The translations under genes and the position numbers were made by a program. Under the pieces are notes generated by a model that saw only the letters and a program-made list of their open reading frames with translations, made no database searches and was not told where the DNA came from. Shown in pieces: positions 1 to 64,000 of a stretch of 64,000 nt of DNA. Each line of letters starts with the position of its first letter. Position 1 is the stretch's first letter. This stretch comes from an uncultured Granulosicoccaceae bacterium (GTDB lineage Bacteria; Pseudomonadota; Gammaproteobacteria; Granulosicoccales; Granulosicoccaceae), in the NCBI GenBank assembly GCA_937922945.1, contig CAKZUP010000017.1, positions 1 to 64,000 of the forward strand. Direction: 5' to 3'.

Positions 1-1268
1 CAAGCACGTGGCTAATTCTCTACATTATCAGTCTTTTTTGTGTCGTCGCGTACTCAAAATATCAGCAGTCTGAAAATAGTATTGAAGAGCATACGTTTTC
101 CGGTTTGGTTATGCTTTTATTTGGTGCTGTTGAATTTTTAAATGAAGTATTTATTTTTCAACAGGCACCTGTAGACACGTTGCCCTGGTTAGCAAATCCC
201 TTCTTACTTATTTCTTTTCTGTTCCTTAAAAAGAGATGGTTAATACCCTTTGTGGCGTTCTCTTTAATATCGATCTATTTCGCCAGTCTGTACATCGGAA
301 ATCCAGTGGGATTTTGTTGTGAAGATGGACGGCATATTCCAACTGAAATTCGTGCAGGTTTCTGGATATGGCTACTGTCATTGGTGGTATTTCTATTTCA
401 AGGTATATACAAAATTGGTCAAAGGCGTTTGCTGCCCTGTCTCATACTATCTTGCATCGCTCTGTCAATCTTGAGTATGTGGACCGCAGGTTTGTATCTC
501 AGTAAGCCAGAGCGAACAATCTTCTGCAAGACTCCTGTACAAGCAAAGAATATCTGGTTCTCAACTAAAAGAGAAAAAGCATTGTCGGGATGGTTAATCG
601 AAGCACCCAGTACTGAAGCGATTGCGGTACTCATGCATGGAGTCAGGTCAAATCGTGGACAAATGTGGAGAAGAGCAAAGCATTTACGGCAACGCAATAT
701 TTCAAGCTTGATATTCGATTTTCAAGCACATGGAATGAGCAGCGGCCATCGAATCACTATGGGTTACCAGGGATCACTAGATGCCGAAGCTGCGATAGCC
801 TATATGCAACTCAAATACCCGGAAGTTCCATTGGTGGTTATTGGCGTTTCTATGGGAGGGGCGGCTATGCTTTTATCTGATAAGCGCTCTTCGGCTGATG
901 TACTGATATTTGAATCAGTATATCCAGATTTAAGTACAGCCATATCGAATAGGCTGAATTCTATATTGGCCGGAGCCGAAATACTAACGCCATTTCTTAT
1001 GTTTCAGTTTCAGCTACTCGGCGGTACAAATGCTTACTCAGTTTCCCCTATTAAAAATGCTCAGAATGTACAGGGTGCCAAATTGATTATGGCGGGTGAG
1101 AACGACAAGCACACAACAATAAATGAATCTAAGATGTTGTTCGAAAAGTTCCCTGACCATAAAAAACTGGTTGTCGTTCCAGAAGCGGAGCATACTGATT
1201 TTGAACGCTTTGATCCTATCTTCTACTGGACTGTGGTCGATGAGTTTCTTGATCAACATCTGTTTTAG
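1..1268 (+). CDS. Membrane-anchored alpha/beta hydrolase (5' end outside window)
   Basis: The reading frame is open from base 3 with no stop, and the first residues seen already form a hydrophobic segment (WLILYIISLFCVVAY), so the gene very probably starts before the window; a TTG at 105 is only an internal candidate. About five hydrophobic segments are followed by a cytoplasmic or periplasmic alpha/beta-hydrolase domain. Visible motifs are the oxyanion region VLMHGVRSNRG, the nucleophile elbow GVSMGG, a likely acid in AGENDKH and the catalytic His in AEHTDF. The family includes esterases, lipases and peptidases; the substrate cannot be told. There is no clear operon partner: the next gene starts 180 bases downstream. 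Confidence 0.8.
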   Translation, partial: STWLILYIISLFCVVAYSKYQQSENSIEEHTFSGLVMLLFGAVEFLNEVFIFQQAPVDTLPWLANPFLLISFLFLKKRWLIPFVAFSLISIYFASLYIGNPVGFCCEDGRHIPTEIRAGFWIWLLSLVVFLFQGIYKIGQRRLLPCLILSCIALSILSMWTAGLYLSKPERTIFCKTPVQAKNIWFSTKREKALSGWLIEAPSTEAIAVLMHGVRSNRGQMWRRAKHLRQRNISSLIFDFQAHGMSSGHRITMGYQGSLDAEAAIAYMQLKYPEVPLVVIGVSMGGAAMLLSDKRSSADVLIFESVYPDLSTAISNRLNSILAGAEILTPFLMFQFQLLGGTNAYSVSPIKNAQNVQGAKLIMAGENDKHTTINESKMLFEKFPDHKKLVVVPEAEHTDFERFDPIFYWTVVDEFLDQHLF

Positions 1269-1450
1269 TTCGATTCTGAAACATCCAGACGGCTACATTT
1301 TAGTAATTATTGATTTGTTAGTATCGATGACAGACGATATAGTTTTCGGCGTAGGTGTTGGAAATCAAGTTGGCCCAACTTAGGTGACACACAAAATCCA
1401 ACCATTGGACATCACACTTAACTTACAATAAACCCCATACAACAAAATAG

Positions 1451-2374
1451 ATGTCACAAATGAACATACTAGACTCACACCACCACATCTGGATTCCAGA
1501 GCAAACCAATCCAGATATTGGCTACGTATGGTTAAGAGATATCGGGTCTATAAAACCATTCGGCGATCCAACGCCCATACAGCGCGATTACACCTGGGAT
1601 GAATTCAGTAATGAATCGCGCCAGCATCAATTGACCGGCTCGGTGTTCTTGCAAGTGGACGCAGCCCTTGTCGACCCGGTAGCGGAAACAGCGTGGGCGC
1701 AATCGGCGATTAACTTACCCGAGAACACGTTCGGTACTGTGGGTATGGTTAATTTATCCAGTGATAAAGCCTACGATGTTATTCAGCGTCATAGTCAACT
1801 TTCATCTTTCAGAGGCGTGCGGCAAATCATCAGTTTTCTCGACGATAATCCTTCGCTTTGTTTTGCACCGGAGCACTGGTTACGCAACCCTCTTTGGTGC
1901 GATCAGTTTCAATTGCTTAAAGAATTCGGATTAAGCTTCGATTTGCAACTTTATCCGGAACAAATGTTGGAAGCGGCTGAATTTTTAAGCCAGCACCCGA
2001 GTGTGCCTGTTGTTATCGATCACGCGGGCAGTCCTTACGATCAATCAGAATCTGGTTTTGCATTGTGGCGCGAAGGCCTTGCGAGCCTAAGTCAGCTGGA
2101 TAATGTGTGTATTAAACTCTCAGGCTTTGGCATGTTTCAGTCAGACTGGAGTGCTGGCAGTATTCAACCAATGGTCTATGCCATTATGGAATTGTTCGGC
2201 CCGAAGCGCACCATGTTTGGCAGTAATTTTCCGGTCGATAAGCTTATGGCCAGTTATGACGATACCGTGGAGCGTGTGCTTACCTGTATTGCAACTGCCG
2301 ATGATTCTGCGGTTAACGATGTATTCGAACAAACTGCGCGCCGTTTTTATCGCTTGCAGTTAGCCGATAGTTAG
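1451..2374 (+). CDS. Amidohydrolase family 2 (COG3618-like) protein
   Basis: A 307-residue TIM-barrel metal-dependent hydrolase. The N-terminus carries the metal-binding pattern ILDSHHHIW, and the C-terminal half has VVIDHAG and FGSNFPVD, the arrangement seen in the amidohydrolase-2 family that includes lactonases such as L-fuconolactonase and 2-pyrone-4,6-dicarboxylate lactonase. Length is typical. The ATG at 1451 lacks a strong Shine-Dalgarno sequence; a second ATG (MNILDSH) lies three codons later. It stands alone, with decayed sequence downstream, so the substrate cannot be inferred from neighbours. A cytoplasmic lactonase acting on a sugar or aromatic acid lactone is the best guess. Confidence 0.8.
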   Translation: MSQMNILDSHHHIWIPEQTNPDIGYVWLRDIGSIKPFGDPTPIQRDYTWDEFSNESRQHQLTGSVFLQVDAALVDPVAETAWAQSAINLPENTFGTVGMVNLSSDKAYDVIQRHSQLSSFRGVRQIISFLDDNPSLCFAPEHWLRNPLWCDQFQLLKEFGLSFDLQLYPEQMLEAAEFLSQHPSVPVVIDHAGSPYDQSESGFALWREGLASLSQLDNVCIKLSGFGMFQSDWSAGSIQPMVYAIMELFGPKRTMFGSNFPVDKLMASYDDTVERVLTCIATADDSAVNDVFEQTARRFYRLQLADS

Positions 2375-2389
2375 ACAGATAGTTGACTA

Positions 2390-2545
2390 AGAGCCGAAGC
2401 CGGAAATTTTGCTTCCAATGGCGTGTTATGTCGAGTCTGGTGGCTAGCCAGGTTGGTTCTTGTGACTGTATTTAGGTACAAATTTAGCAACCGTAGCGGT
2501 GCTGTTCGTCGGCCTGCTAAACGACAATGCAACCGGTTAGTGAAT
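2390..2545 (-). pseudogene. Remnant of a puuE-like polysaccharide deacetylase 3' end
   Basis: This stretch is a diverged copy of the last ~155 bases of the puuE-like gene at 10796-11722. Read on the minus strand both encode LHCRLAG near the beginning of the shared part and end with a related KFPA segment, but small indels break the frame here. The rest of the deacetylase gene is absent. It is therefore a decayed duplicate fragment. Seen directly by comparing the two stretches by eye; no alignment program was used. Confidence 0.75.
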
Positions 2546-2555
2546 TCAGATTTGT

Positions 2556-2831
2556 TTACGTTAATGAGCCGTGTATCGAGCCCGGAGTAAAAACGTTGGC
2601 CGCTTGTTCGCAAGCAAGGTCATTTTTGTTTACTACCCACGGACTACCCCGAGTACCAATAACCGGTCCTACAATATCTTCATCTGTATTTTGATGAACA
2701 TCAAGAGTACTTTTCGCCAAAGAGAGCATCCAGCCAATGTGCTCGCGCACCAGCTCCTCGTGACTCCACGGCTGATCTACCCCGCCAACGGGAAGCTCAG
2801 CTGATGAGGCGCCTGATGAAACCTCTTTCAT
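2556..2831 (-). pseudogene. Possible degraded ECF sigma-like fragment
   Basis: A 91-codon frame whose middle part (EELVREHIGWMLSLA, then TDEDIV) resembles region 2 of ECF sigma factors, where a helix of this type is followed by an acidic EDxVQ motif. The resemblance stops after about 30 residues and the remainder looks like random coding. No region 4 is seen. It lies upstream, on the same strand, of the deacetylase remnant, so the whole interval appears to be decaying DNA. The sigma-factor reading is tentative; it may be a small gene of unknown function. Confidence 0.3.
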
Positions 2832-3097
2832 TTAACACCTAGGTTCTTGATTGTGCTAATAAAATCGATTTACTTTAATAGGTTGGTACGCTTATGGCGC
2901 CAGCTTAATTTTTTTGCCAGGGCCTGCAACCAAATAGCCTTTCGTAGCATCTAATTGCACGTCATCTGTAATTCCAACATTCATCAAGGATAGCCTGTTG
3001 ACTAATCATCCAGAATTACTGGTTTTTTCAAGTTGGATTCAGCTAATGAATTACAATAGATCACACGCGCGATTTCTATCCACGCTCAGCAATAGCA
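2832..3097. other. Non-coding interval with a short orphan reading frame
   Basis: Together with the two remnants before it this makes about 720 bases without an intact gene. On the minus strand around 2905-3016 there is a short open frame ending in GYLVAGPGKKIKLAP and a stop, preceded by an in-frame stop. It looks like the last ~35 codons of a lost gene, although the family is not recognised. No promoter or terminator is convincing. Confidence 0.35.
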
Positions 3098-3820
3098 ATG
3101 GCAGTAGCGAGGGCTGTTTGGATGCAGCATAAACATGTGTTAACAGCGCTCATCGGCTTGCTAGCAGCGACGTTGGTAGGCATAGGTGAATATCTACTGC
3201 ATTATGACGCCTTAGCGCGCTTTGCTGGTGGCGGCTACGATTTTATGAAAGGCATTCCAGCCCAACGCTCTACGGCAGGTCATTTTTTTGGTGTGTTTGG
3301 TGCGGCTCTGTATCCCATTGGTTGTTATCACATCTACTTGATGCTACGCCCAGCGAACAGCCGCTGGGCGTACTCAGGGTTCCTACTTGGAACATTCGGT
3401 TTTATTGCCGGGGTTGTTTGGATTGGCTCGCGCGCCAGTATATCGGCACTAGTGCAGTTGCCCGAAGCGCCAGAAATATTGACTCTAATCGAACTGTACG
3501 AACTTCGCTACGAAACCCTACTTCAGGTTATTCGCGCAACAACATTTTTGTTGTCACTTATCATTATTGCGCTATCGCTCACGGGCCGCTCACACTATCC
3601 ACGATGGATGGGAATTTTTAGCCCAATAATACTCATTGTCGCCAACTTCATACTCTTTATGGTGTTGCCGTCTATCGGAAAACACACGATGCCAATAGCC
3701 TTGAATGTGTCTTTTTTCATCTTCTTCGCTATATCTGTCTGCTTTGCGTTTAAAGCACAGCGTGTAACACGCACTCAGTCAGCACATACGCAAATCAACA
3801 CGAATGGGGAACGCCGCTAA
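3098..3820 (+). CDS. Multi-pass membrane protein (DUF6796-like)
   Basis: 240 residues with about six to seven hydrophobic segments spread over the whole length and a positively charged C-terminus (KAQRVTRTQ). A conserved-looking loop with GGYDFMKGI and HFFGVFGAALYPIG follows the first membrane span; this pattern recalls the DUF6796 family, whose role is unknown, but that assignment is from memory. The start is uncertain: ATG at 3098 or the ATG at 3122 (MQHKHV). The stop lies one base before the ATG of the next gene, so the two are probably translated together. Confidence 0.65.
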   Translation: MAVARAVWMQHKHVLTALIGLLAATLVGIGEYLLHYDALARFAGGGYDFMKGIPAQRSTAGHFFGVFGAALYPIGCYHIYLMLRPANSRWAYSGFLLGTFGFIAGVVWIGSRASISALVQLPEAPEILTLIELYELRYETLLQVIRATTFLLSLIIIALSLTGRSHYPRWMGIFSPIILIVANFILFMVLPSIGKHTMPIALNVSFFIFFAISVCFAFKAQRVTRTQSAHTQINTNGERR

Positions 3821-3821
3821 C

Positions 3822-5432
3822 ATGAGTATTGGAAAACTACTTCGCTCGATAGTACTGTTTATTGTATTTTTAATTGTTGCGCTACTGGCCTTATTAACTT
3901 GGTTTGCGAGTAACGATCGTGCAAATGTTTATCCCGTACTTAATGACGGTTTAACAGTACCAAGCTTTGAGCATCAATCCATTAACTTTATCCCAAGTTA
4001 CGATGCCACTAAAACACTGCCTTTTGCTGCAGGGGCAGTGATTGACATTGATAACGACGGTATTGAAGAAGTATTTTTTGGTGGTGGGATTGACCAACAA
4101 GATGCAATCTATGCGTTTCAGGATGGTACGTTCAATGATATCACTGCTCAAACAGGCTGGAGGAAAGACACCCCTGATAAAACCTTCAGCGCTATCTCGC
4201 TTGATCTGGATATGGACGGGGACACAGACATGTTGGTAACACGGCAATCCGGTGTCTTTTTATACCGCAACGATAGTGGCAAGTTTACAGGCCAAAAGCT
4301 CGATTTAGCCATAGATGCCGAAACGGTTCCGTTATCGGTTGCTACCGCAGACATTAATAGAGATGGGTTGTATGACCTCTATGTATCGGGCTATATCGCC
4401 AGACAGTACGTGCAGGGCGAAACAATTTTTAATAAGACCTACGGGGGTGTAAGCGGTTTATTTGTCAATACCGGTTCGGACAGTTTTGAAAATATTACCG
4501 AACAAGCCGGTATGTTCTATCAACATAATACCTTTCAGTCTATATTTATCGATGTTGACAATGATGGATTAGAAGATATCGTTGTCGCCCACGATACAGG
4601 GCAGGTACGAACCTGGAAAAACATGGGGGATCTGAAATTTGAGAGCGTCACCAATCCCACCAGCGACTATTTCGCGTATCCCATGGGGATTGCAGTGACA
4701 GATCTTAAAAATGACGGATTACCAGATTTCTTCTTCTCAAACGTTGGCTCGACCGTACCCGATACATTGGTTCGCGGCGATCTAACCGATGATCAAGTCC
4801 TGCAAAAGGATTGGATATTGTTCGAAAATCAAGGCGGCTTTATCTTTAACGATATCGCAGAGAGTGCTCATGTAGCAGACTACGAATTTTCTTGGGGTGC
4901 TATTTTTGAGGATTTTAATTTAGATGGTCGAGATGATTTGGTTGTGTCAGAAAATTACGAAGGATGGCCATTACATAAACTACCTATGTGGCGGCTCAAC
5001 GGTCGCTTTCTGCTGCAAACAGAGGCCGGGCAATTTTCAGAAGCAGGAGAGAGCGCTGGCGTAATCAATCGAGAATTTGGTATTTCCCCGCTTACCGCAG
5101 ATTTTAATCAAGATGGCTATCCAGACCTAATTCACGTGAATTTGCTAGGGCCTCAAAATGTCTTTTTAAGTAAAGCAGGAGAAAACGGCTACCTGAAAGT
5201 GAAGCTCGCTAACGATGTTTCCTCAATTGGATCAAAGGTTCATGTAACTTTAGAAGATGGCTCAACGTTGGTGCAGTCTTTTGTAGTTGGTGAAGGCCTC
5301 GTATCTGACCAGTCTCATATTTTGATTTTTGGTTTAGGCTCGCTAAAAGCCACGCGCGTGTTACTCAAACCGCTCAATGGTGATGAGAAAGAAGTGACAG
5401 GCGAATTCCATAATCAATTGCTAGAGCTATAG
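3822..5432 (+). CDS. Membrane-anchored FG-GAP/VCBS repeat protein with ASPIC/UnbV-like end
   Basis: 536 residues. The ATG at 3822 is chosen because GGGGA sits 11-15 bases before it and it follows the upstream stop at 3820; an in-frame ATG at 3804 lies inside the upstream gene. A single N-terminal membrane anchor (residues ~8-30) is followed by at least seven calcium-binding beta-propeller motifs of the D-x-D-x-DG-x-x-D type: DIDNDGIEE, DLDMDGDTD, DINRDGLYD, DVDNDGLED, DLKNDGLPD, DFNLDGRDD, DFNQDGYPD. The C-terminal ~80 residues resemble an ASPIC/UnbV domain (IGSKVHVTL, then FGLG). Likely exposed on the outer face of the inner membrane, binding calcium and a protein or polysaccharide partner. 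Tightly coupled to the membrane protein before it and followed by another 25 bases on. Confidence 0.85.
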   Translation: MSIGKLLRSIVLFIVFLIVALLALLTWFASNDRANVYPVLNDGLTVPSFEHQSINFIPSYDATKTLPFAAGAVIDIDNDGIEEVFFGGGIDQQDAIYAFQDGTFNDITAQTGWRKDTPDKTFSAISLDLDMDGDTDMLVTRQSGVFLYRNDSGKFTGQKLDLAIDAETVPLSVATADINRDGLYDLYVSGYIARQYVQGETIFNKTYGGVSGLFVNTGSDSFENITEQAGMFYQHNTFQSIFIDVDNDGLEDIVVAHDTGQVRTWKNMGDLKFESVTNPTSDYFAYPMGIAVTDLKNDGLPDFFFSNVGSTVPDTLVRGDLTDDQVLQKDWILFENQGGFIFNDIAESAHVADYEFSWGAIFEDFNLDGRDDLVVSENYEGWPLHKLPMWRLNGRFLLQTEAGQFSEAGESAGVINREFGISPLTADFNQDGYPDLIHVNLLGPQNVFLSKAGENGYLKVKLANDVSSIGSKVHVTLEDGSTLVQSFVVGEGLVSDQSHILIFGLGSLKATRVLLKPLNGDEKEVTGEFHNQLLEL

Positions 5433-5457
5433 CTCGGACTACAGGACAAAGATCACA

Positions 5458-5895
5458 ATGAAAAACTCTAAATTGTTGAATGTGGTTTTATGGGCTCTGT
5501 TGATATTGGGGTTTATTGGCGCTGCGAAGGTTAGCTATCAAAACTTTACTGGTAGTCCTTGCCCTCATATAGCGAGCATTCCCATCTGCTATGTGGTGTT
5601 GGCGGCTTACGGGTTAATGATGGCATCGATGCTCATAGCTAAAAGTGGTATGAAGCACTACTTATTTTGTATTGGTTGGGGTACCGCATTTGTTATCGCT
5701 CTAGCAGGGTCCGTTGCTGAGGTGACGGCTGGCGGCGGTGTTTGCCCTACATCTGCAGGCACCGGTATTCGCGGTGCCACAAGTGGCTCTATCCCGTTAT
5801 GCTTTGCATCGCTTGCGATGCTGGTTGTTATTCTAATATTGTTTTTGTCGGGGCCTTATAAACGCGCTTGTGATATCCACAATAGCAAAGCTTAA
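5458..5895 (+). CDS. Small four-span membrane protein with two CP...SIPxC motifs
   Basis: 145 residues with about four transmembrane segments. Two similar cysteine-containing stretches are seen: CPHIASIPICY after the first span and CPTSAGTGIRG...SIPLCF before the last. Each begins Cys-Pro and ends Ser-Ile-Pro-x-Cys, which suggests an internal duplication and possibly two periplasmic disulphide pairs. ACAGG at 5440-5444 and AAAGATC nearby give a weak ribosome site. Family not recognised; a distant link to VKOR-like or other thiol membrane proteins can be imagined but is not supported. Probably in one operon with the two genes before it. Confidence 0.7.
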   Translation: MKNSKLLNVVLWALLILGFIGAAKVSYQNFTGSPCPHIASIPICYVVLAAYGLMMASMLIAKSGMKHYLFCIGWGTAFVIALAGSVAEVTAGGGVCPTSAGTGIRGATSGSIPLCFASLAMLVVILILFLSGPYKRACDIHNSKA

Positions 5896-6057
5896 TAAGC
5901 AGTGCGAATACTCACCAGACTCATTCGAGAAAAATTCGCCGGCTGGAAAAGAAAATGAGTGATCGTTTAAGTGCGCCCCTCAGTAGCACTCGTACAGACG
6001 GGCAACCGATCTTGAAATGACATCGGCAAGAATAAACTAAAGGAATTTTGAGATTTA

Positions 6058-7068
6058 ATGAACAGAGTCTGCAAAATACTGGCTTTAGCATTTTTATTTA
6101 GCACTGGTATCAGTGTTGCTCATGCCGACACATCCCAAGAAACCAAATCATTTTTTACATTTACGTTTGAAAACGATGTGTTTGTTGGCAGGGATGACGG
6201 GTACACCAATGGAACAGGGATAACATTTGGGAAAGCAGGTTTTGATGAATTTAACGCCGGCAATGTGCCGGCTTGGATACATTGGCTAATAAAGAATCGT
6301 TATATCAGCACAAAGCCAGGTAAAACGCGGGCAATTGCTCATATGTTTTTCCAGCGCATGCAAACACCCAGAGATATAACGGTGAATGACTTTATTGCCG
6401 ATGATTTACCATACGCCGGGCTGTTAGCTTGGCAAGGTACGGCATATTCGTGGGATACGAATGTATCAGATCAGTTATCACTGTATTTGGGCATAGTGGG
6501 CCCGGCCACACTTGCGGCTGAAGCGCAAAAAGTCATACACAAAATGATTGGTGCAGACGACCCAAAAGGTTGGCAGTACCAATTAAATAATGAACTCATC
6601 GTTAAAATTGAGGTGCAGCGCGCTTGGAGCCTTTACAGAAACGATAGCAAGCGGTTTCAATACGATATCGTTGGCCTTGGAGGGGCGGGCATTGGCAATC
6701 TTAAAACAGCCGCCAAAGGTGGTTTCGCCGTGCGTTGGGGCACCAATTTAAGCTCAAGTTTAGCCGCGTTCTCGCTTCAAGCAGATAGACATGTTAACCC
6801 GTTGGCGTTTAGCGACTCAAATGATTTCTACTTCTTCGCCGGTGCGCGAGCAGGCGTGGTTGCATACGACGTTCTAATTAACGGCAACGCATTCACCGAT
6901 AGTCATTCATTACCACTCGAGCACTTACAAAATGAGGTCGCTGCAGGCGCACTATGGAGTGTAAACCGATGGGCATTTGTATTCGCATTGTCATCCTCTA
7001 GTGCAAAAACTACGCTGAATGATGATCGCGAACGTTATGGCGTTTTAAGTGTCACATATCGCTATTAG
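6058..7068 (+). CDS. lpxR: LpxR-family lipid A 3-O-deacylase (DUF2219)
   Basis: 336 residues with a cleavable signal peptide (cleavage near AHA-DTS) and an outer-membrane beta-barrel composition ending in an aromatic residue region (VTYRY). The family signature is clear: FTFENDVFVGRDDGYTNG near the N-terminus, DDLPYAGLLAWQ in the middle, and the His of AEAQKVIHK. In Salmonella LpxR an Asn-Asp pair, a Ser/Thr and a His form the calcium-dependent active site that removes the 3'-acyloxyacyl group of lipid A; equivalents appear present (END, YTNG, IH). The gene is monocistronic by spacing. AAGGA lies ~13 bases before the ATG, a little far. Confidence 0.85.
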   Translation: MNRVCKILALAFLFSTGISVAHADTSQETKSFFTFTFENDVFVGRDDGYTNGTGITFGKAGFDEFNAGNVPAWIHWLIKNRYISTKPGKTRAIAHMFFQRMQTPRDITVNDFIADDLPYAGLLAWQGTAYSWDTNVSDQLSLYLGIVGPATLAAEAQKVIHKMIGADDPKGWQYQLNNELIVKIEVQRAWSLYRNDSKRFQYDIVGLGGAGIGNLKTAAKGGFAVRWGTNLSSSLAAFSLQADRHVNPLAFSDSNDFYFFAGARAGVVAYDVLINGNAFTDSHSLPLEHLQNEVAAGALWSVNRWAFVFALSSSSAKTTLNDDRERYGVLSVTYRY

Positions 7069-7192
7069 TCTCTTAGCTGGTAGAGCGCTAACCGTTTACT
7101 CCATGCAGTAACGTTCAAAAAGATTGGAGCAATGACTGGCAGTCGGCACAAGCAGGTCGCTGGTACCGCAGTTCGATAATAAGGAAAAACCA

Positions 7193-8830
7193 ATGAAGAC
7201 TTCTGATCTATTTGTCAAAGCCCTGGAAAACGAAGGTGTTAAATATATTTTTGGCATCCCGGGCGAAGAAAATCTGGACTTTTTGGACTCTCTCAAAAGC
7301 TCAAGCATCCAACTCATCTTAACCCGACACGAGCAAGGAGCAGGCTTTATGGCCGCTACTTATGGTCGGTTAACCGGCGAGCCAGGTGTTTGTTTATCCA
7401 CCCTCGGTCCTGGTGCTACTAATTTCGTTACGGCTGCAGCTTATGCGCAGTTAGGCGGCATGCCAATGATCATGCTGGGTGGACAAAAACCGATAAGAAA
7501 AAGCAAACAAGGGCGTTTCCAGATAGTCGATGTGGTTAATTTGATGAAACCCGTTACAAAGTACTCCGAACAGGTGGTAGACGGTAACAACGTACCGTCG
7601 ATGGTGCGTGAGGCGTTTCGTGTGACTATGGATGAAAGACCTGGTGCTGCCTATATAGAGCTGCCTGAGGACATCGCTGCTGAAGATACAGACGCAACTG
7701 TATTCGAGGTGGTTGGTCATCGCCGCCCGAATGCAGATCAGCCCTCGATTGATAAAGCCATTGAAATGATAAAAAGTGCAAAACTTCCGTTACTACTGAT
7801 TGGTGCTGGTGCTAACAGAAAGCGCACAAGCGAAGCCCTGAAAAAGCTGGTTGATCAATCTGGTTTGTACTTTTTTGATACGCAGATGGGTAAAGGTGTA
7901 GTCGATGAACGTAACGAGCGCTATATCGGCACTGCTGCCTTGTCTGACAATGATTACCTGCACTGTGCAATCGATCGCTCAGATCTTATTATCAATGTAG
8001 GTCATGACGTAATAGAGAAACCCCCATTTTTTATGGAGAAAGGTGGCAAGAAGGTTATCCACGTAAATTTTGATGCTGCAAATATAGATGATGTTTATTT
8101 TCCTCAGCTTAACGTGGTTGGTGATATCTCTGATTCAATTAATCGCATTGCTAATGGTCTGGGCAAGCTCGATCAGGATTTCAGCTTCTTCGCCAGAGTG
8201 TGCGACGAAGTGGATACACACATAACCAAGTATTTTAAAGATAAACGCTTCCCGGTACTACCTCAGGCATTAGTTAGCTTATTGCGCGAGCACTTAGCTG
8301 CTGAAGACATTGTCACCCTGGATAATGGGATTTATAAAATATGGTTTGCTCGTAACTACGAATGCTATGCACCAAACACGATGCTATTGGATAACGCATT
8401 AGCAACAATGGGTGCAGGATTACCTTCCGCCATCGCTGCCAAACAATTAAACCCAGAGCGCAAGGTTGTTTCAGTGAATGGCGACGGCGGTTTCATGATG
8501 AACTCTCAGGAGCTTGAAACCGCTATTCGAATGGGGCTCGATCTGGTAGTCATCATACTAAGCGACAACGCTTACGGCATGATCAAGTGGAAGCAGGAAG
8601 CTGAGGGGTTAGCTAATTTTAGTTTAGATTTTGATAACCCGGATTTCGTGCAATATGCAAATAGTTTTGGCGCAACTGGCCATCGCGCCGAAAGTTACGA
8701 GCATTTTGTTGAAGTGCTCAGCGCCGCACTCAATGGTAAAGGCGTGCACTTGATTGATCTGCCTATCGACTACTCGATGAACCATTCCATATTAAACGTA
8801 CTATTGAAAGAGAGTTCCTGCATTGAATAA
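7193..8830 (+). CDS. Acetolactate synthase large subunit-like ThDP enzyme
   Basis: 545 residues in the usual three-domain order of thiamine-diphosphate decarboxylases. The N-terminal domain has FGIPGEENLDFLDSL and the catalytic Glu in RHEQGAGFMA; the C-terminal domain has the ThDP/Mg motif beginning NGDGGFMMNS and ending SDNAYG. AAGGA precedes the ATG. No small regulatory subunit (ilvN/ilvH) lies nearby, so it is more like a catabolic acetolactate synthase or a related carboligase than the branched-chain amino acid enzyme. It is followed 51 bases on by an aldehyde dehydrogenase and a DoxX protein, probably one operon, suggesting that it makes or uses an aldehyde or 2-oxo acid. Confidence 0.85.
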   Translation: MKTSDLFVKALENEGVKYIFGIPGEENLDFLDSLKSSSIQLILTRHEQGAGFMAATYGRLTGEPGVCLSTLGPGATNFVTAAAYAQLGGMPMIMLGGQKPIRKSKQGRFQIVDVVNLMKPVTKYSEQVVDGNNVPSMVREAFRVTMDERPGAAYIELPEDIAAEDTDATVFEVVGHRRPNADQPSIDKAIEMIKSAKLPLLLIGAGANRKRTSEALKKLVDQSGLYFFDTQMGKGVVDERNERYIGTAALSDNDYLHCAIDRSDLIINVGHDVIEKPPFFMEKGGKKVIHVNFDAANIDDVYFPQLNVVGDISDSINRIANGLGKLDQDFSFFARVCDEVDTHITKYFKDKRFPVLPQALVSLLREHLAAEDIVTLDNGIYKIWFARNYECYAPNTMLLDNALATMGAGLPSAIAAKQLNPERKVVSVNGDGGFMMNSQELETAIRMGLDLVVIILSDNAYGMIKWKQEAEGLANFSLDFDNPDFVQYANSFGATGHRAESYEHFVEVLSAALNGKGVHLIDLPIDYSMNHSILNVLLKESSCIE

Positions 8831-8881
8831 CTCAAACAAACGATCAGATCGATGGCATCTTTGTCAGCCAAAGGAGTACTC

Positions 8882-10267
8882 ATGTTAGACATTTATAATC
8901 CTTATAACGGTGAGCTCATTGAGCAAATCGATGTTAACAGCGCCAAGGACGTTGAGCAGGCTTTGGCGCGGGCGCATGCATTGTTTGAAAATCGTTCCGC
9001 TTGGCTACCTGCTTACCAGCGAGTTGAGATTCTTGAGCGCACAGCCCAGCTAATGAACGATCAAATAGAAGCGCTTACCGTTCTCGCGGCATCGGAGGGT
9101 GGAAAACCGTATGCTGATTCTAAGGTAGAGGTGCTCAGAGCCATAAACGGTGTCAAGTTAGCCATCGAGCATATTCCACAAAATAAGGGCGAACAAATCC
9201 CTATGGGCCACACCGAGTCCTCAACTAATAGGCTTGCATTTACGCAGCGAGAGCCTATCGGTGTAGTGTCATCGATCAGTGCTTTTAATCATCCTTTAAA
9301 CCTGATTGTTCACCAGTGCGTCCCGGCTATTGCAGTGGGTTCGCCTGTTATTATTAAGCCTGCACGAACCACCCCCTTGTCGTGCTTAAAGTTTGTTCAG
9401 TTACTCAAAGAAGCTGGTTTGCCCGATGGTTGGTGCCAAGCCCTGATTCTGGAAAACCAAGACGCTGAAAAACTTGTCACTGACGAACGCGTTAATTTTT
9501 TTTCGTTCATTGGTTCTGCAGAAATTGGTTGGATGTTGCGCTCAAAGCTCGCACCTGGAACACGGTGCGCGCTAGAGCATGGTGGAGCCGCACCGGTTAT
9601 TGTTGATCAATCGGCTTCTGTCGATATGGTTATCGATAGCCTGCTCAAAGGCGGTTTCTATCATGCGGGGCAGGTCTGTGTTTCTGTTCAGCGGGTATTC
9701 GTGCACGAAAGCGTTTGTACGGAGCTGGCCGATCAGCTTGCTGCCAAAGCAACTCATTTAAAAGTGGGTGATCAGCTGGATCCCGACACAGAAGTAGGCC
9801 CACTTATTTTGCCTAAAGAAGTCGACCGTGTATCCCAGTGGGTTGACGATGCGAAAAAGAAAGGTGCACAGGTGCTGTGCGGCGGTGAAAAACTATCGGA
9901 TACATGCTACGCCCCTACCGTACTGTTGAACCCTGATGAAGACGCCATGGTCAGTCAGAAAGAAATATTTGGCCCCGTGGTTTGCATCTATTCTTACAAA
10001 GATAAGGAAGAGGCTATAGCCCGAGCAAACGCTCTACCGTACGCCTTTCAAGCATCAATTTACTCAAACGATTTAACCGATGTACTGGATACATCCAGCA
10101 AGCTTAATGCTACAGCCGTTATGGTGAATGATCACACCGCGTTCCGAGTTGATTGGATGCCGTTCGGTGGTCGTGATGCATCTGGTATTGGCATGGGAGG
10201 TATCCAATACTCAATGCATGAAATGACTCGTGAAAAAATGCTGGTTATTAAAAGCAGCGTATTGTAA
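8882..10267 (+). CDS. NAD(P)-dependent aldehyde dehydrogenase
   Basis: 461 residues. The ATG at 8882 is preferred over one at 8852 because AAGGAG at 8871-8876 is ideally spaced to it and the protein then starts MLDIYNPYNGE as in the family. The Rossmann part carries FNHPLNLIVHQ and IIKPARTTPLS; the catalytic Glu is in LEHGGAAPV and the catalytic Cys in HAGQVCVSVQR; the C-terminal part has EIFGPVVCIY and MPFGG. It oxidises an aldehyde to an acid. It shares an operon with the ThDP enzyme upstream, which could supply or consume the aldehyde. The substrate is not identifiable. Confidence 0.88.
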   Translation: MLDIYNPYNGELIEQIDVNSAKDVEQALARAHALFENRSAWLPAYQRVEILERTAQLMNDQIEALTVLAASEGGKPYADSKVEVLRAINGVKLAIEHIPQNKGEQIPMGHTESSTNRLAFTQREPIGVVSSISAFNHPLNLIVHQCVPAIAVGSPVIIKPARTTPLSCLKFVQLLKEAGLPDGWCQALILENQDAEKLVTDERVNFFSFIGSAEIGWMLRSKLAPGTRCALEHGGAAPVIVDQSASVDMVIDSLLKGGFYHAGQVCVSVQRVFVHESVCTELADQLAAKATHLKVGDQLDPDTEVGPLILPKEVDRVSQWVDDAKKKGAQVLCGGEKLSDTCYAPTVLLNPDEDAMVSQKEIFGPVVCIYSYKDKEEAIARANALPYAFQASIYSNDLTDVLDTSSKLNATAVMVNDHTAFRVDWMPFGGRDASGIGMGGIQYSMHEMTREKMLVIKSSVL

Positions 10268-10300
10268 GTATTTATTTAAATTCAAAACTTAGGAATAACA

Positions 10301-10726
10301 ATGAACATAGTTAAACATGTATTGGCGCTTGCATTGGCCGCCGCGATGTTATTTATGGGGTTACAAAAATTCGGGGCTGAAAACATTGTCTTTGGCACTA
10401 TTGCTCAAAACACCGGTATAAGTTTTTTCGAACCGAATTTCAGAATGTTGACTGGTGTGCTGGAAGTGTTGGCAGGGCTGTTAATGTTTCATCCCCGTAC
10501 CCGTGGCGCAGGCGCACTTTTCGCCACTGGCATCGTAGCTGGCGCGGTTGTGTTTCATTTATCGCCTTGGCTGGGTACTAAAGTAGCGTTGGCTGCTGGT
10601 GCTGAACCAACTTATCAACTGTTCATCATGGCGATTGTGTTTCTAGTGCTTGCGTTGATCAACCTGGCTTTGAATCGGCAAACGGTACCGGTTATTGGGA
10701 GCCGGTTTATAGATAGCAAATCATGA
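10301..10726 (+). CDS. DoxX-family membrane protein
   Basis: 141 residues, four predicted membrane spans. The pattern AAAMLFMGLQKFG in span 1, FRMLTGVLEVLAGLLM in span 2 and GALFATGIVAGAVVFH in span 3 matches the DoxX/DoxX-like family. Members are small membrane proteins often placed beside oxidoreductases; their precise role is unclear. AGGAATAACA precedes the ATG. It closes the ThDP enzyme/aldehyde dehydrogenase operon and converges on the puuE-like gene. Confidence 0.75.
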   Translation: MNIVKHVLALALAAAMLFMGLQKFGAENIVFGTIAQNTGISFFEPNFRMLTGVLEVLAGLLMFHPRTRGAGALFATGIVAGAVVFHLSPWLGTKVALAAGAEPTYQLFIMAIVFLVLALINLALNRQTVPVIGSRFIDSKS

Positions 10727-10795
10727 TTGAGTAAGCGACTTTCAGGTTTATCACCGCGCCTGCAATTTTACCCATCAGCTCATTGTTATTTAGCA

Positions 10796-11722
10796 TTAGA
10801 CTGAAGCAGGAGCCGGAAATTTTTGCTTCCAATGGTGCGCAATATCGAGTCTGGTAGTTACCCAGACTCGTTCTTGTGACTGTACATAGTCAAGGAACTT
10901 AGCAACCGCCGCGGCTCGTCCCGGTCTGCCTGCCAAACGACAATGTAAACCGATGGACATCATTTTGGGTGCTCCTGCCAGACCTTCTGCGTGCAGTACA
11001 TCAAAACTGTCTTTAAGGTATTGAAAGAACTGCACACCGGAGTTGAACCCTTGCGGAGTGGCAAAACGCATATCGTTTGCATCGAGCGTGTAGGGCACCA
11101 TAAGTTGCGGCCCGTGCGCGCTCTGCCGCCAATACGGAAGCTCGTCTGCATAGGTATCGGCGCTGTATTCAAAGTGTGCGTATTCTGCGCATAAATCCTG
11201 CGTGTGCTCAGATGTTCTGCCAATGTAGGCACCGGCTGGCAACTCGCCGGTTACTGATTGATGCAAAGCAATGGCTTCTTCCAAGTGCTTGCGCTCATCG
11301 TTTTGTGAAAAGTTGCGATAGTCAATCCAGCGCAAGCCGTGCGTAGCAATTTCCCATTGGCTTTTTTGCATGGCTTTAACCACGTCAGGGGCTCTTGCCA
11401 GCGCCATGGCCACACCGAACACGGTTACCGGAAGATTGCGTTCAGTGAACAGGCGATGTAATCGCCAGAAACCCGCTCGTGAACCGAACTCGTAAATCGA
11501 CTCCATGTTCATATGCCGTTGACCCGGCCACGCATCAGCGCCGACGATTTCTGATAAAAACGCCTCTGAAGCTGCATCGCCATGGAGTATGTTGTTTTCG
11601 CCGCCTTCCTCGTAGTTGACTACAAATTGAACGGCAATGGCGGCATCGTTGGGCCAGGCTGGATGAGGTGGATGTTCACCGTAGCCGAGCATGTCTCTTG
11701 GGTAAGAATTTGTCATGCTCAT
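10796..11722 (-). CDS. puuE: PuuE-type polysaccharide deacetylase family (allantoinase-like)
   Basis: 308 residues. The protein begins PRDMLGYGEHPPHPAWPN and contains VQFVVNYEEGGE, FGSRAGFWRLHRLF, ATHGLRWIDY and GYIGRTSEHT-type motifs (here AYIGRTSEHT), all typical of the cofactor-independent allantoinase/urate-catabolism deacetylases. These hydrolyse (S)-allantoin to allantoate in the cytoplasm. No other ureide genes are in the window, so the substrate remains open within the family. The start may be the ATG at 11722 or the one six bases further in (11716). A broken copy of its 3' end lies at 2390-2545. Confidence 0.82.
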   Translation of the reverse strand: MSMTNSYPRDMLGYGEHPPHPAWPNDAAIAVQFVVNYEEGGENNILHGDAASEAFLSEIVGADAWPGQRHMNMESIYEFGSRAGFWRLHRLFTERNLPVTVFGVAMALARAPDVVKAMQKSQWEIATHGLRWIDYRNFSQNDERKHLEEAIALHQSVTGELPAGAYIGRTSEHTQDLCAEYAHFEYSADTYADELPYWRQSAHGPQLMVPYTLDANDMRFATPQGFNSGVQFFQYLKDSFDVLHAEGLAGAPKMMSIGLHCRLAGRPGRAAAVAKFLDYVQSQERVWVTTRLDIAHHWKQKFPAPASV

Positions 11723-11810
11723 ATAATACCGCTATCAAGCGGGTTAAGCGTCAATCTTGTTAGTGCCCTGAAACAGTTTCCTTTGCACTGCTGCTGTGCG
11801 TTCAGCCAGA

Positions 11811-12107
11811 CTATTCTTTTTTCAGCAGCGTGAAGCTAATTTCCGGTTTGCCTCCAACCCGTGGCGAGAGGTTGAGCAAGCAGTATGAATTCAGATTCAC
11901 CTGACGATTGGCGTCCAGATCGTTTAGTACGCTGCGGGCGAATTGGTCGGCCCAGACCGGCACTTCGCCAAACATCTTGAACTGAGCAAAAACCGATGTA
12001 ATATCGTTATCGCTCGCTCGGTCACCGAACCAGTTCAGGTACGCTTCACTGAACAAACGGTATTCACTGATTTTCAGAAGGGCTGCTGCTTTACTAACTG
12101 TTTGCAT
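11811..12107 (-). CDS. Small conserved-looking hypothetical protein
   Basis: 98 residues. The ATG at 12107 is chosen because GGGGA lies ~8 bases upstream; a longer frame begins at 12146. No membrane span or signal peptide. It has an N-terminal helical part (VSKAAALLKISEYRLF) that could resemble a short DNA-binding or tetratricopeptide-like helix pair, a central acidic part and a C-terminal basic tail. No family recognised. It lies 88 bases upstream of puuE on the same strand and could be cotranscribed with it. Confidence 0.55.
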   Translation of the reverse strand: MQTVSKAAALLKISEYRLFSEAYLNWFGDRASDNDITSVFAQFKMFGEVPVWADQFARSVLNDLDANRQVNLNSYCLLNLSPRVGGKPEISFTLLKKE

Positions 12108-12496
12108 TTTCTTATTCCCCGCTTTGTCTCTATTGGACGCATACACACGTCCCGGTGACGTTTAATCGGTTTTACCCGACCAGTGTAGATACCACAATAG
12201 TGTCAATCTTAAGATACTGCCACCATGCAAAGGTTCGGCCGTCATTACCAATCTTTGATGGTAACGGCATGGAAACCGGAGGCCTTACCGCGTCAGCGCT
12301 CTTTTGCGCCATCTTTTGACCATGGAGCATCAGGACGCGATCTGCATCACGCTATGGAACATCGGAATGGATCGCACTGCATCAGATTCACCGATTTTGG
12401 GGCACAAACCAGTAAAACAATGCAAACGCGTGTCCGGTGAACATTCTTTGGTCAATTCGGTGGGCATAATGGTTACTCGGATATTCTGGAATTGAC
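12108..12496. other. Intergenic region between divergent genes
   Basis: About 390 bases between the minus-strand hypothetical gene and the plus-strand Slp lipoprotein gene. It should hold the promoters of both. Several short frames cross it but none has a ribosome site or recognisable product. No strong repeat or hairpin was seen. Confidence 0.5.
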
Positions 12497-13096
12497 ATGA
12501 TTAAGGCTTCGTGTTTAAGCGGTTGCCGGACATCAGGAATTGTGTCTGGTAGCCGTCGTTGCAAGGCGGTAACCCTCACAATTAGCGCGTTTATGGCGCT
12601 GGTACTCAGTGCGTGTGTTAGCCCATCTCCTTCCGGTGAAGTGTCCATTGCCTCTGTGCAAGATATTCAGCAGGGCAACGCCGAAACGGGGCTGTCACTG
12701 CGGTGGGGTGGCACGATAGCGAAAGTCCACAACAAGCAAGACCTCACTATTCTGGAAATTGTGTCTCGACCACTGTTGCGTTCGGGGCGCCCCAGGCACA
12801 ACGATCAAACCGACGGCCGTTTTCTTGCGGAAGTCAGTGGATTTCTGGACCCGCAAATTGTCAGCGTTGGCCGAGACATTAGTGTTGTCGGAACGGTTAA
12901 CCGGGTGGAGAAAGGCCAGGTTGGCGAGGCCGATTATCAGTATCCGGTCATGACGGTCTTTAACTACCGCATTTGGGAAAAGCTCAATGAGCTAGACCCG
13001 AAGCATATTTACCCGCATTACCGTGAGCGCGATCGTTTCTGGCACGACTGGCCTTATCGCAGGCGCTCACGCGTACATGGACAGATTATTTTTTGA
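12497..13096 (+). CDS. Slp-family outer-membrane lipoprotein (copy 1)
   Basis: 199 residues. A lipoprotein signal ends in the lipobox LSAC. The mature part has LRWGGTIAKVHN, LEIVSRPLLRSGRPR, DGRFLAE, VGRDISVVGTV and GQVGEADYQYPV, the order of conserved blocks in the starvation-inducible Slp family of outer-membrane lipoproteins, whose molecular role is poorly known. The annotated ATG gives a long 33-residue leader; a GTG at 12542 (VSGSRRCK) would give a more usual lipoprotein signal and has AGGAA just before it, so the true start may be there. Followed by a second Slp gene 80 bases on. Confidence 0.8.
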   Translation: MIKASCLSGCRTSGIVSGSRRCKAVTLTISAFMALVLSACVSPSPSGEVSIASVQDIQQGNAETGLSLRWGGTIAKVHNKQDLTILEIVSRPLLRSGRPRHNDQTDGRFLAEVSGFLDPQIVSVGRDISVVGTVNRVEKGQVGEADYQYPVMTVFNYRIWEKLNELDPKHIYPHYRERDRFWHDWPYRRRSRVHGQIIF

Positions 13097-13176
13097 ACTA
13101 TGGATTGCCCTTTAAGAGTTTTTAAAACTCATGTGGTGTCTCCAGCGCAATAGCTGGTCGACACTGGAGAAGAAGT

Positions 13177-13698
13177 GTGAAGTATTCAACATCGCGGTTA
13201 AATGGTCGATTCTCTTTGCGTGTGGCTTGCGCCGCGTCGCTGATGGCCTTGTTGCTGTCAGGTTGCGCAGCAACGCCGCTGAATTCCGATTCGGTGAGTG
13301 TGCAGCTCTCTCCGGAGGAGATCACAGCCGACCCAACGTCAGCAAAGGGCACGGTAATTTGGGGTGGTGTTATCGTCAGCAGCACGAATCTGGTTGATAG
13401 AACCCAGTTCGAAGTATTGGCCTATCCTCTGGATAGACAACAGCGACCCAATACAAGACGAAAATCGCTCGGTCGTTTCCTGCTGCAATCTCCCGATTAC
13501 ATCGAAACTGAGAACTATGCACCAGGACGTGAGTTAACGGCCATTGGCACGCTACAGGGCTTAACTAAAGGTGAAGTTGGCGAAGCCAGCTACGAGTACC
13601 CCACCGTCACGCTAAACGACGTCCACCTGTGGCATCCGGACAACAGCCACGAAAAACCTCGATTTATATTTGGTATAGGTTTGAACTTCGGTACTTGA
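13177..13698 (+). CDS. Slp-family outer-membrane lipoprotein (copy 2)
   Basis: 173 residues starting from GTG at 13177, with GGAGAAGAA directly upstream as ribosome site. The signal peptide ends in the lipobox LSGC. The same blocks as in the preceding gene are seen: VIWGGVIVSSTN, FEVLAYPLDRQQRP, LGRFLLQ, APGRELTAIGTL and GEVGEASYEYPTV. The two are clearly paralogues that have diverged, probably a tandem duplication, and are likely cotranscribed. Confidence 0.8.
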   Translation: MKYSTSRLNGRFSLRVACAASLMALLLSGCAATPLNSDSVSVQLSPEEITADPTSAKGTVIWGGVIVSSTNLVDRTQFEVLAYPLDRQQRPNTRRKSLGRFLLQSPDYIETENYAPGRELTAIGTLQGLTKGEVGEASYEYPTVTLNDVHLWHPDNSHEKPRFIFGIGLNFGT

Positions 13699-14081
13699 AA
13701 ATAGCCATACTAGTCATTGAAAATCAGTTGTTTGTGAACGTAACCTCACAAAAACTATTAGCATTTTCAGTGACTTGAGCGTCATAAACTCGGCTCCTTT
13801 CTTTATATCATCGAACGCTTCCATGCGCTAAACTGGCCCCTGCCATGCGGGGTTCGGCGATGTTTTTACTGTCTTACTCAACCCCGTTAAACCAGCCAGT
13901 GGCGAAGACCAAGCTGGGGCGAATTGTATTAGGGGGCGGGAGCGATCCTGCCAATTCGTGAAATAGCAGTGGTAACCAAGCCACATTGTGTTGCATTTGC
14001 TTGTCGCAATGCTTCACACAGCTGGTTGGTCTGTCGCTACTAACACGCATGCACGACGATCATGTCGTGGGGGAAGAGAAC
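13699..14081. other. Intergenic region with an inverted repeat
   Basis: About 380 bases between the second Slp gene and the protease gene. It contains an imperfect inverted repeat, AGTCATTGAAAAT at 13712-13724 and ATTTTCAGTGACT at 13763-13775 (one G-T wobble), separated by 38 bases and lacking a T-run, so it is not a standard terminator. No gene seen. Confidence 0.5.
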
Positions 14082-14729
14082 ATGCAAAGCACCAGAAAAA
14101 TAATAGGTGCGCTTCTCGTTTGCGCGGGCTTAACAGCACAACTGTGGTCTGCGCAAGCAGTGGCAGCACCAGAATGTGTTTGGCCTGACGACAAAGCGTT
14201 GGAAGCGATACTACCGGTAGCGACCGATCATGGAAGTCACGCGAGCGGTGTGGTGTTTGCACCAAATCGGGTACTCACGGCGGCGCATGCTATCGATGGG
14301 GCGGAGAAGTTTTTCGTTCGAGTCGAAGAGGGTTTCCGAAGCGCAACGTTGTTGTTAATTGATCGTCAAAACGATCTTGCTGTGCTATCTGTCGATACTC
14401 ACGACATCAAGCCAATGATGCTCTCGGTGCAGCAGCCTAGCCAAAGCCAAATGGTTTGGGCCGTTGGTTTTCCGAAAGCACAGGGTAAAACAACGTCCAG
14501 TGGCGTTTTCCAGCGAAACCGTTCAGGCGCTTTGCACACGAGTGCACCAATCGATTCTGGCCAGTCTGGTGGTGGGTTGTTAACCTGTGAACGCGGGAAC
14601 TATCAATTGCTGGGTATGCTGCGCGGATACGGCGCATACTTAAGTGGTGATCGGTACGTGAAGCTGGAAAATCACTCCGTCTCAGTTGCTGCAGCCACTA
14701 TTCAGGAATTCATTGGTACCTATCAGTAA
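14082..14729 (+). CDS. Secreted trypsin-like serine protease (S1 family)
   Basis: 215 residues. The ATG at 14082 is preceded by GGGGGAAGAG and starts a good signal peptide (MQSTRKIIGALLVCAGL, ending AVAA); a longer frame from 13986 is unlikely. The catalytic triad is readable: His in LTAAHAID, Asp in RQNDLAVLSV and Ser in DSGQSGGGLL, as in small trypsin/HtrA-like proteases. There is no PDZ domain. It is probably periplasmic or exported; the type II secretion genes at 19-25 kb could in principle export it, but nothing in the sequence shows this. Confidence 0.82.
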   Translation: MQSTRKIIGALLVCAGLTAQLWSAQAVAAPECVWPDDKALEAILPVATDHGSHASGVVFAPNRVLTAAHAIDGAEKFFVRVEEGFRSATLLLIDRQNDLAVLSVDTHDIKPMMLSVQQPSQSQMVWAVGFPKAQGKTTSSGVFQRNRSGALHTSAPIDSGQSGGGLLTCERGNYQLLGMLRGYGAYLSGDRYVKLENHSVSVAAATIQEFIGTYQ

Positions 14730-15027
14730 TTTCGGGTAGGGCTAAGCTCGGTTCCATCCCCCGGATTGCTCACCGCTTAGCTGGTTCATGCAGTGCTTAC
14801 TCACTTGGTGCTAACTAAGCAGTGCTAACTTAGCACTTAGTGCGCGGGCCGACGAACCCAGCGTCGGCTTGGTCAAAGCCTAACTCACAGCGTAGCGCGC
14901 GCAGATCCGACACGCACATCCATGTACGCGCTGTCTTGCGTGTTTTTCAATACACAGGCTCTTATAGTGGCCAGGCCATTGCAGCCAGATTGCCTGGCGC
15001 TTGCGTAGATAATGGAATGAGTGTGCA
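14730..15027. other. Intergenic region upstream of sdaA
   Basis: About 300 bases. At 14808-14840 a cluster of related words (GTGCTAACTAAGC, GTGCTAACTTAGCAC) includes a perfect small inverted repeat GTGCTA-act-TAGCAC at 14822-14836, which could be an operator for the sdaA promoter. No gene and no riboswitch were recognised. Confidence 0.4.
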
Positions 15028-16431
15028 ATGACTATCAGCGTTTTCGATCTTTTTAAAATTGGCATTGGCCCATCCAGCTCGCATACGGTCGGCCCAATGG
15101 TCGCCGCCAACCAATTTGCTCGTTCACTTGCACCGCTTATTCATTCAAGCCCGGTCGCGCGTGTAAAAGTAGAATTGATGGGCTCTTTGGGTGCTACTGG
15201 CAAAGGTCATGGTAGCGACAAAGCCATTCTGCTTGGTTTGCAAGGAAATGAACCGAAGCGTGTGGATGTTGAAAACATTGATGCAATGCTGTCCGCCATC
15301 CGTGAATCGGGTGAGCTTCGGCTCTTCGGTGAGTTCCCCATTGCGTTTAACGAATCGCGTGACCTGATCATGCACAAACGTAAATCGCTGCCTTTTCACC
15401 CGAACGGCATGGTTTTCACCGCTTACGATGCAAGCAAGACCATAGTAAAAGCCAGCACCTTTTACTCAGTGGGTGGCGGGTTTGTGGTCGATGAAGCAGC
15501 AGCGTCTGACACCAGTCCGATAAAAGCTGACGATATCGCCGTACCGCACCCGTTTACATCGGGTGATCGATTACTTGAAATCTGTCATGAAACAGGGCTC
15601 TCAATCGCTGACATCATGATGGAAAACGAAAGAAGTACCCGCAACGAGTCTGACGTGCGCGAAGGCCTGCTTGAAATCTGGGCTGTGATGCAGGCGTGCG
15701 TTAAACGAGGTTGCCGTGAGCAAGGCGTTTTGCCTGGTGGAATGAAAGTGAAGCGCCGCGCGGCAGATCTGTTCAACAAACTCAGCGCTCATCCTGAGCG
15801 AGGCTATAGTGACCCGTTAACCGTTATCGATTGGGTCAACCTTTATGCGTTAGCCGTGAATGAAGAAAACGCGGCCGGAGGTCGGGTGGTAACAGCGCCT
15901 ACCAATGGTGCTGCGGGAATCATTCCAGCCGTACTACATTATTACGTCAACTTTTGTCCTGATTCTTCCGATGAAGGCGTTGTTGATTTTCTTCTCACAG
16001 CGGCTGCCATTGGCATACTGTACAAAGAGAATGCGTCTATTTCGGGTGCTGAGGTTGGTTGTCAGGGGGAAGTGGGTTCGGCCTGCTCAATGGCAGCTGG
16101 TGCTTTAACGGCGGTTCTAAATGGTACACCTGCGCAAGTAGAGAATGCCGCCGAGATTGGCATGGAACATAACCTCGGCCTGACGTGCGATCCGGTAGGT
16201 GGGCTGGTTCAGGTGCCGTGCATTGAGCGCAATGCAATGGCATCAGTAAAAGCCATCAACGCGTCAAGAATGGCCCTGCGAGGCGATGGAACCCATTGTG
16301 TGTCGTTGGATAAAGTCATCAAAACCATGCGCGATACCGGCGCGGACATGAAAACCAAGTACAAAGAAACTGCGCGTGGCGGTTTGGCCATTAATGTTAT
16401 CGAGGTCCCCGTTAGTTTTCCCGATTGCTAA
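15028..16431 (+). CDS. sdaA: L-serine ammonia-lyase (iron-sulphur type)
   Basis: 467 residues, the full length of the single-chain bacterial enzyme. It starts [20 protein letters not shown], the classic N-terminal signature with the beta domain, followed by [35 protein letters not shown] and [15 protein letters not shown]; these cysteines are the ones that hold the [4Fe-4S] cluster. The enzyme deaminates L-serine to pyruvate in the cytoplasm. It is monocistronic. A possible operator lies upstream at 14822-14836. Confidence 0.95.
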
Positions 16432-16902
16432 CAGCGTCGCTGCGTCAACAACATCGCCCGATTTGAGTCACTGCCGGTTCTGCTCTGTGACTTAGCCTGC
16501 AAAATTGTGGGCGTCTATACGCCCAAAAACCCCGCACATGCCGTTGGTAAATTGTCAAATTCCGGTATTTTTCCTCTAAATCCAGTTAATTTGTGTGGCG
16601 CGAATACCGTGTTCAGTTTCATTTAAGCAAGCTTCGGTAATGTCGTAGCACAAGAAAACGATTTTGCATCCCATTTTTGCGAAATTCGACACGACCTCCC
16701 TACGCAAACTCGGAAAAAGGGGGGGGCAGGCGATGATTACCCGATAACCATTCCATCGGGTCAATCACACCAGCCATCGTGTCGAGAAAGTCGGTCGATT
16801 TTATCGTTGGCTGATTTTATCGTCGGTTGATTTATCGTCGGTTGATTCGTTGTTTGATTTTAATGGGCTGTTTTAACTGAAGAGTTTGTCTACAGAGAGC
16901 AT
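16432..16902. other. Intergenic region with hairpin, poly-G and tandem repeat
   Basis: About 470 bases between sdaA and msrA. Contents: a 7-bp hairpin TGGGCGT-ctat-ACGCCCA at 16508-16525 that may end sdaA transcription although no T-run follows; a run of eight G at about 16719-16726; and a degenerate tandem repeat at 16797-16860 (annotated separately). No gene with support. Confidence 0.5.
16797..16860. repeat. Degenerate ~16-bp tandem repeat
   Basis: Units of about 16 bases with consensus GATTTTATCGTCGGTT follow one another at 16797-16812, 16813-16828 and 16829-16843 (one base shorter), then decay to GATTCGTTGTTT and GATTTT. It lies directly upstream of msrA, within the likely promoter region. 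Confidence 0.7.
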
Positions 16903-17577
16903 GTGGTGTTCGGATTGTTTACCAAAACAAAATTACCAACCAAAGACGAAGCCTTACCGGGCCGAGATGTGGCGCTGCGGGTAGCAGAAAAACATGTGGT
17001 ACTCGGTTCATCACTGGCTGGGCCATTTCCTGCCGAAATGGAAACGGCGATGTTTGGCATGGGCTGCTTCTGGGGCGTTGAACGATTGTTCTGGCAATTA
17101 GACGGGGTTTTTAGCACCGCGGTTGGTTACGCGGGCGGCCTCACGCCGAACCCGATTTACTCTGAAGTCTGTACCGGTAAAACCGGGCACAACGAAGTTG
17201 TTCGCTTGGTGTTCGACCCAGCGCAAATCAGTTATGAAAAGTTGTTGAGCCTCTTCTGGGAACAACACGATCCTACTCAGGGAATGCAGCAAGGCCCCGA
17301 TCGTGGCACCCAGTACCGCTCCGGCATCTATGTTTACAGCGATACACAGATGGCTTTGGCTCAAGCGAGTAAGACACGCTTTCAAACAGCATTAAACGAC
17401 AAAGGTTTTGGCGCTATCACGACTGAGATCGTTGAAGCACCTACGTTTTACTTCGCTGAAGATGAACATCAGCAGTATTTGCATAAGAACCCAGGTGGCT
17501 ATTGCAGTATGCGTGGCACCGGTGCTGTTTGCGTCACTAGTTCAAGTTCAGGCTCAAGTGCAGAGGCGGCGTTGTGA
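16903..17577 (+). CDS. msrA: Peptide methionine-S-sulfoxide reductase A
   Basis: 224 residues. The catalytic motif [13 protein letters not shown] places the active Cys at about residue 55; the substrate-binding GYAGG, the [12 protein letters not shown] block, FWEQHDPTQ and GTQYRSGIY follow as in MsrA. The first ~45 residues form the extension seen in the E. coli type of MsrA. A C-terminal Ser-rich tail contains a further Cys. The start is a GTG at 16903 or the next codon (GTG at 16906). It repairs oxidised methionine (S-epimer). The stop overlaps the start of the PPK2 gene by 4 bases. Confidence 0.93.
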
Positions 17578-18446
17578 TTCATCCGCCCACCGACGCCATG
17601 ATGGTCCCTTTCGACGGCACTTTTCGAGTGTCGGAACACGCCACATTGCCCGGTGAGTCGGTTGGCAAGAAAGGCTTACAAAAATCATTAAAAAAACGCG
17701 TTGATCAAATCAGCAAGCTGCAGCGCAAGCTATATGCCGACGACAGATACGCTGTGTTACTGGTTTTTCAGGCAATGGATGCTGCAGGAAAAGACGGCAC
17801 TATTCGCGCAGTTATGAGTGGAGTGAATCCGGCGGGTTGTCAGGTGTATTCATTCAAAGCGCCTTCATCTGAAGAGCTTGATCACGATTTTTTATGGCGC
17901 ACCACGTGCAGTCTGCCGGAGCGAGGTCGCATTGGTATTTTTAATCGCAGTTATTACGAAGAAGTGTTAGCTGTGCGCGTTCGACCCGAATATCTGGCAA
18001 AACAACGTTTGCCTGAATTCGATCAAGACACTATCTGGAGCGAGCGTTTCGCCTCAATTCGCGATCATGAAACCCATCTGCAAAGGAACGGCACGATTAT
18101 CCTGAAATTCTGGCTGAACGTTTCGCCTGAAGAGCAGAAAGCGAGATTCATGAGTCGGTTAACGACACCAGAACGGTATTGGAAGTTTTCCAAAAACGAC
18201 TTGTCAGAGCGTGGCAAGTGGTCTGATTACATGGCGGCTTATCAGGATATCTTCAACGAGACCTCACGAGAGGCTGCACCCTGGTACGCGATCCCGGCAG
18301 ATAACAAACCGTATATGCGGCTCTGTGTAGCGCAGATCATTGCTGAAACATTAGCGGCATTGCCGTTGGAATACCCCAAGAAATCGGACAAGGAACTGGC
18401 CTTGTTTGAAGAACACATTAACTCTTTGGAACAAGAATCGAGTTGA
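17574..18446 (+). CDS. Polyphosphate kinase 2 family protein
   Basis: 290 residues starting at GTG 17574 within the end of msrA (4-base overlap), so translation is coupled. The PPK2 domain shows a Walker A-like [14 protein letters not shown] at about residues 64-77, the lid/substrate region [18 protein letters not shown], and [25 protein letters not shown], the Walker B-like block. The family transfers phosphate between polyphosphate and nucleotides (usually nucleoside mono- or diphosphate). The subclass (AMP- or ADP-preferring) is not certain, although the length and N-terminal layout suggest the short single-domain type. Confidence 0.9.
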
Positions 18447-18557
18447 TTGGTCAGACTCTTGCGTGGGTAACGGTAGCTGTACACCAACCCACACAATCGT
18501 CGGTTGGAAGTTGAAGTTTAGGTAGTTGGTGTTAACTCATTAAACTGGGAGCAAGAA

Positions 18558-18761
18558 ATGCAACCGTTGAAACAATTTGATATTCCGGAAGGTAAAGCGC
18601 TTCGGCCACTGCCTTCAACAACCAGCTACGGCGCTGTTGTCGATGTGCGCAATGTTGAAACGGAAATAACGGAATTCATGATTCGCCGAGCGTGTGAAGA
18701 GATGGATGCGCAGCAACAATATCCGTTTTGTGGTCGTAAGCCACGACAAAGCAGAGGTTAA
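18558..18761 (+). CDS. Small hypothetical protein
   Basis: 67 residues with a well placed GGGAG six to ten bases before the ATG, which supports a real gene. No signal peptide or membrane span; the sequence has a Pro/Ser-rich start (FDIPEGKALRPLP), a hydrophilic helical middle (TEFMIRRACEEMD) and a basic end. Family not recognised. The next 230 bases hold a tandem repeat and no gene. Confidence 0.5.
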   Translation: MQPLKQFDIPEGKALRPLPSTTSYGAVVDVRNVETEITEFMIRRACEEMDAQQQYPFCGRKPRQSRG

Positions 18762-18805
18762 GCGGCGCTTTGGCAATCCCTATGGAACACTTTGGAAAGA
18801 TTGCT

Positions 18806-18877
18806 AGGTCATAGAAGTGAACCAGGTTATAGAAGTGAACCAGGTTATAGAAATGAACCAGGTTATAGAAATTAAAG
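18806..18877. repeat. Four-copy 18-bp tandem repeat
   Basis: Units at 18806-18823, 18824-18841, 18842-18859 and 18860-18877 with consensus AGGTTATAGAAGTGAACC; the middle two differ by one base and the last is the most diverged. Because 18 is a multiple of three and all frames hold stops, it is not coding. It lies between the small hypothetical gene and the end of the gspF gene. Confidence 0.9.
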
Positions 18878-18991
18878 GGTACCGCGCGTGCAGTTCAGCA
18901 CGGAACCAATATCAGCACCAACAACGCACTTGTTAACGAACAGTGAGAATTGAAACTGTTTTCTTGAACAACGAGTCATAGATAGCAGTGC

Positions 18992-20221
18992 TTAAGCAAC
19001 CAGCTGATTCATTTCAAATATCGGCAACAAAATCCCCAGCACAATCGTTAGAACCACGCCACCCATAATTAGAATAACCACAGGCTCCAGCAGCCCAAGA
19101 AATATCGACATCGCCGAGTTAAGTTCTCTTTCCTGATGGGTTGCCGCTTTTTCAAGCATACTGTCTAGCTTGCCTGAGGCTTCACCACTGGCCACCAAAT
19201 GCAACATCATAGGTGGAAAATACCCGGTTTTTTCTAGCGCGCCGCCTAATGTTGAACCTTCTCTTACCTGAGCTGCAGCAGTGTTGACTGCGGTACGCAT
19301 TGGTCGGCTGGTAATAACTTGCGCCGAAATATCCAATGCCTCAAGCACAGGTACGCCACTGGCCGATAATATGCTTAGCGTGCGAGCGAATTGAGCCGTG
19401 TTATGACTGCGTATTAGTTTTTTGAGTACCGGGACCCTAAGCATAAAAGCGTGCACACGATTCTTGAATGCCTCACCACGCATGGCGTAACGAAAGGCGA
19501 TGAAGGTGCCAATCAATACAATGGCAAGTATTAACCCCCACTCTCGAACGAACGCACTTGTTGCAAGCAAAGCAACCGTTAGTGGTGGCAGCGCCTGGTT
19601 CATACCTTCGAACACCTCGACCACCTGGGGGACAACATAGGCCAATAGAAAGGCGACAATGAGAATGGATGCCATAACCAGCATGACTGGATAAATCAGA
19701 GCCTTCTTTATCGTAGCGTTAGCGACCTGACGCTCTTCTGTGTAATCGGCCAGACGTTCCAGCACAGCATCAAGGTGACCGGACTGTTCACCGGCGGAAA
19801 CGGTTGCTTGATAAATCTCTGGAAATACTTTCGGGTAGTCTTTGAGTGCGGACGCAAAGGTGTGTCCTTCCAACACTTTTGACCGCACAGACAATATCAG
19901 CGATTGAATTTTCGGTTTTTCGGTTTGCCGGCTAACGGCCGCGAGTGCTTCTTCCAACGGCGTACCTGCGCCGCTGAGCGTAGCAATTTGACGGGTGAGC
20001 AGTGCCAGATCGTTGGTCTTGATACCACCGCGATACGTCGGGGTTTTGGTCCCCGCCTTACCCTGTGATTTTCCACTGCGTACCGTGGTTTCGTCGACTT
20101 GTAGCGGTGTTAGTTCCTGTAGACGTAGCTGGGCACGAGCCAGACGTGCAGTGTCTGCCTCCAGTACGCCCTTTTTTTCTTTGCCGCGTGCATCTAACGC
20201 AACGTACTCGAAGGCGGCCAT
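18992..20221 (-). CDS. gspF: Type II secretion inner-membrane protein GspF
   Basis: 409 residues, usual GspF length. Two repeated T2SSF domains are seen, each with a cytoplasmic helical part (LLTRQIATLSGAGTPLEEAL; ARTLSILSASGVPVLEAL) and membrane spans at about 170-195, 220-240 and 375-400. It begins AAFEYVALDARGKEKKG, typical for the family. GspF is the polytopic platform protein contacting the GspE ATPase. Its ATG overlaps the last base of gspE. It is the last gene of the cluster; no pseudopilin genes follow. Confidence 0.95.
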   Translation of the reverse strand: MAAFEYVALDARGKEKKGVLEADTARLARAQLRLQELTPLQVDETTVRSGKSQGKAGTKTPTYRGGIKTNDLALLTRQIATLSGAGTPLEEALAAVSRQTEKPKIQSLILSVRSKVLEGHTFASALKDYPKVFPEIYQATVSAGEQSGHLDAVLERLADYTEERQVANATIKKALIYPVMLVMASILIVAFLLAYVVPQVVEVFEGMNQALPPLTVALLATSAFVREWGLILAIVLIGTFIAFRYAMRGEAFKNRVHAFMLRVPVLKKLIRSHNTAQFARTLSILSASGVPVLEALDISAQVITSRPMRTAVNTAAAQVREGSTLGGALEKTGYFPPMMLHLVASGEASGKLDSMLEKAATHQERELNSAMSIFLGLLEPVVILIMGGVVLTIVLGILLPIFEMNQLVA

Positions 20222-21816
20222 TAACCCTCTCGCGTTACACGAAGCACTTCTTCAAGTGATGTTTTACCTTCCAGCACAAGTCGGGCACCATCATCTTGAA
20301 TGCCGGGGTGATTAACACGAGCATGATTCTCAAGGTCGTGTTCAGATGCGCCATCATGAATCATGGTGCGCATGTCTTCATCAACACCGACCACTTCATA
20401 AATACCAGTACGGCCGACATAACCTGTGTGATTGCATTTGTCGCAACCGTGTGGTGTATGAACGTTTGTTGCCTGGCTCACGGTCGCCCGCAGGGTTTTT
20501 AATTCAGCGTGAGTGGGTGTGCTGAGACGTTTGCAATCGTTGCACAGCACACGCACCAATCGCTGCGCAACCAGGGCAACCAACGACGAGGCCAGTAAAA
20601 ATGGCTCGATTCCCATGTCGCGTAATCGGGTTACTGCGCCAACCGCTGTGTTGGTGTGTAGTGTTGAAAGCACGAGGTGGCCTGTCAAACTGGCTTGCAC
20701 CGCAATTTCCGCGGTTTCTACATCACGAATTTCACCAACCATGACGATGTCTGGATCTTGTCGAAGGATAGCGCGCAGACCGCGTGCAAAGTCGAGTTCA
20801 ACTTTGTTGTTAACCTGGGTTTGGCCAATACCGTCGAGGTAGTACTCTATTGGATCTTCGACCGTCAAAATAGAATAGCGAGACGTATTTAATCGGGACA
20901 GTGCCGCATACAGTGTGGTGGTTTTTCCTGACCCGGTGGGGCCGGTAACCAGAATAATGCCGTGCGATAGCGACAGTGCGCGCACCAGATTACCGTGTGC
21001 TACTTCGGGCATACCAAGGTGTTCTAAATCCAGTCTTCCCGCTTGCTTGTCGAGTAAACGCAATACCACCCGTTCACCATGCCCGGAGGGTAGGGTAGAT
21101 ACTCGCACATCAACCGGACGACCAGCAACGCGCAGAGAAATACGGCCATCTTGAGGCAGACGCCGCTCGGCGATATCGAGTTTTGCCATGACTTTTAAGC
21201 GCGAGATAATCAATGGTGCAATTTCACGCGGTGGATCAAGCATTTTCTGCATCACGCCATCCACCCGATAGCGCACAGCAAGGCGCTTTTCAAATGGCTC
21301 AATGTGTACGTCTGAGGCTTGCTTTCTGACCGCTTCTGTCAGCATGGCATTGATTAACCGAATAACCGGCGCATCATCTTTTGATTCAAGCAAGTCTTCG
21401 GGTTCGGGTAAGGAATCAGCGAGTTCGTTGAGATCCAGATCGGCGCCAAAGTCGTCCATGATATCGATGGCCTGGCCCGTTTCACCTTCATAGTGGCGGG
21501 TGAGTCTGGCATCGAATTCGTCGCTGGTAATTTGTTCTGTCGTCATTGCCTGGCCAGCCTTGCGACGAGCTTCTGTCAGGGCCATAACGGTGACGCCCGG
21601 CTTGTGCACCAGACGCATAGCGCCGTCGATACTTTCCAGCAAAACGCCGTGGCGTTTGGCAAATGTGTAGGGTAAATCGGCGGCAGGGCGTTGTGCTGCA
21701 GCACCTAAAGGTGCCGGGATCGCGGCGTTTTCCGGTCCGGCGTCTGTAGCATCGTTCGCTGCGCCGGTTTCGTTGGGGTCGCCAACGTCAATAAAATCTG
21801 CGGGTGAAACCACCAT
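20221..21816 (-). CDS. gspE: Type II secretion ATPase GspE
   Basis: 531 residues. An Ala/Pro-rich N-terminal linker (~1-45) precedes the N1E-like part. The ATPase core has the Walker A GPTGSGKTTTLYAAL at ~292-306, the Asp box LTVEDPIEYY, the Walker B RQDPDIVMVGEIRD and the His box TGHLVLSTLHTNTA. A tetracysteine zinc motif CNDC...CDKC lies near 430-460. It powers pseudopilus assembly. It lies 8 bases after gspD and runs into gspF. The N-terminal extension is longer and more disordered than in the Escherichia or Vibrio proteins. Confidence 0.95.
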   Translation of the reverse strand: MVVSPADFIDVGDPNETGAANDATDAGPENAAIPAPLGAAAQRPAADLPYTFAKRHGVLLESIDGAMRLVHKPGVTVMALTEARRKAGQAMTTEQITSDEFDARLTRHYEGETGQAIDIMDDFGADLDLNELADSLPEPEDLLESKDDAPVIRLINAMLTEAVRKQASDVHIEPFEKRLAVRYRVDGVMQKMLDPPREIAPLIISRLKVMAKLDIAERRLPQDGRISLRVAGRPVDVRVSTLPSGHGERVVLRLLDKQAGRLDLEHLGMPEVAHGNLVRALSLSHGIILVTGPTGSGKTTTLYAALSRLNTSRYSILTVEDPIEYYLDGIGQTQVNNKVELDFARGLRAILRQDPDIVMVGEIRDVETAEIAVQASLTGHLVLSTLHTNTAVGAVTRLRDMGIEPFLLASSLVALVAQRLVRVLCNDCKRLSTPTHAELKTLRATVSQATNVHTPHGCDKCNHTGYVGRTGIYEVVGVDEDMRTMIHDGASEHDLENHARVNHPGIQDDGARLVLEGKTSLEEVLRVTREG

Positions 21817-21824
21817 GTTCTCAA

Positions 21825-23996
21825 CTAGTTCGTCGTATCGAAAGGCCCAATCGCAGTATTCGAGCCAGCTTGTCGGTTCACGCTGTCGATTTGCGGCAAA
21901 TTGGTGTCCAATTTGGGTTCAGGGTTACTCAGACTCGAGGTTGGCACAATAGTGGACATCGCGTCCTTTACATTATTGACACGCTTGCCATCAAAAAACA
22001 GGTGCAGGTCGGGCAATTTTGGCGCTTGTCGGTCCAGTAGCTCATCGCTTTCGAACAAACCCAGCTGCGCTCCGCGCAGATCGTCGTACTTGCTGCGGCT
22101 GTAGTAATCAGCCGATTCGACGTCTCGTAAGATGGTAGGGTGCATAAAGACCATTAAGTTGCGTTTGCTCTTTGTACTTGTACGATAGCGAAAAAGGCTG
22201 CCTAAAAGGGGGATATCGCCGAGTAAAGGCACCTTTTCCCGCGAATCACTAATTTGGTCATCGATAAGGCCACCCAACACGAGAGTCTGACCATCTTCAA
22301 CCAATACGGTGGTTTTGATTGAGCGCTTATTGGTGGTGATGTCGGATGCGCCGGTAACCGACGTGTTGCTCACATCAGACACTTCCTGCTCAATCTCCAT
22401 TTTGATGTTATCGCCTTCGTTAATCTGCGGTTTTACTTTTAAGCTAATACCAATATCCTGCCGCTCAATCGTTTGAAACGGATTATTGTTGGCAGATGAA
22501 AGCTGGGTTCCGGTAACAAACGGGACGTTCTGGCCGACGACAATTTCAGCTTCCTGATTGTCCATGGTGACAAGCGTTGGCGTAGAAAGAATATTGTTAT
22601 CGGAATCGGATGCTATCGCGGAAAGCAAGAAACCGAAATCCACACCGCCACTGCCAAAGCGTCCCAGTGCTAAAGACAAACCGTTTGACAAGCTTGCGCC
22701 CTGACTTGCAATAGTGCCAGCCAGTGCCTGAGTCGCGCCACCCAGGTTGGTGTAAGCAGCCGGGCGATTGCCATCGGTGCCATCGACGGCAAAGTTAACA
22801 CCTAATTGAGCGCTGTTGTTCTCGGAGAGTTCAGCAATAATGGCTTCAACCAGCACCTGTGCGCGGCGAATATCCAGTTGTTCGATAACCGCCAGGATGC
22901 TGCGCATTTCATCAGGTGGTGCAGTAATTATCAGTGCGTTGGTGTCCTCATCTGCTTGAATATCGACATTGGGTCGATCACTTTCCTGGTTGGTTGCACG
23001 CCGCACAATCGATGCAGTCGGGGCCTGTTGGACAACCACACCATTGGCATTGACGGTTGGCGCCGCTTGAGCCGTCGGGGCTGCCGCCGCGTTGCCGCCG
23101 CCGTCGTCAGTGGAGGAGCTGGTGCCGATTTTTGCTTGGCCGGCAGATACGCCGGTAAGAATGGCGAGCAGGTCGATCGCGTTGGCGAACCGCAAATAAA
23201 CAACTCGCGTGTTGCCACCGGATTCAACCGGCGTATCCAAATTGGCAATAAGACCGCGCATGCGAACGCGCGCTGCCTGGTCGCCACTGAGCAATATGCT
23301 GTTGGTTCGCTCATCGGCTGCAAATCGCACGGTACCCGGAGCACCAGCGCCTTGACCGGCACGCGATTGCAGAGAGCCCAGTATTCGTATCACCTCACTG
23401 GCTGATGCGTGGCGTAAGCGAATCACTTCAACTTCTTCGTTATCAGGTCGATCGATACCTTCGATAATGGAAATGATGCGTTGAATATTGCTGGCTCGAT
23501 CGGTGACGATTAGCGTGTTGGTTGCAGCGTATGCTGCAAGGTGGCCTTGTTGCGGAACCAGGGGACGTAAAATCGGCACCAATTGCGCTGCTGGCACATT
23601 CTCAACTTTTATAACCTGCGTAACCAGCTGATCGCTGGCGGTACCGTCATAAGCTGGTACCGGGCCTTGCTTTGCATTTACGTCAGGCACGATTTTTATC
23701 AGGTCTTTACCCGGTACCGCCGAGTAGCCATGTACTTGCAGAACCGATAAAAAAGTCTCGTACAGTTCGTCTGCGCTGAGTGGACGTGCAGAAATAACCG
23801 TTACTCGCGCTTTAACCCGTGGATCAACGACAAAGTTCCTGCCCGATTGACGCGACACGGTCTGAATCAGCGAGTGAATATCTGCGTTCTTCAGGTTCAG
23901 CGTGAAGGTATCTTCCTGCGCGCGCAATGGATTGCTGAACAGCAAAGCCATGCCGAGCAGAGCGAACAGAATATTTGTTATTAGCCTGTTATTCAT
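21825..23996 (-). CDS. gspD: Type II secretion outer-membrane secretin GspD
   Basis: 723 residues with a signal peptide cleaved near LRA-QED. N0 (FTLNLKNADIHSLIQTVSR), then N1-N3 repeats with linkers rich in Ala/Thr (residues ~300-335), then the secretin domain with VLVEAIIAELSE, VPFVTGTQ, IGISLKVKPQI and LVLGGLIDD, and the C-terminal S-domain-like tail. It forms the outer-membrane channel. The N3 region carries an unusually long Gly/Ala/Thr insertion. The N-terminal N0 domain should bind GspC, encoded just upstream. Confidence 0.95.
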   Translation of the reverse strand: MNNRLITNILFALLGMALLFSNPLRAQEDTFTLNLKNADIHSLIQTVSRQSGRNFVVDPRVKARVTVISARPLSADELYETFLSVLQVHGYSAVPGKDLIKIVPDVNAKQGPVPAYDGTASDQLVTQVIKVENVPAAQLVPILRPLVPQQGHLAAYAATNTLIVTDRASNIQRIISIIEGIDRPDNEEVEVIRLRHASASEVIRILGSLQSRAGQGAGAPGTVRFAADERTNSILLSGDQAARVRMRGLIANLDTPVESGGNTRVVYLRFANAIDLLAILTGVSAGQAKIGTSSSTDDGGGNAAAAPTAQAAPTVNANGVVVQQAPTASIVRRATNQESDRPNVDIQADEDTNALIITAPPDEMRSILAVIEQLDIRRAQVLVEAIIAELSENNSAQLGVNFAVDGTDGNRPAAYTNLGGATQALAGTIASQGASLSNGLSLALGRFGSGGVDFGFLLSAIASDSDNNILSTPTLVTMDNQEAEIVVGQNVPFVTGTQLSSANNNPFQTIERQDIGISLKVKPQINEGDNIKMEIEQEVSDVSNTSVTGASDITTNKRSIKTTVLVEDGQTLVLGGLIDDQISDSREKVPLLGDIPLLGSLFRYRTSTKSKRNLMVFMHPTILRDVESADYYSRSKYDDLRGAQLGLFESDELLDRQAPKLPDLHLFFDGKRVNNVKDAMSTIVPTSSLSNPEPKLDTNLPQIDSVNRQAGSNTAIGPFDTTN

Positions 23997-24057
23997 GTTT
24001 ATTTTTGAGCAAGTTCACCTTGATTAAAGTGTAGCCCTTTAAACCGCAAATACCGGT

Positions 24058-25020
24058 TTATTGCGCAAGTGAAATAGACAGTGGAATCTCTGCACCATCG
24101 CGCAAAATCGTGACTTCCAGTGCCTGTGCTTTAACGGCATTTCGTAACGCACGAATGCCTTGTTTCTGGCTGTTTAGCTGAATATTGTTAACCCGCGTAA
24201 TGACATCGCCGGGCAATATGCCTTGAGCTTCCAAAATCTCCGGATTTTGCTTCGGAGTTATACGGTATCCAAGTAACTTTCCGTTCTCCTGATACGGTTC
24301 CGCAGCAACGATTTTTCCAAGCATCGACGGGTTACGAGCCAACGTGTCTCGTAAAGCCCCAGGTGTACTGGGCAGTTCTACCGGAGCAGATTGATCGGTG
24401 CCTTGTCCATTATTGGACTGCGCCTGAGCATTATTAGACGCGGTGGGAATCGGTCGGGTAGCGATGGGCTGTGAATTCTCTGGTAGCTTCAATCGCTCAC
24501 GTTTGCCGCGATTGTTCAGAATAACGTATTCTTTGTGCACTTCTTCGAGCGTTACCTCGCCAACAATTTTATCGCCGATACCAAACGCACCTTGTTCTTT
24601 TCCGCGCTGGTTAATAATGGCGATGGCTTTTTCGGCAGGGTCGTAGGCGAATACGCCCGCCAATTCCAGTTGCAGAGAGGTATCGGTGACTACTGGTGCA
24701 GGTTTTGACTCTTCGACTTTTACAGGTGCTTTACTGACATCGCCAAACAGGTGAAAGCCTGCGGTTATTTGTGCAAGCTTCACTGGATTGTTCTCGGCCC
24801 GGTTGGATGCTGGTGCAGCTGCGACAGTACTTGCAGCTGAGCTGGCAGAGGCATTCGCAGCAATCGTTTCAGTTGTGGGCAGCATACCCATTGCCATCAA
24901 TGCTTTCATGGTAAGCACGGCCAACGCCCATCCAAGAGCGATTACTAAAAGCGTATTCATCCATTTTGGAAGCCGTGCTGGCTCATCCTTAAAAACCATC
25001 GAGCTTGCTGTTGCACTCAT
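24058..25020 (-). CDS. gspC: Type II secretion protein GspC with PDZ domain
   Basis: 320 residues. A single membrane anchor at ~20-45 is followed by an Ala-rich linker, the HR homology region (LQLELAGVFAYDPAEKAIAI, then VGEVTLEEVHKEYVILNN) and a C-terminal PDZ domain with LGYRITPKQNPEIL, GILPGDVITRVNN and VTILRDG. GspC links the inner-membrane platform to the secretin. It is the first gene of the gspCDEF cluster; the promoter must lie upstream in the 430-base gap. Confidence 0.92.
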   Translation of the reverse strand: MSATASSMVFKDEPARLPKWMNTLLVIALGWALAVLTMKALMAMGMLPTTETIAANASASSAASTVAAAPASNRAENNPVKLAQITAGFHLFGDVSKAPVKVEESKPAPVVTDTSLQLELAGVFAYDPAEKAIAIINQRGKEQGAFGIGDKIVGEVTLEEVHKEYVILNNRGKRERLKLPENSQPIATRPIPTASNNAQAQSNNGQGTDQSAPVELPSTPGALRDTLARNPSMLGKIVAAEPYQENGKLLGYRITPKQNPEILEAQGILPGDVITRVNNIQLNSQKQGIRALRNAVKAQALEVTILRDGAEIPLSISLAQ

Positions 25021-25450
25021 TTTTTTAACCTATTATTGTCAGTAATATTTGATCGATTACTCACACTCGCCGGCGTTCGCCAGAATAGCCCGGCCGAACA
25101 GTTTCGTGCACTCGTGAGTTTTGGTCAACGGTTCAATATTGACGCCAGATGCGCTGTTTGAGCAGTCCTGTCCCAAAGAGTTTCGTCAAAGCGTGACCAG
25201 CGCTGAATTTGCGCGCTGAACACCAGACATGAACGGTAGTGCATCTACAAATTAATTCGTGTTACTGCTTGTATAAGAACGCAACATCGGGGTGTTTGGG
25301 TGGGTGAATGCGATTGCAATCCTGAAAATTTGTGATTTTCACTTCGGATTTCAGGTTTTGAGCTAAAACAGGCGTCAAATAAATGACCAATGGGCCGGCC
25401 AGATTAGCGAAACAGCCGGCACCATTCGTTTTTCGGTAGATCGTTGCCGA
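25021..25450. other. Intergenic region upstream of gspC
   Basis: About 430 bases. It should hold the gspCDEF promoter. A nested inverted repeat lies at about 25321-25355 (outer arms CCTGAAAAT and ATTTCAGG, inner arms TGAAAAT and ATTTTCA). A GCCGGC...GCCGGC pair around 25393-25420 lies just past the HU stop and may form its terminator, without a clear T-run. No gene. Confidence 0.5.
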
Positions 25451-25819
25451 TCAAACCATGTCTTTCAGGCCCTTCAACGGAAGAACTTTAACCACTTTCC
25501 GGGCAGGTTTTGCCTTGAAGATAGTAGGCTCTTTCGTGAACGGGTTGATTCCTTTGCGAGCTTTTGTTGCTGGCTTTTTGATAACGCGAATCTTCATCAA
25601 ACCGGGGATGCTGAACATGCCAGGACCACGCGGCTTAAGGTTGTCTTGAATAATGCCTTCAAGCGCTTCAAACACTGATGCAACTTCTTTTCGGCTGAGT
25701 TCAGTTGTTTCAGAAATCGACGTCAGGATTTCCGATTTAGTGGGTGGCTTCTTTACTGCTGCAGCTGCTTTTTTCTTAGCAGTGGCTTTTTTCTTGGTGG
25801 CTTTTTTTTTCGCCGCCAT
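25451..25819 (-). CDS. HU/IHF-family DNA-binding protein with Lys/Ala-rich N-terminal tail
   Basis: 122 residues from the ATG at 25819, which is preceded by GAGGGA; an in-frame ATG at 25870 is less likely. Residues 2-28 form a Lys/Ala tail (MAAKKKATKKKATAKKKA), followed by an HU-like domain: KSEILTSISETTELSRKEV, LKPRGPGMFSIPGLMKIR, a shortened arm region KGINPFTKEPTIFKAKPA and KVVKVLPLKGLKD. The DNA-binding arm includes the NPFTKEP stretch equivalent to the NPxTGE of HU. Such tails resemble histone-H1 C-termini and bind DNA without sequence preference. A nucleoid-associated role is likely. Monocistronic. Confidence 0.87.
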   Translation of the reverse strand: MAAKKKATKKKATAKKKAAAAVKKPPTKSEILTSISETTELSRKEVASVFEALEGIIQDNLKPRGPGMFSIPGLMKIRVIKKPATKARKGINPFTKEPTIFKAKPARKVVKVLPLKGLKDMV

Positions 25820-26178
25820 GATGTATCCCTCGCGTAACTTAATGTGAACGGAAAATAGTACCAGCAACACTCAACATAAATAATCCATTACTGGCACCGC
25901 ACTGTGTGAACGCTGTATATGCAGTGTATTTATGCGAACCAACAAACATATAAAGCGCGCGAAAATTAACACACTTTTCTTACTCGCGTACGATTTTTAT
26001 AGAACAATTTTTGTAAAAAGCACTGTATTTACAGTAAATCGGGAAGGCCTGATACAAAAACAGCGTTTTTTAAGGCATTTTTTGATAATTATTTGAACAA
26101 TTTTGTCACGGCGCGCTCGATGATCCCTAGCGCATAAGATTCGATTAATGCTTGATATAGGGTTATTTTGCGTCAAAA
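25820..26178. other. AT-rich intergenic region
   Basis: About 360 bases between the HU gene and the end of yggT, clearly more AT-rich than the surroundings. It should carry the HU promoter. A perfect short palindrome ACTGTA-tt-TACAGT occurs at about 26022-26035 and is a possible operator. No gene was found. Confidence 0.5.
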
Positions 26179-26784
26179 CTACCGACCGATAAAAGGCGCC
26201 AGTAGTGAACCTGTGACCAGAATTTGTAGAAAGAACAGCGCAATAATGCCTACAAGAATAGACAAATCGAAGCCTGCAATGGGTGGAACGTGTTTTCGAA
26301 TTGGGCGTAAAACAGGTTCGGTTATGCCGCTGAGTAAATTGCGAATCGAGTCTGTTTGCGGGTTGGGAAACCAGCTTAATACTGCTTGAATAATCATCGC
26401 AAAGATAAACACGTTAAACAGCAGATGAATAACATCAACGATTGCGACAAGAAACAGTGCCCCATAAGAGAGGGCCTGCGAATACACCGGTTTGCCTGCA
26501 ATGGGGAGAATATCGGTTTGCAGCAGTTTCAACAGCACCAGTTTTAGCAGTAGTACCAAAAACGCGAGTAACAGGCTCGATGTGTCGTATTTTTTGATGC
26601 TGGGAACGATCTTACGCACAGGCTTAAGCACAGGGTCGGTGACCTTGACAATAAATTGTGCGAGCGGGTTGTAATAGTCCGCTCGAAAAAGCTGCATGAT
26701 AAAGCGCAGGGCCAGAATCATCGCGTACAGATTGAATAGCATGCCGACAAGAAAGCTGAACGCTTCGAGAAGTGCGTTACCCAT
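26179..26784 (-). CDS. yggT: YggT-family membrane protein
   Basis: 201 residues with two YggT repeats. Each repeat is a hydrophobic hairpin followed by the signature FMQLFRADYYNPLAQFIVK...DPVLKPVRKIVP or NPQTDSIRNLLSG...EPVLRPIRKHVPP. Inner-membrane protein whose role is unknown; in some bacteria it influences osmotic or K+ stress tolerance. In Pseudomonas it adjoins proC; here the ABC transporter cluster separates the two. Confidence 0.92.
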   Translation of the reverse strand: MGNALLEAFSFLVGMLFNLYAMILALRFIMQLFRADYYNPLAQFIVKVTDPVLKPVRKIVPSIKKYDTSSLLLAFLVLLLKLVLLKLLQTDILPIAGKPVYSQALSYGALFLVAIVDVIHLLFNVFIFAMIIQAVLSWFPNPQTDSIRNLLSGITEPVLRPIRKHVPPIAGFDLSILVGIIALFFLQILVTGSLLAPFIGR

Positions 26785-27143
26785 TAGTCAATTTACCCAT
26801 TGGTGTTGTGAGCGCAAGTGCGCTCAAGGAGTGTTTTCAACGCAATAGTATAACGCTGAATTTTATCGATGGTTAGCTTGTCAACGCAGTTAAAACAGTT
26901 CGAACGTCAGAGAGTTTCGTGTTTACTGCGCACCAAAATGCGCAATGATCGGTTTCGTTCTTTTCGCGCTTAGCGCCACCTGCAGTTGCCGCATGCAAAG
27001 CTGCGACCAAAAAAGCCAATTACTCAACCGAATTTAGACCCAAAATATACCAATGAGCCGGTGTCTGGGGACTTTGTCTACTGTTAACGGGGTGATGTAG
27101 CGGATATTATGAACCGATCAACAACACAGGCGGGGTCTGAATC
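26785..27143. other. Divergent promoter region between yggT and ABC cluster
   Basis: About 360 bases. A small perfect hairpin GAGCGC-aagt-GCGCTC lies at 26810-26825, just upstream of the yggT start. The rest shows no repeat or gene. Both divergent transcripts must start here. Confidence 0.5.
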
Positions 27144-28178
27144 ATGGGTAGTCAACGGGTTAATCACAAAAACAAAAGCAGTAGAATCGCCCGATTAAAA
27201 ACAGCCACCGTTTCGGTAGCGTTATTCGGCTTGGCATTTGTTGCACTCGGCGTGCAAACCGCTGCAGCGGCTGACAAGGTTCGCGTTGGCTTACTCAAAT
27301 TCGGCACGGTGAATTGGGAGCTCAAATCAATGATCGCCAATGGCATTGACGAGGCAAACGGTTTTGAAGCCGAAATAGTGCCTTATGCCAGTGGGGATGC
27401 CACAAAGATCGCACTGCAAGGCGGCGAAGTCGATGTCATAGTGTCTGATTGGTTGTGGGTTTCACGTCAGCGTGCAAGCGGTCAGGATTTAACCTTCGCA
27501 CCGTACTCCTCAGCCGTTGGTGCCATCATGGTTCCAGGCGATTCAAGCGCTACCGATCTTGGCGATATGAAAGGCATGAAAATCGGCGTTGCCGGTGGGC
27601 CACTCGATAAGAACTGGTTGATGTTGCAAGGTATGGCAAAGCAGGATTTCGACTTCGATTTAGCCAAGGAGAATGAAATCGTGTTTGGTGCGCCGCCGCT
27701 ACTGGCAGAAAAAACTCGAGAGGGTGAACTCGATGCCATGCTTAACTTCTGGCATTACTGTGCTCGATTGGAAGCCGTGGGTTTCAAACGCCTGGTCAGT
27801 GGTTTGGATGCGGCTGCGGCTTTGGGCGCGAAAGGTACCGTTTCGGCCATTGGTTATGTGTTTAGTGAAGCTTGGGCAAAGGAAAATCCTACCGCAGCGG
27901 CTGGATTCATAAACGCATCTAAAGAGACAAAAGCGTTACTCAAGTCATCCGATGACGAGTGGAATCGCCTGGCAGAATCTGGCGCGATCAAGGACAAGCC
28001 TGATGCGTTGGCAAAGCTAAGAGATCGTTTTCGTGAAGGTATTCCTGCAAGATCGATCGATGATGAAGTTGAGGATGCGCAAACCGTCTATAAGATTTTG
28101 TCAGATCTGGGCGGCACCAAGCTTGTGGGTAAGTCGGAAAGCATGGTCGATGGAACCTACTGGCGCGCACCTGAGTAG
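27144..28178 (+). CDS. NitT/TauT-type ABC substrate-binding protein
   Basis: 344 residues with a basic N-terminus and a signal peptide ending near AAAADKV. The mature protein reads like the SsuA/NitT/TauT fold: VRVGLLKFGTVNWEL, DVIVSDWLWVSRQ, GVAGGPLDKNWL and EGELDAMLNFWHYC. The binding cleft should hold an anionic small molecule. It is followed by an ATPase of the same transporter class; the matching permease is at 30644 on the other strand. The substrate cannot be deduced. Confidence 0.82.
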   Translation: MGSQRVNHKNKSSRIARLKTATVSVALFGLAFVALGVQTAAAADKVRVGLLKFGTVNWELKSMIANGIDEANGFEAEIVPYASGDATKIALQGGEVDVIVSDWLWVSRQRASGQDLTFAPYSSAVGAIMVPGDSSATDLGDMKGMKIGVAGGPLDKNWLMLQGMAKQDFDFDLAKENEIVFGAPPLLAEKTREGELDAMLNFWHYCARLEAVGFKRLVSGLDAAAALGAKGTVSAIGYVFSEAWAKENPTAAAGFINASKETKALLKSSDDEWNRLAESGAIKDKPDALAKLRDRFREGIPARSIDDEVEDAQTVYKILSDLGGTKLVGKSESMVDGTYWRAPE

Positions 28179-28233
28179 AAGCGCTTATCTGCGCAGCTAA
28201 GCCTAAGCAGTTAAATATCAGTAGCTAAGCGCA

Positions 28234-28977
28234 ATGACGGCATACAGCGTCACCATAGACGAGAAGCGCTTTGAATCGGCGAGGGGAGAGGATCTCCTCG
28301 CGATCAGCCAGCTTGAATTTGAGGTCGAAGAGAATCAATTTACTTGCATTGTTGGTCCTTCGGGCTGTGGCAAAACAACAGCGTTGCGAATTATCCTTGG
28401 ATTAGAGAAAGAGTATCAGGGCAACGTTTCTGCGCTAGCACAACATCGAACAGCGGCCGTATTTCAAGAGCCGCGCCTTATGCCGTGGCGAACCGTCCGG
28501 CAAAACGTCGATCTATGTGTTGAGGCTGCCCTCGCTGGTTCTATGCAACTGGACACGGCAAACGATCTTCGTTCGCTATTCCAGAAAACCGGATTGGGCG
28601 CACACCTCGATTTTTATCCATCAGAGTTGTCCTTGGGTCTGGCTCGACGTGTCGCCATTACCAGGGCCTTTGCGATACAGCCCGAGCTGCTTATTCTGGA
28701 TGAGCCGTTTGTGTCTCTCGACGATGCAACGGCTGTGCGTTTACGTCAACTACTCATCGCTGTTTGGGAATCTCGACCAACCACCGTGTTGATGGTTACG
28801 CATAATTTGCACGAAGCTGCTGTTCTGGCTGATAAGGTTGTCGTTCTCTCGGGTCGGCCATCTAAAGTGTTAGGCAATATTGAAATCGCACAATCACGCG
28901 ATAGCCGGGACGTCAGTGTTGTAAACGAGACCATTGCGTTAATAGAAGAAATGCAAGCAACCGATGTTGCCTATTGA
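28234..28977 (+). CDS. ABC transporter ATPase, NitT/TauT type
   Basis: 247 residues. Walker A GPSGCGKTTALR at ~42-53, Q-loop FQEPRLMPWRT, the signature written SLGLARRVAITRA instead of LSGGQ-QR, Walker B LLILDEPFVSLDD and the H-loop MVTHNLHEA. The non-standard signature is common in this subclass. It should energise the import system whose binding protein is encoded 55 bases before it. Confidence 0.88.
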   Translation: MTAYSVTIDEKRFESARGEDLLAISQLEFEVEENQFTCIVGPSGCGKTTALRIILGLEKEYQGNVSALAQHRTAAVFQEPRLMPWRTVRQNVDLCVEAALAGSMQLDTANDLRSLFQKTGLGAHLDFYPSELSLGLARRVAITRAFAIQPELLILDEPFVSLDDATAVRLRQLLIAVWESRPTTVLMVTHNLHEAAVLADKVVVLSGRPSKVLGNIEIAQSRDSRDVSVVNETIALIEEMQATDVAY

Positions 28978-29038
28978 AAATGTGCAAAATAGTGGCGAAC
29001 AATAACAACAGAGGCGTGTCTTTTGAGAGGCAGACAGT

Positions 29039-29821
29039 TTGACTAGCGCAAATAAAGACAATGCCTTGTCGACGAAAGGCGTGTGCTTCCGCTTTGGTAA
29101 AAAGCAAATACTGCATGGTGTTGATATCGACGTGCCAACCGGGAAGTTTGTTGCGTTGCTTGGGGTCAATGGTGCTGGTAAGACCACGCTATTCTCAATT
29201 ATCACCGGGCTCTATGCAGCAAAAGAAGGGCATGTTCAAATTGGCGGCTACGACCTTCGCTCCGACACCCAAAAAGCGCTGGGTAAAATCGGTGTTGTCT
29301 TTCAGCGTCCTACGCTCGATAGGGATTTAACGGTTGCGCAGAATCTGAAGTATTTCTGTGAGTTGCAGGGCTTGTCCAAAGCTATAGCAAAGCCGCGTAT
29401 CGATAGTGCCTTGCGTGCACACGACTTATTTGAAAGGAAAGATGAACGAATCACCGAGCTCAGCGGCGGGCAGCAACGCCGCGTTGAATTAGCTCGTTCG
29501 TTGTTACACCAACCCGATCTTCTTCTTCTTGATGAACCTACAGTGGGTCTTGATGATAGAAACAGAGTTGATTTTGTTCATAACGTGAAACAGCTGTGTG
29601 TGGAAAATAATACCGGTGTTCTGTGGGCAACGCATTTAATGGATGAGGTTGAAGATGCGGACTACCTGTATATTTTGCATCGTGGTCATATCGTATCTCA
29701 TGGTGACGTTAAAGCGCTTTGCAAAACACATGAAAAAAAATCGGTTGCTGAGCTGTTTCGTTATCTCACCGATGAATCGCAAACACGCGCACAAGGTTCT
29801 CCAGCAGGCACTGACACATGA
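29039..29821 (+). CDS. ABC-2 type transporter ATPase (PedB-like)
   Basis: 260 residues from a TTG at 29039 with GAGAGG eight bases before it. Walker A GVNGAGKTTLFSII, Q-loop FQRPTLDRDLTV, signature LSGGQQRRVELARSL, Walker B LLLLDEPTVGLDD, H-loop WATHLMDEV. The layout matches the ATPase that, in bacteria with PQQ-linked alcohol oxidation, is encoded beside a PedC-type permease (TIGR03864, from memory). Its 3' end overlaps the permease start. Function: probably export, lipid or efflux linked, not import. Confidence 0.83.
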   Translation: MTSANKDNALSTKGVCFRFGKKQILHGVDIDVPTGKFVALLGVNGAGKTTLFSIITGLYAAKEGHVQIGGYDLRSDTQKALGKIGVVFQRPTLDRDLTVAQNLKYFCELQGLSKAIAKPRIDSALRAHDLFERKDERITELSGGQQRRVELARSLLHQPDLLLLDEPTVGLDDRNRVDFVHNVKQLCVENNTGVLWATHLMDEVEDADYLYILHRGHIVSHGDVKALCKTHEKKSVAELFRYLTDESQTRAQGSPAGTDT

Positions 29822-30624
29822 CACTTTCTCATGCCATAAGTTGTCTCAGAGGCATCGTTGTCAGAGAAGCGTTGCGGTTTTTACATCAGCGGGGGCGTTT
29901 TTTTGCGGCATTGGTACGACCCTTGGTTTGGTTGTTTATATTCGCAGCAGGCTTTCGTTCTGTGCTTGGCGTATCCATCATTCCACCGTATCAAACTTAT
30001 GTGCTCTACGAAGAGTACATAACGCCCGGGCTGCTCGGTATGATTCTGTTGTTTAATGGTATGCAGAGCTCGCTGTCCATGGTATACGATCGCGAAATGG
30101 GCAGTATGCGGTTGCTATTGGTTTCACCGTTGCCGCGTTGGTACTTGTTGTTTTGCAAGTTGTTAGCCGGTGTCGTGGTGGCATTACTGCAGGTCTATGT
30201 GTTCCTCGCCATCGCCTGGTTCTGGGATATTCGCCCGCCCATGGCGGGGTTTATTCTGGTAATACCGGCATTGATCCTATCGGGGCTAATGCTGGGTGCG
30301 CTGGGATTAATGCTGTCCTCATTTGTTAAACAGCTGGAGAACTTTGCAGGTGTAATGAACTTTGTTATTTTCCCGATGTTTTTTGCATCATCCGCTCTGT
30401 ATCCGTTGTGGCGAGTGCGCGATTCAAGTGAGCTATTGTATTGGATTGCGTATTTGAATCCGTTTACGCATGCCGTAGAGTTAGTGCGATTCTCGCTGTA
30501 CCTTGAATTCAACTGGCAAGCCGCATTGGTTGTTATCGCGTGCACCGTGGTTTTCTCGGCGGTTGCCATTGTGGGTTACGATCCACTCAGGGGTTTTCTA
30601 CCGCGAAAGGGTGGCCCGGAATAG
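29818..30624 (+). CDS. ABC-2 type permease (PedC-like)
   Basis: 268 residues with about six membrane spans, starting at ATG 29818 four bases before the stop of the ATPase gene. The central part, YQTYVLYEEYITPGLLGMIL then FNGMQSSLSMVYDREMGS, and SPLPRWYLLFCKLLAG are distinctive for the ABC-2 permeases that accompany the PedB-like ATPases (TIGR03861, from memory). It pairs with the preceding gene. It converges on the NitT/TauT-type permease gene with a 20-base gap. Confidence 0.83.
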   Translation: MTLSHAISCLRGIVVREALRFLHQRGRFFAALVRPLVWLFIFAAGFRSVLGVSIIPPYQTYVLYEEYITPGLLGMILLFNGMQSSLSMVYDREMGSMRLLLVSPLPRWYLLFCKLLAGVVVALLQVYVFLAIAWFWDIRPPMAGFILVIPALILSGLMLGALGLMLSSFVKQLENFAGVMNFVIFPMFFASSALYPLWRVRDSSELLYWIAYLNPFTHAVELVRFSLYLEFNWQAALVVIACTVVFSAVAIVGYDPLRGFLPRKGGPE

Positions 30625-30643
30625 CTGCCGTTGGTTTCGTGTT

Positions 30644-31435
30644 CTATGCGGCGCGCTTGCGCCAACGCGTAACTGATTTTTCGAACCGTTGCAATATAGC
30701 GAACTCCACTATAAGCATAATGATCACGAATGCCATTGTGTAGGCGAGAATGGTCGCAACATCGAATAATTGAAAGTACAGATGAATCTGAAAGCCAACG
30801 CCGTTTGATCTTCCCAGTAGTTCAACCACCAACACGATTTTCCAGATAAGCGATATGCCTGAACGCATGGCTGCTGCGAAGAACGGTTGTAGCTGCGGCA
30901 GAATAATGTGTTTGATGCGCGTCATGGTTGAGAAGCGATAAATTTTCGCCATCTCGGATAGCTCTGTGTCCATGGTGCGAGCACCCTCGCGCAGTGTCAC
31001 TATAACGTTGGGAATTTTGTTGATCGCAACGGCGCCAACCGCGGCCACTTCATTCAGACCGAACCAGATGTACGCAAGAACAATGATGACCAGCGCCGGA
31101 ATATTCAGCAACAATATTAACCAAGGGTCGAAAAAATCATCCAGACGTTTGGACATTCCCAATGCGATGCCGATAGCAGAGCCAATCGCCATTGCCAGTC
31201 CGAAAGCCATAATGACACGCAATAGCGTCATGGATAAGTGATAAAACAACTCCCCCGATTGCGCTTCGGTTAGCATGGCTGCAAACACGGCTTGCGGGGA
31301 GGGGAGTGCCCTTGAACTGGAAATGTCTGCGGTTATTGTCCACAGCAGTAACAGTAAGGATAAAGAAACAATCCAGATAAGCAGCGTGTGGGCTGAGGCG
31401 TGTCTGTCAGATCTTTTTTGGATGGCGTTATTCAT
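30644..31435 (-). CDS. NitT/TauT-type ABC permease
   Basis: 263 residues with six predicted membrane spans. The EAA-like loop is readable: ARTMDTELSEMAKIYRFSTMTRIKHIILPQL, followed by the Ala/Ser-rich AMRSGISLIWKI. SLSLLLLLWTIT and FGLAMAIGSAIGIALG belong to spans 1 and 2. It is the missing permease for the binding protein and ATPase on the plus strand 2-3 kb away. Encoding on the opposite strand is unusual for one transporter. Confidence 0.85.
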   Translation of the reverse strand: MNNAIQKRSDRHASAHTLLIWIVSLSLLLLLWTITADISSSRALPSPQAVFAAMLTEAQSGELFYHLSMTLLRVIMAFGLAMAIGSAIGIALGMSKRLDDFFDPWLILLLNIPALVIIVLAYIWFGLNEVAAVGAVAINKIPNVIVTLREGARTMDTELSEMAKIYRFSTMTRIKHIILPQLQPFFAAAMRSGISLIWKIVLVVELLGRSNGVGFQIHLYFQLFDVATILAYTMAFVIIMLIVEFAILQRFEKSVTRWRKRAA

Positions 31436-31514
31436 GGCCGAAGAGCGGTAGCTGTGGCGTTAGCATAGCGAAGTTGTCTGCCACTTCCAATACTCGAAGG
31501 CATGCGTGTGCCAT

Positions 31515-32333
31515 TTAGCCTGAATCACCGTACTCATCGCCCATTTCAATGGCGCGATCTTTGGCAGCCTTCATGGCTGCGGCTATTGTGCCTGCTAATT
31601 TATGTTCATCGAATACGGCTAACGCTGCGGCGGTTGTGCCACCTTTTGATGTGACGTTTTCGCGCAGCTGGTTTGGCGGTAGTTCTCTGGCTCTGGCCAT
31701 ACTCGCTGCACCAAACGCAGTTTCGATAGCAAACTCCCGGCTAAGTTCTGCATCGAGCCCGAGTGATTCAGCGGCGTTCGCCATGTGCTCTATTAGATAA
31801 AAGAAATAGGCCGGGCCACTGCCCGACAGAGCGGTGACTGCATCGAGTTCGGCTTCTGTTTTCACCCAACGAATTTCCCCGGCAGTAGCCAACAGCGCAT
31901 CGCTTTGTTTTAGCTGCTCCTGCGTGCAATTTGTATTGGCATAGAGCGCTGTTGCACCCAAGCCAAGTAGAGCGGGTGTATTTGGCATACAGCGCACAAT
32001 GGCGGTGTTTGCCGGCAACCAAGAGCTTATGGAGTCGGTACGAACGCCAGCTGCAACTGACACAACCAGGCTGGGGTTACGTGCGGCAACAGATTTGCAA
32101 ACCGCTTCCACGATGTGGGGTTTTACTGCGATAACAATGGCTGCGCCTGTTTCAATGTGCTCAGGTGATGCGACACTATTCACGGCGAAAGTTTGTTGTA
32201 TTTTCTCGCAAGCAGCAGCGTTCACATCAACTACGGTGATGTTGTTTGCGTTAACGCCGCTGGCGATAAGCCCGCCTATCAGGCTGCTGGCCATATTGCC
32301 AGCGCCGATAAAGGTCCATTTGGATTCAGTCAC
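31515..32333 (-). CDS. proC: Pyrroline-5-carboxylate reductase
   Basis: 272 residues from a GTG at 32333, five bases after the tal stop; a longer frame from 32426 overlaps tal. Rossmann motif FIGAGNMASSLIGGL lies at the N-terminus; later VVSVAAGVRTDSI, RCMPNTPALLGLGATAL and AVTALSGSGPAYFFYLIE are the family's NADP- and substrate-binding blocks, and the C-terminal part has TSKGGTTAAALAVFDE. It makes the last step of proline biosynthesis in the cytoplasm. Cotranscribed with tal and probably yggS. Confidence 0.95.
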   Translation of the reverse strand: MTESKWTFIGAGNMASSLIGGLIASGVNANNITVVDVNAAACEKIQQTFAVNSVASPEHIETGAAIVIAVKPHIVEAVCKSVAARNPSLVVSVAAGVRTDSISSWLPANTAIVRCMPNTPALLGLGATALYANTNCTQEQLKQSDALLATAGEIRWVKTEAELDAVTALSGSGPAYFFYLIEHMANAAESLGLDAELSREFAIETAFGAASMARARELPPNQLRENVTSKGGTTAAALAVFDEHKLAGTIAAAMKAAKDRAIEMGDEYGDSG

Positions 32334-32337
32334 CCGC

Positions 32338-33450
32338 TTAGCTCGCCAAGCGTTTACGCTTGTCGTCAATTGATTGCAGAAGTCGGTCGAACGCTTCAGC
32401 GAAAGACGCGATGCCAGCGGTTTCAAGCTCGTTGGTTATATCGGTTAGCGACACACCCAAATCAGTCAATGCCGACAGTTGCTTGTGTGCATCTGCAAGC
32501 CCTGTTGCAAGCCGCGACGAAGCAACGCCATGATCGCGAAACGCATCCATTGTTTTTGGTGGCAATGTATTAACGGTTTCTGGACCAATGAGTTCTTCCA
32601 CATACATGACGTCGGAGTAGTCTGGGTTTTTAGTGCCTGTGCTGGCCCATAGCAGTCGCTGAGGCTGCGCTCCCTGACTACGCAGCGCGGCAAATTTTTC
32701 ACTGCCAAACAGGTTCGCAAAATGTCCATAAGCTACTTTTGCATTGGCAATGGCGATTTTGCCTTTTAATGCTATCGCCGCTTCGCTGCCGTTGGCATCG
32801 AGCGCTTTATCGACTTCGGTATCGACGCGGCTAACGAAAAAGCTTGCCACAGATGCAATGTTGTTTATCGGGTGGCCTGCAGCATGCCGGCGTTCCAGCC
32901 CGACTATGTAGGCCTGAGCAATTTCGAGGTAGCGTTGTACGCTGAACAGCAGCGTTACATTGACGTTTACGCCCTCGGCAGTCAGATCTTCAAACGCTTT
33001 CACGCCAGCCTTGGTTCCGGGCACCTTAATCATCAGGTTGGGGCGATTAACTCGTTTGTTTAAATCAAGGCCCATGGCCACGGTGCCAGCAGCGTCGTGT
33101 GCAAGATCGGGTGTGACCTCCAGGCTGACATAGCCATCGACACCATTGGTTTTCTTGTATGTGTCAGCGAAAGCGTCAGCAGCACCCTGAATGTCTTCAA
33201 TGGCGAGCTGGTTAAACACTTCAAGATTATCGATGCTCGAATCGGCACCGATTGATGCAATAGTGCTGTCGTATTCCTCGGTTTTCGCGATGGCTTGTTC
33301 GAAAATGGCAGGATTTGAAGTAAGGCCCATCACCTGATCTTGTTCGATCAATTTTTGTAAATCACCGTCCAGCAGACTGCGCTGGATGTAGTCCAGCCAC
33401 AGGCTTTGACCTGCTGCATATGCGTCTACCATTGGATTGCTGTTCGACAT
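32338..33450 (-). CDS. tal: Transaldolase
   Basis: 370 residues, the length of the long transaldolase class (TIGR00876) rather than the ~317-residue E. coli enzyme. The N-terminal VMGLTSNPAIFEQAI and the Schiff-base Lys in NLMIKVPGTKAGV are clear. It belongs to the non-oxidative pentose phosphate pathway. AAGGAAGGA precedes the ATG. It is inserted between proC and yggS, which are usually neighbours. Confidence 0.93.
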   Translation of the reverse strand: MSNSNPMVDAYAAGQSLWLDYIQRSLLDGDLQKLIEQDQVMGLTSNPAIFEQAIAKTEEYDSTIASIGADSSIDNLEVFNQLAIEDIQGAADAFADTYKKTNGVDGYVSLEVTPDLAHDAAGTVAMGLDLNKRVNRPNLMIKVPGTKAGVKAFEDLTAEGVNVNVTLLFSVQRYLEIAQAYIVGLERRHAAGHPINNIASVASFFVSRVDTEVDKALDANGSEAAIALKGKIAIANAKVAYGHFANLFGSEKFAALRSQGAQPQRLLWASTGTKNPDYSDVMYVEELIGPETVNTLPPKTMDAFRDHGVASSRLATGLADAHKQLSALTDLGVSLTDITNELETAGIASFAEAFDRLLQSIDDKRKRLAS

Positions 33451-33518
33451 TTATTCCTTCCTTTAGCGGGAGATGTATTGCGGGTTGATCAATTCTAACA
33501 CTGAAAACTCATACGCTA

Positions 33519-34220
33519 TTAACGAGTTGCCCGAGCGCCGAATATGGCCGTACCCACTCTAACAATGGTGGCGCCTTCGGCGATAGCCGCCTCCAAGTCT
33601 GCACTCATGCCCATCGATAATGTATCTACCGTGGGAAACTGTTGTTTCAGCGATTCCTGCAGTTCTCGAACCCGGCGAAACGCATCGCGCTGAAGTTTAA
33701 AATCCGTTTGAGGTTTGGGTATGGCCATAACGCCGCGCAAGTTTAGTTGTTCGAACTGCGCGCATTGCTCGGCCAATTCCAGAATTTGCTCGGGTGCGAC
33801 TCCTGACTTACTGGGTTCGTTGTCGATATTGACCTGTAAACAAATTTGCAGTGCCGGCAGGTTGGCTGGGCGACTCATGGCGAGCCGGGATGCGACCTTG
33901 AGCCGATCAACACTGTGTACCCAATCAAAGTGTTGTGTGATACCAGCGGCTTTGCGCGATTGGATAGCGCCGATAAAGTGCCATTCAAAGCTCTCTTTGC
34001 CTAAAACCCCAATTTTTTCAACGCCTTCGTCTGGGTAGTTTTCGCCAAAGGCGATTTGGCCGGACGCAGAGGCGGCTTTTATCTGTTCTACGGGTTTGGT
34101 TTTACTGACCGCTAACAAATTGATTGTGTCGGGATCGCGGTCATATTTCTCCGCCAGTCTGGTTATATCGGTGCGCACCGTCTTAAGTGCTTCTGAGATT
34201 TCATTTGTGGAGTTGCTCAC
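33519..34220 (-). CDS. yggS: YggS/PLPBP-type pyridoxal phosphate-binding protein
   Basis: 233 residues, alanine-racemase-like fold type III protein with a single barrel. The PLP Lys sits in NLLAVSKTKPVEQI; ENYPDEGVEK (in place of the family's usual GENYVQE), WHFIGAIQSRKA and LSMGMSADLEAAI are the other family blocks. It keeps PLP homeostasis; it has no known enzymatic activity. Divergent from pilT with 160 bases between. Confidence 0.93.
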   Translation of the reverse strand: MSNSTNEISEALKTVRTDITRLAEKYDRDPDTINLLAVSKTKPVEQIKAASASGQIAFGENYPDEGVEKIGVLGKESFEWHFIGAIQSRKAAGITQHFDWVHSVDRLKVASRLAMSRPANLPALQICLQVNIDNEPSKSGVAPEQILELAEQCAQFEQLNLRGVMAIPKPQTDFKLQRDAFRRVRELQESLKQQFPTVDTLSMGMSADLEAAIAEGATIVRVGTAIFGARATR

Positions 34221-34382
34221 AGTTTCACGCCTTGAGTTAGGTAAATGTCGGCTGCTTCATACTCGGTGCTGCCACGCGCTAAGCAATCCACAAATATGGC
34301 CGACATATGCGACAAATACCAGTTGTGTTCCGGAACTGTACACAGCTTTTCGATTGCAAACATAGATTAAGGGTTTCAATTC

Positions 34383-35417
34383 ATGGATATCGCACAGCTA
34401 CTCACATTCGGTGTTAAAAACGGCGCATCGGATATGCATTTGTCTGCCGGACTGCCTCCAATGATTCGAGTAGACGGTGATATGCGTCGGGTCAATATTC
34501 CCGCTTTGGATCACGCATCTGTTCAGGCCATGGTGTACGACATCATGAACGATAAGCAGCGCAAGGATTTCGAAGAATTTCTTGAAACTGACTTCTCGTT
34601 CGAAATTCCTGATACGGCGCGTTTTCGTGTCAACGCATTTAATCAGAATCGAGGTTGTGGCGCTGTATTTCGTACTATCCCAACCGAAATTCTAACCTTG
34701 GAACAACTTGGCGCGCCGCGTATTTTTCAGGAAATTTCTGAAATGCCGCGCGGCATTGTGCTGGTAACCGGACCCACAGGTTCTGGTAAATCAACCACGC
34801 TGGCTGCCATGATGGATTATAAAAACGAAACCGAACTGGGTCACATACTGACAATCGAAGATCCAATCGAATTTGTTCATGAGAGTAAAAAATGCCTGAT
34901 TAACCAACGCGAAGTGCATCGCGATACTTTTGGGTTTTCGAATGCACTTCGATCGGCATTACGTGAAGATCCAGACGTTATTCTGGTTGGTGAGATGCGT
35001 GATATGGAAACCATATCGCTTGCACTAACTGCGGCTGAAACAGGTCACCTTGTATTCGGTACTTTGCATACCAGTTCTGCTGCAAAAACCGTTGACCGTA
35101 TTGTCGATGTATTCCCTGCCGGTGAAAAACCGATGATTCGCTCCATGTTGTCAGAATCACTTAAAGCGGTTATTTCACAAACACTGCTCAAAAAGCAGGG
35201 CGGTGGTCGAGTGGCTGCACATGAAATCATGATTGGCACCCCGGCGATCAGAAACCTTATCCGTGAAGATAAAGTTGCGCAGATGTATTCAGCTATTCAA
35301 ACCGGTCAGCAATCGGGTATGCAAACGCTTGATCAAAATTTGAAAGAGCTGGTAAACAGAGGTTTAGTGGATGTTGCGGAAGCCAGAAAGAAGGCGGCCA
35401 ATCCGGATTCACTATAA
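34383..35417 (+). CDS. pilT: Type IV pilus retraction ATPase PilT
   Basis: 344 residues. PilT-specific features: MDIAQLLTFGVKNGASDMHLS at the start, Walker A GPTGSGKSTTL at ~130-140, Asp box HILTIEDPIEF, Walker B REDPDVILVGEMRD, His box TGHLVFGTLHTSSAAKTVDR and the AIRNLI motif in GTPAIRNLIRED near the C-terminus. It drives pilus retraction and twitching. No SD box is clear. Followed after 107 bases, which hold a long imperfect hairpin, by pilU. Confidence 0.97.
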   Translation: MDIAQLLTFGVKNGASDMHLSAGLPPMIRVDGDMRRVNIPALDHASVQAMVYDIMNDKQRKDFEEFLETDFSFEIPDTARFRVNAFNQNRGCGAVFRTIPTEILTLEQLGAPRIFQEISEMPRGIVLVTGPTGSGKSTTLAAMMDYKNETELGHILTIEDPIEFVHESKKCLINQREVHRDTFGFSNALRSALREDPDVILVGEMRDMETISLALTAAETGHLVFGTLHTSSAAKTVDRIVDVFPAGEKPMIRSMLSESLKAVISQTLLKKQGGGRVAAHEIMIGTPAIRNLIREDKVAQMYSAIQTGQQSGMQTLDQNLKELVNRGLVDVAEARKKAANPDSL

Positions 35418-35432
35418 ATAGCAAGGGTAATG

Positions 35433-35484
35433 GCAGGTTGTTCTTGATCGTTTCGTTTTTAACGGTTTAACAAGATCAGCCTGC
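35433..35484 (+). other. Imperfect 14-bp hairpin between pilT and pilU
   Basis: Arms GCAGGTTGTTCTTG (35433-35446) and CAAGATCAGCCTGC (35471-35484) pair with one mismatch and one G-U. The 24-base loop is T-rich. There is no T-run after the second arm, so it may be an mRNA-processing or stability element rather than a terminator. Confidence 0.55.
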
Positions 35485-35524
35485 TGGAAAATGACAGCAT
35501 AAATATAGATCACGGGATATAAAA

Positions 35525-36694
35525 ATGGACCTGAAAGTCGCAAAGCGCTTTATGGACGAACTGCTCGTAAGTCTTTTCAAGAAAGGCGGTTCTGACTTGT
35601 TTATTATTGCTGGCGCCGCTCCTGCGATGCGTATTCACGGCAAAATCACGCCCGTGATGGACAAAAAGCTAACGGCGGATCACACGCTTGCGTTAGCGCA
35701 GTCTTTGATGACAGAGAGTGAGCGAGATGAATTTGCGAAAACCAAGGAATGCAATTTTGCTATTGCGTTACCTGATATTTCTCGCTTTCGTGTAAATGCG
35801 TTGGTTCAGCGCGGCAGTGCCGGGTTGGTTATTCGAATTATTCCTAACGATATCCCAAGCTTTACCGATTTGCATCTGCCGGAAATCATGAATCAAATCG
35901 CTATGACTAAACGTGGTTTGGTTATTTTTGTGGGTGGTACGGGTTCTGGTAAGTCAACCAGTCTGGCATCGATGATCGATTATCGTAATGAGAACTCGAA
36001 CGGCCATATCATTACCATTGAAGACCCTGTTGAATTTGTGCATCACCATAAAGGTTGTATCGTGACACAGCGTGAAGTCGGTACCGATACTGACTCGTTT
36101 GAAATAGCACTGAAGAATACGTTACGACAAGCACCAGACGTAATTCTGATTGGTGAAATCCGTGATCAGAAAACCATGGAGCACGCTATCGCGTTTGCAG
36201 AAACAGGGCACTTATGTCTGGCTACGTTGCATGCAAACAACACTAATCAGGCGCTTGATAGAATCATCAACTTTTTCCCCGAGGCGCGTCACAAGCAGTT
36301 GCTGCTGGATTTGTCTTTGAATGTAAAATCGCTGATATCACAGCGTCTACTGCCTACGCCAAGTGGTAAGGGTCGCCGAGCTGCCATTGAAGTGTTGTTA
36401 AACACACCGCTAATGTCTGATCTTATTCAAAAAGGTGAAGTTCACGAAATCAAAGCGCTGATGACCAAGAGTAAAGACCAGGGAATGCAGACGTTCGATC
36501 ATGCACTATTTGATCTATTGCAGGAAAATGCCATCACCATTGAAGAAGCGATGCGTAACGCTGATTCGGTTAATGATCTGCGGCTTCGAATTAAACTGGA
36601 AGGCGGGGGCTCGGCAGCAGTTGACGATATGATCGCAGATTCCATGACACTCGAAGAAAATGATGACGACGATAAGCAATCCATGATGCAGTAA
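35525..36694 (+). CDS. pilU: Type IV pilus retraction ATPase PilU
   Basis: 389 residues. PilU-type paralogue of PilT: Walker A is VGGTGSGKSTSLASM (137-151), Asp box HIITIEDPVEFVHHHKG, Walker B RQAPDVILIGEIRD, His box TGHLCLATLHANNTNQALDR. The C-terminal ~45 residues form an acidic tail ending ENDDDDKQSMMQ, longer than in PilT. PilU needs PilT to work and aids retraction under load. A good terminator follows the stop. Confidence 0.96.
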   Translation: MDLKVAKRFMDELLVSLFKKGGSDLFIIAGAAPAMRIHGKITPVMDKKLTADHTLALAQSLMTESERDEFAKTKECNFAIALPDISRFRVNALVQRGSAGLVIRIIPNDIPSFTDLHLPEIMNQIAMTKRGLVIFVGGTGSGKSTSLASMIDYRNENSNGHIITIEDPVEFVHHHKGCIVTQREVGTDTDSFEIALKNTLRQAPDVILIGEIRDQKTMEHAIAFAETGHLCLATLHANNTNQALDRIINFFPEARHKQLLLDLSLNVKSLISQRLLPTPSGKGRRAAIEVLLNTPLMSDLIQKGEVHEIKALMTKSKDQGMQTFDHALFDLLQENAITIEEAMRNADSVNDLRLRIKLEGGGSAAVDDMIADSMTLEENDDDDKQSMMQ

Positions 36695-36734
36695 TCCCGG
36701 ATGCTGGCCGGCTGGCAACAGCCGGGAGTGAACG

Positions 36735-36770
36735 AAACGCCCGTGATGGTTAGCCCATCGCGGGCGTTTT
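36735..36770 (+). terminator. Rho-independent terminator of pilTU
   Basis: A 15-base stem with one G-T wobble, AAACGCCCGTGATGG (36735-36749) with CCATCGCGGGCGTTT (36755-36769), has a 5-base loop and ends in TTTT. It lies 41 bases after the pilU stop. Confidence 0.85.
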
Positions 36771-36938
36771 GCGTTTGTGGATTCGCATCCCGGGGTTTGT
36801 GTGCGGTAGCTTATAGGTTGAATTCGACTAATGAAGTTTGGCTATTAGAGCCGATCACACTGTGTAAACCATGGCATACTATTGTGGATAAGTATAACGA
36901 TACTCGATGCTCCTTAAGATTTAGATGGTGTGGATGGT

Positions 36939-37505
36939 ATGAGCGAATTTACCGACTATTTACAAGATGTGTTTTCCACGTTCGGGCATATTAGTGTTCG
37001 CAAAATGTTCGGTGGTCACGGTATCTACTTTGACGATTGCATGTTCGGCTTGGTAGCAGATGATATGCTGTATTTAAAAGTCGATTCGGAAAATATTCAG
37101 CATTTTGAGGCCCTTGATTTGCCGGCTTTTGAGTACACCAAGTCAGATGGGCGCCCCATGAAAATGAGTTTTTATCTAGCGCCCGAATCAATTTATGAAG
37201 AACAGGAAGAGGCCCGTGAATGGGCTGCTCATGCGTGGGAAGCAGCCAGACGCGCTAAAGCACAAAAACGCGTTGCGGGAAAAAGAGCAACTAAAAAGAA
37301 GTCTGCCAAGAAACGCGCTTCCGACAGTACAGCTATAACCAAACAGCTTGTTTCCAAAAAAGTTGGTGCGAAAGGGACGAACAAAGGGACGAGGAAAGTG
37401 GCGAAGAAAGTGGCGAAGAAAGTGGCAAATAAAGTGGTCAAGAAAGTAGCGGAAAAAATAACGAAAAAAGTAACCAAGAAAGCGACTGGTAAGAAAAGTA
37501 CTTAA
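36939..37505 (+). CDS. TfoX N-terminal domain protein with H1-like Lys/Ala/Val tail
   Basis: 188 residues. The ATG at 36939 is preferred to a GTG at 36930. Residues ~5-95 match the TfoX N-terminal domain: FSTFGHISVRKMFGGHGIYF, MFGLVADDMLYLKVD and RPMKMSFYLAPESIYE. The TfoX C-terminal domain is absent; instead the last ~85 residues are almost only Lys, Ala, Val, Thr and Arg with repeated KKVAKKVAKKVANK-like units, which should be unfolded and bind nucleic acid like histone H1. It is followed three bases later by the sugar kinase gene, on the same strand. Family members influence competence gene expression in some species; here a nucleoid or regulatory role is possible. Confidence 0.82.
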   Translation: MSEFTDYLQDVFSTFGHISVRKMFGGHGIYFDDCMFGLVADDMLYLKVDSENIQHFEALDLPAFEYTKSDGRPMKMSFYLAPESIYEEQEEAREWAAHAWEAARRAKAQKRVAGKRATKKKSAKKRASDSTAITKQLVSKKVGAKGTNKGTRKVAKKVAKKVANKVVKKVAEKITKKVTKKATGKKST

Positions 37506-37508
37506 GCT

Positions 37509-38723
37509 ATGGCAAACCTTCAGTCCTCGCCAGAGGCATCATCCCTCCAACACCATATCGATCATGTAACGGTAAAAGCGAAGCAGCTTTTCGGCCGTGA
37601 TGATGAGCCTGTCATTGTGGTTTCGCCTTATAGAATGAACCCGATAGGGGCGCATGTAGATCATCAGGGCGGGTCGGTTTTGGCACGAACCATAAACCAG
37701 TACACATTGCTGGCACTCTATCCGACTCATTCGCAGCAAGTGATACTGCACTGCGATAATGGCGAGAGAGCGGATACAACAGAGACCTTCAACTTAAGCG
37801 GCAAAGTCGAGGGCGAGAATTGGGTTCGTTATGCAAAGGCCAGCGCGGCTTGTTTTGAATCTCTACATTCTGGTGCTGAAGGGTTTGCTGGACTGGTGTT
37901 TGGGACCTTGGTTGGTGCAGGCCTGAGTTCTTCAGCATCAGTAATCCTTTCTTATCTCGCCGGGCTGGCGCATGTCAATAATTTGCAGCTAAGTAATAAA
38001 GAATTAGTGGAGTTGTGTCGGCGCGTAGAGAATGAGTACATGGGACTAAACAATGGCTTGCAAGATCAAATGTCCATTGTGTTCGGACGCCAGAGCGGTC
38101 TTTCCTTGCTGGATATGGATTCGGTATCAGCCGAATACTGCACGAATCCGCAATCGATGGACGACGTGAGTTGGGTTGTTTGCTATTCCGGTTTTTCCCG
38201 CGAATTGGTCTCTTCAGGCTTTAACGATCGAGTAAAAGAATGCCGGGAAGCGGCCAATCAGCTCGATGCGAACGCGAGTATTCTTGGAGAGGTGTCCATG
38301 GAACGACGAAGTAGCGATAACCTGAATCAGTTAGCACCTCACCTTGCTCGTCGCGCACAACATGTTTTCTCGGAAATGCAACGCGTTGAACAAGGGCGCG
38401 AAGCCTGGCAGTGTGGAGATTGGAAACAGTTTGGCGCATTGATGAACCAATCTTGTTACAGCTCAATAAATCACTATGAATGTGGAAGCCAGCCGATGGT
38501 CGATTTGCATCAGATAGCTCTTCAGCAACCAGCTGTTTACGGCAGCCGCTTTGGCGGTGGTGGTTATGGTGGGTGTTTAATGATGCTGGTGCGCTCTGAA
38601 GATACCGATAGGGTAAAAAACGAGGTGCTAAAATCGTACCTTGAACACTATCCCGAAAAAACCGCACAAGCAAGAGCGTTCGTTGCAGACGCTGAAAGTT
38701 GTGTTCGGGTAGTCTCTTCATGA
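37509..38723 (+). CDS. Galacturonokinase/galactokinase-like GHMP sugar kinase
   Basis: 404 residues. GHMP motifs in order: SPYRMNPIGAHVDHQGG at the N-terminus, VGAGLSSSASVILSYLAGL in the middle and FGGGGYGGCLMML near the end; GLNNGLQDQMSIVFGRQSG lies after motif 2. Ordinary galactokinases have GRxNLIGEHTDYxxG; the Ala and His here (IGAHVDHQGG) match, from memory, the plant galacturonokinase type. It probably phosphorylates a hexose or uronic acid at C1 in the cytoplasm. Its stop overlaps the ATG of a sugar-1-phosphate nucleotidyltransferase, a strong hint that the pair makes a nucleotide sugar from a free sugar. Confidence 0.8.
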   Translation: MANLQSSPEASSLQHHIDHVTVKAKQLFGRDDEPVIVVSPYRMNPIGAHVDHQGGSVLARTINQYTLLALYPTHSQQVILHCDNGERADTTETFNLSGKVEGENWVRYAKASAACFESLHSGAEGFAGLVFGTLVGAGLSSSASVILSYLAGLAHVNNLQLSNKELVELCRRVENEYMGLNNGLQDQMSIVFGRQSGLSLLDMDSVSAEYCTNPQSMDDVSWVVCYSGFSRELVSSGFNDRVKECREAANQLDANASILGEVSMERRSSDNLNQLAPHLARRAQHVFSEMQRVEQGREAWQCGDWKQFGALMNQSCYSSINHYECGSQPMVDLHQIALQQPAVYGSRFGGGGYGGCLMMLVRSEDTDRVKNEVLKSYLEHYPEKTAQARAFVADAESCVRVVSS

Positions 38724-39484
38724 ATCACGTTCCCGATAGCGTAGTGTCAAATGCCAAAGTGACCAGTGCCAAAGTAACGAGCGCCATCGTGTTGTGCGCG
38801 GGGCGTGGTAAACGCTTAAAGCCATTTACCGACAAAACACCAAAGCCCCTGCTGCCAGTTGGTGGCGTTCCTACGCTTGACTACATTTTAATAGCATTGC
38901 AGCGAGCGGGTATTCGCCGGCTTGTACTGGTTACTCATTATTTGAGTGATCAGATAGAAACGTATGCGAAACAACAAACGATTTTCCCTACAGATCTCAT
39001 TAGCTGTGTGCAACAGCGTAGTCTGGCGGGTACAGCAGATGCTACTTTAGCTGCGCTACAGGCTAAGCCTGATTGGTTTGAGCAGGCCTTCCTACTTACT
39101 GCCAGTGATTATCTTGTTCCGCCACCATTCTATGAGGCGTTGCTGACAAAATTTAATCAAAGTCAGTGCAAGGTAGGCATTAGTATTAAACGTTTGAGCG
39201 ATGCCGAATTGACTATGCGAAGCAGTGTTCGGTTTGATGAACGCGGTAATGTATCTGAGGTCGTGGAAAAACCCGCTGCAGGTACAGCTCCGAGTGCCTT
39301 CAGCGCAAATCTTGTCTACGTGCTGCCTGCTGATATTGTTCGTTCCATAGCCGAGGTAGCGCCATCCAGTCGAGGTGAAAAAGAAATTCAGACTGCGATA
39401 AATCGTTACCTTAGTGAGCATGGTGCCGCCTGCGTACTGGAGCAGGAGCCGCCTCAGGAATGGCACCCCGACATCGATCAATAG
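38720..39484 (+). CDS. NDP-sugar nucleotidyltransferase
   Basis: 254 residues from ATG 38720, overlapping the kinase stop (ATGA). The signature IVLCAGRGKRLKPFTDKTPK-PLLPVGG at the N-terminus is the nucleotide-binding G-x-G-x-R-x-x-PxT...KPxLPV motif; later LLTASDYLVPP (metal and NDP contact) and EVVEKPAAG follow. A glucose-1-phosphate or mannose-1-phosphate type transferase. Together with the kinase it could convert a free sugar to an NDP-sugar. The actual sugar and nucleotide are unknown. Confidence 0.83.
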   Translation: MNHVPDSVVSNAKVTSAKVTSAIVLCAGRGKRLKPFTDKTPKPLLPVGGVPTLDYILIALQRAGIRRLVLVTHYLSDQIETYAKQQTIFPTDLISCVQQRSLAGTADATLAALQAKPDWFEQAFLLTASDYLVPPPFYEALLTKFNQSQCKVGISIKRLSDAELTMRSSVRFDERGNVSEVVEKPAAGTAPSAFSANLVYVLPADIVRSIAEVAPSSRGEKEIQTAINRYLSEHGAACVLEQEPPQEWHPDIDQ

Positions 39485-39554
39485 TTATCATTAGGCGCTG
39501 TTGCAGTGCTTAGCTCGTGTTACGATTCTGGTTTCATGGTATTTCGAGCTCACT

Positions 39555-40157
39555 GTGGCCCAATTGTATTTCTACTACTCTGCGATGAACGCAGGCAAAT
39601 CCACTTCGTTGTTGCAGTCAGCGCATAATTACCGCGAGCAAGGCATGAGCGTGATGTTGTTTACTGCCGCCATCGACGATCGTTACGGAAAAGGTATTAT
39701 CAAATCGCGTATTGGTTTGTCTGAAGAGGCAACCATGTTCGATGATCAAACAGACTTTATAAACGTCATTACCGCAAACCATAACAAGCAGCCAATGGCC
39801 TGTGTGCTGGTAGACGAAGCTCAGTTTCTGTCGGCTGAACAAGTTGATCAGTTGGCGCACATTGTCGATACACTTGATCTGCCCGTGCTCTGTTATGGTA
39901 TCCGTACTGACTTTCAAGGACAGTTGTTCTCGGGTTCGGCAAGGCTGCTGGCAATAGCAGACAAATTGTTTGAATTAAAAACGGTGTGTAGCTGCGGAAG
40001 AAAAGCCACCATGACTGTACGGCTCGATGCCAACGGGCAGGCTATTCTGGCTGGAGCACAGGTAGAGATCGGTGGCAATGAGCGTTACGAATCGAAATGC
40101 CGTCGTCATCATCAGGAGCTCACGAATGCTGCAAAGTTATCTACCGACTTGTCATAG
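39555..40157 (+). CDS. tdk: Thymidine kinase
   Basis: 200 residues from GTG 39555 (the family starts [16 protein letters not shown]); a longer frame from 39501 is disfavoured. P-loop [19 protein letters not shown] (Walker B-like DEAQF), [12 protein letters not shown] lasso region and the structural zinc Cys in CSCGRKA with a later Cys/His group SKCRRHH. It phosphorylates thymidine for salvage. No operon partner is evident. Confidence 0.93.
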
Positions 40158-40286
40158 CGCTTTTTTACCGTTGCATTTGGTTGATTGTTGTAGAGTTAAA
40201 TTCTTCAGAGTTATCCTGTCGTGTTGTTGGCTTTTAAAAGCGTTGTCGCTCGTTCAACGACCTGAATCAGATCTGTATTGACTTTG

Positions 40287-41711
40287 ATGCATTCCAAATT
40301 ACTGAACGAACTTCTGGACGGAGTGGGAATTGACCTCTCGTTCAACCCGTCACTTCAACTTGAAAGCCAAGGCCACGAAAGCCTCCCGTCCTGTTTTGCC
40401 GTAACTGAACTCGCTGCCACCAGTATGCTCACCGCCGCCAGCGCGTTGGCTGAATACTTCCACGCAGATGCCCGGCAAGCCAGTCACCAGCTGCCAACAA
40501 TGAACGACCTAACAGTTAATCGTCGCCTGGCTTCTTTGTGGTTTGATAAGAGCATGGTGGCGCAAGATTGGAAACCGGGTGGACTATGGGATGACATCGC
40601 TGGCGATTACGCCTGCGCCGATGGATGGATTCGGCTACACACAAACGCACCTCATCACAAGAAAGCGGCAATGCAAGTTGTGTTGGGTGAAGCATTATCC
40701 GATAACCCGGGTAACGGCGAACCAACTATAAAGCAGCGCGTTACTGAAGCCATTCGCTTACGCCATAAAGACGAACTGGAGCAATCGATAGTGGATGTCG
40801 ACGGTTGTGCTGCTGCTATGCGCTCTATTGCAGATTGGCAATTGCATGCTCAGGGAAGGGCTGTTGCCGGTGAGCCGTTGGTGCACTGGGAAGAGGGGCA
40901 GGCGATACAACCGGTAAGCACACCGGTATCCATTGAGCGACCATTAAACGGTATCCGAGTGTTGGATTTAACCCGTGTTTTGGCAGGTCCTGTCTCTACA
41001 CGTTTTCTTGCAGCATTTGGGGCAGAGGTGTTGCGTATCGATCCCATCGACTGGAACGAGCCGGCTGTCATACCTGAAGTCACTTTGGGTAAGCGGTGTG
41101 CGCACCTTGACTTAAAAAGTGATGATGGTCGAGCCCAGTTGCTGGCACTACTGGATTCTGCCGATGTGCTTGTTCACGGCTACCGCCCCGGTGCTATGGA
41201 GGGTCTAGGATTATCAACGAATGTGTTGCGCAAGGTTAACCCTGCGTTAATTGAGGTGTCACTCTGTGCATACGGGTGGACTGGTCCATGGGCGACGCGA
41301 AGGGGGTTTGACAGCCTTGTGCAAATGAGTTGCGGAATTGCCGATGAAGGTATGCGTCATTACGCGACTGATAAACCTCAGCCATTACCGGTTCAGGCAC
41401 TCGATCATGCAACCGGTTATTTGATGGCAGCAGCTGCACTGCATGCGCTTGCACTGAGGCGCAAGGCGGGTCGTGTGCTTCAGGCGAAACTATCGCTGGC
41501 CAGAACTGCCAACACACTGTTGCAGTATCCGCAATCCGATAGCCGGTCGGCGTTCAAGCCTATGGGCGAAGCAGATATCAATAACCATCTTGAGCACACT
41601 AGCTGGGGAATGGCGCGACGCGTATCATTTCCTCTGACGATTGATGGCGTCAAAATCAGTTGGGATCACCCGGCCAGTGATTTAAGATCAGACTGTCCGA
41701 AGTGGTTGTAA
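40287..41711 (+). CDS. CaiB/BaiF (class III) CoA transferase, long form
   Basis: 474 residues from ATG 40287. The classic N-terminal motif of the family, IRVLDLTRVLAGPVSTRFLA, lies in the middle (about residue 225), followed by KRCAHLDLKS and the catalytic Asp in GFDSLVQMSCG. Before it stands a ~220-residue N-terminal half with GDYACADGWIRLHTNAPHH and DGCAAAMRSIADWQLHAQG, patterns normally found at the C-terminal end of CaiB proteins. So the chain looks like small and large domains in swapped order. It probably moves CoA between two organic acids. Substrate unknown. Confidence 0.8.
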   Translation: MHSKLLNELLDGVGIDLSFNPSLQLESQGHESLPSCFAVTELAATSMLTAASALAEYFHADARQASHQLPTMNDLTVNRRLASLWFDKSMVAQDWKPGGLWDDIAGDYACADGWIRLHTNAPHHKKAAMQVVLGEALSDNPGNGEPTIKQRVTEAIRLRHKDELEQSIVDVDGCAAAMRSIADWQLHAQGRAVAGEPLVHWEEGQAIQPVSTPVSIERPLNGIRVLDLTRVLAGPVSTRFLAAFGAEVLRIDPIDWNEPAVIPEVTLGKRCAHLDLKSDDGRAQLLALLDSADVLVHGYRPGAMEGLGLSTNVLRKVNPALIEVSLCAYGWTGPWATRRGFDSLVQMSCGIADEGMRHYATDKPQPLPVQALDHATGYLMAAAALHALALRRKAGRVLQAKLSLARTANTLLQYPQSDSRSAFKPMGEADINNHLEHTSWGMARRVSFPLTIDGVKISWDHPASDLRSDCPKWL

Positions 41712-41941
41712 TGAGAGTTAATTTTGCTAATTCCCAATGTTTCAGGAACAAATTATAAATACGCTGGTTGACTGGCTGCTGCGTTGGTCGAATATTTATT
41801 GTTTTACCGACTAATTTTGTTTGAATCGGGCAACAAGGCGATGAATCGCAAGTGGTTAATCGGTAGAATAGTGGTGTATTACAACAGGATTAGCGTAGCC
41901 GTAAACGGTTATAGATTCTGACGATAAACTTGGTAGGAGTT

Positions 41942-42970
41942 ATGTTTGTGAGAAAAATACTATTAGCTGGTGTGCTAAGCCTAGCCGCGACCGGTCAGGT
42001 GGCGGCACAAGAAGTCACATTGCGTTTTCAACATTTTATTTCACCAAAAGGTGCGGTTCCAGCAGGTTTCATGCAGCCTTGGGCCGATAAAATATTCGCT
42101 GAAAGTGATGGTCGATTGAAAATCGAAATTTATCCGGGCATGCAGCTTGGCGGCAAGCCCCCAGCGCTCTACGATCAAATTCGTGATGGGGTTATCGATG
42201 GTGGTTGGGCACTGCCTGCCTACACGCCGGGACGTTTTCCGGAAACCGAAGCCCTTGAGTTGCCTTTTGTTACCACTAACAATGCAACGGCCTCTTCGCG
42301 CGCTGCCTGGGAATATTCTGAAAAGTATATAAAGCCACGTATGAACGATGTTCACTTGCTTGGTGTTCATGTGCATGGTGCTGGCGTTATCCATAAGAAA
42401 GGCGAGCCGGTTAAATCTGTTGAAGATTTTAAAGGATTAAAAATGCGAGGGCCTTCTCGTCAAGCCAATAAGTTGTTGGAATATCTGGGTGCAACACCTG
42501 TCGGTATGCCGGTACCTTCTTTTCCGGAAAATCTATCCAAAGGCGTAGTCGATGGTGGCGTGATTCCATGGGAAATTGTTGTTCCGTTGAAAGTACATGA
42601 GCTTGCCGATAGTCATACCGTGCTAGCAGGCGATAAGCCCATGTACAACACGTTCTTTATCTGGGCAATGAATAAAAACAGCTACAGCAAACTGCCAGAT
42701 GATCTTAAAGCCATTATCGATGCTAATTCGGGTATCGAAACCTCAGCCTGGATGGGCAAGGCGATGGATGACGGTGATATGAAATCATTGGAAGTGACTC
42801 AAGGCACAGATAACACTATTCATACATTAAGTGACGCTGCCACCGACGAGATTAAAGCCGTAGGCGAAAAGGTTGTTGCTGAGTGGATAGCTGAAATGGA
42901 TTCGAAAGGTTTGCCCGGGCAAGCGATGTATGACGATGCAATGGAAATGGTGACCAAGAACAGTCAGTAA
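41942..42970 (+). CDS. dctP: TRAP transporter substrate-binding protein DctP
   Basis: 342 residues from ATG 41942 with GGAG seven bases upstream. Signal peptide ends VAA-QEV. The DctP family pattern LRFQHFISPKGAVPAGFMQPWA, GLKMRGPSRQAN (the Arg that pairs with a carboxylate), PVPSFPENLSKGVVDGG and MNTF-type end features are present. It binds an organic acid in the periplasm. The small and large permease genes follow, separated by a terminator-like hairpin. Confidence 0.93.
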   Translation: MFVRKILLAGVLSLAATGQVAAQEVTLRFQHFISPKGAVPAGFMQPWADKIFAESDGRLKIEIYPGMQLGGKPPALYDQIRDGVIDGGWALPAYTPGRFPETEALELPFVTTNNATASSRAAWEYSEKYIKPRMNDVHLLGVHVHGAGVIHKKGEPVKSVEDFKGLKMRGPSRQANKLLEYLGATPVGMPVPSFPENLSKGVVDGGVIPWEIVVPLKVHELADSHTVLAGDKPMYNTFFIWAMNKNSYSKLPDDLKAIIDANSGIETSAWMGKAMDDGDMKSLEVTQGTDNTIHTLSDAATDEIKAVGEKVVAEWIAEMDSKGLPGQAMYDDAMEMVTKNSQ

Positions 42971-42991
42971 TCCGTTTTCAGTTCATTGAAA

Positions 42992-43023
42992 ACAAAGCCT
43001 CGCGATGTGCGAGGCTTTGTTGT
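42992..43023 (+). terminator. Terminator/attenuator between dctP and dctQ
   Basis: A perfect 12-bp stem ACAAAGCCTCGC (42992-43003) and GCGAGGCTTTGT (43009-43020) with a 5-base loop, then TGTTTATT. It lies 21 bases after the dctP stop and 20 before dctQ. Partial termination here would give more binding protein than permease. Confidence 0.85.
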
Positions 43024-43041
43024 TTATTGGGATAAGAAAAT

Positions 43042-43620
43042 ATGTTTCCGCAGTTGGAACAGCGTATCGGAAAAAGGCTTACAAGCATGGCCAAATGGCT
43101 GGCTTACTGCGGTGGGCTTTCGCTCACGCTTATAGCTGTACTCACCGTTATCTCCATAGTAGGGCGTGCCTTTGTGGGTTTTGGGCTCAGTCCAGTAAAG
43201 GGCGATTTCGAGTTGGTCGAAATAGGTGCGGCTGTGGCCATCTTTAGTTTCCTGCCGTGGTGCCAGCTTAATCGGGGCCATGTGAACGTTGATATTCTGG
43301 TTCGTCATTTTCCGGCAAGGCTCCAAAAGTTTTTTGAAGTGTTGGGTGATATCGCCATTGCGATCATCGCGATTATTATCATGTGGCGGCTCTGGATGGG
43401 TATGGGTGAACGCGTTACCTGGTTCAGTCAGGAAACCCGCGATCTCCTGGGCTTTGGTTATAAACCGTTTTCAATTGAAACCACGTTCATTCTCGGCATG
43501 CCTACCTGGTATGGTTACGCGCTTGGTTTTATTGGCGCTTTGATGTTTGCGGTAGTGTCCGTTTATACGGTTTGGCGCGATTCCAATGAGTGGCTAGCAA
43601 TGGGTAACAGCAATGGGTAA
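43042..43620 (+). CDS. dctQ: TRAP transporter small permease DctQ
   Basis: 192 residues with four membrane spans; the DctQ signature ELVEIGAAVAIFSFLPWCQLNRGHVNVDI is present. It helps the large subunit and binding protein function. The last codons and the stop fall in a 13-bp repeated sequence (43596-43629) that links to dctM. The ATG at 43042 has no strong ribosome site; coupling through the mRNA is possible. Confidence 0.9.
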   Translation: MFPQLEQRIGKRLTSMAKWLAYCGGLSLTLIAVLTVISIVGRAFVGFGLSPVKGDFELVEIGAAVAIFSFLPWCQLNRGHVNVDILVRHFPARLQKFFEVLGDIAIAIIAIIIMWRLWMGMGERVTWFSQETRDLLGFGYKPFSIETTFILGMPTWYGYALGFIGALMFAVVSVYTVWRDSNEWLAMGNSNG

Positions 43621-43629
43621 CAGCAATGG
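43596..43629. repeat. 13-bp tandem duplication at the dctQ-dctM junction
   Basis: Units AGCAATGGGTAAC at 43596-43608 and 43609-43621, then a partial third AGCAATGG to 43629. The dctQ stop falls in the second copy and the dctM ATG in the third. With one copy removed the dctQ frame would run on and stop inside dctM (overlap), so the duplication separates the two genes. Confidence 0.9.
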
Positions 43630-44969
43630 CAGGGCTTGAACTTTCACTGGTTGCGTTCGCACTGTTATTGGGTGCGATTTTTTTACGCATACCTATAGCT
43701 GCTGCAATGGCGTTTACCGGTTTTCTTGGAAGCTGGTACGTACTGGGTAATCCGAACGCAATTTTAAGCCAATTAAAATCACTGACCTACGATACTTTCT
43801 CGAGTTACTCACTTTCGATTGTGCCGTTGTTCCTGTTAATGGGCCAATTTGCGACAAAGTCCGGAATGTCTGCGGCACTATTCAATGCCGCAAGTGATTG
43901 GTTAGGCCATAAAAAAGGTGGCGTGGCCATGGCGTCAGTTGGCGCTTGCGCAGGCTTTGGTGCAGTGTGTGGCTCATCGTTGGCTACTGCCAGCACAATG
44001 GGGCAGCTGGCTTTACCTGAAATGCGTAAGCGTGGTTATTCCGATGCCTTGGCAACTGGTGTGTTGGCAGCCGGTGGTACCTTGGGAATTCTAATACCAC
44101 CTTCGGTTATCCTTGTTATTTACTCCATTCTGACTGAACAGAACATCGTCAAGATGTTTGTCGCTGCATTGGTGCCGGGTATTATGGCGGCTCTGGGCTA
44201 CATGGTCGCTGTGATGATCTATGTTCGTGTCAGTCCTGGTAGTGCAACCACCGCAGAGCGGGTACCTTATAAAGCGCGCTTGAAGTCGCTTGCTGGTGTG
44301 TGGCCCGTTATGGTCATATTCGGTTTGGTTATCGGTGGTATTGCGGCCGATTGGAATTGGATAAAACCGGGTACTCAAGCATTGTTCAGCCCCACCGAAG
44401 GCGCGGCGGTAGGTGCGGTTGCTACGGGTCTTTACGGATTATGGACACGTGGCTTAAATCTGCAAACATTTAAAGACTGCATATTGCAAACCGCAAGTGC
44501 GTCTGCAATGATCTTTTTTATTATCCTTGGCGCGCAGTTGTTTAATACGTTTCTGGCTTTCACGCAAACACCTCAAATGATAGCCGAGTGGGTCACAGCG
44601 CAAGGCTATTCAGCCATGCTGATTCTGGTGCTTATTCTGATTTTTTATTTGGTACTTGGTTGTGTGATGGATAGTTTGTCGATGATCTTACTGACCATAC
44701 CCATATTCTTTCCAATCATAGAATCGCTCGATTTCGGCATGAGCGCAGAGATGACTGCAATCTGGTTTGGTATTCTGGCGCTTATTGTTGTTGAGGTAGG
44801 TTTGATAACGCCACCGGTGGGAATGAACTTGTTTATTATTCAGTCGATGGCAAAGGATATACCGATTCAGCGCACCTACAAAGGTGTATTGCCTTTTTTG
44901 CTCAGTGATCTTATTCGTGTTGTGCTGTTACTGTTTTTTCCGGGCATTGCACTTTGGCTGGTGTTTTAG
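43626..44969 (+). CDS. dctM: TRAP transporter large permease DctM
   Basis: 447 residues, normal DctM length with about 12 membrane spans. The family blocks are VPLFLLMGQFATKSGMSAALF, GFGAVCGSSLATASTMGQLALPEM, AAGGTLGILIPPSVILVIY and LITPPVGMNLFIIQS. It carries substrate by an elevator mechanism using a sodium gradient. Third gene of dctPQM. Confidence 0.95.
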   Translation: MAGLELSLVAFALLLGAIFLRIPIAAAMAFTGFLGSWYVLGNPNAILSQLKSLTYDTFSSYSLSIVPLFLLMGQFATKSGMSAALFNAASDWLGHKKGGVAMASVGACAGFGAVCGSSLATASTMGQLALPEMRKRGYSDALATGVLAAGGTLGILIPPSVILVIYSILTEQNIVKMFVAALVPGIMAALGYMVAVMIYVRVSPGSATTAERVPYKARLKSLAGVWPVMVIFGLVIGGIAADWNWIKPGTQALFSPTEGAAVGAVATGLYGLWTRGLNLQTFKDCILQTASASAMIFFIILGAQLFNTFLAFTQTPQMIAEWVTAQGYSAMLILVLILIFYLVLGCVMDSLSMILLTIPIFFPIIESLDFGMSAEMTAIWFGILALIVVEVGLITPPVGMNLFIIQSMAKDIPIQRTYKGVLPFLLSDLIRVVLLLFFPGIALWLVF

Positions 44970-45060
44970 CAGCCGGTTTTCTAACGCAGGTTTACGCGCG
45001 TTTGTTTTTTATTAAATTTATTAACCGTATGGATTTGTGAAGTACGGATTGGTAAAAGAA

Positions 45061-45082
45061 GGTTGCCGAGAAATCGGCAACC
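45061..45082 (-). terminator. Hairpin terminator of the lipoprotein gene
   Basis: A perfect 9-bp stem GGTTGCCGA-gaaa-TCGGCAACC; read on the minus strand it is followed by TTCTTTT. It lies 80 bases downstream of the minus-strand lipoprotein gene and could also work bidirectionally for dctM. Confidence 0.7.
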
Positions 45083-45162
45083 GTTACAGCACATTGGCTA
45101 TCGTGTTAGATCATTATTCAGTTAAGCAACTATAGCGTTAACCTCGAACGAATTTTGCCGGT

Positions 45163-45588
45163 TTACCCCGCCGTTACTGGTGCTGCGGTCCACGTGCCAG
45201 TGCAGTCGAAGTTATCTGTCCAAATGCCGCTACCGCTGGTTTCTGTGAATTGACCTGAGAAGCTGGCAATCGTGTTGCTCCCCTGTGCGAAGCCGCCAGT
45301 TACGTCCCCTGTATCCGATAGAGTACCGTCGACACCCAGTGTAAAGCCGTTGGATGATAGTACGTTGCCTCGTAGTGCGTTTTCAGTGATAGTGATTTCG
45401 CCTGTGGCATCACCACAGGTTCCACCGTTAGAATCGAACTCAGTTGTTGCAATGGCTTCAATAGTAAACGCACCTGCAGGCAAGACAAACTCCGCAGTGT
45501 CGGCATTGACCGCATCGTCCGAGTCGTCATTGCTACTGCATGCAGCCAAAGCAAGTATTGCCGTCAGAGCGATAGTAGACCTTCTCAT
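45163..45588 (-). CDS. Secreted lipoprotein of unknown function
   Basis: 141 residues from the ATG at 45588 (AGGAG lies ~9 bases before it). A lipoprotein signal with lipobox LAAC is followed by an Asp/Ser-rich spacer SSNDDSDDAV, then a beta-rich domain with a Cys in GGTCGDATGEI and another in NFDCTGTW which may form a disulphide. The repeated ITENALRGN-like beta segments are not recognised as a family. Likely attached to the outer membrane. Own promoter; terminator at 45061-45082. Confidence 0.75.
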   Translation of the reverse strand: MRRSTIALTAILALAACSSNDDSDDAVNADTAEFVLPAGAFTIEAIATTEFDSNGGTCGDATGEITITENALRGNVLSSNGFTLGVDGTLSDTGDVTGGFAQGSNTIASFSGQFTETSGSGIWTDNFDCTGTWTAAPVTAG

Positions 45589-45832
45589 GTTAAACACTCC
45601 TATCTAAAAGTATAAGTCGCTTTATGTAAGTTGTTTTGTGGTTTGAGGAAAATGCCGTTGTCGGGTGCATTAACAGGCTTGCAATTGACAAAAAACGCCA
45701 TGCTAAGGCTGTCTGGTTCTCAAGACTCAATATTATGGTACACATGAATTTAGTGTTTATGTCATATTTTGAGTCGGAACCAGCTCAATTTGGACAACCG
45801 AACCAAAAACGGTGCGTATTTGGATTTGTTAA

Positions 45833-46549
45833 GTGATTAAAACATTTAAATATGCGTTGCTGTTGCTCGCAGTTGTCGTCTTCGCTGCAGCCTTTTCCTA
45901 TCCCAGTATTATGCGATGTACGCTCATAGGCTTCTCAAGCTTCAGACAAAGTGAAGGTAAGCTTTTTATTTCGCCGGCTATCGCCAAACAGGATGACTCC
46001 AGAATAAAAACCTTGTTAAGTGATGCCCGAACTCGCATCGGCTATCACTTTGGCGATCCGGTCTCCACTCCGACGATTATTGTTGTCGATAGCGATGAGG
46101 AAGCACATAAACTTGGCTTGGGTGGTGCACCTGGCACCTTGTTAATCGCGCCTTGGGGAAATTATTTGCTGTTGCATTTGTCAAAAGGCAATCTCGATGT
46201 TATGGCGCATGAACTGGTGCATGCAGAAATTGCTGAGCGCTTGGGTTATTTTAATCGCATAACAAAGTTTCCCACCTGGCTCGATGAAGGTATTGCGCTA
46301 CAAGTTGATTATCGCTCTGAGTATTCGTTGCTGTTCGACCTTGATCAAACAGAACTGGCGCGAGTAACCAGCTTACGAACGCCGACTGATTTCTGGACCA
46401 ATGATATGGAGCAGAATATTAAAAACTACCGCTCGTCGAAGGTTGCGGTTAATAAAACATTTTTCGATAAACGAACGCAAAGCGCGCTGTATTCATTGCT
46501 CGACAGGCTGAACGCCGGTGAAGAATTGTCTGAGTTGCTTGGCCGCTAG
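45833..46549 (+). CDS. Membrane-anchored HEXXH (gluzincin-like) protein
   Basis: 238 residues from a GTG at 45833. A short N-terminal membrane anchor (LLLLAVVVFAAAFSY) is followed by a small zinc-protease-like domain: VMAHELVHAEIAERLGYF contains HELVH, and WLDEGIALQVDY supplies the downstream Glu. This resembles the peptidase MA-like domain but no family was confirmed. Catalytic function is therefore inferred from the motif. The upstream 230 bases carry no supported gene. Confidence 0.65.
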   Translation: MIKTFKYALLLLAVVVFAAAFSYPSIMRCTLIGFSSFRQSEGKLFISPAIAKQDDSRIKTLLSDARTRIGYHFGDPVSTPTIIVVDSDEEAHKLGLGGAPGTLLIAPWGNYLLLHLSKGNLDVMAHELVHAEIAERLGYFNRITKFPTWLDEGIALQVDYRSEYSLLFDLDQTELARVTSLRTPTDFWTNDMEQNIKNYRSSKVAVNKTFFDKRTQSALYSLLDRLNAGEELSELLGR

Positions 46550-46653
46550 AATTCCTCTTGAAGGTCAGGGCCCAGACCATAGCACTTTCAAATTTACTAA
46601 CAACTTCACACGCAACTTTGTTTGCAACCTTATTTGCAATTTCGCGGGCAAGG

Positions 46654-48063
46654 CTAGTTCGGCCACAGCACCGTGTCGGGATGGAATTGCGACCATGCGA
46701 ACCAGAATGCCTCGTGACTACTGATATTTTCTGCTGACTCACTTACCGCTTTTATGCCACCGGCATCCAGTATCAATTCAATGCCGTCCTGTTCTACTGT
46801 CTCACCCTGTTGCAGCTCCAGCATGGCTTTCCTGCGATCAAACGCAATGGCTTTTCCAGCGTCTGTTACCACACCCACCACGTCAGCATGAACGTCGAGC
46901 CGCGGGTCGACATCGCCAACCGGGAAAATAGGTCCGTTCGCATCGCGATTATTTTTGAAATCGAAGTTCTTCCCCAGCGCTAAGCGTTCTTCCAGAACGG
47001 TTGTTTCGGGGTAGGCGCTTTTCCATTCACCCCAGGTGGTAGTGACTACAGTGGCTTGTTCGAGTTTAATGTTCTTTTGCGCCAGCGAACCGGTGACAGC
47101 CTGACCTGTGAATGTGTCAAATACCGAATAGCTGTTAATGTCATACATGACTTTATTAGACCGAATCAGTAGACCGGATGTGCGCAGTACCGGACGCATT
47201 ACACCCTCTGGCAGAGCATCGGTGAAGTAGGCTTGGGCCGAGCCGCATAATGTGCAATAAGGAATGCCTAGTGTACGGCCGCCCAGAGTATCGTTTACCA
47301 TTTCTCGCACTTCCATAATCTGTCTTGGGTATGCACGGTATTCACCGTTTACCTGTATACCGAATACGATGTCGTTATCTTTCGGCCAAGTGGCATCTTT
47401 GGCCTGAGTAACGGTGGGGTTGTCTGCTGCCGGTATGCAATTACAGGGTTCATCGGTGGTGTCATAGGGTCTGTCATCGATAAGAACGCCGCCCCACGAA
47501 ACATGCCGCCAATCGATATTGCCCTCCCTGAAAATGTTCTCCCAACCCGGGATGAGGGTCGTGAAAATACCTTTTTTGTAGTCAAGATAATCGGGCGGTG
47601 CAGGGATGTTCCAGGCCATCAGGTGATCGGTTGTACTGCCCCAATATCTTCCATCTTTTATTTCAATGTCCAATAACGTTTGTGTTGCGCCACCCAGGTC
47701 TGCCATAAGAGCTTGCTGTGATATGAACCGCATTAAGTCAGCGATAGGCCAGGCGAGTCTGGGGTCGTTCGATTGTGCGATTACATCCAGTGCAGCTGCC
47801 TGACTCTTTCCCCAGCCGCCGTTGGCAAGGCTATCTTTGAAAACAATATCAACTGCCGCTTTCACATCAGGGCTGAGATCGCCCGTGGGGATGTCAGGTG
47901 GCGTACCGAATACGCTTATCACGTGAGGTGATAGTGCATCTGATTTGGCCATACCGTTGGATTGGGCGTAGCTATAAGTGCTCAAGATCATCAAAGCCGA
48001 CAGTAGCAGCACGACTCGTACATCAGGAAGCAAATCTTTTCTCGCAGGATTAATTTCAGCCAT
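46654..48063 (-). CDS. DUF3179 domain-containing secreted protein
   Basis: 469 residues from ATG 48063 with GGGG spaced ~9 bases before; a longer frame starts at 48078. Signal peptide VVLLLSALMILSTYSYAQS. The DUF3179 domain is recognised by REMVNDTLGGRTLGIPYCTLCGSAQAYF and GLLIRSNKVMYD, SYSVFDTFTGQAV. Members contain a CxxC pair (here CTLCG) and are of unknown function. No operon partner is clear. Confidence 0.75.
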   Translation of the reverse strand: MAEINPARKDLLPDVRVVLLLSALMILSTYSYAQSNGMAKSDALSPHVISVFGTPPDIPTGDLSPDVKAAVDIVFKDSLANGGWGKSQAAALDVIAQSNDPRLAWPIADLMRFISQQALMADLGGATQTLLDIEIKDGRYWGSTTDHLMAWNIPAPPDYLDYKKGIFTTLIPGWENIFREGNIDWRHVSWGGVLIDDRPYDTTDEPCNCIPAADNPTVTQAKDATWPKDNDIVFGIQVNGEYRAYPRQIMEVREMVNDTLGGRTLGIPYCTLCGSAQAYFTDALPEGVMRPVLRTSGLLIRSNKVMYDINSYSVFDTFTGQAVTGSLAQKNIKLEQATVVTTTWGEWKSAYPETTVLEERLALGKNFDFKNNRDANGPIFPVGDVDPRLDVHADVVGVVTDAGKAIAFDRRKAMLELQQGETVEQDGIELILDAGGIKAVSESAENISSHEAFWFAWSQFHPDTVLWPN

Positions 48064-48261
48064 AACGTAATACCCCATTGCCTAATGCTATGAACAAGTT
48101 GACGCAAAGAAGTTCTGTTGAATGTCGCATATCTGCGATGGGATGCTGACATTCGTGCTATCGCTTGCCGGCCTACAGCGTTTATGGGCGCTGACTGATC
48201 GTGATTTGCGCTAAGTTATTAATGTGACATGCCAGATTTAGAAGTATCCTTTCGGCCGCAT

Positions 48262-49011
48262 TTAAATTCCAACGCCAGATAGATACCAATAGGCAAACGC
48301 CGCTGGATAGGATGCCAGCGCTATTGCCAGCACTACTTTGAGCTGGAGTGAGCGAAAACGTCGCCATAACAGTACGCCGCACAGAAGGGCGATAGCGTAT
48401 TCAACAGGAATCCAGACGCGCGCATAATGGTCCGTATCCCAATAGGAAACGGGCGATTGGTATACCCATGCACTGAAGGGCCAAAAATGCGGATGCCCAT
48501 CGTCTACATGCAACGGTAAATCAGTAACACAATGCAGAACGGCAGCCAGCCCGAGCCCAGCTAACGCGAATCCAATGTGTTGGTTTATTGAAGAATATCT
48601 GGCGGAAGAGGCAGATGCATTAACTCGTTCAAATGACGTTCGGTTGTGTAGCATCCAACCCGTGAGCGCGATGGCAAGAAATACGGGAATGGAATTGCTG
48701 ATCGCACTTATCTGTTGCCAGAAAGTTGAATAATACAGTTCGCTCCAAATGCGCGACTCTTCGATCCCACGAAATTTGGCCTGTATCCACATAACAAAAA
48801 GGCTTGCATCTGGTAGCAGTGCGCCGAACAAAACAGCAACCGTAAAAACTCTGTTGCTAGTGTGTGGAACAAAGGATTGGATACGTTGCCACAGGCGTTG
48901 GCAGCGGGTGCGAAAATCCGTTGCACGAGCGACGGCAGAGATGCAATGTGTCGATGCCGGAGCATGAATCAACATGGCGGCAGCGACAAGCAAATGCGTT
49001 TGCGTGTTCAT
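48262..49011 (-). CDS. YdjM/DUF457-like membrane-bound hydrolase-like protein
   Basis: 249 residues with about five membrane spans. The N-terminal MNTQTHLLVAAAMLIHAP and LFGALLPDASLFVMW resemble the start of the YdjM/DUF457 metal-dependent membrane family (THxLV, GxLLPD), and a His/Asp-rich part HCVTDLPLHVDDGHPHFW is a candidate metal site. The family is often misnamed as cobalamin-related. Substrate and activity are unknown. Confidence 0.6.
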   Translation of the reverse strand: MNTQTHLLVAAAMLIHAPASTHCISAVARATDFRTRCQRLWQRIQSFVPHTSNRVFTVAVLFGALLPDASLFVMWIQAKFRGIEESRIWSELYYSTFWQQISAISNSIPVFLAIALTGWMLHNRTSFERVNASASSARYSSINQHIGFALAGLGLAAVLHCVTDLPLHVDDGHPHFWPFSAWVYQSPVSYWDTDHYARVWIPVEYAIALLCGVLLWRRFRSLQLKVVLAIALASYPAAFAYWYLSGVGI

Positions 49012-49066
49012 GATTCATGTATGTCACACATGAATTGATTCAAGGCTCAGGCTGTGTGATGAGTCG

Positions 49067-51718
49067 CTAGAAATTTAGCGACACGTCACGGTGAACAGAG
49101 TTGCAGGCTGCGACATACAGCGCCTGTTCCTTATTGAGTCTTTGTTGTTGGCGAATACCAATGGTTCCACGCATCTGTTCTTCATATGCTACTAACTGTG
49201 GCCCAAGCGCAGACTCTGCCTCGCTTCGCCAGGCAAGCTCTGTTGTGTACTCTTCAATCGCTTTGTCGATAGACTTCAGAGCCGCCTCTTGATCAGGCTT
49301 TTTCTTTTTCAAACTGCTGCGCGCTTTTGATACCGCAGTTTTGATTTTAGACGCACCTTCGATGTCGCCAAACTGATCGGATAGCTCCTTCAGTGGGTCG
49401 ATTAAGTCGGCGGGTTCTTCATTTTCGATGCGCTGACGCATTTCTGGCAAGCTCGCCTCAAGCTCTCGCAAGGCCGATGTACTGGCAAGCGTGGACGATA
49501 TGGATACCGCGTTGTTATACCCATTGTCGGCAGCTTTGCGGTAAGCCAGTCTGGCTTTTGTTTCAGCGCTCTGCAATGCCACGTGCTTTTTATTTTCTTC
49601 TTCCCATTCAGCGGGTATTTGCGCGTTCAGTTCGGTTTTTCTGGTTTCTATTGCGGCGAGCCTGTCGTCGATTGAGGCTATGCGTTTGTCGGCATCGGCA
49701 CCTTGAATGCGTTCCCGCTGCGTATCCAGCTCTTTTGCGGTTTCATCCAGCTCACGCAGTTGACGTTCTATGTCACGAACTTGCGTGTGGTAAACACGGT
49801 AACTATCAGAGTTTGCCAGTACAGCCAGTTCGGCCGCCTTGGCCTCTGCCAGTAACGCTTTGGCTTGTTCTGCATTGTCAAAGCTTTCACTGAGCGACTT
49901 GGCCATCTTTGAAGGCAGGCTGGATAAGTCGAGTGACCTTGCCGTGCTTAAGGTTCTTTCAAAGTCCGGGTTATTGGCGAATTGCTCCACGGTATATTCT
50001 TCAATGCAGTACTGTAACTTCGGGTTTCGCGGTGGCGGCGCAGTTTCTGACAGCAACGACATGCGATTAGGTAGGTAGTTAACAAGTTGTGGGTAGTACC
50101 CAACAATGCCCAATGCAATAAGCTGTAAACAGATAAAGGCGATAACACCTTTATACATATTCACGGTTTTAACAATTGCCGGAGCTACGCCACGTAAATA
50201 GAACAACGCAAAGCCGAACGGCGGCGTTAAGAACGAGGTTTGTATGTTGAGTCCGATCATGACACCAAGCCAGACAGCGGTGACGTTAGCGGATGGGTCG
50301 GCCAGCAATATGGGTGCAACAATGGGCACCACGACCACGGCTATTTCGATAAAGTCGAGAAAGAAGCCGAGGATGAAAATTACCCCCATTACAATAATGA
50401 ATTTGGTCCAGAACCCGCCCGGTAATGAATTCAGATAGTCGCGTACCAGTTCTTCACCGCCAAAGGCCCGGAACGCAGCCGTTAGCATTGCGGCGCCCAA
50501 CAAAATTATGAAGACCAGCGATGTTGCTTTCGCTGTTTCTATCATGACTTCGTGCAGCGTATTGTTCTCACGATTAACGCGTAAGCCACTCCAAAGCAGC
50601 GCAAGCACAATGATTGCGACCACTGCTAAAGACAGGACAATGCCGAGCATATCGCGGTCGGTTTTAATGTTTTTAACGTTACTGTCAAACAACGATAATA
50701 CGATGGCTAAACCGACAAAACCAATAAGTGCCAATATCGCAGGCCAGTATTTTCGCTTACCGTCTTTGAGTCGGTAGCTTGCCATGAGCAATGCACCTGC
50801 AGCACCAATTGAGCCTGCCTGGTTTACTGTCGCGATGCCCGAAATTATCGAACCTAAAACCAGAAAAATAAGCGTCAGTGGCGGTACCAGTGTGCCGAAC
50901 ACTTTTAGCAGGAAGCGTTTATCGTAGCCACCATCGAAACGAACGGCAGGTGCTTTGCCTGGCCGTAGTAATGCATAAAGAAGGATGTAGAGCATATAGA
51001 GCCCCACAAGAACCAATCCGGGTACCAATGCACCGAGAAACATTTCTCCTGCACTGGTTGAGGTCACGGCAAATTCGGATGGCATGCTCAACTCGCCGGT
51101 AGCATCTTTATGCAGCGCTTTTCTGGCTGTTCCGGCCTGATCGGTTGCGCTGGCGAGCTGATCGGCAAGGATGATTAAAACAATAGAGGGTGGAATAATC
51201 TGCCCAAGCGTCCCGGATGCAGCAATAGTGCCCGTGGCTAACGATTGCGAGTACCCATTACGCAGCATAACCGGCAATGATATTAGGCCCATGGCCACCA
51301 CGGTTGCGCCAACAATACCAGTGGTTGCTGCGAGCAGTGCGCCAACGAATACCACTGAAATACCCAAACCACCGGGTACCGGGCCAAACAGCTGCGACAT
51401 GGTAATGAGCAAGTCTTCAGCAATTTTTGATCGCTGCAGCATGATGCCCATAAAAATGAACAAAGGGATTGCGATGAGAGTGTCGCGTTCAACCTCCCAG
51501 TAGATACCGCGCAAGTTGGTAACCCCTGCACTGAGCCATTGACTCGGCCCTCCATGCGCGAAGAACGCATCGGTTCCGCCACCGAACAAATAACCGGATA
51601 CGGCCGCCAACGAGATGGTGATAATCGCAGCGCCCGGTAAGGCGAATGCAACCGGATAACCTGAACCTAACGCAAAGGCCAATAAAATTAACAGAAGTGC
51701 CAGAAAGACCAGTTCCAT
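49067..51718 (-). CDS. TRAP large permease with long C-terminal coiled-coil extension
   Basis: 883 residues, about twice the normal DctM size. The first ~560 residues form the permease: GALLAATTGIVGATVVAMGL, AASGTLGQIIPPSIVLIIL and TSFLTPPFGFALFYLRG are DctM signatures. Two inserts (~190-225 and ~315-390) separate spans. From ~565 to the end a charged helical region follows with repeated Glu/Lys/Leu heptads (DIERQLRELDETAKELDTQR; EIKxxLSDQF-like), ending in CNSVHRDVSLNF. It should be a coiled-coil, possibly holding a partner. The small subunit gene is 18 bases upstream. Confidence 0.85.
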   Translation of the reverse strand: MELVFLALLLILLAFALGSGYPVAFALPGAAIITISLAAVSGYLFGGGTDAFFAHGGPSQWLSAGVTNLRGIYWEVERDTLIAIPLFIFMGIMLQRSKIAEDLLITMSQLFGPVPGGLGISVVFVGALLAATTGIVGATVVAMGLISLPVMLRNGYSQSLATGTIAASGTLGQIIPPSIVLIILADQLASATDQAGTARKALHKDATGELSMPSEFAVTSTSAGEMFLGALVPGLVLVGLYMLYILLYALLRPGKAPAVRFDGGYDKRFLLKVFGTLVPPLTLIFLVLGSIISGIATVNQAGSIGAAGALLMASYRLKDGKRKYWPAILALIGFVGLAIVLSLFDSNVKNIKTDRDMLGIVLSLAVVAIIVLALLWSGLRVNRENNTLHEVMIETAKATSLVFIILLGAAMLTAAFRAFGGEELVRDYLNSLPGGFWTKFIIVMGVIFILGFFLDFIEIAVVVVPIVAPILLADPSANVTAVWLGVMIGLNIQTSFLTPPFGFALFYLRGVAPAIVKTVNMYKGVIAFICLQLIALGIVGYYPQLVNYLPNRMSLLSETAPPPRNPKLQYCIEEYTVEQFANNPDFERTLSTARSLDLSSLPSKMAKSLSESFDNAEQAKALLAEAKAAELAVLANSDSYRVYHTQVRDIERQLRELDETAKELDTQRERIQGADADKRIASIDDRLAAIETRKTELNAQIPAEWEEENKKHVALQSAETKARLAYRKAADNGYNNAVSISSTLASTSALRELEASLPEMRQRIENEEPADLIDPLKELSDQFGDIEGASKIKTAVSKARSSLKKKKPDQEAALKSIDKAIEEYTTELAWRSEAESALGPQLVAYEEQMRGTIGIRQQQRLNKEQALYVAACNSVHRDVSLNF

Positions 51719-51736
51719 CGTATTGAATCCGCGCGG

Positions 51737-52744
51737 TTAGTTAGGTGAGGGGGCGTAGTCGCTGTTAGCGTCTTCAGCTTCTGCTTCGCGACCACCCGGG
51801 TCGTTACGCAAATCGGCGTAAGCCTCGAACATCTGGCTGACAAACTGAATGAGCATGGTGACGGCGAACACGGCGAGAAAGCCTGCCATTAAATATTTGG
51901 TGTACATTCCGAAGCCCGATTGAGACACTTCAAAGTTTGATAACGGGCCGTAGATAATGGATGCTTTGCCCTTGAAGCCTAATATAAGAATGGTCCAGCA
52001 TAGCGTCATGCCAAGCAATATGGAGCCAAACGCGTTAACCGCACCTTTAGCCCGACGAGATAGGCCTGCATAGAACACGTCGACTCTGACATGACCCTCT
52101 TCGAGTAAGGTGTAAGCGCTGGCAAACAGAAACAAGGCGGCATACCAGAAGCGCACAAGATCGCCCATAAAGGCTTGTTCGTAAGAAAAAATAAATCGCG
52201 TGATAACAATGGTTAGTTCCGCTGCAACAATAAGGATGGCCAGCCAGTGAAAGCCTAAGGTGCGCGTGAAAATTGCAATTAAAAAGCCTAATGCGATTAA
52301 AGGATAATGAATGTATAAACCACGATAGCTGGAGCGACCGAGCTGCTTCACCATCTCTTCGCTGACAACATTGCCTAGCAGTCCCTCAACGCGTAAAAAT
52401 GAAATAGCCATATCGGCCAGACCGACAAACAGCACTGCCCAGAAAAAACCGCGAATAAGAAATGTGTTGAATCGTGTGATAGCGGAAGCATCGGCACGCA
52501 ATGGTTTATGACGGGAGCCCAGAACGTACATAAGTGCCAATACAAAGCCTGCAAGGTAGATAGCCGCTTGCAACAATGCTTGTGCGCTGAAGTCGTTAGA
52601 GAAAAGTGGTGTTATGCCCGGTAAACCTTTTTTTATAATGAGGTAATTGTTGAGCAGATAGGTTACTAAGGTTGCCAGCATAGTCCAGCCAAAAATGCGC
52701 ATCAGTAGCGCAGGTGGCTTTGGCATTAATTCGTCATTGTTCAT
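51737..52744 (-). CDS. TRAP small permease DctQ, long form
   Basis: 335 residues, compared with ~190 for the dctQ of the other transporter in this window. The N-terminal ~150 residues add extra membrane spans, then the DctQ part begins with RFWYAALFLFASAYTLLEEGHVRVDVFY (the RVDVF pattern). The C-terminus is acidic. It pairs with the coiled-coil large permease. No substrate-binding protein gene is present next to the pair. Confidence 0.83.
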   Translation of the reverse strand: MNNDELMPKPPALLMRIFGWTMLATLVTYLLNNYLIIKKGLPGITPLFSNDFSAQALLQAAIYLAGFVLALMYVLGSRHKPLRADASAITRFNTFLIRGFFWAVLFVGLADMAISFLRVEGLLGNVVSEEMVKQLGRSSYRGLYIHYPLIALGFLIAIFTRTLGFHWLAILIVAAELTIVITRFIFSYEQAFMGDLVRFWYAALFLFASAYTLLEEGHVRVDVFYAGLSRRAKGAVNAFGSILLGMTLCWTILILGFKGKASIIYGPLSNFEVSQSGFGMYTKYLMAGFLAVFAVTMLIQFVSQMFEAYADLRNDPGGREAEAEDANSDYAPSPN

Positions 52745-52858
52745 AACTTCCTCGATTGCAACCCGTTAAAGCCGAGAGAGGCCACCCGACAACCTCATCA
52801 GTATAAGCAATTTAGGCGAGTGGATCGAGAAAAGCCTGATTAATCCAATACAAAGGGT

Positions 52859-54172
52859 CTATTCCGGTGAGCGTCTCACCGCACCACCAATGATGCTGTA
52901 ATGAACTTGTCCTTTTAGCGGTACATCCTCGCCTGTGCAATCGAGCATGGATGCCAGCCCGATAAGCGGTGAGTTCCTGCCTTGGCTCAACAATGTCTGA
53001 GCGTCAAGGTCGGCAGGCGCCGCCGGGTCGATAAGAATTAAATCGGCTGCTTGTCCCGGGTTCAATGAATATTCACCTGAACGACGCTCTTCATCGGCAA
53101 CCACACGAGCCGGTCCGCTCGTCACTCTGGCGATGATGTCGATCAATGACATATTCAATAAATCGGGTAATCCCATGAGTAATGGAGCGAACGCATCAAA
53201 CGCTGATAATCCCGGCGCGCTGCTCGGAAAAGGTGCGAGCTTTGCATCGTTGTCGTGTGGCGCATGATCAGAACAGATTGAATCAATTGTTCCCTCACGA
53301 ACGGCTATTCGAAGAGCTTCTCTGTCTTCAAGTGTGCGAAACGGCACTGCAGAATGGAAGTGCGCGTTAAAGCCATCGATTTGCTCGTGCGTAAAATACA
53401 GATGGTGAATGCCAACATCGGCACTAATCGATAATCCTTGTTGTTTCGCATCACGCACCAACTCCACGGCTCGGGCTGAACTTAATCGTGACAAATGCAG
53501 CCGGCATTGGGTGCTTTTACAAAGTTCGATGAGTCGGGCGATGGCAACGGTCTCAGCTGCCACGGGTATGCCAGGTAAGCCTAATCGTGTAGCAACGCTG
53601 CCAGCATGTGCACAGCCGTTGCCTGCTATGGCGGCATCAACGGCACGAAAGCTAATGGGGATATTGAAGCTCGACGCATACTCCATAGCACTTAGCAGAA
53701 CCCCGGTATCTTCTATTGGCTTATCGGAATGGCCGAGCAACATGCATCCGGCGCGCTTCAAGGTTGCCATCTCGCTTAAACGTTCACCTTCAAGACCTGC
53801 GCTTAAAGCTGCTATAGGTGCAACACGAACACCTTGCGCTGCCATGGCTTTCTGCTTTATCAGTTCGACAGTCGCGGTTGAATCAATAACAGGATTGGTG
53901 TTTGGTGAACAAAAAACAGTGGTGAAGCCTGCCTTCAGTGCAGCTTTACTCTCACTTTCTATCGTGCCTTTTCGGCTGGCGCCGGGTTCTCGCAGTCGCG
54001 CATACAGATCAATAAAGCCAGGGCAGGCTATCAGGCCCTTTGCATCAATGACGCTTGCATCTGCTGCGCAACTGTCGGCGAATTTGCCGTCTTGAATGTA
54101 TAGCGTTCTGTGATCATCAAACACATTGGCAGGATCAATAACGCGAGCGTTTTCAATTCGAAGCTGGCTCAT
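52859..54172 (-). CDS. pyrC': Inactive dihydroorotase homologue (PyrC')
   Basis: 437 residues of the dihydroorotase fold. The metal-binding HxH of active enzymes is replaced: the loop reads [14 protein letters not shown] instead of DxHVHLREPG. SDHAPH is kept. In Pseudomonas such a non-catalytic PyrC' binds PyrB and is needed to form the active aspartate transcarbamoylase complex. It overlaps the pyrB stop region by 4 bases, as expected for such a complex. Confidence 0.88.
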
Positions 54173-55158
54173 TCCTTGTTCATCTCCGCCTCACGCACTT
54201 CTTCTCCATGACCCATAATAATGGACATGACTGCCATTCTTACTGCAATGCCGTAAGTTACTTGTTGCAATATGACAGACTGCTTGCCATCAGCAACGCT
54301 TGCCGCAATTTCAACGCCCCTGTTAGTCGGGCCGGGATGCATGACAATAGCATCGGGTTTGGCCAGGCGCATACGTTCCGGTGTTAACCCGTAGGCTTGA
54401 TAAAATTCTGAAGTGCTTGGGATCGTTGCGCTGCTCATGCGCTCGCTCTGTAAGCGCAAGCCCATCACAACATCGGCATCCTTGAGCGCCTTATCGATGT
54501 CTCGATAAACGGTGACACCCAGTGATTCGACATCCGCGGGCATGAGTGTTTGTGGTCCAACAACGCGAACTTCGGCAGTGCCTAAGGTAACCAATGCGGC
54601 TATACCTGAGCGTGCAACTCGCGAGTGTCGAATATCACCGATAATCACAACGCACAATTTACTGAAGTCGCCTTTGCAGCGCCTGATGGTAAACATATCG
54701 AGCATCGCCTGAGTCGGGTGTGCATGTTGTCCATCGCCCCCGTTAATAATATTGATGGTTGGTGCAACGTGTCGCGCTATAAAGTCTGCCGCCCCCGAAT
54801 CGCTATGTCTAACCACGAACATGTCGCTTTGTAGCGCTTCCAGAACGCGCAAGGTGTCGAGCAGTGATTCACCTTTTTTGGTTGATGAACTCACCAGGTC
54901 TATGGTGAGTACATCTGCAGAGAGTCGTTTTGCTGCTAACTCAAATGCCGTGCGAGTACGCGTGCTATTTTCAAAAAAAAGATTAGCGACGGTTTTTCCG
55001 CGCAGTAGGGGCACATTTTTGATGGCTTTATCGTTAACGCTGGTGAAGCCTTCAGCCGTGTCCAGAATATGCGTTAAGGTGGTTTTGTCTAATCCATCAA
55101 TACTGAGGAAATGGTGCAGTTTATTAAATTGGTTAAACTGCGGATCCGATTTGATCAT
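54169..55158 (-). CDS. pyrB: Aspartate carbamoyltransferase catalytic chain
   Basis: 329 residues. The carbamoyl phosphate site [19 protein letters not shown] (STRT), [25 protein letters not shown] and the C-terminal [10 protein letters not shown] are clear. It makes carbamoyl aspartate for pyrimidines. It overlaps pyrR by one base and pyrC' by 4 bases, so the three genes form one operon. No pyrI regulatory subunit is present, as expected with pyrC'. Confidence 0.96.
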
Positions 55159-55664
55159 TAGTTTTTCTGTCCAACGCTTACGGTCATTGTTTCGGCGTTA
55201 AGAGACACGTGCTGATGCTCATCAATGTCAATGGCGTGGCCGATAATATCCGCTCGAATAGGCAGCTCGTGTCCGGCGCGTTGCACCAGCACCGCAAGTG
55301 TTATGCGTGATGGACGCCCATAATCGAAAATCTCATTCATGGCAGCTCTGACAGTCCGGCCAGTGCTTAAAACATCATCGACTAAAACGATATGACGACC
55401 ATCAACGTTAACCGGCACTTGTGACGGCCCCACCACTGGGTGCAGACCAACCGTGCTGAAGTCGTCGCGATAGAACGAGATATTCAATTCGCCGAGCGGT
55501 TCATCAAGCCCAAGTGAGCTATGCAAGTGTTTGCCGACATCGACACCACCTGTACGAATACCAATCATTAGAAACGGATCGTTGGCATCGCTGATAGAGT
55601 GCAGGCTGGCCTGCATGTTATCCAGCCACCCACTGACTTCGTTGGCACTAAATTCTGTCATCAC
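55158..55664 (-). CDS. pyrR: PyrR bifunctional regulator/uracil phosphoribosyltransferase
   Basis: 168 residues. The PRPP-binding motif [18 protein letters not shown] is clear, and [15 protein letters not shown] matches PyrR N-terminal part. In Gram-negatives of the Pseudomonas type it belongs to the pyrRBC' operon and has uracil phosphoribosyltransferase activity; its regulatory role differs from Bacillus attenuation. No attenuator hairpin was recognised upstream. Confidence 0.93.
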
Positions 55665-55763
55665 TTACCGCTTCGTTATCGCTTTGCTTTTGGTTACTAA
55701 CGATCTGGCACGCACATTTGCCAATTGAGTTGGCCAATTAGTTTCTCAGGCGAGCAAAGGCGA

Positions 55764-56234
55764 CTAAGCCTGCTCATCACCAAACGCGTTGTTGGCAAAC
55801 CAACGTTCCAGTATCAGCGCGGCAGCTAGTTTATCGACATCGGCATGTTGTGTCTTGCCATGTTGTCCTCTGGCACGCATCTTTTGTAGTTCACGCTGCG
55901 CATCCATGGAGCTGTAGCGCTCGTCAGCGCTAAAAACGGGCAGTTTGTAGCGTTTTTTCAGTTTTCTCTGAAATCCCTGAGCATGCGGGGTTATGGCTTG
56001 AGCTTCGCCATCAAGGGTGAGCGGAATGCCGACCACGAGCCCGGTTGGCCGCCATTCGCTCACCGCTTGGTCGATTTTTGTCCAATCTGGTGTACCGCTT
56101 TGGTTAGCCAGCGTCGTGAGTGGCTTGCTTGTGCCCAGAAGTGTGTTTCCCAACGCCAGCCCGATGCGCACACTGCCGTAATCGAAGCACAGGTAGTCGC
56201 CGGTAGGCAGGGTGTCGTTCTGTGTTTGGATCAA
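55764..56234 (-). CDS. ruvX: Holliday junction resolvase-like RuvX (YqgF)
   Basis: 156 residues. YqgF motifs: LCFDYGSVRIGLALG with the catalytic Asp, VVGIPLTLDGEAQAI, and SADERYSSMDAQREL near the end. It acts in rRNA maturation or junction processing in the cytoplasm. It overlaps the yqgE stop by 4 bases; pyrR follows 99 bases on. Confidence 0.95.
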   Translation of the reverse strand: MIQTQNDTLPTGDYLCFDYGSVRIGLALGNTLLGTSKPLTTLANQSGTPDWTKIDQAVSEWRPTGLVVGIPLTLDGEAQAITPHAQGFQRKLKKRYKLPVFSADERYSSMDAQRELQKMRARGQHGKTQHADVDKLAAALILERWFANNAFGDEQA

Positions 56235-56788
56235 TGCGGAGCTTGGCCTGACTGGCTCACCATCATGTTCAAATCGATGCCAATGAGTCCGGCAACGGCA
56301 GAGCGCATCTGGCTCACTGGTGTATTGAAGATAATATCGGCCTGTGCTTCACACGTAAGCCATGCATTGTCGGCCATTTCGTTTTCGAGCTGACCGGGTC
56401 CCCAACCGGCGTGCCCGAGCAGAACCAGATGATCTTCTGGCTCATCTCCAGCGGCCAGTGCTTCGAGCACATCGCGCGAACTCGAGAGCGATACGCCGCC
56501 GGCAAAGTGTCTAGTGGATTCAAAGCTTATTTTTGGACGATGTAAAACCAATCCGTGTTGCGCATCGACAGGCCCGCCACTGAGCACATTTTCAGCAGCG
56601 GTCTGATCGTTGGTCGATGAAATATCCAGTTGACTGAATACTTCACCGAGCGACATTTCGAGTGTCTGATTGATTACTACGCCCCAGGCGCCATCCTCAT
56701 CATGCTCGAGAATATAAATCAGAGCCTGATCGAAAAAGCTGTCGCGCAATTGCGGCATGGACAATAAGAAGTGATGAGTCAGGTTCAC
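56231..56788 (-). CDS. yqgE: YqgE/AlgH family protein
   Basis: 185 residues from GTG 56788, chosen because the protein then begins VNLTHHFLLSMPQLRDSFF like the family (xNLxHHFLIAMP); a longer frame from 56848 is less likely. Later GAWGVVINQTLEMSLGE, VLSGGPVDAQHGLVLHR and LLGHAGWGPGQLENEM match the family. Its function is not firmly known (linked to alginate regulation in Pseudomonas). Coupled to ruvX by a 4-base overlap. Confidence 0.93.
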   Translation of the reverse strand: MNLTHHFLLSMPQLRDSFFDQALIYILEHDEDGAWGVVINQTLEMSLGEVFSQLDISSTNDQTAAENVLSGGPVDAQHGLVLHRPKISFESTRHFAGGVSLSSSRDVLEALAAGDEPEDHLVLLGHAGWGPGQLENEMADNAWLTCEAQADIIFNTPVSQMRSAVAGLIGIDLNMMVSQSGQAPH

Positions 56789-56925
56789 ACTGGTGTCACG
56801 GGTTAAGGCAGCGTATTTAAGTGTTACCCAAAACGGGCGTGGCGGCAAGCCCTGAAAAGGTTACAGATGAGTCTTGCTATGAATTTATTATATAGTTTTC
56901 AGTTAGTTAGCTTTCTAGTAGCTTC

Positions 56926-57789
56926 CTAGTAGCTTACTACGGAATTCGAACTCTGAAAGTCCCATGTTCGCGTAATGTAAAGAATATCGGTCTCATCACC
57001 CAGTTGCCCGACCAGTGGCTCAAACGGGCTGGCCAACTGAACGATTCGTTTTGCGGCGTCGTCGAGAATGCGTTGACCTGATGATTCTTCAATCAGAATG
57101 CTCTCGATCGCACCATTTTTCAAAATACCCACCGTCATCACCACCGCCCCGGACAATCGATTGCGGCGCACCGCGTCGGGGTAATTCAGGTTGCCAATAC
57201 GTTCCACTTTTTCAACCCAGCGATACATGTACTTGGCTGAGGTGGCTTCGTGCGTTCTTGCCGTTAACCATTTCTTTTTCGGTCGTTTGGCGGTTTGTTC
57301 TTGCTGCCGATCGATTTCGGCCTGCAAGCGGGCGATTTCAAACGAGTGGTCGACCTTGATTTCCGCTTGGAGCTTGGCTTCTTCGCTGATCTCTTGCTCT
57401 TCGGTGTCCGATTTGACTTCACGATCGGCATACAGTGTGGTGAGCACCGCATCGTCGGCGGCGTTCGTCGGGGTTGGTTCGCTGGCAATCATTGGTGTCG
57501 GTGCGATGCCATCAGAATCCACGTCGAGATCACTGGTGAAAGGTGACGACGGGCGAGCCTGATCATCACTTTCTCCACCGCCATCTTGTGCAGATTCGGC
57601 CAGATAGTCAGCCTCTTCAGGCCGCTCGCTGTCGCTCTTTTGCACCAGTACTACCTCCAGCGGAGGCGGGGTACGCATTTCCTTTAAAAAAGGCTCAAAG
57701 CTGACCCCCAGTATGACGACCGCATGTATTGCAGCCGCACCAAACAGGGCAATGGTGAGCACATCGGGTTTGTTGGTGTCTATGGACAC
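56926..57789 (-). CDS. TonB-family protein
   Basis: 287 residues. An N-terminal membrane anchor (LTIALFGAAAIHAVVILG) is followed by an acidic Asp/Glu-rich periplasmic linker (instead of the usual Pro-rich one), a helical part, and the TonB C-terminal domain YPDAVRRNRLSGAVVMTVGIL ending in RTWDFQ. In the Pseudomonas arrangement a tonB-like gene lies at this place beside gshB and yqgE. Its ExbBD partners are not here. Confidence 0.85.
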   Translation of the reverse strand: MSIDTNKPDVLTIALFGAAAIHAVVILGVSFEPFLKEMRTPPPLEVVLVQKSDSERPEEADYLAESAQDGGGESDDQARPSSPFTSDLDVDSDGIAPTPMIASEPTPTNAADDAVLTTLYADREVKSDTEEQEISEEAKLQAEIKVDHSFEIARLQAEIDRQQEQTAKRPKKKWLTARTHEATSAKYMYRWVEKVERIGNLNYPDAVRRNRLSGAVVMTVGILKNGAIESILIEESSGQRILDDAAKRIVQLASPFEPLVGQLGDETDILYITRTWDFQSSNSVVSY

Positions 57790-57834
57790 GATTCAGCTGA
57801 CTATGTTTGGCAAAATGACATACAGGATTGTAGA

Positions 57835-58821
57835 TCAGGAAAGCGCTTCGCGCTGTTCTGCTAATGCATCCAGATAAGCGTCGGCGATACCCGGCTGATA
57901 ACCCTCGCCAGCGGCATTGTTCTCATTAATATGTGCGTCTAACTCTCTAACGCAAGTAGGGCTGGTGACGTTGATTTCCGTCAGCGAGGTGCCGATGATG
58001 TCCAGGCCGACGAACAGCAAGCCTTTTTCTACCAGATGCGGCCCAAGCGATTCGGCCAGCTGCTTGTCGTGATCGCTCATTGGAACCGGCACACCGCGAC
58101 CACCAGCGGCCAGATTGCCCCGGGTTTCGCCTTGAGCCGGCACGCGCGCGAGTGCATGGGAAACCGGTGTTCCATTGACTACCAGCACGCGTTTGTCGCC
58201 ATCACGTATTTCCGGCAAGTAGCGCTGAGCCATAATTTGTCGCTTATTGCGTTGCGTCATGTATTCAAGCACCACGTTAATATTGGGGTCGTTCGGCGTC
58301 AGGCGATATATGGATTCTCCGCCCATGCCATCCAATGGTTTGACAATGGCATCTTCGTGTTCGTGCACAAATTGTTTAAGGCGTTCGGCATTGGCGGTAA
58401 CCAGAGTGGGTGGGCAGTGCTGACTGAACCAGGCGGTGTAAAGTTTTTCATTAACATCGCGTAGCGAAGATGGTCGATTACTGACCAACACACCTTCTTC
58501 CTGTGCACGTTCGAGCAAGTAGGTTGTATAAATATAATCCATATTGAATGGTGGATCTTTTCGCATCAGGATAATGTCGTGCTCTGCCAAAGGTGCATCT
58601 GTCATTGGCTCTGCATCAAACCAGTGATCATTGTTGTCATAAACGCGTACTTTTCGCCTTGCAGCATGCACTTTTCCGGTGTGCAGAAAGATATCTTCTT
58701 GCAATATGACGTAAACATCCCAGCCTCGATGCTGTGCCGCTAGCATCATCGCCAGTGTTGTGTCTTTATAAGGTACGATGGATTCGATAGGATCCATTAC
58801 AATGCCAATGGACAGACTCAT
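57835..58821 (-). CDS. gshB: Glutathione synthetase
   Basis: 328 residues from ATG 58821 (SLSIGIVMDPIESIVPYKD, as in the family); a longer frame running to 59163 overlaps pilG and is rejected. ATP-grasp blocks AIVKPLDGMGGESIYR, MAQRYLPEIRDGDKRVLVVNG and DIIGTSLTEINVTSPTCVRELD match GshB. It joins gamma-glutamylcysteine and glycine in the cytoplasm. It diverges from pilG with 100 bases between. Confidence 0.95.
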   Translation of the reverse strand: MSLSIGIVMDPIESIVPYKDTTLAMMLAAQHRGWDVYVILQEDIFLHTGKVHAARRKVRVYDNNDHWFDAEPMTDAPLAEHDIILMRKDPPFNMDYIYTTYLLERAQEEGVLVSNRPSSLRDVNEKLYTAWFSQHCPPTLVTANAERLKQFVHEHEDAIVKPLDGMGGESIYRLTPNDPNINVVLEYMTQRNKRQIMAQRYLPEIRDGDKRVLVVNGTPVSHALARVPAQGETRGNLAAGGRGVPVPMSDHDKQLAESLGPHLVEKGLLFVGLDIIGTSLTEINVTSPTCVRELDAHINENNAAGEGYQPGIADAYLDALAEQREALS

Positions 58822-58921
58822 AGCTGTTCGACTCGTTGGTAACAACTTGTAGTATCTCACGAGTGCACCACTGACAGAACGTCGGGGGTGTGTGACTTTA
58901 TACATATTCAGGAAAGTGACT

Positions 58922-59416
58922 ATGTCAGAGCGAAGCTCCGATGTTGGAGATGTCAACAATGGCAAAAGCCAGCAAGCCACAAGCGGTAATAGTGAGATGA
59001 GCCGTCCGGTGGTGTTGGTGGTCGACGACAGTAAAACCGTACGTCGTTCAGCCAGCGGTTTTCTGACCGATCTCGGCCTGTCTGTGGTTACCGCCAGCGA
59101 CGGTTTTGAAGCCTTGGCCAAAGTGGTTGATGTCAAGCCTGCCATGGTGTTCGTGGATATCATGATGCCCCGGCTGGATGGCTACCAAACCTGCGCATTG
59201 ATTAAAAATAACGCAGACTTTCGTTCCATTCCGGTTGTTATGCTGTCCAGTAAAGACGGCTTGTTTGATCGAGCGCGGGGGCGCGTTGCGGGTGCAGACG
59301 ATCATCTAGCCAAGCCATTCGACGCCACGCAGATGGCAGCAGCAGTTGCCAAGCATTTGCGAGAGGCGGCGAAGGCCAGCAATGGACGTACTATTGAAAC
59401 AACGACAAGCCTCTAG
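58922..59416 (+). CDS. pilG: Twitching motility response regulator PilG
   Basis: 164 residues from ATG 58922 with AGGAAA ~8 bases before. A ~25-residue polar N-terminal part is followed by a receiver domain: acidic pair in VVLVVDDSKTVRRS, phospho-acceptor Asp in MVFVDIMMPRLDGYQ, and Lys in MLSSKDGLF. First gene of the Pil-Chp chemotaxis-like system controlling type IV pilus extension. Followed 21 bases on by pilH. Confidence 0.93.
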   Translation: MSERSSDVGDVNNGKSQQATSGNSEMSRPVVLVVDDSKTVRRSASGFLTDLGLSVVTASDGFEALAKVVDVKPAMVFVDIMMPRLDGYQTCALIKNNADFRSIPVVMLSSKDGLFDRARGRVAGADDHLAKPFDATQMAAAVAKHLREAAKASNGRTIETTTSL

Positions 59417-59437
59417 TTCAGTTGCAAAGGGAAACTT

Positions 59438-59806
59438 GTGGCAGACATACTCCTAATCGAAGACTCTCCTACCGATGCACACGCCTATGGCGCGGTTTTA
59501 CGCTCCAATGGTCACGATGTGCGAACCGCAAGCAGCGGCGAGGAGGGTATGGAAATGGCCCAGACGCATGCACCCGATGTCATCATCATGGATATAGTCA
59601 TGCCCGGTGTGAATGGATTTCAGGCAACCCGTGAGTTGCGTCGCCGGTCTGATACCTCCAGTATTCCAATCATTATGATGTCAACCAAAGATCAAGAAAC
59701 CGATCGTATTTGGGGTTTGCGACAAGGTGCGTTCGATTACCTGGTAAAACCGGTTAAGAAACGAGCGCTGCTACAGTGCGTCGACTCGGCATTGGCAAGC
59801 GCATGA
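59438..59806 (+). CDS. pilH: Twitching motility response regulator PilH
   Basis: 122 residues, a single receiver domain from a GTG start with AAAGGGAAA upstream. Asp/Glu pair ILLIEDSPTDAHAY, phospho-Asp in VIIMDIVMPGVNGFQ, Lys in MMSTKDQETDR. Opposes PilG output or acts as phosphate sink. Its stop overlaps the pilI start (ATGA). Confidence 0.93.
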   Translation: MADILLIEDSPTDAHAYGAVLRSNGHDVRTASSGEEGMEMAQTHAPDVIIMDIVMPGVNGFQATRELRRRSDTSSIPIIMMSTKDQETDRIWGLRQGAFDYLVKPVKKRALLQCVDSALASA

Positions 59807-60330
59807 GCACAAGCGATCATATTTTATTTAGCGCGGGTGGTATTCATCTGGCGGCAGACTCTGCCAGTGTGCACTGCATACACGAAAGCTTGCCCACGCA
59901 AAACGAATCGGGCACCAATGACTGGTTTCTGGGTCTGGCGGTTGCCAGTGAACGTTTATTGCCAGTGACCGATTTAGGCGTGTACTTGCAAGGTGGACAG
60001 TCAATTGGCCGGGTTATCGAAGTCGCCAGAGCACTTGGTATTGCCGGATTGAAAATAGATGAAGTACACGGCGTGTCCAACAAAATTCCAGAGCCCATCA
60101 TCGACGATAGTCTCAACAAAAGCCTCGACGACAGCCCCAACGACAGACGAGAAGGGACGGGCGGATCATCCACTGCCAACGATCAGCAAACCAGTCGCGT
60201 GGATCCAACCGAAACTTCACCGGTTTTGAATAAAGCAATTCTTGATCAAGGACAGCGCTACCGGCTTCTCGATATTGAGAAATTAATGCAATCGGCTCGT
60301 TTTCTGAACGTGAAGTGTCCATCGGTATGA
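59803..60330 (+). CDS. pilI: CheW-like adaptor PilI
   Basis: 175 residues from ATG 59803. The CheW domain is split: FSAGGIHLAADSASVHCIHE and WFLGLAVASERLLPVTDLGVYL near the N-terminus, and QRYRLLDIEKLMQSARFLN at the end. Between them lies an acidic, disordered Ser/Asp-rich insert (residues ~105-145). It should link PilJ to the ChpA kinase. Overlaps pilH and pilJ at both ends. Confidence 0.85.
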   Translation: MSTSDHILFSAGGIHLAADSASVHCIHESLPTQNESGTNDWFLGLAVASERLLPVTDLGVYLQGGQSIGRVIEVARALGIAGLKIDEVHGVSNKIPEPIIDDSLNKSLDDSPNDRREGTGGSSTANDQQTSRVDPTETSPVLNKAILDQGQRYRLLDIEKLMQSARFLNVKCPSV

Positions 60331-62243
60331 GTTGGTCAGGAATAAAATACTGGTTCTCCAATGTCGACATCAGCCATGTCGACTGGCGACTGCGCTGGCC
60401 GCTTATTATCCTGCCATTTCTACTGCTATCGTTGCTGTACGTTCTGTTTCGCGCTAATCAGCTCAGTGGTGAGCAAGCGCAGTCCACCATCGAGCTACAA
60501 AAACTGGTGCAATCCGACGCTGGTATTTACTCAAGCGCAGGCTTTGCACAAACAGCAAACAATGGCATTGCGCAGATTCAGTCGACCTTTGAACGCATGG
60601 AATCCAATGCTAATCAGCTTCAGAACTGGCTAACGCAGGGCCGAAACACACAACAATATGCGGAGCATGCGGGTACCTTGTTGCGGCTTCTGGGTGCACA
60701 ACGAGCAGAATCAGCACCGCTCCCTCAAACCGATTTCTGGGATGGTTTTTCAGATGTACTTGCGGTGCTGGAATACGCGGTTATTGAAGGGCAAATAAAA
60801 ACACCCGAATCGCGCGATCTGATCGATACGTTACGCTTGCAGTATGCACAAGCGAGATCGACGCAGATTACTACGGCCGAACTAAGTGCTGAACCAAGTG
60901 CCGATGAAAACGTGGTAACGCAAACCAACGGTACTGAACAGCACCTAAAAGCAATCAATAGCGGGCTGGTCGAGTTGCGTGAGCAGCGAGCGGCTATTAC
61001 CCGGTTGCACAATCGGGCGCTGATACTCTCGGCACTGGCCAGCTTGTTGTTTGGTTTGTTGTTATGGGGGATGTGGCGAACAGCCAGGAATAAAGCCACG
61101 AGCCATGCTGGCAGAAACCAACACGAACAAACAGCTATTCTTCGGTTGCTCGATGAAATTACGCCTTTGGCCAGCGGCGATCTGCGGGTTAAGGCAACCG
61201 TGAGTGAAGCCTCTACCGGTGCAATAGCCGATGCCTTTAATTTTGCTGTCGAAGAACTTCGACGGTTGGTAAGAGCGGTTACCGAATCTGCCGAACTGGT
61301 TCGCTCATCGGTTCATGATACGCGCGAGTCTGCGTATCATTTGGCTCGAGCCAGCTCGGTGCAGGCCCGTGAAATTCACCGTTCATCGAATTACCTGAAT
61401 GTGATGAGCGATACCATGGCGCAGTTATCTGCACATGCGGTTGAGTCATCGCGTATTGCAGATTTATCCGTTCAGCAAGCACGAACAGGTAATGAAGCTG
61501 TGCAAGCCAATGTCGATGCTTTATCACGCATACGTGAACAGGCGGAAAACACATCACGTTTAATGCAGAGGCTGGTTGAAACGTCAGTCGCCATTAATGA
61601 GCGCGTCAGTGATATTCAAGCGGTCGCAAAACGCACCGATCTATTGGCCTTGAATGCAACCATTCGTTCATCGGCACAAGTGAGTAACGGTGACAGTGAA
61701 AATATGTCTATGCTGAGTGAAGACATTGCGCATCTGGCTAACACACTGGGCAGAGCCACTCGTGACATTACTAATCTGAGCGGTCTTATCCAGCAGGATG
61801 CCACCATCACGCTGGAATCGATGGCCAAGACGGTGACTGAACTCGACGATGGACAACGTACAGCCATTTTAGTCAGCGATAGTTTGCATGAAATAGACAG
61901 AGTGTCGAACGATCTGAATGGTCTTATTAGCGATATCGCTTCTAAGTCGTTACGCCAGGCAGGAGTGGTCAAGCAACTATCGGCGAACATGGGTGTGATT
62001 AATAACATCACCAGCGACTCTACTAATCAGCTACAGGATTCGGCGCGAGCACTGAAGCAGTTACAAACCATTACCACCGAGCTTCGCGACAGTGTCAGTG
62101 ACTTTAAACTGCCAAGAGAAAGAGACCCTTCAGCGTCGCAAAAACAAGCTGTGCAACGATCACAACATCAGCAACCCGCGACAACGATACAGTCAAAGGT
62201 TGCGCGACCGAAGAACGCAAGAGTGCCCGTGAAACATGCCTGA
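60327..62243 (+). CDS. pilJ: Methyl-accepting chemotaxis protein PilJ
   Basis: 638 residues. Two membrane spans (~20-42 and ~230-250) enclose a periplasmic sensor domain of about 190 residues; a HAMP-like part and a coiled-coil cytoplasmic region follow. The signalling tip reads VAKRTDLLALNATIRSSAQ, different from the usual NLLALNAAIEAARAGE, and the usual GRGFAVVADEVR stretch is replaced by ENMSMLSEDIAHLANTLG. The C-terminus is polar and lysine-rich. It senses pilus-related signals. Starts in the pilI stop; its stop falls within the start of chpA. Confidence 0.9.
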   Translation: MSWSGIKYWFSNVDISHVDWRLRWPLIILPFLLLSLLYVLFRANQLSGEQAQSTIELQKLVQSDAGIYSSAGFAQTANNGIAQIQSTFERMESNANQLQNWLTQGRNTQQYAEHAGTLLRLLGAQRAESAPLPQTDFWDGFSDVLAVLEYAVIEGQIKTPESRDLIDTLRLQYAQARSTQITTAELSAEPSADENVVTQTNGTEQHLKAINSGLVELREQRAAITRLHNRALILSALASLLFGLLLWGMWRTARNKATSHAGRNQHEQTAILRLLDEITPLASGDLRVKATVSEASTGAIADAFNFAVEELRRLVRAVTESAELVRSSVHDTRESAYHLARASSVQAREIHRSSNYLNVMSDTMAQLSAHAVESSRIADLSVQQARTGNEAVQANVDALSRIREQAENTSRLMQRLVETSVAINERVSDIQAVAKRTDLLALNATIRSSAQVSNGDSENMSMLSEDIAHLANTLGRATRDITNLSGLIQQDATITLESMAKTVTELDDGQRTAILVSDSLHEIDRVSNDLNGLISDIASKSLRQAGVVKQLSANMGVINNITSDSTNQLQDSARALKQLQTITTELRDSVSDFKLPRERDPSASQKQAVQRSQHQQPATTIQSKVARPKNARVPVKHA

Positions 62244-64000
62244 TGAAGCATTGAAGGCGAGCTTGCAAGGCAGGCCACGTCAAGCACCGGATTTTTCACC
62301 GCTTGCGCTGTCGCATTTGCACAGCAGCTGTTTGGCCGTGCGCCAGTTAATCAAGCAGTATTTGATCAGCCCGTCGCGTTCGCAACTCGAATCACTCAAT
62401 ACCGCAGTTAAGGATATTCATCACACACTGCAACTGCTGGACAGGCAGGGCGCTTTACTGGTGACATCGGAATTGTCCTTGCTCATCAAGGCCATGGCTC
62501 GCGGTGAAATCGATGACGCCGATGCCTGCGCTCACTCGTTGGTGTTTGCTGGTGAGCGTCTGGCAGACTACGTAGCTCATCTGCAACGCCCGGGAGCAGT
62601 TGACAGCGCCTTGCCGTTGTTGCCGGTAATCAACAACTGTCGTGCATGCCGAGGTGAAGAACTGCTCTCTGAAATGCTGGTTGTAGCCAGCGGTATCGAT
62701 CTTCCTGATGCATCGAGTTTACCGTTGCCCACAGTGGCGGACATCAAGACTTTTATAGACACTATTAATACTTCCCGACAACCGTTAATGAGCGGGCTGG
62801 TGGGTTGGTTTACCGACAAAAGCACTTTGCACGATTCGTTAAGCGATCTGGGAGACGTGTTTGCAAAACTATCACACTGCTGCGATGCACCAACCTCGCT
62901 GCAACCGTTAGTGCCATTATTCGATAGTGCAGGCTTTATCTGCTACTCGGTTCAGCGCGGTGGCCTGGACAACAACGCCGCTCTGCACAAGTTGTTTGCG
63001 CAGCTGGAACGTCTGCTCGATGGCTATAGCAAGCTTGACTCTGCCGATCGGTCTGCTTTTGCCAAACCAGTGCCTGAGCGTTTGTTTTTGAACATGCTCT
63101 ACTATGTGGCGCTATCAACCGAAACCTCCTCGCATGCAGTTGCGTTACGCCGACGTTTTCGTCTTGATCGTTTTATATCGCGCGGTATTACAACCGATCG
63201 CTCTCAAGTAGTGTTCGACGGTGTGGGGGATAGGCTTGCCGACTCTATCCGCGATGCGATTGAATTGGAAACAGAAGCAGCACGTGCGTGGCTTGGCAAT
63301 CCGGCGCGCCCCGTGGCAGACCTTGATCGTGTGCGCCACCGTCTTGAGCAACTTGAACCTGCCATATTGTTGTTGGGCGCTCCGGAGTCTCTGCGGCATT
63401 TGAAAGTGGTGAATGATTCGCTGGTGACTTTTGCAAGCCCTGTAACAGCGAACACTGAATCCGCAGGCACTCACATCGACGTTTCAATAAACCAGACTGC
63501 CGCCGATCGTGTTGCTGATGCTCTGGTGCGACTGGAACGCTCACTCGATACGGAACTTAAAGCTGTTAGAGCGCGCAGCGAAACAGCTCAGCACAGCGAC
63601 CTTGAATCTATTCTGGCAGCTTGTCTTGCCGAAGCGCAGTTGCGTTTGCTGGAAATAGAAGAAGACTTAATCAACTTGTTTGGCGATAGAGCTGCTTTGA
63701 GTGAACCGATAAAGTTCGCTGAAGTTAATGCCAAGTTATCGATGATTAATTCGGCGCTGCAGGTATTGCCTTTGCCTGAAGTGAGTCCGCTGATTTCAGG
63801 TGTTCAGGCTTTTATTGATCGCCATGAAAATCAATCGATAAGCCGGAGCTCGCACCGCGATCTGGCCACCGTAATGGTGTCACTTGGCTATTATCTGAAC
63901 AGCGTGTTGCAGCCTAACGGCGCTGCCGGCCAGCTATTGCTTGAGGCAGAGGAAGCCTTGCTGAAACTCGATATCGATGAGCTGGAGCTAAACGACGACA
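62236..64000 (+). CDS. chpA: ChpA/PilL hybrid histidine kinase, N-terminal part (cut by window end)
   Basis: The frame from ATG 62236 (which overlaps the pilJ stop) is open to the end of the window, 588 codons without a stop. The translated part is a helical, Leu-rich domain with little sequence identity to known motifs, like the N-terminal domain of PilL/ChpA proteins; the kinase core, Hpt and receiver domains would lie beyond the window. No pilK methyltransferase gene lies between pilJ and this gene. Identification rests mainly on position and length. Confidence 0.8.
   Translation, partial: MPDEALKASLQGRPRQAPDFSPLALSHLHSSCLAVRQLIKQYLISPSRSQLESLNTAVKDIHHTLQLLDRQGALLVTSELSLLIKAMARGEIDDADACAHSLVFAGERLADYVAHLQRPGAVDSALPLLPVINNCRACRGEELLSEMLVVASGIDLPDASSLPLPTVADIKTFIDTINTSRQPLMSGLVGWFTDKSTLHDSLSDLGDVFAKLSHCCDAPTSLQPLVPLFDSAGFICYSVQRGGLDNNAALHKLFAQLERLLDGYSKLDSADRSAFAKPVPERLFLNMLYYVALSTETSSHAVALRRRFRLDRFISRGITTDRSQVVFDGVGDRLADSIRDAIELETEAARAWLGNPARPVADLDRVRHRLEQLEPAILLLGAPESLRHLKVVNDSLVTFASPVTANTESAGTHIDVSINQTAADRVADALVRLERSLDTELKAVRARSETAQHSDLESILAACLAEAQLRLLEIEEDLINLFGDRAALSEPIKFAEVNAKLSMINSALQVLPLPEVSPLISGVQAFIDRHENQSISRSSHRDLATVMVSLGYYLNSVLQPNGAAGQLLLEAEEALLKLDIDELELNDD

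What the first reader, a model, noticed from the sequence alone, without database searches (positions are those of the whole stretch)
37509..39484. Candidate bacterial galacturonokinase and nucleotidyltransferase salvage pair
The kinase N-terminal motif SPYRMNPIGAHVDHQGG and GLNNGLQDQ are, from memory, closer to plant galacturonokinase than to galactokinase, and the gene overlaps (ATGA) that of a sugar-1-phosphate nucleotidyltransferase. Together they could turn free galacturonate, or another sugar, into an NDP-sugar in two steps, a route well known in plants but little described in bacteria. It could feed the making of a surface polysaccharide.
Basis: partly seen in the sequence, partly recalled or inferred. 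Interest (0 to 1): 0.75.

Follow-up and report, generated by a model that had tools for sequence, protein, structure and literature searches.

The report
Bacterial uronate-salvage kinase and nucleotidyltransferase pair
A marine bacterium carries a two-gene unit whose kinase looks related to the plant enzyme that recycles galacturonic acid rather than to ordinary galactokinase, next to an enzyme that could turn its product into a building block for surface sugars; the activity itself is untested.

Summary
In detail: 37509-38723 encodes a 404-aa galactokinase-fold kinase, 38720-39484 a 254-aa sugar-1-phosphate nucleotidyltransferase, overlapping by ATGA. The kinase misses all five NCBIfam galactokinase cut-offs; the genome's other homologue passes two and lies in a GH36-galK-galT-GH42 cluster. 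In 21 full-length relatives (window included) the Glu/Asp seen in 50 of 50 galactokinases is Ala (20) or Ser (1). Kinase and nucleotidyltransferase are adjacent in 22 of 22 loci holding both sides. On the Lactococcus plasmid a kinase (split in two ORFs) and nucleotidyltransferase lie between an SDR and a UDP-glucose-dehydrogenase-like gene in an exopolysaccharide cluster. Best reading: hexuronate 1-kinase plus NDP-uronate pyrophosphorylase, GalA and/or GlcA. Against: 19 of 21 have Phe where the recalled plant GalAK has Tyr250, and three genomes keep the nucleotidyltransferase beside galK without this kinase. No activity is shown.

The parts
37509..38723 (+). GHMP/galactokinase-fold sugar 1-kinase, GalAK-like clade (404 aa, P0001)
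37623..37673 (+). sugar-binding motif SPYRMNPIGAHVDHQGG (residues 39-55); Ala48 stands where the human GALK1 chain has Glu50 (Glu43 of the natural protein, by recall)
38043..38069 (+). GLNNGLQDQ (residues 179-187), with Asp186 aligned with the galactokinase DQ motif
38220..38222 (+). Phe238, the column of recalled AtGalAK Tyr250 and of Tyr243 of the human GALK1 chain
38720..39484 (+). sugar-1-phosphate nucleotidyltransferase, GalU/RmlA/ST0452-like fold (254 aa from ATG 38720, P0002)
39218..39226 (+). Arg167-Ser168-Ser169 of the nucleotidyltransferase, invariant in its clade; by recall RmlA-type enzymes have a Tyr-Gly sugar contact in this stretch
   Evidence: 21 of 21 rows; kept in three more; not present in the viral and Lactococcus partners

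Best explanation
The pair is a two-step salvage unit for a free hexuronic acid. The kinase phosphorylates C1 of D-galacturonate and/or D-glucuronate with ATP; the enzyme of the overlapping gene then joins the uronate-1-phosphate to a nucleotide, most likely UTP, giving UDP-GalA/UDP-GlcA for surface glycans. Shown here: gene anatomy, a kinase lineage distinct from galactokinase, replacement of the galactokinase Glu/Asp by Ala/Ser, conserved pairing, and a similar pair next to a UDP-glucose-dehydrogenase-like gene and an SDR in an exopolysaccharide cluster of another phylum. Inferred: substrate, nucleotide, direction and use of the product.
For: (1) The kinase fails all five NCBIfam galactokinase cut-offs (best 217.3 of 385 bits; TIGR00131 197.5 of 226.65), while the genome's other homologue passes two of the five (464.3 of 385; 351.7 of 226.65) and lies with GH36, GalT and GH42 genes, so galactose is probably served there. 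(2) 21 window-type kinases, the viral-contig kinase and the L. garvieae C-terminal ORF are one side of a branch, bootstrap 100 / SH-aLRT 100, in a 64-row tree without recalled sequence. The recalled AtGalAK joins them (SH-aLRT 100); placing it with three galactokinase groupings is rejected (p-AU 1.0e-4, 1.3e-12, 9.1e-7). (3) Of 31 columns that separate the 21 from 50 galactokinases, the recalled AtGalAK has the clade letter at 17, the galactokinase letter at 5 and another at 9. (4) Glu (42) or Asp (8) of 50 galactokinases is Ala in 20 and Ser in 1 of 21. (5) Over 48 genomes: both genes 23, nucleotidyltransferase only 3, kinase only 0, neither 22 (five weak nucleotidyltransferase matches of 77-82 bits not counted). 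In five loci the pair lies away from pilT/pilU and is still together. (6) The viral contig and the L. garvieae plasmid also have such a kinase followed by a nucleotidyltransferase, on the plasmid followed by a UDP-glucose-6-dehydrogenase-like gene. These two partners are 49% identical to each other but align with the window's only in part (21-27%), so the pairing probably arose more than once. (7) The host genome has two UDP-glucose-dehydrogenase-like genes (over the subfamily cut-off, under the equivalog ones), so UDP-uronates are probably used.
Against: No activity data. Phe replaces Tyr250 in 19 of 21, whereas the viral and Lactococcus kinases have Tyr there by eye. G014, G016 and G018 carry the nucleotidyltransferase beside a GH36-galK-galT-GH42 cluster with no window-type kinase, which would suit Gal-1-P. 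The usual neighbours of the pair are housekeeping genes. UxaC is absent from this genome and uncorrelated with the kinase (5 of 23 versus 6 of 25). The best PDB hit of the L. garvieae SDR is named a dTDP-glucose 4,6-dehydratase, so its role as a uronate epimerase is my reading; and the L. garvieae kinase is split into two ORFs, so may not work. The RSS motif of the nucleotidyltransferase is absent from the viral and Lactococcus partners, so it is no general uronate mark. The third dehydrogenase of the host is a TviB match (649 of 592), which points to an N-acetylated uronate, not GalA. The kinase model has low confidence where the sugar should bind.
Confidence: 0.6

Rival explanations
1. The pair handles galactose by a GalT-independent route: the kinase makes Gal-1-P and the nucleotidyltransferase makes UDP-Gal directly from UTP.
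For: Galactokinase fold and Pfam domains; the nucleotidyltransferase lies beside a galK-galT cluster in G014, G016 and G018.
Against: Loss of the Glu/Asp in 21 of 21; an ordinary GalK with GalT in the same genome; long separate branch.
Confidence: 0.15
2. The substrate is another galactose-like sugar with a missing or altered C6, such as L-arabinopyranose or 6-O-methylgalactose, giving the corresponding NDP-sugar.
For: Ala in place of Glu says only that O6 is not bound as in galactose (the contact itself is recalled); a galactokinase Tyr is Phe in 19 of 21.
Against: The link to GalAK (recalled plant row) and the dehydrogenase and SDR genes beside the Lactococcus pair point to uronates.
Confidence: 0.18
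3. The kinase is a non-catalytic or regulatory relative, as yeast Gal3 is of galactokinase (recalled).
For: A Gal3 chain is among the PDB relatives.
Against: Arg42, His49, Asp51, Gly138-Ser142 and Asp186 are invariant in 21 rows, and it is coupled to a nucleotidyltransferase that would need its product.
Confidence: 0.03

Closest known systems
Plant galacturonokinase GalAK (Arabidopsis At3g10700) with UDP-sugar pyrophosphorylase (USPase, SLOPPY)
   Same: Kinase lineage (plant sequence recalled), Ala in the GxH motif, two-step kinase plus pyrophosphorylase logic (PMC8636097 and PMC5609113, passages seen)
   Different: Bacterial two-gene overlapping unit; Phe instead of Tyr250; the partner is of the GalU/RmlA type, and its relation to plant USPase was not tested
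Galactokinase GalK with GalT (Leloir pathway)
   Same: Fold and Pfam domains
   Different: Below all five NCBIfam cut-offs, no Glu/Asp in the motif; in the window no GalT beside it
Zebrafish glucuronokinase/putative pyrophosphorylase fusion DrGKUP (PMC3938481, start of abstract and passages seen)
   Same: A GHMP-type uronate kinase coupled to a bacterial-type nucleotidyltransferase
   Different: One fused protein, in an animal; the passages report no pyrophosphorylase activity in a standard HPLC assay, while the abstract says it requires UTP; its sequence relation to the window proteins was not tested
GalU / RmlA / ST0452 nucleotidyltransferases
   Same: Fold and NTP_transferase domain
   Different: Of the 25 NCBIfam matches shown (34 in all) none reaches its cut-off; invariant RSS where a Tyr-Gly contact is recalled

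Membership tests
Galactokinase (GalK) | Curated NCBIfam equivalog score | tested here: not met
   217.3/385, 198.1/443, 197.5/226.65, 172.2/499, 127.5/509
Galactokinase (GalK) | Glu (or Asp) in the GEHTD motif | tested here: not met
   Ala in the window; Glu 42 and Asp 8 of 50 galactokinases
Galactokinase (GalK) | Galactose 1-kinase activity | not testable with these tools
   none
Galacturonokinase (GalAK) | Clusters with plant GalAK apart from galactokinases | tested here: inconclusive
   yes, but the plant row was recalled; without it the clade still stands apart with the viral and Lactococcus kinases
Galacturonokinase (GalAK) | Ala at position 41 (recalled as essential) | tested here: met
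   Ala48; 20 of 21 Ala, 1 Ser
Galacturonokinase (GalAK) | Tyr at position 250 (recalled as excluding GlcA) | tested here: not met
   Phe238; Phe 19, Tyr 2 of 21. By recall a specificity residue, so it bears on GalA versus GlcA more than on lineage
Galacturonokinase (GalAK) | Galacturonate 1-kinase activity | not testable with these tools
   none
Sugar-1-phosphate nucleotidyltransferase | NTP_transferase domain and fold | tested here: met
   (93.1 bits, cut-off 21.2)
UDP-uronate pyrophosphorylase | Activity on uronate-1-phosphate and UTP | not testable with these tools
   none

The most novel reading that the evidence does not exclude
Bacteria of two phyla, and a virus, carry a dedicated uronic-acid salvage route (free GalA/GlcA to uronate-1-phosphate to UDP-uronate), homologous to the plant GalAK step but with separately recruited nucleotidyltransferases; the marine form has a Phe238 pocket that takes both GalA and GlcA and feeds surface polysaccharide directly from algal or plant uronates.
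Probability: 0.4. Interest if true: 0.72.

Novelty: new variant of a known kind. Interest (0 to 1): 0.55.

Why it matters
Salvage of free galacturonate into a nucleotide sugar is described as a plant route (PMC8636097, passages). In the held open-access library, 6 papers with 'galacturonokinase', 4 with 'GalA-1-P' and 'kinase' and 18 with any of five related phrases show, judged by their listings, no work on a bacterial enzyme; two of the 18 are about bacteria, and the one I opened (PMC5607165) has the phrase only in its reference list. Most subscription papers are not held, so this is no proof of absence. A stable bacterial kinase would be of use: one group writes that the GalA kinase it tried was unstable and too weak for making UDP-GalA (PMC7984243, passage). 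And the letter in the GxH motif (Glu/Asp or Ala/Ser) would be a simple test for proteins now named galactokinase by homology.

Tried and rejected
Searches that gave little. Plasmids with the window kinase: 74 records, all under 60% identity; the 30 listed are 28-34% and mostly named galactokinase, 44 were not listed, so the Lactococcus record found later with the viral kinase may have been among them. A strict DNA pattern of the motif gave 0 in viral contigs. Class sample: of 369 genomes only the window's own reached a window-type score; two others had 207-210 bits, galactokinase level. Phylum sample: of 398 genomes 50 had a match at 1e-20, best apart from the window's own genome 138 bits. Phylum of L002: 0 of 296 at 1e-70, where the tool warns that an empty answer without a positive control shows nothing. 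UxaC showed no correlation with the kinase. Promoter and terminator scans gave no excess over shuffles. GC of the pair is like its surroundings, so a recent foreign origin is not suggested.

Considered and not included: the CoA-transferase and the large TRAP-permease ORF downstream, whose groups were found in 4 and 3 of the 26 loci compared. In G003 the pair lies just behind an ABC transporter whose best models are for 2-aminoethylphosphonate, below cut-off; one case, not used.

Rows dropped before counts. Trees: three partial window-type rows (L003, L014, L027) and duplicates (L002, L005, L032, L033) were left out. One search recovered a galactokinase by motif from 35 of 40 loci. One search left out ten rows: the recalled plant row, one PDB row and eight galactokinases, for long branches or as near-copies; the quick tree had warned of long branches meeting (the left-out PDB row with the clade, and the recalled row with the viral one).

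Full report
WHAT IS THERE. The window holds the two ORFs described, same strand, overlapping by ATGA. The kinase has all three Pfam domains of the galactokinase type, the partner an NTP_transferase domain. Upstream lie two pilT/pilU-like ORFs (by sequence, unscanned) and a TfoX_N protein, downstream a thymidine kinase. The window is part of contig C17 of a 5.04-Mb draft genome, 94% complete; the named records with the closest kinases are uncultured Granulosicoccaceae.

NOT AN ORDINARY GALACTOKINASE. All five NCBIfam galactokinase models match below their cut-offs. The genome has a second homologue, 31% identical, that passes two of the five and lies between a GH36 (melibiase-type) gene and a galT, followed by a GH42 gene. 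So galactose is probably handled there. Of 48 genomes examined, 42 have some homologue at 1e-20 and 23 have the window type. In the sampled genomes outside the family no window-type score was seen, within the limits given under Tried and rejected.

THE CLADE. In 21 full-length sequences the motif is [SA]PYR-x-NP[LI]G[AS]H[VI]DHQGG. Glu (42) or Asp (8) of 50 galactokinases is Ala in 20 and Ser in 1; the pair after the Asp, Tyr/Phe then Asn/Thr in galactokinases, is His-Gln in 21 of 21. By recall this Glu contacts O6 of galactose in human GALK1. The Tyr of 49 of 50 galactokinases, also present in the recalled plant GalAK, is Phe in 19 of 21, window included.

LINK TO GALAK. It joins the 21 with SH-aLRT 100, and placing it with three galactokinase groupings is rejected. 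Because that row is recalled, I looked for sequences that any reader can fetch: a viral contig (IMGVR_UViG_3300035501_001049) has a kinase with CPYRVCPLGSHIDHQHG, and a Lactococcus garvieae plasmid has one with FCPYRISPLGAHIDHQYG. A profile of the 21 gives 305 bits to the first, 228 to the C-terminal ORF of the second, 307 to the recalled plant row, and at most 222 to galactokinases; the 21 themselves score 543 or more. A bootstrapped tree without the recalled row puts the 21, the viral and the Lactococcus kinases on one side of a branch with 100/100.

THE PAIR. Kinase and nucleotidyltransferase are adjacent on the same strand in 22 of 22 loci that hold both sides (one of them with only the kinase's end). 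Counting from the first possible start, 16 show the 4-base overlap, and the window's ATG makes it 17. L001 and L003 are named contigs that seem to duplicate contigs of G041 and G042. Five loci lie away from the usual pilT/pilU neighbourhood with the pair together. Over 48 genomes: 23 both, 3 nucleotidyltransferase only, 0 kinase only, 22 neither (Fisher p 8e-11, ignoring relatedness). The three exceptions, G014, G016 and G018, have the nucleotidyltransferase with its RSS motif next to four genes that are 45-58% identical to the GH42, GalT, GalK and GH36 genes of the window's genome. That is the strongest fact against a strictly uronate-specific second step.

CONTEXT ELSEWHERE. On the L. garvieae plasmid the order is: exopolysaccharide genes, an SDR, the kinase in two ORFs (8941-9186, 9230-10117), a nucleotidyltransferase ORF that the gene table does not list (10133-10798), a UDP-glucose-6-dehydrogenase-like gene, glycosyltransferases. 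The SDR is annotated as a GDP-mannose 4,6-dehydratase, but that model gives 66 of 415 bits. Its best PDB hit is named a dTDP-glucose dehydratase (372 bits); WbgU (143), 6zl6 (138; by recall a UDP-glucuronate 4-epimerase) and MoeE5 (101; a UDP-glucuronate 4-epimerase) follow. It reads SSSVYG where, by recall, dehydratases have an Asp-Glu pair. UDP-glucuronate 4-epimerase is my reading, not shown. On the viral contig the nucleotidyltransferase follows the kinase by about 0.4 kb, with a small ORF between. These two partners are 49% identical to each other and align with the window's only in part, so similar pairing in different nucleotidyltransferase lines supports a functional link.

HOST. The genome shows no UxaC. 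It has two UDP-glucose-dehydrogenase-like genes, and a TviB match over its cut-off followed by an epimerase-like gene, which points to an N-acetylated uronate. So it probably makes and uses nucleotide-activated uronates. Kelp-associated Granulosicoccaceae were reported with alginate lyase genes (PMC9238374, passages seen).

STRUCTURE. The nucleotidyltransferase model (pLDDT 81, pTM 0.82) is closest to ST0452 and GalU structures. The kinase model (71, 0.71) matches galactokinases, with low confidence at residues 46-63 and over most of 179-209, where the sugar should bind, so no pocket geometry is claimed.

VERDICT. I put about 0.6 on a hexuronate (GalA and/or GlcA) 1-kinase with an NDP-uronate pyrophosphorylase; the step from lineage to substrate, and the choice between GalA and GlcA, need assays.

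Noticed in passing
L129:2497-4805: A 180-kb viral contig carries a GalAK-like kinase and, 0.4 kb on, a sugar-1-phosphate nucleotidyltransferase, behind two similar tandem ORFs (one scanned, no NCBIfam match).
   Followed up: partly
L137:7842-12157 (CP066001.1): Lactococcus garvieae exopolysaccharide plasmid: GalAK-like kinase split into two ORFs, both annotated hypothetical, and a nucleotidyltransferase ORF not in the gene table, between an SDR and a UDP-glucose-dehydrogenase-like gene.
   Followed up: partly
L115, L116, L117: G014, G018 and G016 keep the nucleotidyltransferase beside a GH36-galK-galT-GH42 cluster without the window-type kinase; their galK reads GEYTDFN in place of GEHTDYN.
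   Followed up: partly
window 36930-37505: TfoX_N-domain protein with a long Lys/Ala-rich, histone-like C-terminal tail.
   Followed up: no
window 40278-41708: CoA-transferase family III ORF that matches only positions 1-209 of the 366-position profile, behind about 220 N-terminal residues without a Pfam match.
   Followed up: no
L077:12387-17111: In G003 the pair lies directly behind an ABC transporter; its permease and binding protein score best with 2-aminoethylphosphonate models, below cut-offs.
   Followed up: partly
phages collection, H43, H46, H47: Short unannotated 'phage' records (2.7-8.9 kb) with galactokinase-level hits of about 29%; they may be host DNA.
   Followed up: no
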